This document shows, one piece after another, positions 1-21,852 of a stretch of 21,852 nt of DNA. The notes under the pieces were generated by a model. The model saw nothing but the letters and a program-made list of their open reading frames with translations, was not told the origin of the DNA and ran no database searches. The position numbers and the translations under genes were made by a program. The DNA comes from a virus: the IMG/VR virus record IMGVR_UViG_3300046000_006705, positions 1 through 21,852 of that record; one strand, written 5' to 3'. Every line of letters starts with the position of its first letter. The first letter of the stretch is position 1.

Positions 1-59
1 GCCTTGCCCCCAAGGGCCTCGACGGTTTTGACCAAATAGGCTTCGTAATTTTTTTCCAT
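1..59 (-). CDS. VRR-NUC-type nuclease, N-terminal fragment
   Basis: Only the first 19 codons are in the window; the gene continues past the left edge. Read leftward from the ATG at 59, the peptide starts MEKNYEAYLVKTVEALGGK. This closely resembles the N-terminus of phage VRR-NUC proteins, where a short (E/Y)LV-x2-VEALGG stretch precedes the nuclease core. VRR-NUC is a PD-(D/E)XK-fold nuclease often found near DUF2800 and polymerase genes in phage replication modules, so the position fits. The gene is divergent from the DUF2800 gene, with about 62 bp between the starts. I see no clear ribosome-binding site before it. The catalytic residues lie outside the window, so activity cannot be judged. 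Confidence 0.55.
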   Translation of the reverse strand, partial: MEKNYEAYLVKTVEALGGK

Positions 60-121
60 AAATATGACTTGCATAACATTCATTGATGTGTCAAGGTCTG
101 TCTCACAAGAAAGGTCAAGTA

Positions 122-1213
122 ATGGCACACAGCACGATTGTCGGCGGTTCGTCCGCCAAGAGACTCATTGCCTGCCCCGGCAGCCGCCAGTTAATCGACA
201 AGGTTCCCCCGCGGCCCGCAGGCCGTCATGCTGAAGAAGGCACGATGCTGCATGACGTGATGCACCGCGTGCTGTCCGGCGAACCGTTTCCTGAAGACCT
301 GACAGACGAGCAGGAAGACAAGATCCGGTTCGCGCTCGCTGCGCTCGATGAAATCGACCCCGACAAAGAAATGGAGTTCGTGACCGAGACGCGCGTTCAT
401 TTTGGAGGTTTTCTTGCCGGAGTTTTTGGTAGTTGCGATCTCGCTGGGCGCATACGCAATCGCGCAATCATGCTGGATTGGAAGTTCGGCGACGGCGTTC
501 AGGTCGAAGCCGAGGAAAACGAACAAGGCATGTTCTACACCGCGGCCGGGATGCGCACGCCCGAGCTGCGCTGGGCCTTTGAGAACGTCACTGAAATAGA
601 GATCATCATCGTCCAGCCGCCCTTCGTCCGGCGCTGGGTGACGACGCCCGGTCGTATCAAGGCGTTTGAGCGGACGTTGGTCAATGCGGTCGAGCTTTCT
701 TTCCGCCCCGACGCGCCGATCAACCACGGCGCACATTGCCGGTTCTGCCCTGCCAAGCCGATCTGCCCGGCCCTGACCGGCGAGGTCGACCGCGCGCTGG
801 CCGCCAAGGTCAAGGCGCTGGACACGCAGCAACTGGCCGACGCGCTGGCGATGGCCGACAAGCTGGAGGGCTGGATCAAGGACGTGCGGGCGCTGGCGCA
901 GGATCTGCTGGACAAGGGCGCTCCGGTGCCGGGCTACAAGCTGGTGCCCAAGCGGCCGACGCGCCAGTGGGTCAACGAGCTGAAGGCGCTGGAAGCCTTT
1001 GAGGGGCTTGTGCCGGCGGAAGAGCTGATCGAGATGCGCTCGCCCGCGCAGGTCGAGAAGGTGCTGAAGAAGCACAAGGTAACAATGCCAGAAGGACTGA
1101 TCGTCGCGGTCTCGTCCGGTAACACGCTGGCTCCTGAATCAGACCCGCGTCCTGCGGTTCTGACCATAGGCAACGACATCCGTCGTGCCTTCTCTAAACT
1201 TGAGGTGAAGTAA
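122..1213 (+). CDS. DUF2800 family PD-(D/E)XK nuclease, Cas4/AddB-like
   Basis: This is a 363-residue protein of the phage DUF2800 family, related to the RecB/Cas4 nuclease superfamily. Nuclease motifs are visible: the early GTMLH motif with H44, and LDWK with D119 and K121. Four cysteines are arranged as in Cas4 and AddB iron-sulphur nucleases: C18 near the N-terminus, then C206-x2-C209-x5-C215. The likely role is DNA end processing during phage replication or recombination. I chose ATG 122 because it follows AAGAAAGGTC; an in-frame ATG at 83 is possible but lacks such a site. The stop overlaps the start of the next gene (TAATG). Family assignment is from memory; the iron-sulphur cluster is inferred from spacing alone. 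Confidence 0.88.
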   Translation: MAHSTIVGGSSAKRLIACPGSRQLIDKVPPRPAGRHAEEGTMLHDVMHRVLSGEPFPEDLTDEQEDKIRFALAALDEIDPDKEMEFVTETRVHFGGFLAGVFGSCDLAGRIRNRAIMLDWKFGDGVQVEAEENEQGMFYTAAGMRTPELRWAFENVTEIEIIIVQPPFVRRWVTTPGRIKAFERTLVNAVELSFRPDAPINHGAHCRFCPAKPICPALTGEVDRALAAKVKALDTQQLADALAMADKLEGWIKDVRALAQDLLDKGAPVPGYKLVPKRPTRQWVNELKALEAFEGLVPAEELIEMRSPAQVEKVLKKHKVTMPEGLIVAVSSGNTLAPESDPRPAVLTIGNDIRRAFSKLEVK

Positions 1214-1452
1214 TGTTAGACGAACAAACCGAAGCAAGCAAAAGATTAGACGCCACTTTTAGTTGCTACAGCGAAAAACGCGCGTTCTATATGGCGGCAG
1301 CGTCCGACTTTTTACAAGAAAAACTGGCCGATACGCTGAAATATGTAGATACGCAAGAGCCTCAAGAGCATGAACCGCTCGATGATTGGAGATATCTCCT
1401 GCTGGCTGGGGCGGCGCTCAAATATCTGCAAGGCAAGGCATACTCATACTGA
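1213..1452 (+). CDS. Small protein of unknown function (79 aa)
   Basis: Not recognised. The start overlaps the stop of the DUF2800 gene (TAATG), and a GAGGTGAAG stretch just upstream serves as a ribosome-binding site, so it is probably translationally coupled. The product is mainly helical in appearance, acidic, rich in Glu, Lys and Ala, with no signal peptide or membrane segment. It ends in an aromatic LKYLQGKAYSY-type tail. Codon use is AT-richer than in the flanking genes, as for several accessory genes in this phage. Its place between nuclease and polymerase suggests an accessory replication role, which is inference only. Confidence 0.75.
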   Translation: MLDEQTEASKRLDATFSCYSEKRAFYMAAASDFLQEKLADTLKYVDTQEPQEHEPLDDWRYLLLAGAALKYLQGKAYSY

Positions 1453-1469
1453 CAACCGGAGGTAAAATG

Positions 1470-2096
1470 ATGTCCAATATAGTAAAGTTCGGTAACGCCA
1501 ATCTTCCCGCCGCTACGGATCTTGCGGCTGCTCTGCGCAACAACACGCAGGCGGTCGCGGGCGCTGACGGTCAGGTCATCATCAAGATGGACAAGACCGG
1601 CCACTGGGTCTACGGCGCGGACCAGACGGAGATCGACAAGGACGGTCTGTGGGCGGTCAACCCGTTCTCCTTCACGCATGGCTATATCGCGTGGGGTGAG
1701 GGCGAGGTGCTGTCCGAGAAGATGGTGCCGATCACCGAGCCGCTGCCGGAGCTGGAGCCTGCGCCGCCGCAGGCCAAGCGCGGTTGGGAGTCTCAGGTCG
1801 GCATGAGCGTGCAGTGTGTCGACGGCGACGACAAGGGCGTGGAGGCGCGCTATTCGGTCACGTCGGTCGGCGGCAAGAAGGCCATGCACGCCCTCGCCAT
1901 GCTGGTCGCGGAGCAGATCGAGAAGGATCAGGCGCATCCGGTCGCGCTCGTGAAGTTGGCCAACGACCACTACCAGCACAAGAGCTATGGGCGCGTCTAT
2001 ACGCCCGTGTTCAACGTGCAGGACTGGATCTCTCTGGAGGGCGAAGGTAATGCGTCTCCGTCGGAGGATGAACCCGTCCGTCGTCGTCGTGGCTAA
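1470..2096 (+). CDS. Conserved phage replication-module protein, unknown function
   Basis: A protein of about 208 residues starting MSNIVKFGNANLP. Similar proteins occur in phage replication regions beside DUF2800 and polymerase genes, but I know of no tested function. A GTGHWVYGADQTE-like aromatic stretch lies near residue 45, and a globular second half follows a proline-rich linker (PLPELEPAPPQ). The tail is acidic and then ends in RRRRG. In some related modules this slot holds a single-strand DNA-binding protein (DUF2815); that role is possible here but the sequence does not show it. GGAGGT at 1458-1463 lies six bases from ATG 1470; the ATG at 1467 is also possible. Confidence 0.85.
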   Translation: MSNIVKFGNANLPAATDLAAALRNNTQAVAGADGQVIIKMDKTGHWVYGADQTEIDKDGLWAVNPFSFTHGYIAWGEGEVLSEKMVPITEPLPELEPAPPQAKRGWESQVGMSVQCVDGDDKGVEARYSVTSVGGKKAMHALAMLVAEQIEKDQAHPVALVKLANDHYQHKSYGRVYTPVFNVQDWISLEGEGNASPSEDEPVRRRRG

Positions 2097-2101
2097 ACAG
2101 G

Positions 2102-2119
2102 TGGGCGCTTCGGCGCCCA
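2102..2119 (+). terminator. UUCG-tetraloop hairpin, possible terminator or attenuator
   Basis: A perfect 7-bp stem, TGGGCGC and GCGCCCA, closes a TTCG tetraloop and is followed by the pyrimidine tract ATCTTCTTCTC. It starts six bases after the preceding stop codon and ends 21 bases before the next start. The tail has only scattered T residues, so termination may be partial. That would set the ratio of upstream to downstream genes in the operon. Confidence 0.55.
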
Positions 2120-2140
2120 TCTTCTTCTCGGGAGGAAGAA

Positions 2141-2521
2141 ATGCGAGCCTCACTCAAATCATTGCTTATAGATGTCTGCAAAACGCGCTGCGTGCCGCTG
2201 GAGGACGTTGTCGGCCGCGCCGGCGAGCGTCTGATCGTCGAGGCGCGGCGGGAGTTCGTAAAGCGCGCGCGTCGTGATCTGAAGATGTCCTATCCTGTGA
2301 TCGGCCGCGCCATTAACCGCGACCACACAACCGCGCTGCATCTCTACCGGACGGAGCCGGTGCTGCTGAAGTCGCAGACGGGTGCGCTGTCGCGTCGGGA
2401 GAAGGACGTGCTAGCGCTCATGAAGATGGGCTATGGCCGCGCGCGGATCGCAGCGCATCTGAACATCTCAGAGGATACGGTTGGCCGTTACATGCGCAGC
2501 ATCAAGGCCAAGGGCCAATGA
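2141..2521 (+). CDS. Double-HTH protein: DnaA domain IV-like plus LuxR-type HTH
   Basis: A 126-residue DNA-binding protein with two helix-turn-helix regions. Residues about 18-70 resemble the DNA-binding domain IV of DnaA: a helix rich in R/E, then SYPVIGRAINRDHTTALH. The RDHTT stretch (60-64) matches the DnaA signature that reads the origin box. Residues about 83-124 resemble a LuxR/GerE HTH (LSRREKDVLALM...RIAAHLNISEDTVGRYMRSI). No AAA+ ATPase domain is present, so it is not a full initiator. It may guide replication or transcription of the phage. GGAGGAAGA precedes ATG 2141, and the stop overlaps the polymerase start (ATGA). The domain calls rest on motif reading. Confidence 0.82.
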   Translation: MRASLKSLLIDVCKTRCVPLEDVVGRAGERLIVEARREFVKRARRDLKMSYPVIGRAINRDHTTALHLYRTEPVLLKSQTGALSRREKDVLALMKMGYGRARIAAHLNISEDTVGRYMRSIKAKGQ

Positions 2522-4413
2522 CTGTCTGGTTGGATTTTGAGACTGCCTCCGAGTGCGATCTGAAGACAGCCGGCGTCTATAACTATGCGAAGCATCCGTC
2601 GACGCGGGTGCTCTGCATGGCCTACGCTGTCGATGACGACGAGGTGCAGGTCTGGACGCCCGGCCAGCCGTTTCCGCGGCATATCCTGTCGCACCAGATT
2701 CGGGCGCACAACGCCGCCTTCGAGCGGCTGATCTTCTGGCATGTGCTGAACATGCCGTTCCTGAACAACTTCTACTGCACCGCTGCGCAGGCGCGAGCGA
2801 ATTGTGCGCCGGGGAGTCTGGAAGATGTGGGGAGATTTGCGGGTTCAAGTATGCGCAAGGATCATCGTGGCGCTTATCTGGTTCGCGCTTGCTGCCTGCC
2901 TCCCTTCAGGACCGATCTATTACCGGAACTTATGGAATACTGCGCTCAGGACGTCCGAACCATGCGGGCCGTCAGCCAGTCCATGCGCGAACTGACCGAG
3001 GAAGAGCTGGAGGATTACCATGTTAACGAGCGCATTAATGATCGTGGCGTTCGCGTTGATGTTGATCTATGCCGCGCGGCGGTCGGTTACGCGGATAAAG
3101 AGCTTCAAGAGATACAGGACACCGTCCGCGAGATCACAGGTGGTCAGATTCAGTCGGTAAGAAGTCCGCGTATGCGTGAATGGGTCGCCGCGAGGCTTGG
3201 CCCGCAGGCGCTGAAGCTGATGGACAAGGACGGAAAGCAATCTATCGACAAGACCGTGCGCGCCAATCTGCTGGCGTTCGAAGACCCGGAGGAGGTGCCG
3301 CCCGATGTCAGAGAAGTTATCCAGTGTGCTGACGACCTGTGGGCGTCTTCTGTTGCGAAATTTGCCCGCCTTTGGAATCTTGCTGGGGATGACGCTCGCG
3401 TTCGCGGCGCTTTCGTATTCGCTGGTGGATCTGCTACGGGGCGCGCTTCGTCTTACGGAGCCCAGGTCCACAATTTCACGCGCAAATGCGCCGCTGAGCC
3501 CAAACGGGTGCGACAGGCAATGGTGCGAGGCCACGCCATCGTGCCAGCATTTGGGCGGCGCGTTACAGACGTATTGCGTGGTATGCTGCGGCCCGCTCTG
3601 ATCCCTGCTGAGGGCAAGAAGCTGGTTGTGGCCGACTGGTCCGCCATCGAGGGCCGCGTCAACCCGTGGCTGTCCGGCCGCGGCGACAACACCAAGCTAC
3701 AGCAATTCCGGGACGGACTGGATGTCTACAAGGTGAACGCCGCCGAGACGTTCCGGACGACCTACGACAAGGTGACGAAGGACCAGCGGCAGGTCGGCAA
3801 GGTGCAGGAGCTGGCCTGCGGGTTCGGCGGCGGCGTCGGGGCGTTCGACGCTATGGGCCGCGCCTACGGTCTCACGCTGCCCGAGGACGAGGCCCGCCGC
3901 ATGGTCAACGCATGGCGCCGCGCGAACGAGTGGGCCGTGCCGTTCTGGGAGGAGCTGGAGTCGGCCTATACGCGGGCGGTGCGCAATCCGGGCAAGCAGT
4001 TTCAGGCCGGCCGGATTGTTTACCTTCATGATGGCAAGCATCTTTGGTATGCTCTGCCTTCCGGCCGCGTGCTTTGCTACCCTTACGCGAAGTTTGAAGA
4101 CGATGCGATTACCTACGCCAAGGCGGCGTGGAAGCCCGCAGCCGACGCCAAAGAGTGGCCCCGAGCGCGGTTGTGGCGCGGTCTGGCCTGCGAGAACGTC
4201 ACACAGGCGACCGCCCATGACCTTCTACGTGAGGCTTTGCGCCGTCTTGATGACGTGGTTCTGCATGTTCATGACGAGATCGTTCTTGAGACTGATCGGC
4301 CTGAAGAGGCGCTCGAAGAATTGCAGAAGGTTATGACAACGCCCCCGGCATGGGCTGCGGGGCTGCCGCTGGACGCAGAAGCCAGCATTATGGACAGATA
4401 CGGGAAAGGGTAA
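2518..4413 (+). CDS. Family A DNA polymerase with 3'-5' exonuclease domain
   Basis: A replicative polymerase of 631 residues. The proofreading domain shows Exo I D6-x-E8 (WLDFETAS), Exo II around N65-x2-F68 (HNAAFE), and Exo III Y141-x3-D145 (YCAQD). The polymerase domain shows motif A D373 (VADWSAIEGR), motif B R424/K428 (RQVGKVQELACGFGGG) and motif C H585-D586-E587 (HVHDE). All expected catalytic residues are present, so it should be active and high fidelity. It lacks a 5'-3' exonuclease domain, as usual for phage enzymes. Its start overlaps the stop of the double-HTH gene by four bases. Third-position GC switches between high and low in blocks along the gene, which suggests recombination. 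Confidence 0.96.
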   Translation: MTVWLDFETASECDLKTAGVYNYAKHPSTRVLCMAYAVDDDEVQVWTPGQPFPRHILSHQIRAHNAAFERLIFWHVLNMPFLNNFYCTAAQARANCAPGSLEDVGRFAGSSMRKDHRGAYLVRACCLPPFRTDLLPELMEYCAQDVRTMRAVSQSMRELTEEELEDYHVNERINDRGVRVDVDLCRAAVGYADKELQEIQDTVREITGGQIQSVRSPRMREWVAARLGPQALKLMDKDGKQSIDKTVRANLLAFEDPEEVPPDVREVIQCADDLWASSVAKFARLWNLAGDDARVRGAFVFAGGSATGRASSYGAQVHNFTRKCAAEPKRVRQAMVRGHAIVPAFGRRVTDVLRGMLRPALIPAEGKKLVVADWSAIEGRVNPWLSGRGDNTKLQQFRDGLDVYKVNAAETFRTTYDKVTKDQRQVGKVQELACGFGGGVGAFDAMGRAYGLTLPEDEARRMVNAWRRANEWAVPFWEELESAYTRAVRNPGKQFQAGRIVYLHDGKHLWYALPSGRVLCYPYAKFEDDAITYAKAAWKPAADAKEWPRARLWRGLACENVTQATAHDLLREALRRLDDVVLHVHDEIVLETDRPEEALEELQKVMTTPPAWAAGLPLDAEASIMDRYGKG

Positions 4414-4416
4414 GGA

Positions 4417-4794
4417 ATGGCTAGTTGGCTACAGATACCGAAATATGAAGGTGCTTACGAAGCCAGCGAGCGCGGGCAGATTAGGTCTGTGGCACGCGTA
4501 GTGAATTGGGGAAGGCACGGTAGCACACGTTATAGAGCCAGAGAGTTGAAACAGTTCAAATCGGAGAATGGGTATTGGTGCGTAAAGCTGTCGCTGCGAG
4601 GGTCGTCAAGAACTGAGTATGTCCACGAACTTATCTTGCGATCGTTTATCGGCCCGCGTCCCGTCATAAAAGAAACCAGTGCGATTAGGCATTTGGACGG
4701 GGATAAGTCGAACAACTATCTATCCAACCTTTTGTATGGGACCGCACGAGAGAACGCTCTTGACTATCAAAAACATAAGCGGGTGTCGAAATGA
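4417..4794 (+). CDS. HNH homing endonuclease with NUMOD4 motif
   Basis: A 125-residue free-standing homing endonuclease. The N-terminus carries a NUMOD4-type motif (W4 ... YEGAYEASERGQIRSV), which binds DNA. The HNH core is visible as H70 (VHELILRSF), H92 with DGDKSNN at 94-100, and SNL with N104. Such enzymes cut DNA at a specific site and spread their own gene, often residing beside polymerase genes as here. It sits three bases after the polymerase stop and overlaps the next gene by ATGA. Codon use is clearly AT-richer than in the polymerase, consistent with insertion from elsewhere. TAAGGA before ATG 4417 is a weak ribosome-binding site. Confidence 0.92.
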   Translation: MASWLQIPKYEGAYEASERGQIRSVARVVNWGRHGSTRYRARELKQFKSENGYWCVKLSLRGSSRTEYVHELILRSFIGPRPVIKETSAIRHLDGDKSNNYLSNLLYGTARENALDYQKHKRVSK

Positions 4795-5489
4795 AACAGC
4801 TATTCACATTCCATAACAGTATATGGGACACGCTGAGTTTCAATGCGGTTTATGATACCGCTACGGATCTCAAGGAATTAGATCTGTTGAAACCCCCCTA
4901 TGATGAGTTTGATATACAAGCCACGCTAGACAAAAAAATTCTGACCATGATTTTTATCGGCGTTCCTTCAGACCTGGACCCTCCGGTCAGAACATTCACG
5001 TTTCGATATACCTATAATATGAAAGACGGTTCCGTATGGGAGCGCGTTAAACTAGGCGATAAATTTTATTCCATAGATCAGTTAGCAACTATGGCCAGTA
5101 AAGACGGCGGCTTAAACCGCGAAGACTGCGTCAAAGAAGTGGAACATATATCTATGTTCTTGCTTACGTCGCTTATGGTTTTGCTGGCCACCAAAAACGC
5201 TCAGAAGACAACAGAGAAGATTAAAAAGCACGGGCCGAAAAGCCGTAAGCGTCCGCGTGAGTATGATTACATCACGACCATAAAGATCGGCAAGATCACC
5301 GAGACGCAACGCGGGGATGGCGACGGACAGTCGTCCGTGCGCCCGCATTTGCGCCGCGGTCACATCCGCAACCAGCGCGTCGGCAAGGGCCTGTCTGAGG
5401 TCAAGCCAATCTTCATTCAACCGTGCTTCATCAATGCCGATGAGAGCTGGATCAATAATCAACGCAAAGAATATCGCATAGCCGCGTGA
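4791..5489 (+). CDS. AcrVA2-like protein, candidate anti-CRISPR or relative
   Basis: A 232-residue protein whose C-terminal part carries RPHLRRGHIR (184-193) and, about 15 residues on, IFIQPCFINADE (207-218). From memory this pattern, RPHxRRxHx then PxF(V/I)N, matches the C-terminus of AcrVA2. That protein blocks Cas12a production, and its relatives are widespread in phages and plasmids. A Leu-rich helix (147-160) and a basic linker before the motif also fit that layout. The first 140 residues are AT-richer in codon use and unlike anything I recognise. It overlaps the HNH gene by ATGA. The family link is moderately supported; anti-CRISPR activity is not shown, since many relatives are untested. 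Confidence 0.68.
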   Translation: MKQLFTFHNSIWDTLSFNAVYDTATDLKELDLLKPPYDEFDIQATLDKKILTMIFIGVPSDLDPPVRTFTFRYTYNMKDGSVWERVKLGDKFYSIDQLATMASKDGGLNREDCVKEVEHISMFLLTSLMVLLATKNAQKTTEKIKKHGPKSRKRPREYDYITTIKIGKITETQRGDGDGQSSVRPHLRRGHIRNQRVGKGLSEVKPIFIQPCFINADESWINNQRKEYRIAA

Positions 5490-5496
5490 GGAAACG

Positions 5497-7797
5497 ATGA
5501 TCGAATATCTTTTAGGTCTGGCGCAAGAGGGCGAGACGCTCCTGTTCGTGCAACAGAAGCCCGTCATGCGCAACGGTGAGCAGCAGTATCACGCGGACGG
5601 GAGCCCGAAGTATACCTACCCCGCGTTCCGGCCCGGCTCGAAGCCGCTGAAGGGCGCCACCTACGTCAACACCGGAATCTTTATCGAAGACCGGCTGAAG
5701 GCTAACTTTTCCGCCAGCAAGGACAACATCGAACACGTCGCGTTTCTGCCGTTGGACGACATCGGCACGAAGTCGAAGACGCCTGATCTGCAACCAACAT
5801 GGAAGATGGAAACAAGCCCCGGCAACTATCAGTGGGGCTATGTTTTCCGCGAGCAGCCGACCAAGGCCGCTTACTGCGCTGCGATCAATGCTATCGCCGC
5901 GGCGGGCTTTACCGATCCGGGCGCAACCAACCCGGTGCGCAACATCCGGCTGCCGGGTTCCGTCAATCTAAAGCCGGGGCGGGACGCTTTCGAGGCGAGA
6001 CTTGTCGAGTTCAATCAAGGGCTGGAGTATACTCTTGAAGAAATCTGTGAAGCATTGGGCGTTACGCCGTTTGAAGAGAGCGCGTCGGCGCCGTCGATCC
6101 GTGTCAAGGATACTGGTAACGACAGCGTCCTGCGATGGCTGTCGGACAACGGACACGTCCTTGAACCAGCTAATAGTTCAGGTTGGGTGGGTGTTGTTTG
6201 CCCAAATGCCCACGAACACACTGACGGCACACTAGGCGGCCGGTATCTGCCCGCGACGCGCGCCTATTGCTGCTACCACGGCCACTGTGAACATATCCAC
6301 AGCGCCGAGTTCCTTAAATGGGTGTGCGACAACGGCGGCCCGCAGGCCGAGCATGGGCTGCGCGACGACCTGACGGCCGGCGTCATGTCTGAGGCGCTCT
6401 CAAAAATCAAGCCCAACGAGAAGTTCACCGACAAGGCGCGAGAAGAGATCGAGCGCGTCAACCGCGAAGAAGCCGCCCGTGTAGACCGCACGCAATGGTT
6501 CAACCGCTTCGCCTATGTGATGTCGGACGATGGCTATTTCGACCTGACGACCCGGCAGGAGATCAGCCGCCCGGTTTTCAACGCGATCTATCGCCATCAA
6601 TATTGCCAGTCGCGTCACCACGGCCGCAAGGTTGAGGCGGCGACGTGGTATGACGAGCAGCGTCAGGACTGCGGCGGCCGGGCGCTCGCCGGTATCACCT
6701 ACGCGCCGGGCGAGACCGAGATCGTCACCCGCGACGGGCTCGTGTATGGCAACAAATGGGTCAACGCACGGCCGCAGGTCGAGGGCGGCGGCGACGTCAC
6801 CAGGTGGCTGGACCATGCGGCCGTCCTGCTCCCCGACGATGACGAGCGCCGGCACGTCCTTGATGTTATGGCCTTCAAGGTTCAAAACCCGAACGTCAAG
6901 ATCAACCATGCCGTGCTGCACGGCGGCGACGAGGGCTGCGGCAAGGATACGCTCTGGGCGCCGTTCATCTGGGCCGTGTGCGGGCCGTTCCTGAAAAACC
7001 GCGGGATTATCGATTCCGACGGGCTCGCCGGCCAGTGGGGCTATGCTCTTGAGAGCGAAATCCTGATCCTGAACGAATTGCGAGAGCCGGAGGCGAAGGA
7101 GCGTCGGGCGCTCGCCAACCGGCTTAAGCCGATCATCGCCGCCCCGCCGGAAACTCTGACCGTCAACCGTAAGAGCCTGCACCCATATGAGGCGCTCAAC
7201 CGCGTTTTTGTGCTGGCCTTCACCAATGACCCTGTGCCGATCACGTTGCCGTCGCAGGATCGCCGCTGGTTCTGCGTATGGTCTTATGCCGATCGTATGA
7301 CGCCGCGGGAGGCCGACGCCATGTGGAACTGGTATCGATCGGGCGGTTACGAGGCCATCGCAAGCTGGCTGCTGGCGCGGGATGTGAGCGCCTTCAACCC
7401 GGCTGCCGCGCCGCCCCTGACTGACTTCAAGCAGTCAATGATCGAACACGGCATGTCGTCGGCGGAATCGTGGATCGTCTCCCGTATCGAGGCGCGCAAG
7501 GAGCCCTTCGACCGCGGTGTCATGGGCTCGCCGCTGCACTCGGCGGTCGATTATTTGAGCGACAAGAGGCCGCAAGGCGCAACCTTCAAAGTCGTGCAAC
7601 CGGCGCTCCTGCACGCCCTGAAAGAAGCCGGCTGGCGCGATATGGGCCGGATCGCCTCCGCGCGTCACGCGACCAAAAAGGCGTGCTGGGCGGCCCCCTG
7701 GCTGCTCGCGGCCGGAGCGACCAAGAGCCAACTCCGGGACTTGCTGGAAGATGCGCCTGAAGCGCCGCCCGTGAACGTGGTCAACCTAGTCAAATAG
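5497..7797 (+). CDS. Primase-helicase: AEP-type primase domain plus SF3/D5 helicase
   Basis: A 766-residue replication protein. The N-terminal part (about 60-190) resembles RepB/AEP-type primases: PLDDIG with D87-D88, and NIRLPGSVNLK at 149-159. A Cys/His cluster follows, with C235, H239, C258, H261 and C264, likely binding zinc. The C-terminal domain is a D5/SF3 helicase (DUF5906 type): Walker A HGGDEGCGKDT with K483, Walker B ILILNE with E527, sensor-1 FTND with N577, and a possible arginine finger in SQDRRW (589-590). It would prime and unwind DNA for the phage polymerase. GTGAGGAAAC precedes ATG 5497. The two-domain layout is clear; primase activity is inferred. Confidence 0.92.
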   Translation: MIEYLLGLAQEGETLLFVQQKPVMRNGEQQYHADGSPKYTYPAFRPGSKPLKGATYVNTGIFIEDRLKANFSASKDNIEHVAFLPLDDIGTKSKTPDLQPTWKMETSPGNYQWGYVFREQPTKAAYCAAINAIAAAGFTDPGATNPVRNIRLPGSVNLKPGRDAFEARLVEFNQGLEYTLEEICEALGVTPFEESASAPSIRVKDTGNDSVLRWLSDNGHVLEPANSSGWVGVVCPNAHEHTDGTLGGRYLPATRAYCCYHGHCEHIHSAEFLKWVCDNGGPQAEHGLRDDLTAGVMSEALSKIKPNEKFTDKAREEIERVNREEAARVDRTQWFNRFAYVMSDDGYFDLTTRQEISRPVFNAIYRHQYCQSRHHGRKVEAATWYDEQRQDCGGRALAGITYAPGETEIVTRDGLVYGNKWVNARPQVEGGGDVTRWLDHAAVLLPDDDERRHVLDVMAFKVQNPNVKINHAVLHGGDEGCGKDTLWAPFIWAVCGPFLKNRGIIDSDGLAGQWGYALESEILILNELREPEAKERRALANRLKPIIAAPPETLTVNRKSLHPYEALNRVFVLAFTNDPVPITLPSQDRRWFCVWSYADRMTPREADAMWNWYRSGGYEAIASWLLARDVSAFNPAAAPPLTDFKQSMIEHGMSSAESWIVSRIEARKEPFDRGVMGSPLHSAVDYLSDKRPQGATFKVVQPALLHALKEAGWRDMGRIASARHATKKACWAAPWLLAAGATKSQLRDLLEDAPEAPPVNVVNLVK

Positions 7798-7811
7798 CAG
7801 TTGTCAACATG

Positions 7812-7834
7812 CGCCCGTCGTGAGACGATGGGCG
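7812..7834 (+). terminator. Hairpin after primase-helicase gene
   Basis: CGCCCGTCG and CGATGGGCG pair over 9 bp with one G-U, around a five-base loop. The hairpin lies 14 bases after the helicase stop and directly before ATG 7837. There is no T-run after it, so it may be a weak terminator. It could also be a structure that limits translation of the small membrane protein that follows. Confidence 0.4.
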
Positions 7835-7836
7835 TT

Positions 7837-8019
7837 ATGACTGATATTTGGCAGGGCATAATCATCTTTTGCTTGCCAGCGCTCGCGCTGATCCTGCTCG
7901 ACTTTGCGCTTGAAGCGGCCGGAATCGGCAAGCGCGAGCCGGCGACGTGGGGCGATCATTTTGTGATCGGCCCCGTATGCCTATTCGTCACGATTCTGGC
8001 AATAAGGCTGCTCAAATGA
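7837..8019 (+). CDS. Small membrane protein, two predicted transmembrane helices
   Basis: About 60 residues (start uncertain). Two hydrophobic stretches are visible, GIIIFCLPALALILLDFAL near the N-terminus and FVIGPVCLFVTILAIRLL at the C-terminus, joined by a short polar loop (GIGKREPATWGDH). This gives a hairpin in the inner membrane. The function is unknown; two-helix phage proteins include holins, superinfection-exclusion proteins and defence inhibitors, and nothing here picks one. The start could be ATG 7837, ATG 7828 or TTG 7801; none has a strong ribosome-binding site, and a hairpin covers the upstream region. Its 3' end overlaps a leftward gene by 39 bases. Confidence 0.55.
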   Translation: MTDIWQGIIIFCLPALALILLDFALEAAGIGKREPATWGDHFVIGPVCLFVTILAIRLLK

Positions 8020-8253
8020 TTCTGGATTTGCTGATTTGCCTCGCAGCATTGCTGCTAGAATTTGTGTGCGACCGTCCTCATCGACGTGCGCCAATGCCTC
8101 TTCGAGCGCGCGCCGTAGCCTGTCGCTTTCGTCGATAGCAAATTTAATCGTGTGCTGCGCACGATCGCGGGCTTCGTTATAGCCGGCGAGATAGGCGCGT
8201 GTTACTTCTTCCTGTAGCTGCTTTATGCGCTGCTCAAATTCGGGTTTACCCAT
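7981..8253 (-). CDS. Small coiled-coil protein, unknown function (90 aa)
   Basis: Not recognised. The product is charged and nearly all helical (RIKQLQEEVTRAYLAGYNEA, then SDRLRRALEEALAHV), with heptad-like spacing that suggests a coiled-coil dimer, and a polar C-terminal tail. A strong ribosome-binding site, GGAGGG, lies seven bases before the start, and the gene fills a stretch with no other plausible gene, so I consider it real. Its ATG shares the CATG at 8251-8254 with the start of the rightward neighbour. It lies beyond the terminator of the larger leftward block, so it needs its own promoter. Confidence 0.7.
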   Translation of the reverse strand: MGKPEFEQRIKQLQEEVTRAYLAGYNEARDRAQHTIKFAIDESDRLRRALEEALAHVDEDGRTQILAAMLRGKSANPESFEQPYCQNRDE

Positions 8254-8584
8254 GCCAAAACCCTCCGGTCGAATTGACTATCTTAACACCCCGCCTGCGT
8301 CCAGAGACCCTATTGCGGAGCTTTTGGGTAAGTCGCCAGAGCAACAGGATTTCTGGAATCGCGTTAGTGCGTTCCATTCCTCGCAAGATTATAGCGGTCT
8401 TGACGACACTGGCGTCGGTATAGACGCCTATCTGCGCGAGGAAGAAAGACGACAACGGCTCTTATCCTATTTGCGGCCCTATCTTGAAGCGACCGGGCTC
8501 TACCAAAACGCGATGGCGCCGCCACCACAGAATATGATGCGCGGGATGTTCGGTCTCCGACAAAGAAACGCCCGGCCTTTTTAG
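8252..8584 (+). CDS. Unknown phage protein (110 aa)
   Basis: Not recognised. It begins MPKPSGRIDYLNTP, then has a charged helical centre (DAYLREEERRQRLLSYLRPYL), and ends in a Met/Pro-rich, basic tail (MAPPPQNMMRGMFGLRQRN). No membrane segment is seen. The stop codon lies in the loop of the hairpin at 8570-8593, which fits a gene ending at its own terminator. The upstream ribosome-binding site is poor (GGGTTT), a weakness of this call. Its start codon overlaps, on the opposite strand, the start of the coiled-coil gene. Confidence 0.62.
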   Translation: MPKPSGRIDYLNTPPASRDPIAELLGKSPEQQDFWNRVSAFHSSQDYSGLDDTGVGIDAYLREEERRQRLLSYLRPYLEATGLYQNAMAPPPQNMMRGMFGLRQRNARPF

Positions 8585-8593
8585 GGGCCGGGC
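8570..8593. terminator. Bidirectional terminator hairpin between convergent genes
   Basis: GCCCGGCC and GGCCGGGC form a perfect 8-bp GC stem around an 8-base loop that reads TTTTTAGG on the plus strand. On the minus strand the stem is followed by GTTTCTTTG, which acts as a T-rich tail, so it should end transcription of the leftward small-gene block. It also lies at the very end of the rightward 110-residue gene. Confidence 0.75.
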
Positions 8594-8622
8594 AGTTGGG
8601 GAGGAAACGTGATTGGCGTTTT

Positions 8623-8829
8623 CTAGCAAATGCCGGCGCCCATGTAAAGCAAGTCTAAACGGCGCACGATTTCCGCTTCTGTGCAGACGGGATGTTCCTG
8701 CACAGTAGGGTCCAGACGGCGGTATAGCGCCCATAGAGAGCGATTGACGCGGTAGCAGGGCTCGTCTACCGGCAAGTCAGGTATAACGGCCCCATAAGCC
8801 TCTAGCATATCCTCAAAACGGTTCGTCAT
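8623..8829 (-). CDS. Small protein of unknown function (68 aa), last gene of leftward block
   Basis: Not recognised. The protein starts MTNRFEDMLEAYGAVIP and is mixed in charge. A helical RVNRSLWALYRRLDP centre is followed by EAEIVRRLDLLYMGAG, and three cysteines are spread along it. No membrane segment or signal peptide is seen. GGGGA lies six bases before the start. Its start overlaps the end of the 51-residue gene upstream by 17 bases, so the two are likely coupled. It is the last gene before the hairpin at 8570-8593. Confidence 0.72.
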   Translation of the reverse strand: MTNRFEDMLEAYGAVIPDLPVDEPCYRVNRSLWALYRRLDPTVQEHPVCTEAEIVRRLDLLYMGAGIC

Positions 8830-8968
8830 AGTGCGTCCCCAGCTCGAGCATCAATTCCAGTCGGGCAATCTCACGGCGCAGGGCGTCCTCCCGCGCTATG
8901 TCGCTATTCCATTCCGCGTCGTTTAGCTCTTTGCGCAGTCGCGCGAGTTTCAGGCTATTTGATTCCAA
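8813..8968 (-). CDS. Short helical protein with TTG start (51 aa)
   Basis: Read leftward from TTG 8968 this gives MESNSLKLARLRKELNDAEW and then a continuous charged helix (REDALRREIARLELMLELG), ending THYDEPF. The heptad-like Leu/Ile spacing suggests a coiled coil. The TTG is preceded by GGAG seven bases away, and the start overlaps the upstream gene by 19 bases, as elsewhere in this block. It exactly fills the space between its neighbours, which is why I accept a non-ATG start. The function is unknown; a dimerising regulator or adaptor is only a guess. Confidence 0.7.
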   Translation of the reverse strand: MESNSLKLARLRKELNDAEWNSDIAREDALRREIARLELMLELGTHYDEPF

Positions 8969-9180
8969 GGATTATCTCCAGAATCACGATTATCAGGATG
9001 TTTAGCATGGTCTTTGAACCTTAAAGCGAAGTTGATCGTTTTCGCGACGGCCGCGAGAGCGCGGGCGTCAGCGTGCGGAAAATGAAGCCGGACGGCGCCG
9101 TCAGGTGTCTCTATCGTCACGGCGTCGTTCGTAATCTTCGCTTTCGTCTTGGGCGTCGGGTATAGATTCACCGAAAGCAT
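8950..9180 (-). CDS. Small protein of unknown function (76 aa)
   Basis: Not recognised. It starts MLSVNLYPTPKTKAKITNDA; the first half looks like short beta strands (AVTIETPDGAVRLHFPHADA), followed by a helix (RALAAVAKTINFALRFKDHA) and a polar tail. The layout suggests a compact alpha/beta domain. GGAG lies seven bases before the start. It overlaps the genes on both sides (79 bases upstream, 19 downstream), with the long overlap read in another frame. Confidence 0.72.
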   Translation of the reverse strand: MLSVNLYPTPKTKAKITNDAVTIETPDGAVRLHFPHADARALAAVAKTINFALRFKDHAKHPDNRDSGDNPWNQIA

Positions 9181-9292
9181 AGCGCCGCTCCAATTCTTCC
9201 AGGACGTAAAGCGTCAATCCGCCGCCCATATCAAGCATGGCGCGCAAGGCGCCGTAACTCATCTCAGAGAGATCGAGAGCGAGATCTTTCAT
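9101..9292 (-). CDS. Small protein of unknown function (63 aa)
   Basis: Not recognised. The N-terminal half (MKDLALDLSEMSYGALRAML) is helical, continues through a Gly-rich turn (DMGGGLTLYVLEELERRYAF), and ends in a strongly charged tail (DESEDYERRRDDRDT). I chose ATG 9292 because it overlaps the stop of the upstream gene as ATGA, with GGAG ten bases away; an upstream ATG at 9301 is possible. The last 80 bases overlap the next gene in another frame, which explains the low-complexity charged tail. Confidence 0.68.
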   Translation of the reverse strand: MKDLALDLSEMSYGALRAMLDMGGGLTLYVLEELERRYAFGESIPDAQDESEDYERRRDDRDT

Positions 9293-9603
9293 TCGTCCCA
9301 TGCTCCACCCCCTTCGTAATGCTCCAAACAAGCCATCGTTAGGGCGTCGTCGCGAAACAGGGCCGCTTCGATTAGCTTATACAGCGGTTCAGTGCTATCG
9401 AGCTGGCGGCCGGGATCGCTTAGATCTATGCCGTCAAGCGCGATCCCGGTTATGCACAGGTCGTCAACGGACCAGTTCATATAGCCGCACTCTTTGTCGG
9501 GCGGTAGGACCGTGTAAGACACGTCTGCAACGCCGTAAACGTATGCGGCGCACCCCGGGATAAGGGCCAGTTCGTCGAATGTGTATTCAGTCTCGTATAT
9601 CAT
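9289..9603 (-). CDS. Acidic protein of unknown function (104 aa)
   Basis: Not recognised. The protein is clearly acidic, starting MIYETEYTFDELALIPGCAA and containing two further cysteines (CGYMNWSVDDLCITG). Strand-like stretches (YVYGVADVSYTVLP, ITGIALDGIDL) are followed by a helical end (PLYKLIEAALFRDDALTMAC). Small acidic phage proteins sometimes act as DNA mimics against host enzymes; that is only a possibility. The start overlaps the upstream stop (ATGA) and AGGGG lies eight bases before it. The end overlaps the next start in the same way. Confidence 0.75.
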   Translation of the reverse strand: MIYETEYTFDELALIPGCAAYVYGVADVSYTVLPPDKECGYMNWSVDDLCITGIALDGIDLSDPGRQLDSTEPLYKLIEAALFRDDALTMACLEHYEGGGAWDE

Positions 9604-9809
9604 GTCCGATACCCCTTTTCATATCCCGCATACCAGTTCGGAAGATCACGGCGGGCGCGGTGTAGCAGCGCCTTGTCCCATGCCGGAGCGCGCTTCGCGC
9701 CGGGCTTGGCCTGCCAGTCCCCGCGCCAGTCGCGCGCCCATAGGTTAAGATGGCCGGCGTTTTGCACGCCCGGCGCGTTCCAGATTGCGTCCATTTGTTC
9801 TTTCGTCAT
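9600..9809 (-). CDS. Basic Trp-rich small protein (69 aa)
   Basis: Not recognised. It is basic and rich in tryptophan and aromatic residues: WNAPG, LNLWARDWRGDWQAKPGAKR, LPNWYAGYEKGYRT. This suggests a nucleic-acid or peptide-binding surface, or a small fold held by aromatic packing. No signal peptide is present. GGGGAA lies six bases upstream of ATG 9809, and the stop overlaps the acidic protein's start as ATGA. An acidic gene directly after a basic one might mean interacting partners, which is speculation. Confidence 0.75.
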   Translation of the reverse strand: MTKEQMDAIWNAPGVQNAGHLNLWARDWRGDWQAKPGAKRAPAWDKALLHRARRDLPNWYAGYEKGYRT

Positions 9810-9812
9810 ATC

Positions 9813-10265
9813 CTATTCCCCAAAATAGAAGCATTGCGCGTAGGACAGTAGAACGTCCTGCGACGCGTCGTAATATCGCGTCCAGGGCTTTCCCCAGTCC
9901 TGCACCTCCAACCACGCGCGAGCCGGCTGGCGGTATTCGTCCAATTCGCCGCGAATGCGCACGGCCGGGCCACCGGTCGATATCAAAATTGCGAATTCTT
10001 CGGCCTGTAAGCAGTCGCCAACCGGCGCCCAGCCGGACCGCACCTCTATCAAGAGGGCGTCCTGTTGTATGACTTCAAGAGCTTCGTCGCGGCTTTCACA
10101 GTCGTCGGCGGCGTCTAGCAGTTCCGCCAGTTCTTCCTTTTCGGCGTCGTCAAGCGATTCCGAGTCCTTCAGTTCGTCCAGGCGGTCGTAGTCGCAGTCA
10201 AGCGCCGCGACCATTTCCGAGATTGATTCGTAGGCGAGTTTTCCGATTTCTTTAAGATCTGACAT
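9813..10265 (-). CDS. Conserved phage protein of unknown function (150 aa)
   Basis: I recognise this as a widespread phage and prophage hypothetical protein but know no function. The N-terminal half is very acidic and helical (YDRLDELKDSESLDDAEKEE, ELLDAADDCESRDEALE). The C-terminal half is the conserved part: VRSGW, EEFAILISTGGPAVRIRGEL, ARAWLEVQDWGKPWTRYY and a closing LSYAQCFYFGE. The second half appears beta-rich. GAGAGGACAAGACA precedes the start, nearly identical to the leader of the neighbouring 95-residue gene. It is the largest and best conserved gene of the leftward block. Confidence 0.85.
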   Translation of the reverse strand: MSDLKEIGKLAYESISEMVAALDCDYDRLDELKDSESLDDAEKEELAELLDAADDCESRDEALEVIQQDALLIEVRSGWAPVGDCLQAEEFAILISTGGPAVRIRGELDEYRQPARAWLEVQDWGKPWTRYYDASQDVLLSYAQCFYFGE

Positions 10266-10277
10266 TGTCTTGTCCTC

Positions 10278-10565
10278 TCAATAGTTGCAGTTTTGAGCCG
10301 TCAGCAATCTGGTGGCGCGATTCATCATCTTGCCGAACATAAGCAAGCTCGCGTCGTCCGCCTCGCGGACGCATTGTGTTGTGTAGTCGTCGTCGTCATT
10401 TGACGGGCCAAGAGGTGACGGGCGGAATTTCCATTCGGCTGGCACAGAGAAATCGCGGTTAAAATAGATTTCATCCGCGATTGAAAACAGCCAATGTGTG
10501 ACGTGGCCCCAGTCGTCGCCGTCATACGTCAAGCGAAACTCGGCTTTGAGCCCCTGTAAGTTCAT
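10278..10565 (-). CDS. Unknown phage protein (95 aa)
   Basis: Not recognised. It starts MNLQGLKAEFRLTYDGDDWG and has aromatic, strand-like stretches (HVTHWLFSIADEIYFNRDF, EWKFRPSPLGP) followed by an acidic run (SNDDDDYTT) and a helical end with Met/Arg (MFGKMMNRATRLL). The ribosome-binding leader AGAGGACAAGACAA is almost the same as that of the next gene. It follows the hairpin at 10601-10621, so its level may differ from that of the two tiny genes before it. Confidence 0.75.
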   Translation of the reverse strand: MNLQGLKAEFRLTYDGDDWGHVTHWLFSIADEIYFNRDFSVPAEWKFRPSPLGPSNDDDDYTTQCVREADDASLLMFGKMMNRATRLLTAQNCNY

Positions 10566-10600
10566 TTGTCTTGTCCTCTATTCATGATCGTTTGATGATA

Positions 10601-10621
10601 GCGCGGGTTTTTACCCCGCGC
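10601..10621. terminator. GC hairpin with T5 loop inside the leftward block
   Basis: GCGCGGG and CCCGCGC form a perfect 7-bp stem around TTTTTAC. It lies between the two tiny promoter-proximal genes and the rest of the leftward block. There is no T-tail on the minus strand, so it may be an attenuator, an RNA-processing site or a stabiliser rather than a full terminator. Its layout (GC stem, T5 loop on the plus strand) mirrors the hairpin at 8570-8593. Confidence 0.5.
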
Positions 10622-10630
10622 CAGTGATTT

Positions 10631-10705
10631 TTAGCCCCAGAGGTAGCATAGGCCGGGTATCAGGATGATCGCGGCGATTGTGGCGTCGATGATAAACTCA
10701 AACAT
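10631..10705 (-). CDS. Single-pass membrane micropeptide (24 aa)
   Basis: A 24-codon gene giving MFEFIIDATIAAIILIPGLC plus YLWG, almost entirely one hydrophobic helix with a short N-terminal acidic part. It is likely an inner-membrane micropeptide. GGGGA lies nine bases before ATG 10705, and only one base separates it from the stop of the 58-residue gene upstream, which supports real translation. Short phage membrane peptides can modulate host transporters, act as holin-like pores or block superinfection; none is shown here. Its small size makes the call less certain. Confidence 0.55.
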   Translation of the reverse strand: MFEFIIDATIAAIILIPGLCYLWG

Positions 10706-10706
10706 G

Positions 10707-10883
10707 TTAGCGCGTCCCCGCATAAACCGCGATCAAGTCTGACGCGGCGTGGCCACGCTCGGCGGCATAACGCTCGCGCGCGACCTTAAGATTGCACGCC
10801 CACGTCGTAGAGGCGACGTAGGTCGCGAGAGCGCCAGGGTGCTTCAGATAGATATCTATCTTTTTATAGTTTGTTCGTGGCAT
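10707..10883 (-). CDS. Small basic protein, first gene of leftward block (58 aa)
   Basis: Read leftward from ATG 10883: MPRTNYKKIDIYLKHPGALA, then a helical region (TTWACNLKVARERYAAERG) and a short end (ASDLIAVYAGTR). It is basic and resembles in general character small phage proteins that bind nucleic acids or host enzymes, but I do not recognise it. GGAG lies nine and AGGA four bases before the start, and a good promoter with TSS near 10908 lies just upstream. It would therefore be the first and probably most strongly expressed product of this block. Confidence 0.7.
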   Translation of the reverse strand: MPRTNYKKIDIYLKHPGALATYVASTTWACNLKVARERYAAERGHAASDLIAVYAGTR

Positions 10884-10914
10884 TGTTTCCTGCTCCGTCT
10901 AGATGACAATCTGA

Positions 10915-10943
10915 CACATAGCGCGAATCGGAGCGCTTGTCAA
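10915..10943 (-). promoter_or_regulatory. Sigma70-like promoter of the leftward block
   Basis: On the minus strand the -35 box is a perfect TTGACA (10943-10938) and the -10 box is TATGTG (10920-10915), 4 of 6 consensus, separated by exactly 17 bases. The start of transcription would be near 10908, about 25 bases before the first gene. The -35 box lies inside a perfect palindrome, and a TGACAAT copy (10904-10910) overlaps the transcription start, so the promoter is probably under operator control. Confidence 0.7.
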
Positions 10944-10957
10944 ATATTCTTTGACAA
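10937..10957. promoter_or_regulatory. Perfect palindromic operator, TTGTCAAA-N5-TTTGACAA
   Basis: Two 8-base arms, TTGTCAAA (10937-10944) and TTTGACAA (10950-10957), are perfect reverse complements around TATTC. Centre-to-centre spacing is 13 bases, suitable for a dimeric HTH protein. It covers the -35 box of the leftward promoter, so binding would block it. The half-site TTGTCA is the same one repeated through the region. Confidence 0.65.
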
Positions 10958-10970
10958 ATCTTTGGCAAAA

Positions 10971-10987
10971 ATTGTCACGGATTGTCA
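10971..10987 (-). repeat. Inverted 17-bp repeat, left copy
   Basis: ATTGTCACGGATTGTCA contains two direct TTGTCA half-sites exactly 10 bases apart, one helical turn. It is the exact reverse complement of 11210-11226. Two tandem half-sites on one DNA face suggest cooperative binding of a regulator or initiator. Confidence 0.8.
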
Positions 10988-11040
10988 TGGTGGTGACCTA
11001 TGGCGAGGCGCTGATTCTAATGGGGTTTGTTGGCTTATAG

Positions 11041-11131
11041 GTTAAATAGTCGTTTTTTCTGTTAAAATCTAAGCATTATTGTATAATATTACTATATATA
11101 TATAGCGTTTTTGTGTATACTATATAGATGC
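11041..11131. other. AT-rich segment, possible DNA-unwinding element
   Basis: This 91-base segment is mostly A and T in an otherwise GC-rich genome. It includes GTATAATATTACTATATATATATAG and TGTATACTATATAG-like runs (11081-11127) and two GTTAAA motifs (11041 and 11061). It lies between the two inverted 17-bp repeats. It could melt during replication start, or hold promoter -10 elements such as TATAAT at 11082-11087, although no good -35 box is paired with that one. Confidence 0.45.
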
Positions 11132-11209
11132 CAGCAGAAAAAAGGCCGAAAATTGACCATAGCCCCCCATCCTCGCGTTAAAACAAGGGTTTGGGAAAGG
11201 TTATGGCAG

Positions 11210-11226
11210 TGACAATCCGTGACAAT
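11210..11226 (+). repeat. Inverted 17-bp repeat, right copy
   Basis: TGACAATCCGTGACAAT is the exact reverse complement of 10971-10987. It is followed 16 bases later by a third TGACAA (11242-11247) that overlaps the ribosome-binding site and start codon of the next gene. Further single TGACAA half-sites lie at 10904-10909 and 11490-11495. Confidence 0.8.
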
Positions 11227-11246
11227 TGATGACCTATGGAGTGACA

Positions 11247-11492
11247 ATGCAGAATTTCCCTTATGAGAACCGCGCGCAAGCGCTCGAAACCGCCTTCGGT
11301 CTATACCTCACCGGCGAATGGCCTATGTCTTACGTCTCGGCTCTCTATTATGCCGAGCTCTCGGATACGACCGACGCGCAAGTCCGCTGGCAGAAAGGGC
11401 CGGGCGCCCGCTTTGCCGCGTATGTCTACACGCCAAGCCGCGACTACCCGCTGAATCCGGTGCGGCGACCGCGCATGGCCTTGCGGTCGTGA
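11247..11492 (+). CDS. Small protein of unknown function (81 aa)
   Basis: Not recognised. It starts MQNFPYENRAQALETAFGLY, then LTGEWPMSYVSALYYAELSD, with a basic, proline-containing C-terminus (PSRDYPLNPVRRPRMALRS). It looks globular and mainly helical at the front, with no membrane segment. GGAG lies five bases before ATG 11247. A TGACAAT site overlaps the start, so a bound regulator could affect its expression, and another lies on its stop codon. It is the only rightward gene between the control region and the terminase genes; a regulator of late genes is possible but unsupported. Confidence 0.7.
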   Translation: MQNFPYENRAQALETAFGLYLTGEWPMSYVSALYYAELSDTTDAQVRWQKGPGARFAAYVYTPSRDYPLNPVRRPRMALRS

Positions 11493-11507
11493 CAATCTAA
11501 CCCATCA

Positions 11508-11547
11508 GCGGACCCCGCTCCCGATTGGCGGACCCCGCTCCGCATTG
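11508..11547. repeat. Tandem 20-bp direct repeat, two copies
   Basis: GCGGACCCCGCTCCCGATTG is followed directly by GCGGACCCCGCTCCGCATTG; 18 of 20 positions match. It lies just after the 81-residue gene and about 170 bases before the terminase small subunit. It may be a packaging-initiation or regulator-binding site, or a simple duplication. Packaging sites in P22-like phages often lie in or near the small subunit gene. Confidence 0.6.
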
Positions 11548-11685
11548 GCTGTCTGTAAACGGTCAAGAGCAGGTTGACATTCGTTCTTGCTTTTGGCCGT
11601 TGACATATGGGCTTTGGGTGATTGTAGACGGGGGAGGGCCGGCCTTGGGATCTCCTTGTAAAAATACGAAGGGGCCACAAGAAAT

Positions 11686-11713
11686 TTGCAAAATTTTTTA
11701 TTTTTGATATTAA
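11686..11713 (+). promoter_or_regulatory. Candidate promoter for the terminase/head operon
   Basis: TTGCAA (11686-11691) and TATTAA (11708-11713) are 16 bases apart, each 4 of 6 to the sigma70 consensus, in an A/T-rich stretch. Transcription would begin near 11720, directly at the terminase small subunit ATG. Two perfect TTGACA boxes further upstream (11574-11579 and 11600-11605) lack good -10 boxes; the second has TGTAGA 17 bases on. Confidence 0.4.
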
Positions 11714-11720
11714 ACAATCT

Positions 11721-12224
11721 ATGACATTCGTTAGCCTACCTTACGAACCGCGCGTCATCGCCGCGACCGAGGCGCGTCTGGAGCAAATCTATCAGACGGC
11801 CAAGCTGGGCCTGAAAGGGGACGCGCTGGCGTTCGCGCTGGACATGACCCCGGCCGAGTATCGGGCGCTGGTCAGCCGCGACCAGATGGCCCAGTATGCG
11901 GAGGAGCGCGGACGCGCGGAGGCCGAGGCCGAGATGGCCGGGGTGCTACGCACGGCGGCGCTGGCGGGAGATACGAAGGCGGCGCTGGACATACTGAAGC
12001 ACACCCACGGCTGGGTGGCGCGTCAGGCGGTCAGCGTAGAGGTCAACCAGACAATCAGCATCACGGCCGCGCTTGAAGAGGCGAAGATGCGGGTAATCGA
12101 GGGTTCAATTGCAGACGCCAATCTTCTCACCGCAGGACGAACAGCGTCTGATGGCGACGCTATGGAGCCAGCAGATCAAGGACGATCCGCTGGCCTTCGT
12201 GAGGCTGGCGTTCCCGTGGGGTAA
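11721..12224 (+). CDS. terS: Terminase small subunit
   Basis: A 167-residue protein directly before the large terminase subunit. It would recognise phage DNA for packaging. The N-terminal part is helical (ATEARLEQIYQTAKLGLKGD, then MTPAEYRALVSRDQ), fitting an HTH, followed by a long helix (RGRAEAEAEMAGVLRTAAL) typical of the oligomerisation region of small terminases. TKAALDILKHTHGW in the second half is also common in this family. The last 38 residues are read in a different frame from the overlapping large-subunit gene and look like an unstructured tail. No Shine-Dalgarno motif precedes ATG 11721, which is unusual here. Confidence 0.82.
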   Translation: MTFVSLPYEPRVIAATEARLEQIYQTAKLGLKGDALAFALDMTPAEYRALVSRDQMAQYAEERGRAEAEAEMAGVLRTAALAGDTKAALDILKHTHGWVARQAVSVEVNQTISITAALEEAKMRVIEGSIADANLLTAGRTASDGDAMEPADQGRSAGLREAGVPVG

Positions 12225-13635
12225 GCCCGGCACGCCGCTGGAGCATTTCGAGGGACCGCGCGTATGGCAGCGCGAGGTGCTGCTGGAGCTGCGGGACCAC
12301 ATCCGCGCCAATAGCGGCAAGATAGATTTCGAGACGTTCAGGATGGCGACGTCATCCGGGCGCGGTATCGGCAAGTCGGCGCTGGTCTCATGGCTGGTGA
12401 TCTGGATGCTGACGACGCGGATCGGCTCGACGACCATCGTGTCGGCCAACTCGGAATCGCAGCTCCGCAGCGTCACATGGGCCGAGATTACGAAATGGCT
12501 GAGCATGTCGCTCCAGAGCCACTGGTTCGAGGTGTCGGCCACCCGCGTCGCCCCGGCCAAATGGATCACGGAGCTGGTCGAGCGGGATTTGAAGCTGGGC
12601 ACGCGCTACTGGGGCGTCGAGGGGCGCCTGTGGTCGGCCGAGAACCCGGACAGTTACGCGGGCGTCCACAACTTCGCGGGCGTCATGCTGATCTTCGACG
12701 AGGCCAGCGGCATCGACGACAGTATATGGTCGGTCGCCAGCGGCTTCTTCACGGAGAACACGCCGCACAGGTTCTGGCTGGCGTTCAGCAACCCGCGCCG
12801 CAACTCGGGCTACTTCTATGAGTGCTTTAACTCGAAGCGGGACTTCTGGCGCAACAAGATCGTAGACGCCAGATCGGTCGAGGGGACGGACAAGCAGGTC
12901 TACCAGCAGATCATCGACGAGTATGGGCCGGACAGCACGCAGGCGCACGTCGAGGTCTATGGTGAGTTCCCGAACGCAGGGGATGACCAGTTCATCCCGG
13001 CGTCGCTGGTGGCCGAGGCGGCGGCAAGGCCGAAGTGGGCGGACCAGAGCGCGCCTATTGTGATCGGGGTGGACCCGGCGCGGTTCGGGTCGGACGCGAC
13101 GGTCATAGCGGTGCGGCAGGGCAGGGACATCATCGCGATACAGCGGCACCGCGGCGACGACACCATGACGGTCGTGGGACACGTCATCGACGCCATACAG
13201 ACCTACACGCCGGCGCTGGTGGTCATCGACGAGGGCGGGCTGGGCGCGGGCGTCGTCGACCGGCTCAAGGAGCAGAGGTATAAGATCAGGGGCGTCAACT
13301 TCGGGCAGCGCAGCAGCAAGCCGATCATGTATGGCAACAAGCGGGCTGAGATGTGGGGGTCGATGAAGGAATGGCTGAAGACGGCGAGCATCCCGAACGA
13401 CAGGTATCTGAAGGGCGACCTGACGGGGCCGATGATGAAGCCGGACTCGAAGGGGGCGATCTTTCTGGAGAGCAAGAAGGATATGAAAAGCAGGGGTCTG
13501 GCATCCCCCGACGCCGCGGACGCGATAGCCGTTACTTTCGCTTTCCCCGTGGCGCACAGAGAGGCGCGGCCGATGGACAACAGACCCCGCGTCAGTTATG
13601 GTGGAGCGATTTCATCTGGATGGATGGCAAGCTGA
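12109..13635 (+). CDS. terL: Terminase large subunit (ATPase and nuclease)
   Basis: A 508-residue packaging motor, close to the 499 of P22 gp2. The ATPase domain has Walker A SSGRGIGKS with K89 and Walker B VMLIFDE with D197-E198. The RNase H-like nuclease domain has VIGVDPARFGSD with D322, LVVIDEGG with D374, and SPDAAD with D468/D471. It pumps DNA into the procapsid and cuts concatemers. The preferred start is TTG 12109, preceded by GAGGG five bases away. ATG 12151 is an alternative, though the conserved WSQQIKDDPLAFVRLAFPWG lies close after it. The long overlap with the small subunit (116 bases) is unusual. The stop overlaps the next start (TGATG). Confidence 0.95.
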   Translation: MQTPIFSPQDEQRLMATLWSQQIKDDPLAFVRLAFPWGKPGTPLEHFEGPRVWQREVLLELRDHIRANSGKIDFETFRMATSSGRGIGKSALVSWLVIWMLTTRIGSTTIVSANSESQLRSVTWAEITKWLSMSLQSHWFEVSATRVAPAKWITELVERDLKLGTRYWGVEGRLWSAENPDSYAGVHNFAGVMLIFDEASGIDDSIWSVASGFFTENTPHRFWLAFSNPRRNSGYFYECFNSKRDFWRNKIVDARSVEGTDKQVYQQIIDEYGPDSTQAHVEVYGEFPNAGDDQFIPASLVAEAAARPKWADQSAPIVIGVDPARFGSDATVIAVRQGRDIIAIQRHRGDDTMTVVGHVIDAIQTYTPALVVIDEGGLGAGVVDRLKEQRYKIRGVNFGQRSSKPIMYGNKRAEMWGSMKEWLKTASIPNDRYLKGDLTGPMMKPDSKGAIFLESKKDMKSRGLASPDAADAIAVTFAFPVAHREARPMDNRPRVSYGGAISSGWMAS

Positions 13636-14057
13636 TGGCTGGCAAGAAAACAACACCGCTTAAATCTACAACGCAATTTTTGGCGGAGTTAGGGGAATAT
13701 AATGTTCCCGGTAGCGACGCTATGTTTACGCGAACGCCAGCGCCATATGTCGGTTTTAGCGACCGCGCTGGTCAAGGCGCAACCCCAAGTGATTGGGGCT
13801 CCGAAACAACCCCTTTGGCTAACCCGGCTGCGGTCCGGGCCTATACGCGCAACGCGCCGTATATGGAAGAGTTTATGTCCGATCCGCGAACAATGATAGC
13901 TGAAATTATGCGGTTGCGGCAGGCTGTTGCAGAAAAACCGGGCGACCCGGTTAATGAATACCGGTTGCGTGTGCTAACGCAGGCGCTTGGCGACGTGTTT
14001 GGTATGGGTGAAAAAGACGGCCGTGTGCAGGCTATGACTACGCCGGGAAGCCGCTGA
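13635..14057 (+). CDS. Phage protein of unknown function (140 aa)
   Basis: Not firmly recognised. It lies between large terminase and portal genes. The start ATG 13635 overlaps the terminase stop (TGATG) with GGATGG upstream; in-frame codons further upstream overlap the terminase gene in another frame. The N-terminus is low in predicted structure (KKTTPLKSTTQFLAELGEYN, PTP-like Pro/Thr stretches). The C-terminal half is helical (MIAEIMRLRQAVAE, NEYRLRVLTQALGDVFGMG). Third codon positions are less GC-rich than in the terminase gene. It may be a minor head or assembly factor by position only. Confidence 0.75.
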   Translation: MAGKKTTPLKSTTQFLAELGEYNVPGSDAMFTRTPAPYVGFSDRAGQGATPSDWGSETTPLANPAAVRAYTRNAPYMEEFMSDPRTMIAEIMRLRQAVAEKPGDPVNEYRLRVLTQALGDVFGMGEKDGRVQAMTTPGSR

Positions 14058-14308
14058 TGGTGTCTTTATCTGTAGGGCGCGGCGAGAAGCTGTCCACGAA
14101 GGCGGGCGCTGGCCTCACAGCCAAGGGCAGAGCCAAATATAATGCAGCCACGGGCAGCAAACTGAAGCCGCCGGCTCCGAATCCAAAGACGAAGGCGGAC
14201 GAGGGGCGTAAAAAGTCATTTTGCGCCCGCATGGGCGGCGTTGTCGCCAAGTCGAAGAACGCCGAACGGGCGAAAGCCAGCATGAAGAGGTGGAACTGTG
14301 GCAAGTAA
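14057..14308 (+). CDS. DUF6321-like small basic protein
   Basis: An 83-residue basic protein containing GLTAKGRAKYNAATGSKLKP, PAPNPKT and GRKKSFCARMGG, which I recall as the phage DUF6321 family. Two cysteines (in SFCARM and RWNC) could bind a metal or form a redox pair. Proteins like this often lie beside terminase and portal genes; the role is unknown, perhaps DNA or RNA binding, given about one quarter Lys/Arg. The start overlaps the upstream stop (TGATG), and the end overlaps the next gene by 11 bases. Confidence 0.82.
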   Translation: MVSLSVGRGEKLSTKAGAGLTAKGRAKYNAATGSKLKPPAPNPKTKADEGRKKSFCARMGGVVAKSKNAERAKASMKRWNCGK

Positions 14309-14447
14309 ACCCGGCCTCTACGCCAATATTCACGCCAAAAAGGCCCGCATCGCCGCCGGATCGGGCGAGAAGATGCGCAAACCGGGCGCCAAGGGCGCTC
14401 CGACGGCCAAGGCGTTCAGGGAATCCGCCAAAACGAGGAAAAAATAA
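14298..14447 (+). CDS. Very small basic phage protein (49 aa)
   Basis: Begins at GTG 14298: MASKPGLYANIHAKKARIAA, then GSGEKMRKPGAKGAPTAKAF and a Lys/Arg-rich end. I recall near-identical peptides (PGLYANIHAK-R-RIAAGSGEKMRKPG) in many phages at the same position, which makes this a real conserved gene despite its size. Its function is unknown to me. GAGGTGG lies four bases upstream. It overlaps both neighbours, its stop sharing bases with the next start (TAATG). It is highly positively charged, so nucleic-acid or portal/DNA contact is possible. Confidence 0.8.
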   Translation: MASKPGLYANIHAKKARIAAGSGEKMRKPGAKGAPTAKAFRESAKTRKK

Positions 14448-14596
14448 TGCCTCTCGTGAAATCACCCTCAAAAAACGCCTTCCGCAAGAACATCAAGGCG
14501 GAAATGGCCTCTGGAAAGCCGCAAAAACAAGCAGTTGCGATCGCGTATGACGTAAAACGCAAGGCTGCGGCCAAAAAAGGAAAGTCCTGCAAGTAA
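14447..14596 (+). CDS. Very small basic phage protein, DUF6496-like (49 aa)
   Basis: Starts MPLVKSPSKNAFRKNIKAEM, then ASGKPQKQAVAIAYDVKRKA and a Lys-rich end. The core pattern (G)KPQKQAVAIA-x2-xxRKA is common in short phage proteins and resembles DUF6496, from memory. Helical with a basic tail; function unknown. Its start overlaps the previous stop (TAATG), and its own stop overlaps the portal start (TAATG), so four small genes and the portal form one translation-coupled chain. Confidence 0.8.
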   Translation: MPLVKSPSKNAFRKNIKAEMASGKPQKQAVAIAYDVKRKAAAKKGKSCK

Positions 14597-16716
14597 TGGA
14601 CGACAACGGCATCAAAGGCGCTAAATCGGTTGCTGGCGGGGACGATGACGTCCTCAACACCATGCGCGGCCGGCTGAAGATCGCCGTCTCAGCCTACTCA
14701 GACAGTCGCGAAGACGAGCTTGACGACCTGCGCTTCATGGCGGGTAGCCCGGACAACCAGTGGCAATGGCCGGCAGACGTGCTGGCGACCCGCGGGGCGG
14801 TGCAGGGCCAGACGATCAACGCGCGGCCGTGCCTGACGATCAACAAGCTGCCGCAGCACGTCCGGCTCGTGACCAACGAGCAGCGGCAGAACCGGCCGCA
14901 GGGCAAGGTCATCCCGGCCGACGATCTCGCGGACGTGCAGGTGGCGGACATCTTCAACGGGATCGTGCGCCATATTGAGTATCTGTCGGACGCGGACGTG
15001 GCCTACGACACGGCCTGCGACAATCAGGTCACCTACGGCGAGGGCTATATCCGCCTCGTGACGGAGTATTGCCGCGAGGACAGCTTCGATCAGGACATCA
15101 AGATCAAGCGCGTCAGGAACGCCTTCTCGGTCTATATGGACCCGTCTATTCAGGACCCCTGCGGCGCGGACGCCGAGTGGTGCTTTATCACCGAGGACGT
15201 GCTGAAGGAAGACTACGAGCGCATGTTCCCGGACGCTGCGCCGATCTCGTCGCTTCAGGCGCAGGGCGTGGGCGACCAGACGCTCGCCATGTGGGTCAAC
15301 AGCGAGACGATCCGCATCGCGGAGTATTTCTACTACGAGCATAAAAAGGCGACCCTGAACCTTTATCCGGGCAATCTGACCGCGTTTGACGGCACGCCGC
15401 AGGACAAGATGCTGAAGCAGCAGTTCGGCAAGCCGCTGCGCAGCCGGTCGGTCGACCGCAAGCAGGTCAAGTGGGTCAAGACGAACGGCTATGAGATCCT
15501 CGAGAGCAGCGAATGGGCGGGCAAGCACATCCCCGTCATCCGCGTCGTCGGCAACGAGTTTGAGGTCGACGGTCAGATTTACGTGTCCGGGCTGGTGCGC
15601 AACGCCAAGGACGCGCAGCGCATGTATAACTATTGGGTCAGCCAGGAAGCAGAGATGCTGGCGCTGGCGCCCAAGGCTCCGTTCATTGGCTACGGCGGTC
15701 AGTTCGAGGGCTACGAGACCAACTGGAAGACGGCAAACACCAACAACTGGCCGTATCTTGAGGTCAACCCGGACGTGACGGACGGGGCGGGCAATCCGCT
15801 GCCCCTGCCCGAGCGCGCGGCGCCTCCGATGGCTCAGACAGGGCTGCTACAGGCCAAGCTGGGGGCGGCCGATGACATCAAGTCGACCACGGGCCAATAC
15901 GACAGCTCTATTGGGGCGGACTCCAACGAACGTACGGGTCGTGCAATTCTTGCCCGTGAAAAGCAAGGCGACACATCGACTTACCATTATGTGGATAACC
16001 TTTCACGGGCCATCCGCTATGTCACGCGCCAGATCGTCGATCTTATACCGAAGATTTACGACACCGAACGTGTGGCCCGCATCATTGGCATAGACAACGA
16101 AGTCAGCATGGTGCGGATTAACCCCATGCAGCCGGAGCCCGTGCGTGTCCTCAAGGACGAGCAGGGCATCGAGATCGAGCGCATCTACAATCCGTCTATC
16201 GGCGTCTACGACGTCATGGTCACGACCGGACCGGGCTACATGACCAAGCGTCAGGAAGCCCTCGACGCCATGCAGATGCTGCTCCAGTCCAACCCGGAGC
16301 TGTGGAAGGTGGCGGGCGACCTGTTCATCCGCAACATGGACTGGCCCGGCGCGCAGGAGATGGCCGCGCGGTTCGCCAAGGTGCTGGACCCGGCCGTTCT
16401 GGAGGGCACTGACGGCTCGCCCGAAGCGCAGATCATGCGCCGGCAGATGGAGGAGATGGCGGCGTCTATGGAACAGACGACAGCGCTCATCCAGCAGCTT
16501 CAGCAGAGCTATGACATGCAGAAGCTGGCGATCGACGAGCAGAACACGCAGATCAAGGCTTACGACGCCGAGACGAAACGAATGCAGGCGTTTGCAAACA
16601 GTATGCAACCCGAGCAGATTCAGGATATAGTGATGGGAACGATTGCCGCGGCGATTGACACAGGCGATCTGGTCGCCGGCAACGCGCCGATCCGCGAAAC
16701 GGGAGAGATGATGTGA
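14596..16716 (+). CDS. Portal protein, P22 gp1-like
   Basis: A 706-residue portal, similar in length to P22 gp1 (725). It forms the dodecameric ring through which DNA enters and leaves the head. Typical stretches are visible: RPCLTINKLPQHVRLVTNEQ and RQNRPQGKVIPAD near residues 75-110, YGEGYIRLVTEY at about 150, the conserved ADSNERTGRAILAREKQGD at about 440, and a long C-terminal helix rich in Gln and Met (QMEEMAASMEQTTALIQQLQ) like the portal barrel. The start overlaps the previous stop (TAATG). In the NERTGRAI block third codon positions become less GC-rich than around it. Confidence 0.94.
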   Translation: MDDNGIKGAKSVAGGDDDVLNTMRGRLKIAVSAYSDSREDELDDLRFMAGSPDNQWQWPADVLATRGAVQGQTINARPCLTINKLPQHVRLVTNEQRQNRPQGKVIPADDLADVQVADIFNGIVRHIEYLSDADVAYDTACDNQVTYGEGYIRLVTEYCREDSFDQDIKIKRVRNAFSVYMDPSIQDPCGADAEWCFITEDVLKEDYERMFPDAAPISSLQAQGVGDQTLAMWVNSETIRIAEYFYYEHKKATLNLYPGNLTAFDGTPQDKMLKQQFGKPLRSRSVDRKQVKWVKTNGYEILESSEWAGKHIPVIRVVGNEFEVDGQIYVSGLVRNAKDAQRMYNYWVSQEAEMLALAPKAPFIGYGGQFEGYETNWKTANTNNWPYLEVNPDVTDGAGNPLPLPERAAPPMAQTGLLQAKLGAADDIKSTTGQYDSSIGADSNERTGRAILAREKQGDTSTYHYVDNLSRAIRYVTRQIVDLIPKIYDTERVARIIGIDNEVSMVRINPMQPEPVRVLKDEQGIEIERIYNPSIGVYDVMVTTGPGYMTKRQEALDAMQMLLQSNPELWKVAGDLFIRNMDWPGAQEMAARFAKVLDPAVLEGTDGSPEAQIMRRQMEEMAASMEQTTALIQQLQQSYDMQKLAIDEQNTQIKAYDAETKRMQAFANSMQPEQIQDIVMGTIAAAIDTGDLVAGNAPIRETGEMM

Positions 16717-17075
16717 CCTGCGAAGTTTTCATCGGTCATCTGTTCCTCGCCCGCGACGTAGCGCACTCCGCGCACCTGAACACACGCTCCTATGCCAAGC
16801 ACAAGGCTCTGGGCAAGTTCTACGGTGGCGTCATCGACCTCGCGGACACGTTCGCAGAGGCGTATATGGGGCGCCACGGCATGATCGGTCCAATTGCGCT
16901 ACAATCGGCCAAAAAGACCAGTAATATCGTTGATTTTCTTGAGGATTCGCTCAAGGATATCGAAGATATGCGCTACAAGGTCTGCGACAAAGACGAGCCT
17001 GCGTTGCAGAACATCATCGACGAGATCGTTGCTCTTTATCTAAGCACGGTCTATAAGCTCAAATTCCTTGCGTGA
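16713..17075 (+). CDS. DUF5856-like helical protein
   Basis: A 120-residue, all-helical protein with FIGHLFLARDVAHSAHLNTR, SYAKHKALGKFYGGVIDLAD and FAEAYMGRHG. This matches, from memory, the phage DUF5856 family, which has a ferritin/Dps-like helical layout. Histidines and acidic residues (H9, D15, H18, H21, D43, E48) could bind metal but no activity is known. Starts at GTG 16713, overlapping the portal stop (GTGA) with GGGAGAG upstream. Its function in the head operon is unknown; a virion or internal protein is possible. Confidence 0.82.
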   Translation: MTCEVFIGHLFLARDVAHSAHLNTRSYAKHKALGKFYGGVIDLADTFAEAYMGRHGMIGPIALQSAKKTSNIVDFLEDSLKDIEDMRYKVCDKDEPALQNIIDEIVALYLSTVYKLKFLA

Positions 17076-17082
17076 GGACATC

Positions 17083-17358
17083 ATGGGACTGAAATCAACC
17101 ACTCAGGCGTTGGGCTACCAGCAAATCACCAATCTGTCGGCTGCGACAGGGCTTACGGTGCCACAAGGGGCTACACGCGCTCTGATTGCGCCACTCTCAC
17201 AAGATATACGCTGGCGCGACGACGGCGTTAACCCGACGGCCAGCGTTGGTATGCCGGTCACGGCAGGAACCTATCTCAGCTATGATGGCGACCTCCAGAA
17301 CATAAAATTCATTGAGACTTCGGCGTCAGCCGAGATCAATGTGACTTACTACGTCTAA
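17083..17358 (+). CDS. Small beta-rich presumed virion protein (91 aa)
   Basis: Starts MGLKSTTQALGYQQITNLSA and contains TGLTVPQGATRALIAPL, IRWRDDGVNPTASVGMPVTA and GDLQNIKFIETSASAEINVT. This pattern, a Trp-Arg-Asp-Asp-Gly turn between short strands, recurs in small phage proteins of structural regions, probably virion decoration or tail-related, but no function is known to me. GAGG lies five bases before ATG 17083; a TTG at 17068 would overlap the previous gene and is less likely. Confidence 0.8.
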   Translation: MGLKSTTQALGYQQITNLSAATGLTVPQGATRALIAPLSQDIRWRDDGVNPTASVGMPVTAGTYLSYDGDLQNIKFIETSASAEINVTYYV

Positions 17359-17370
17359 AGGACCGCCAAT

Positions 17371-18411
17371 ATGACCATTCAGGCGAACCAAGGCTTTGGC
17401 GTTTCAGTCTTCGGCGCGGTTAGCAGCGGCGGTGGCGGCGGCGGCACTCCGGGCGGGTCGAACACACAAGTTCAATTCAACTCCAGCGGCTCATTTGGTG
17501 CGTCGGCTAATCTTACTTTTGTGTCGCCGGCTCTGACAATTGGCGCTCAGCAGACGACGCAGGGCCAGATTGTTTTTGCAAATACGGCCGCTGGCGCGTT
17601 TGCCACCACCGTGCAGTCGAGTAACAGCGCCTCTGCGGCATGGACCTTAACGCTCCCGGCGACTGCGGGCACGGCGAACTATGCACTTACAACTAATGGT
17701 TCGGGCGTTTCTTCATGGTCGCAGATCAGCCTTACGGCGGGCGTAACGGGCGTGTTGCCGCTTGCAAATGGCGGCACGGGCACTTCTACAACTTTTACGG
17801 CAGGCTCTGTTATTTTTGCCGGGGCGTCTGGCATATACTCGCAGAACAACAGCAACCTGTTTTGGGATAGCACCAATTCGCGGCTAGGCATTGGAAGCTC
17901 TTCGCCGGCTGCAAAGATTCAAATTAAAAGCTCGGATTCGTCCTTGATTGCTCTAATCTCTGGCGGCACCAATGGTGTTCGTATTGGGGCAGATGCGACT
18001 AGCGGCAGTATCGAAGCTGTAGATCAGAGCGGCTCAGCTTCTTATCAGCCTTTGGCTATCGGGGGGACTCTGCTTCAAATTAAGGTATCGGGCGCCGAGA
18101 AAATGCGCGTAGATGCGTCCGGCAATTGTTTAATTGGTACGACTACCGCAGGAACACTCCTGACGGTCAACGGTGTAGCAACGCTTTGCTCAGGAACAGC
18201 TACACCAGCAGCAGGATCAACGTCCGCAAGATTGTTATTTGGGACGACAGCAGGCTTCGGCATCTACTACGGCTCTGGCGCGCCTACAGTCTCTGCCGCC
18301 CAAGGCTCCATCTACCTGCGGTCTGATGGCTCAAGCACTTCTACGCGCCTCTATGTCAACAGCAGTTCAGGCAGCGGAACTACTTGGACAAACGTCACCA
18401 CAGCGGCATAA
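17371..18411 (+). CDS. Tail-fibre-like beta-repeat protein
   Basis: A 346-residue protein rich in Ser, Gly, Thr and Ala with low charge, as in phage fibres and spikes. Visible elements: a Gly-rich hinge (SGGGGGGTPGGS, about 22-33), GSNTQVQFNSSGSFGAS, LPLANGGTGTST at about 130 (a motif common in phage tail fibres), DSTNSRLGIGSSSP, and KMRVDASGNCLIGTTT near residue 245. No C-terminal chaperone domain is seen. It may adsorb to the host or decorate the head. Its place between portal and scaffold is unusual for a fibre. AAAGGA lies upstream of ATG 17371. Confidence 0.8.
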   Translation: MTIQANQGFGVSVFGAVSSGGGGGGTPGGSNTQVQFNSSGSFGASANLTFVSPALTIGAQQTTQGQIVFANTAAGAFATTVQSSNSASAAWTLTLPATAGTANYALTTNGSGVSSWSQISLTAGVTGVLPLANGGTGTSTTFTAGSVIFAGASGIYSQNNSNLFWDSTNSRLGIGSSSPAAKIQIKSSDSSLIALISGGTNGVRIGADATSGSIEAVDQSGSASYQPLAIGGTLLQIKVSGAEKMRVDASGNCLIGTTTAGTLLTVNGVATLCSGTATPAAGSTSARLLFGTTAGFGIYYGSGAPTVSAAQGSIYLRSDGSSTSTRLYVNSSSGSGTTWTNVTTAA

Positions 18412-18422
18412 GGGTCAACACA

Positions 18423-18749
18423 ATGCCAACAACATACTCGTGGGTCATCAGTCAGCTTGAATGTTACCCACAGCACGAAGGTCACTCCGATGTGGTTTTC
18501 ACGGTCCACTGGCGGCGTCAGGCGACTGACGGCTCTCATATGGCCGATGTCTACGGTTCACAGGCAGTCACCCTGGACCTCGATGCCCCTTTCACGCCTT
18601 TCGCCCAGATTACCAAATCACAGGTCGAAGGCTGGCTTGTTGACGCAATGGGCGCTGAACGGGTCGCTGAACTTGACGCCCATCTTGCCGAGCAGATTGA
18701 AGCTCAGGTTAACCCGCCAGTTGTCACCCCGCCGTTGCCATGGGCATGA
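18423..18749 (+). CDS. DUF7936-like phage protein (108 aa)
   Basis: Starts MPTTYSWVISQLECYPQHEG with DVVFTVHWRRQATDG, VYGSQAVTLDLDAPFTPFAQ and ends NPPVVTPPLPWA. The same order of motifs recurs in many small phage proteins that I associate with DUF7936 (from memory); function unknown. The front is beta-rich, then a helix (QVEGWLVDAMGAERVAELDA). AAGGGT lies seven bases upstream of ATG 18423. The previous stop is 11 bases before. The end overlaps the next gene's start (ATGA). Confidence 0.82.
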   Translation: MPTTYSWVISQLECYPQHEGHSDVVFTVHWRRQATDGSHMADVYGSQAVTLDLDAPFTPFAQITKSQVEGWLVDAMGAERVAELDAHLAEQIEAQVNPPVVTPPLPWA

Positions 18750-18916
18750 TGATGAATCTTACTCTTGAAGAGCTAAACAAGTTGGCGCAAATGCTTGACC
18801 TTGCCACTAAAGCCGGAGGATTGGCGGTGGCGCAAGAGGCTCTGCCACTCTTCACCAAATTGCAGCAGATGGCGCAAAGTCTGCAATCAGCGAATGCTGA
18901 AAGCGCCGCCGACTAG
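18746..18916 (+). CDS. Short helical phage protein (56 aa)
   Basis: Reads MMMNLTLEELNKLAQMLDLA, then TKAGGLAVAQEALPLFTKLQ and a polar end. Similar short helical proteins with LTLEELN...LDLA-KAGGL...ALPL occur in phage operons, from memory; function unknown. I chose ATG 18746, which overlaps the upstream stop (ATGA); ATGs at 18740, 18749 and 18752 are also in frame. No strong ribosome-binding site is visible, so translation probably depends on coupling. Confidence 0.65.
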   Translation: MMMNLTLEELNKLAQMLDLATKAGGLAVAQEALPLFTKLQQMAQSLQSANAESAAD

Positions 18917-18945
18917 CCGGATAGCTAGGTTTGAAGGAGAGTTGC

Positions 18946-19719
18946 GTGAGCGACGAAGAACAGGTTGTAGCGGAGATCAGCCCCGCGCCGGAACCGGAAG
19001 CTACGGCAGCGCCGGAAACCGTTGAGACGACGCCGGAGGAACAACAGCCTTCGAAAATGTTCACTCAGGATGAGCTGGACGCCATCGTCGGCAAACGCCT
19101 TGCAAGAGAACAGCGTAAGTGGGAAAGAGAGCAGGCCCAGCGGCTTGCGGAGTTACAGGCCCAGAAGCCCGTGACCCCTCTGGCGGACCCGAATGACTAT
19201 GAGTCTGCTCAGCAGTATGCCGAGGCATTGGCTGAGCGTAAGGCCCATGAGCTTCTGGCCCAGCGAGAGGCCGCAAGACAACAGGCGGTTATCGTCGAAG
19301 CCTATCAGGAGTTGGAGGAAACAGCTCGGGACAAATATGCGGACTTTCAACAGGTCGCCTATAACCCGAACCTTCCTGTAACCGATGTGATGGCTCAGAC
19401 AATTCAGGCGTCCGAGATCGGACCCGACGTCATCTATTGGCTCGGGAGCAATCCGAAAGAGGCTGCAAGGATCTCCCAGCTATCGCCCATCTTGCAGGCA
19501 CGAGAGATCGGTAAGATCGAGGCCAGACTGACCTCAAATCCGCCGGTCAGGAAAACATCATCCGCCCCGGCTCCGATTGCGCCGGTTGCGGCTCGCACAA
19601 CCGGAGGCGCGTCGTATGACACGACAGACCCCCGGTCGCTGAAGACCATGACGACTTCGGAGTGGATTGAAGCTGAGCGGCAACGGCAGATCAGGAAGCT
19701 ACAGGCCCAACAGCGATAA
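18946..19719 (+). CDS. Scaffolding protein
   Basis: A 257-residue protein immediately before the coat gene, the place of scaffolding in P22-like phages (303 residues in P22). The N-terminus is acidic and Pro/Ala/Glu-rich (ISPAPEPEATAAPETVETTP), then FTQDELDAIVGKRLAREQRK leads into a long charged coiled coil (WEREQAQRLAELQAQ; ALAERKAHELLAQREAARQQ). The C-terminal end is basic (EAERQRQIRKLQAQQR), as needed to bind coat protein. It directs procapsid assembly and then leaves or is cut. AAGGAG lies six bases before GTG 18946, so I prefer this start to the TTG at 18931. Confidence 0.88.
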   Translation: MSDEEQVVAEISPAPEPEATAAPETVETTPEEQQPSKMFTQDELDAIVGKRLAREQRKWEREQAQRLAELQAQKPVTPLADPNDYESAQQYAEALAERKAHELLAQREAARQQAVIVEAYQELEETARDKYADFQQVAYNPNLPVTDVMAQTIQASEIGPDVIYWLGSNPKEAARISQLSPILQAREIGKIEARLTSNPPVRKTSSAPAPIAPVAARTTGGASYDTTDPRSLKTMTTSEWIEAERQRQIRKLQAQQR

Positions 19720-19731
19720 GGTGCTGAAAAG

Positions 19732-20928
19732 ATGAGCAATTCGCTTCTTACTATTGACATGATTACGAGGAAGGCTCTGGAAATTCTGGAGAACAACCTT
19801 GTAATCACCCGCACCGTGAACCGTCAGTATGACGACAGCTTCGCGGTTGAGGGCGCCAAGATCGGCTCGACCCTCCGCATCCGTCTACCCGACCGCGCTC
19901 TGGTCACGGACGGCGCGGCGCTTCAGGTTCAGGACGACAACGAGCAGTATACCACGCTCGCGGTCTCCAGCCAGAAGCACATCGGCGTCAACTTCACGAC
20001 CGCCGAACTGACGATGCAGTTGGACGACTTCGCTGAGCGCGTCCTGAAGCCTCGTATTTCGCAGCTCGCCGCTTCCATCGACGCGGACGTCGCGAACAGC
20101 TTCAAGTATATCGGCAACTCGGTCGGAACGCCCGGCACGACGCCGGCGACCTCGCTGGTCCTGCTTCAGGCGCAGCAGAAACTGAACGAGAACGCTGCGG
20201 TCATGTCGCCGCGCTATGCGACGGTCAACCCGGCTGCGAACGCCGCGCTGATCGAGGGCATGAAGGGTCTCTTCAACCCGGTCTCGGCTATCTCGAAGCA
20301 GTTCAAGAACGGCATGTTCGGCGAAGGCATCCTCGGCTATGACGAGCTGAATATGTCGCAGTCTATCAAGCAGTTCACGACTGGCTCGCGCACGGGCACT
20401 GTCACGGTCAGCACCTCGGTCACGACCGAAGGCGCGACCAGCATCGTTCTGACGGGCCTTGGCTCGACGACCATCAAGGCTGGCGACGTGTTCACGATCG
20501 CCGACTGCTTCGCCGTCAACCCGCAGACCCGTGAGTCGACCGGCTCGCTGTATCAGTTCGTCGCTCTGGCGGACGTTACGGCGTCGACGACTGCGACGGT
20601 CACTGTTCCGGCGATGTATTCGGCCGGTCAGGCGCTTGCCACGGTCGACGCGCTGCCGGTCTCCGGCAAGGCTGTAACCTTCGTCGGCGCCGCCTCGACG
20701 CAGTATCCGCAGAACCTGATCTATCACAAGGACGCCATCGCTTTCGCGACGGCCGATCTGCTGATGCCGCAGGGTGTGGATATGGCCTCGCGTCAGGTTC
20801 ACAACGGCATCTCGATGCGTATCGTCCGTCAGTATGACATCAATAACGACCGTCTCCCGTGTCGTATTGACGTCCTCTACGGCTACAGCGTCATCCGTCC
20901 GCAGATGGCCGTGCGTCTCTGGGGCTAA
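19732..20928 (+). CDS. Major coat protein, P22 gp5-like
   Basis: A 398-residue HK97-fold coat protein of the P22 family (430 residues in P22 gp5). The N-terminus, MSNSLLTIDMITRKALEILE, and the following NLVITRTVNRQYDDSFAVEG are typical. The insertion (I-) domain is visible as a beta-rich, Thr/Val-rich region at about 218-318 (TGTVTVSTSVTTEGATSI, GDVFTIADCFAVNPQTRE, YQFVALADV). The C-terminus (IDVLYGYSVIRPQMAVRLWG) also fits. Codons are highly uniform and GC-rich, as expected for the most abundant protein. It follows scaffold by 12 bases. A hairpin lies 8 bases after its stop. Confidence 0.95.
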   Translation: MSNSLLTIDMITRKALEILENNLVITRTVNRQYDDSFAVEGAKIGSTLRIRLPDRALVTDGAALQVQDDNEQYTTLAVSSQKHIGVNFTTAELTMQLDDFAERVLKPRISQLAASIDADVANSFKYIGNSVGTPGTTPATSLVLLQAQQKLNENAAVMSPRYATVNPAANAALIEGMKGLFNPVSAISKQFKNGMFGEGILGYDELNMSQSIKQFTTGSRTGTVTVSTSVTTEGATSIVLTGLGSTTIKAGDVFTIADCFAVNPQTRESTGSLYQFVALADVTASTTATVTVPAMYSAGQALATVDALPVSGKAVTFVGAASTQYPQNLIYHKDAIAFATADLLMPQGVDMASRQVHNGISMRIVRQYDINNDRLPCRIDVLYGYSVIRPQMAVRLWG

Positions 20929-20935
20929 CACATTC

Positions 20936-20957
20936 AGAGCGGCCTGCGGGTCGCTCT
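20936..20957 (+). terminator. Stable hairpin after coat gene
   Basis: AGAGCGGCC and GGTCGCTCT form a 9-bp stem (one G-U pair) closed by a TGCG tetraloop of the stable UNCG class. It lies 8 bases after the coat stop. The sequence after it (CCTCTATTC) has few T residues, so it is more likely an mRNA stabiliser or partial terminator that raises coat protein relative to downstream genes. Confidence 0.55.
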
Positions 20958-20981
20958 CCTCTATTCAAGGAGTTCTGAATC

Positions 20982-21449
20982 ATGGCAATCACTACTCAGG
21001 GCGCGTCCTATCCGCTCGAATCCTTTGGCCCGACCCCGCCGCTTTCGCAGGGCACGGGTGGATACCAGGTCGGCGCCGGCAACGGCGGCGACATGCTGTT
21101 CCGCGTCACACCGGCTCCGGCGACTGCCACTGTGTCGGCCACGCTGACCGCAGATCAGGTCATCACTGGTCTAATCCTCGGTTCGCCGGGTTCGTCGGCG
21201 GCGTCGTATCAGCTCCCGACGGTCGCGGCGCTGGAAGCGGCGCTCCCGTCGTCAGCCAAAACCGGCGCGACGATTGACTTCTCGGTTCTCAACGTCGATG
21301 GCTCCGGTTCGGGCGTCATCACGCTGACGACCAACACGGGCTGGACGCTCGCGGGTCTTATGACGGTTGTAGCTACGGCCGGCACCGCGCAGTCGTTCCG
21401 CGCCCGCAAGACTGGTTCCGGCACTTGGACGCTTTACCGCGTCGCGTAA
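20982..21449 (+). CDS. Beta-rich presumed virion protein (155 aa)
   Basis: Starts MAITTQGASYPLESFGPTPP. It is rich in Ala, Thr, Gly, Ser and Val with very few charged residues (TPAPATATVSATLTADQVIT, IDFSVLNVDGSGSGVITLTT) and ends in TGSGTWTLYRVA. The repeating strand-turn pattern suggests a beta-sandwich, such as a head decoration or fibre base. A related SxxSxxxL...TLTT-NTGWT-style pattern occurs in tail-spike and decoration-like phage proteins. AAGGAG lies nine bases upstream of ATG 20982. A precise virion location cannot be given from sequence. Confidence 0.78.
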   Translation: MAITTQGASYPLESFGPTPPLSQGTGGYQVGAGNGGDMLFRVTPAPATATVSATLTADQVITGLILGSPGSSAASYQLPTVAALEAALPSSAKTGATIDFSVLNVDGSGSGVITLTTNTGWTLAGLMTVVATAGTAQSFRARKTGSGTWTLYRVA

Positions 21450-21461
21450 AAGGAGAAGGCA

Positions 21462-21852
21462 ATGCCTAACACTAAACCTGTCGGCGTTGCCTTTTCTGAT
21501 CCCGAGCTTGTGGCTGGCACGACCATCACAGGCGCGACGATCAGCGGAGGCACAGTAAGCGCCACGGATATTACGACTACGGGCGGTCTATACATCAAGA
21601 CGGCTACGGTCGCCGCTACCGGCAGCACGCAGTCTGACGCAGCATCCGTATCAGACGGCTTTACGCTGGTTACGGCGGCTGACGCCACAAAAGGCGTCAA
21701 ACTGCCAGCGGCAATCGCCGGCCGCACGGTCATTCTGAAAAATGGCGCAGCCGCCATTTTGAAAGTTTGGCCCGCATCTGGCGACGGCATTAACGCCATA
21801 GCTGTCGATTCAAACTATGTGCTAGCGGCTAATACATCGTCGCTTTTGGTCG
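21462..21852 (+). CDS. Beta-rich presumed virion protein, 3' end missing
   Basis: Open from ATG 21462 to the right edge (130 complete codons). It starts MPNTKPVGVAFSDPELVAGT and continues through Thr/Gly repeats (TITGATISGGTVSATDITTT), then GFTLVTAADATKGVKLPAAI and ILKVWPASGDGINAIAVD. The last part, with its VTAAD-x-TKGV-LP-A motif, recurs in phage structural proteins near coat genes, from memory. TGATISGGT-type runs suggest a beta-helix or stacked strands, as in fibres. AAGGAG lies six bases before the start. The end and full length are unknown. Confidence 0.8.
   Translation, partial: MPNTKPVGVAFSDPELVAGTTITGATISGGTVSATDITTTGGLYIKTATVAATGSTQSDAASVSDGFTLVTAADATKGVKLPAAIAGRTVILKNGAAAILKVWPASGDGINAIAVDSNYVLAANTSSLLV

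Follow-up and report, generated by a model that had tools for sequence, protein, structure and literature searches.

A compact phage protein with a tail homologous to AcrVA2 and FinQ and a head exchanged between near-identical phages

The window, by which we mean the whole 21,852-nt stretch analysed here and which is an entire 21.9-kb virus record encoding a P22-like portal, carries next to its replication genes a gene for a two-part protein whose conserved basic tail is homologous, by sequence profile, to the C-terminus of the anti-CRISPR protein AcrVA2 and of the plasmid protein FinQ (Table 1). The tail and the variable head behave as modules, and the head is a cassette that is replaced between closely related phages. 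We regard it as an evenly balanced proposition that the protein is a compact member of an AcrVA2/FinQ superfamily, an early phage protein that probably lowers one specific mRNA. One ground for this reading is that the two studied members, AcrVA2 and FinQ, are both reported to lower the mRNA of a target.

Table 1. Positions in the window of the AcrVA2/FinQ-type gene, its two parts and its neighbours.
Feature	Position	Strand	Remarks
Family A DNA polymerase	2518..4413	+	Upstream neighbour; Pfam DNA_pol_A 2.2e-17, phrog_17 3.9e-95
NUMOD4/HNH homing-type endonuclease	4417..4794	+	NUMOD4 8.5e-11, HNH_3 6.9e-9
AcrVA2/FinQ-type protein gene	4791..5489	+	232 aa; ATGA, a 4-base overlap with the HNH stop
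Variable head	4791..5180	+	Codons 1 to ~130; replaced relative to L005
Conserved basic tail	5181..5486	+	Codons ~131-232; homologous to the AcrVA2 and FinQ C-terminus
RepB_primase/DUF5906 (VapE-like) primase-helicase	5497..7797	+	Downstream neighbour; conserved in L001, L003, L005 and L007

From its N- to its C-terminus the protein is made up of a head, a Leu-rich helix, a basic linker, a YxxTIxIG strand and an RPHxRRGH tail. The head is acidic (pI 4.8), AT-rich and of alpha/beta type plus the Leu-rich helix 'SMFLLTSLMVLLATKN', which is modelled at residues 110-133 and, together with the basic linker (136-160, pI 10.2), lies N-terminal to RPHLRRGHIR (184-193) and IFIQPCFINADE (207-218). This is the arrangement from which a sequence-only reading of the same DNA had proposed AcrVA2, and its remark on an AT-rich first half also holds, with a GC content of 41.9% for codons 1-125 against 54.2% for the rest of the gene and 58.5% for the window. 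The tail (pI above 10) contains the motifs YITTIKIG, RPHLRRGHIRNQ and IFIQPCFINAD. Pfam, NCBIfam and PADLOC contain no model for the protein. We consider the frame to be more than chance, because more than 30 viral contigs carry the gene and because an AcrVA2/FinQ HMM scored 14 of 14 family members at 13-31 bits, whereas none of 700 shuffled sequences exceeded 6.5 bits.

The relation to AcrVA2 emerged from profiles. A family profile of 15 sequences, searched with hmmsearch against all PDB sequences, gave AcrVA2 (7CI1, E 0.007) as its single match, which was reached neither with the window sequence by itself (phmmer against PDB returned noise only) nor with a 4-sequence profile, which found nothing in PDB. 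Profile-profile comparison by hhalign gave a probability of 97.3-97.4% (E ~1e-11) over 41-49 columns. Furthermore, phrog_6160 matches the window protein at 9.3e-4 and its relative L035 at 6.8e-8, and we take phrog_6160 as the AcrVA2 family because a Shewanella phage Y11 protein annotated as AcrVA2 (PMC10846135) has matches both to it (1.1e-58) and to 7CI1 (1.5e-72). Several alignments to the AcrVA2/FinQ HMM begin in the Leu-rich helix (residues 126-234 in L032 and 115-240 in L008), and every AcrVA2/FinQ relative checked has a basic tail (pI 9.3-11.6); alignment A4 of the AcrVA2 family proved too divergent for scanning viral contigs. As judged from these comparisons, homology to AcrVA2 can be relied on for no more than ~45-100 residues at the C-terminus of the window protein, the demonstrably homologous part being put at ~75-100 residues. 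The head aligns collinearly to the AcrVA2 middle domain (MID) only in forced hhalign runs (low-stringency or global) and not significantly.

Structure prediction gave two confident AlphaFold models (pLDDT 83.5 and 83.8, pTM 0.81 and 0.83), and the window-protein model opens with a strand (residues 3-7) that is equivalent to the start of the AcrVA2 MID. Foldseek with the two models found no significant match in PDB, and 7CI1 was absent among the 50 matches listed for either. The earlier assignment to the AcrVA2 family stands in part, for the C-terminal half and by sequence profile. Against the predicted viral structures of BFVD, six matches had E <1e-3, and the matches include a 'putative mycothiosynthase' of Erwinia phage RisingSun (E 1.3e-4) and, more weakly, a protein of Erwinia phage Yoloswag (6e-3), each with a TM-score of ~0.3. 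By name and length these two are the proteins of L038 and L039, which are members of phrog_6160 (3.6e-86 and 3.8e-98, respectively). The BFVD alignments to AcrVA2-family proteins span 283-287 columns but reach a TM-score of only ~0.3, and because of these low scores we hold homology of the head to AcrVA2 to be likely but unproven. The name of the RisingSun protein (gp126, L038:1324-2325) is probably wrong in view of its phrog_6160 match.

An AcrVA2-family protein of Erwinia phage Special G, gp231, is annotated as FinQ, which pointed to finQ of the IncI1 plasmid R621a. FinQ of R621a matches 7CI1 at 1.8e-16 in two segments, the middle domain and the tail, and phrog_6160 at 1.7e-47 over residues 79-350; on the strength of these matches FinQ and AcrVA2 are homologues and form one family. 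The listed finQ (45396-46175) is part of a longer frame that reaches upstream to 46490 (L040:45396-46490, NC_015965.1). YagA, encoded beside the FinO/ProQ gene of R621a, had been suspected as a further relative and was ruled out, its sequence having no RRGH tail. FinQ, a fertility inhibitor, was reportedly sequenced in 1989, its mechanism being left as transcription termination at several sites. PMC8744291, with reference to Ham and Skurray 1989, describes FinQ as a terminator of transcription that acts at multiple sites in F tra and reports that it lowers the transcripts of the F tra operon. Reviews describe the termination as Rho-independent. We found no paper naming both FinQ and anti-CRISPR in the literature searched, a set that lies outside preprints and many subscription papers; the relation may have been noticed earlier.

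The relatives were gathered from viral contigs by protein and DNA patterns, with MW202483.1 in addition, whereas the patterns used found no relative in bacterial or archaeal genome contigs. All relatives have in common a tail, roughly 75-105 residues long, in which hardly any variation is seen (HLRRGH, PxFxNAD and other motifs), and the tail motif RPHxRRGH followed by (hydrophobic)xPxxVNA, present in the window protein, is invariant or nearly so in 25 relatives. Leaving aside the most distant member and L003, which is 99% identical, identity to the window protein is 13-36% in the head and 46-94% in the tail, and in a comparison of all members no other part varies as much as the head. The charge is split in the same way, with a family mean pI of 5.4 for the acidic head and 10.5 for the basic tail. 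The tail is under purifying selection, since the window tail is 85-86% identical in protein to those of L001 and L007, although no more than 17-18 of 40 four-fold sites are the same.

The head is swapped in three phage pairs (window/L005, L025/L026 and L053/L064), in which the flanks are 83-95% identical, codons ~14 to 130 or 155 are replaced by a version that is 32-39% identical, and the tail is 88-99% identical. First, the window and L005 are 92% identical in DNA up to position 4407, in the last codons of a polymerase whose protein is 97% identical; they have no nucleotide match over 4408-5180, where L005 is without the HNH gene and the two heads share 35% protein identity, and from 5181 on they are again 84% identical over 3.1 kb. 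Second, L025 and L026 are 94.3% identical over 2.75 kb up to codon 13, have no match up to codon 155, and are then 95.2% identical over 1.6 kb, so that the AcrVA2-like gene is the only break within the shared 4.8 kb. Third, L053 and L064 are ~83% identical on both sides, with bases 54-381 of the gene having no match. Replacement extends as far as the Leu-rich helix/LATKN motif or into the linker behind it, and the tail is kept. Mosaicism is not unique to this gene, as the window and L005 have further gaps at 1213-1458 and 8225-8561. Recent recombination was considered for the similarity of the window and L005 tails and rejected, since 37 of 45 four-fold sites are identical, which matches flanks of 84-92% identity and therefore fits common descent with the head replaced. 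These replacements in near-identical phages lend support to the earlier suggestion that the protein may belong to the family but have another target. In addition, the HNH gene and the variant head (window:4408-5180) form one block that is absent or replaced in L005, possibly left behind by a homing event in which the flank was co-converted.

A rival reading, based on the surroundings of the gene, is that the protein belongs to the core machinery of replication or recombination, or regulates the polymerase and primase genes next to it (e.g. by tuning translation), and that the tail is just an RNA- or DNA-binding module. The order polymerase, (HNH), AcrVA2-like gene and primase is found in six contigs, and in those without the HNH gene (L001, L005 and L007) the polymerase stop and the start of the AcrVA2-like gene share the 4 bases ATGA, an overlap that would suit such a role. 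Replication or recombination genes adjoin the gene in the lineages examined, and in other lineages it lies near a RuvC-type resolvase and Prim-Pol or near RusA and a YqaJ/RecE exonuclease; from these surroundings the gene appears to be early and replication-linked, yet its neighbours depend on the lineage, which speaks against a fixed replication partner. Among the closest deposited relatives of the window, an uncultured Manatee Spring phage and phage DSL-LC05 (from a gammaproteobacterium), the latter has a portal 70% identical to that of the window but a different replication module, and no match to the gene was found in it. Moreover, replacement of the head while the neighbours stay 92-95% identical would be odd for a core replication partner, and we consider this role unlikely.

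The endonuclease offers a different account of the head itself. The gene does directly follow a homing endonuclease, as the sequence-only reading had it, the ORF upstream matching both NUMOD4 and HNH_3. The window, L003 and L004 alone have the HNH gene, which accompanies the window-type head in three of three contigs, is absent from L001, L005 and L007, and sits inside the block (4408-5180) that differs from L005 and contains the variant head as well. The head difference of the window could on these grounds be mere collateral co-conversion from HNH homing, with no selection for a new target. However, the head is also exchanged in L025/L026, where the clustered gene map shows no HNH gene at this place, and in L053/L064, and it is the most variable part among all members; we therefore think collateral co-conversion quite improbable as the explanation. 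A true anti-CRISPR against Cas12a or another Cas effector, for which the homology of the tail to AcrVA2 and a head exchange befitting an arms race would speak, is in our judgement very doubtful, because the head, the would-be reader of the Cas12a peptide, is not demonstrably homologous and the tail is common to FinQ, a conjugation inhibitor. The label of anti-CRISPR given to the gene earlier thus outruns the evidence, and none of the results obtained here points to Cas12a.

For a protein that lowers a specific mRNA, we propose the following course, of which the tail homology, the modular exchange of head and tail, the charge split and the context are the observed part. In this podovirus-like phage the protein would be expressed alongside the early replication genes. 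AcrVA2 is reported to recognise the nascent peptide LSKT and then to trigger a loss of cas12a mRNA that depends on translation (PMC13131331), and by analogy with this recognition of a nascent N-terminal peptide the head may recognise the target, while the basic tail would bring about destruction of the transcript by engaging the translating ribosome, the mRNA or an RNase. Recombination would swap the target, which may be a gene of host defence or of a competing element; in the window phage this exchange is associated with the HNH gene, and the purpose would be to disarm the host defence or the competitor. Against decay of mRNA stands the description of FinQ as a transcription terminator and not as an mRNA-decay factor. 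More broadly, and with somewhat less than even confidence, we suggest that AcrVA2 and FinQ belong to a large superfamily of proteins from phages and plasmids that act as programmable silencers of mRNA, in which the basic tail would trigger loss of a transcript picked by the exchangeable head. Phages would re-target the protein by head recombination, sometimes with a homing endonuclease, and the window gene would represent an early, replication-linked branch with a target other than Cas12a. If this is true, the translation-dependent mRNA destruction by AcrVA2 is no peculiarity of a single anti-CRISPR but a general activity of a widespread family of mobile elements that includes FinQ, it becomes testable whether FinQ acts through the translation of tra mRNA, and proteins that occur naturally in pairs, alike in the effector tail and unlike in the head, can be used to find what sets the choice of target. 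To us, a superfamily in which AcrVA2 and FinQ are united and heads are exchanged in nature is a more interesting outcome than the anti-CRISPR label.

In L013:2251-3303 (LC567072.1) and more than 190 similar IncI-gamma/K1 plasmid records, a gene beside a FinO-like gene has an RRGHIRR tail like that of the window protein; one in-frame stop codon divides it into ORFs of 180 and 148 aa, and an IS element adjoins it in at least one record (L012). A 446-aa protein of Raoultella plasmid p12CC3_GES-5 (L011:1921-3261) bears the same tail (1.1e-13 with the window-family HMM) on a long N-terminal part that looks unrelated. ORF32 of Lactobacillus phage JCL1032 (L020:2794-3705), an AcrVA2-family protein of a Gram-positive temperate phage encoded between the lysis genes and attP, scores higher with the window-family HMM (6e-10) than any other named phage protein of AcrVA2 type and is a possible bridge.

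Among known systems, the hypothetical protein UOF77670.1 of Podoviridae sp. ctNMl277 (MW202483.1) is 54% identical to the window protein over the full length and is encoded in the same place, between a DNA polymerase and a VapE-like primase, although MW202483.1 has no HNH gene and the head is only ~29% identical. The best PHROG match is phrog_15934 (7.4e-11, residues 91-213), which comprises actinophage proteins such as gp29 of Corynebacterium phage phi16 and has the RGHWRQQRVGPG tail in common with the window protein, in contrast to a different head and an RGH variant of the tail. AcrVA2 of Moraxella (PDB 7CI1/7CI2; phrog_6160), with homologues in Moraxella phage Mcat and Shewanella phage Y11, has like the window protein a Leu-rich helix, a linker, a (Y)xIG strand, RPHxRRGH(W/I) and a final xxPxxVNA strand, and both are phage-borne with a basic tail. 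The window protein differs from it in its length (232 aa against ~323-358), in having no counterpart of the ~95-residue helical N-terminal domain (domain borders taken from the AcrVA2-type ORF43; PMC10846135), in a tail that reads RRGHIRNQ instead of RRGHWHxYW, and in a head that, unlike the tail, has no significant alignment to AcrVA2. FinQ is plasmid-borne and longer, a full AcrVA2-type protein, and it is only the tail, of the same family in both, that FinQ and the window protein demonstrably have in common.
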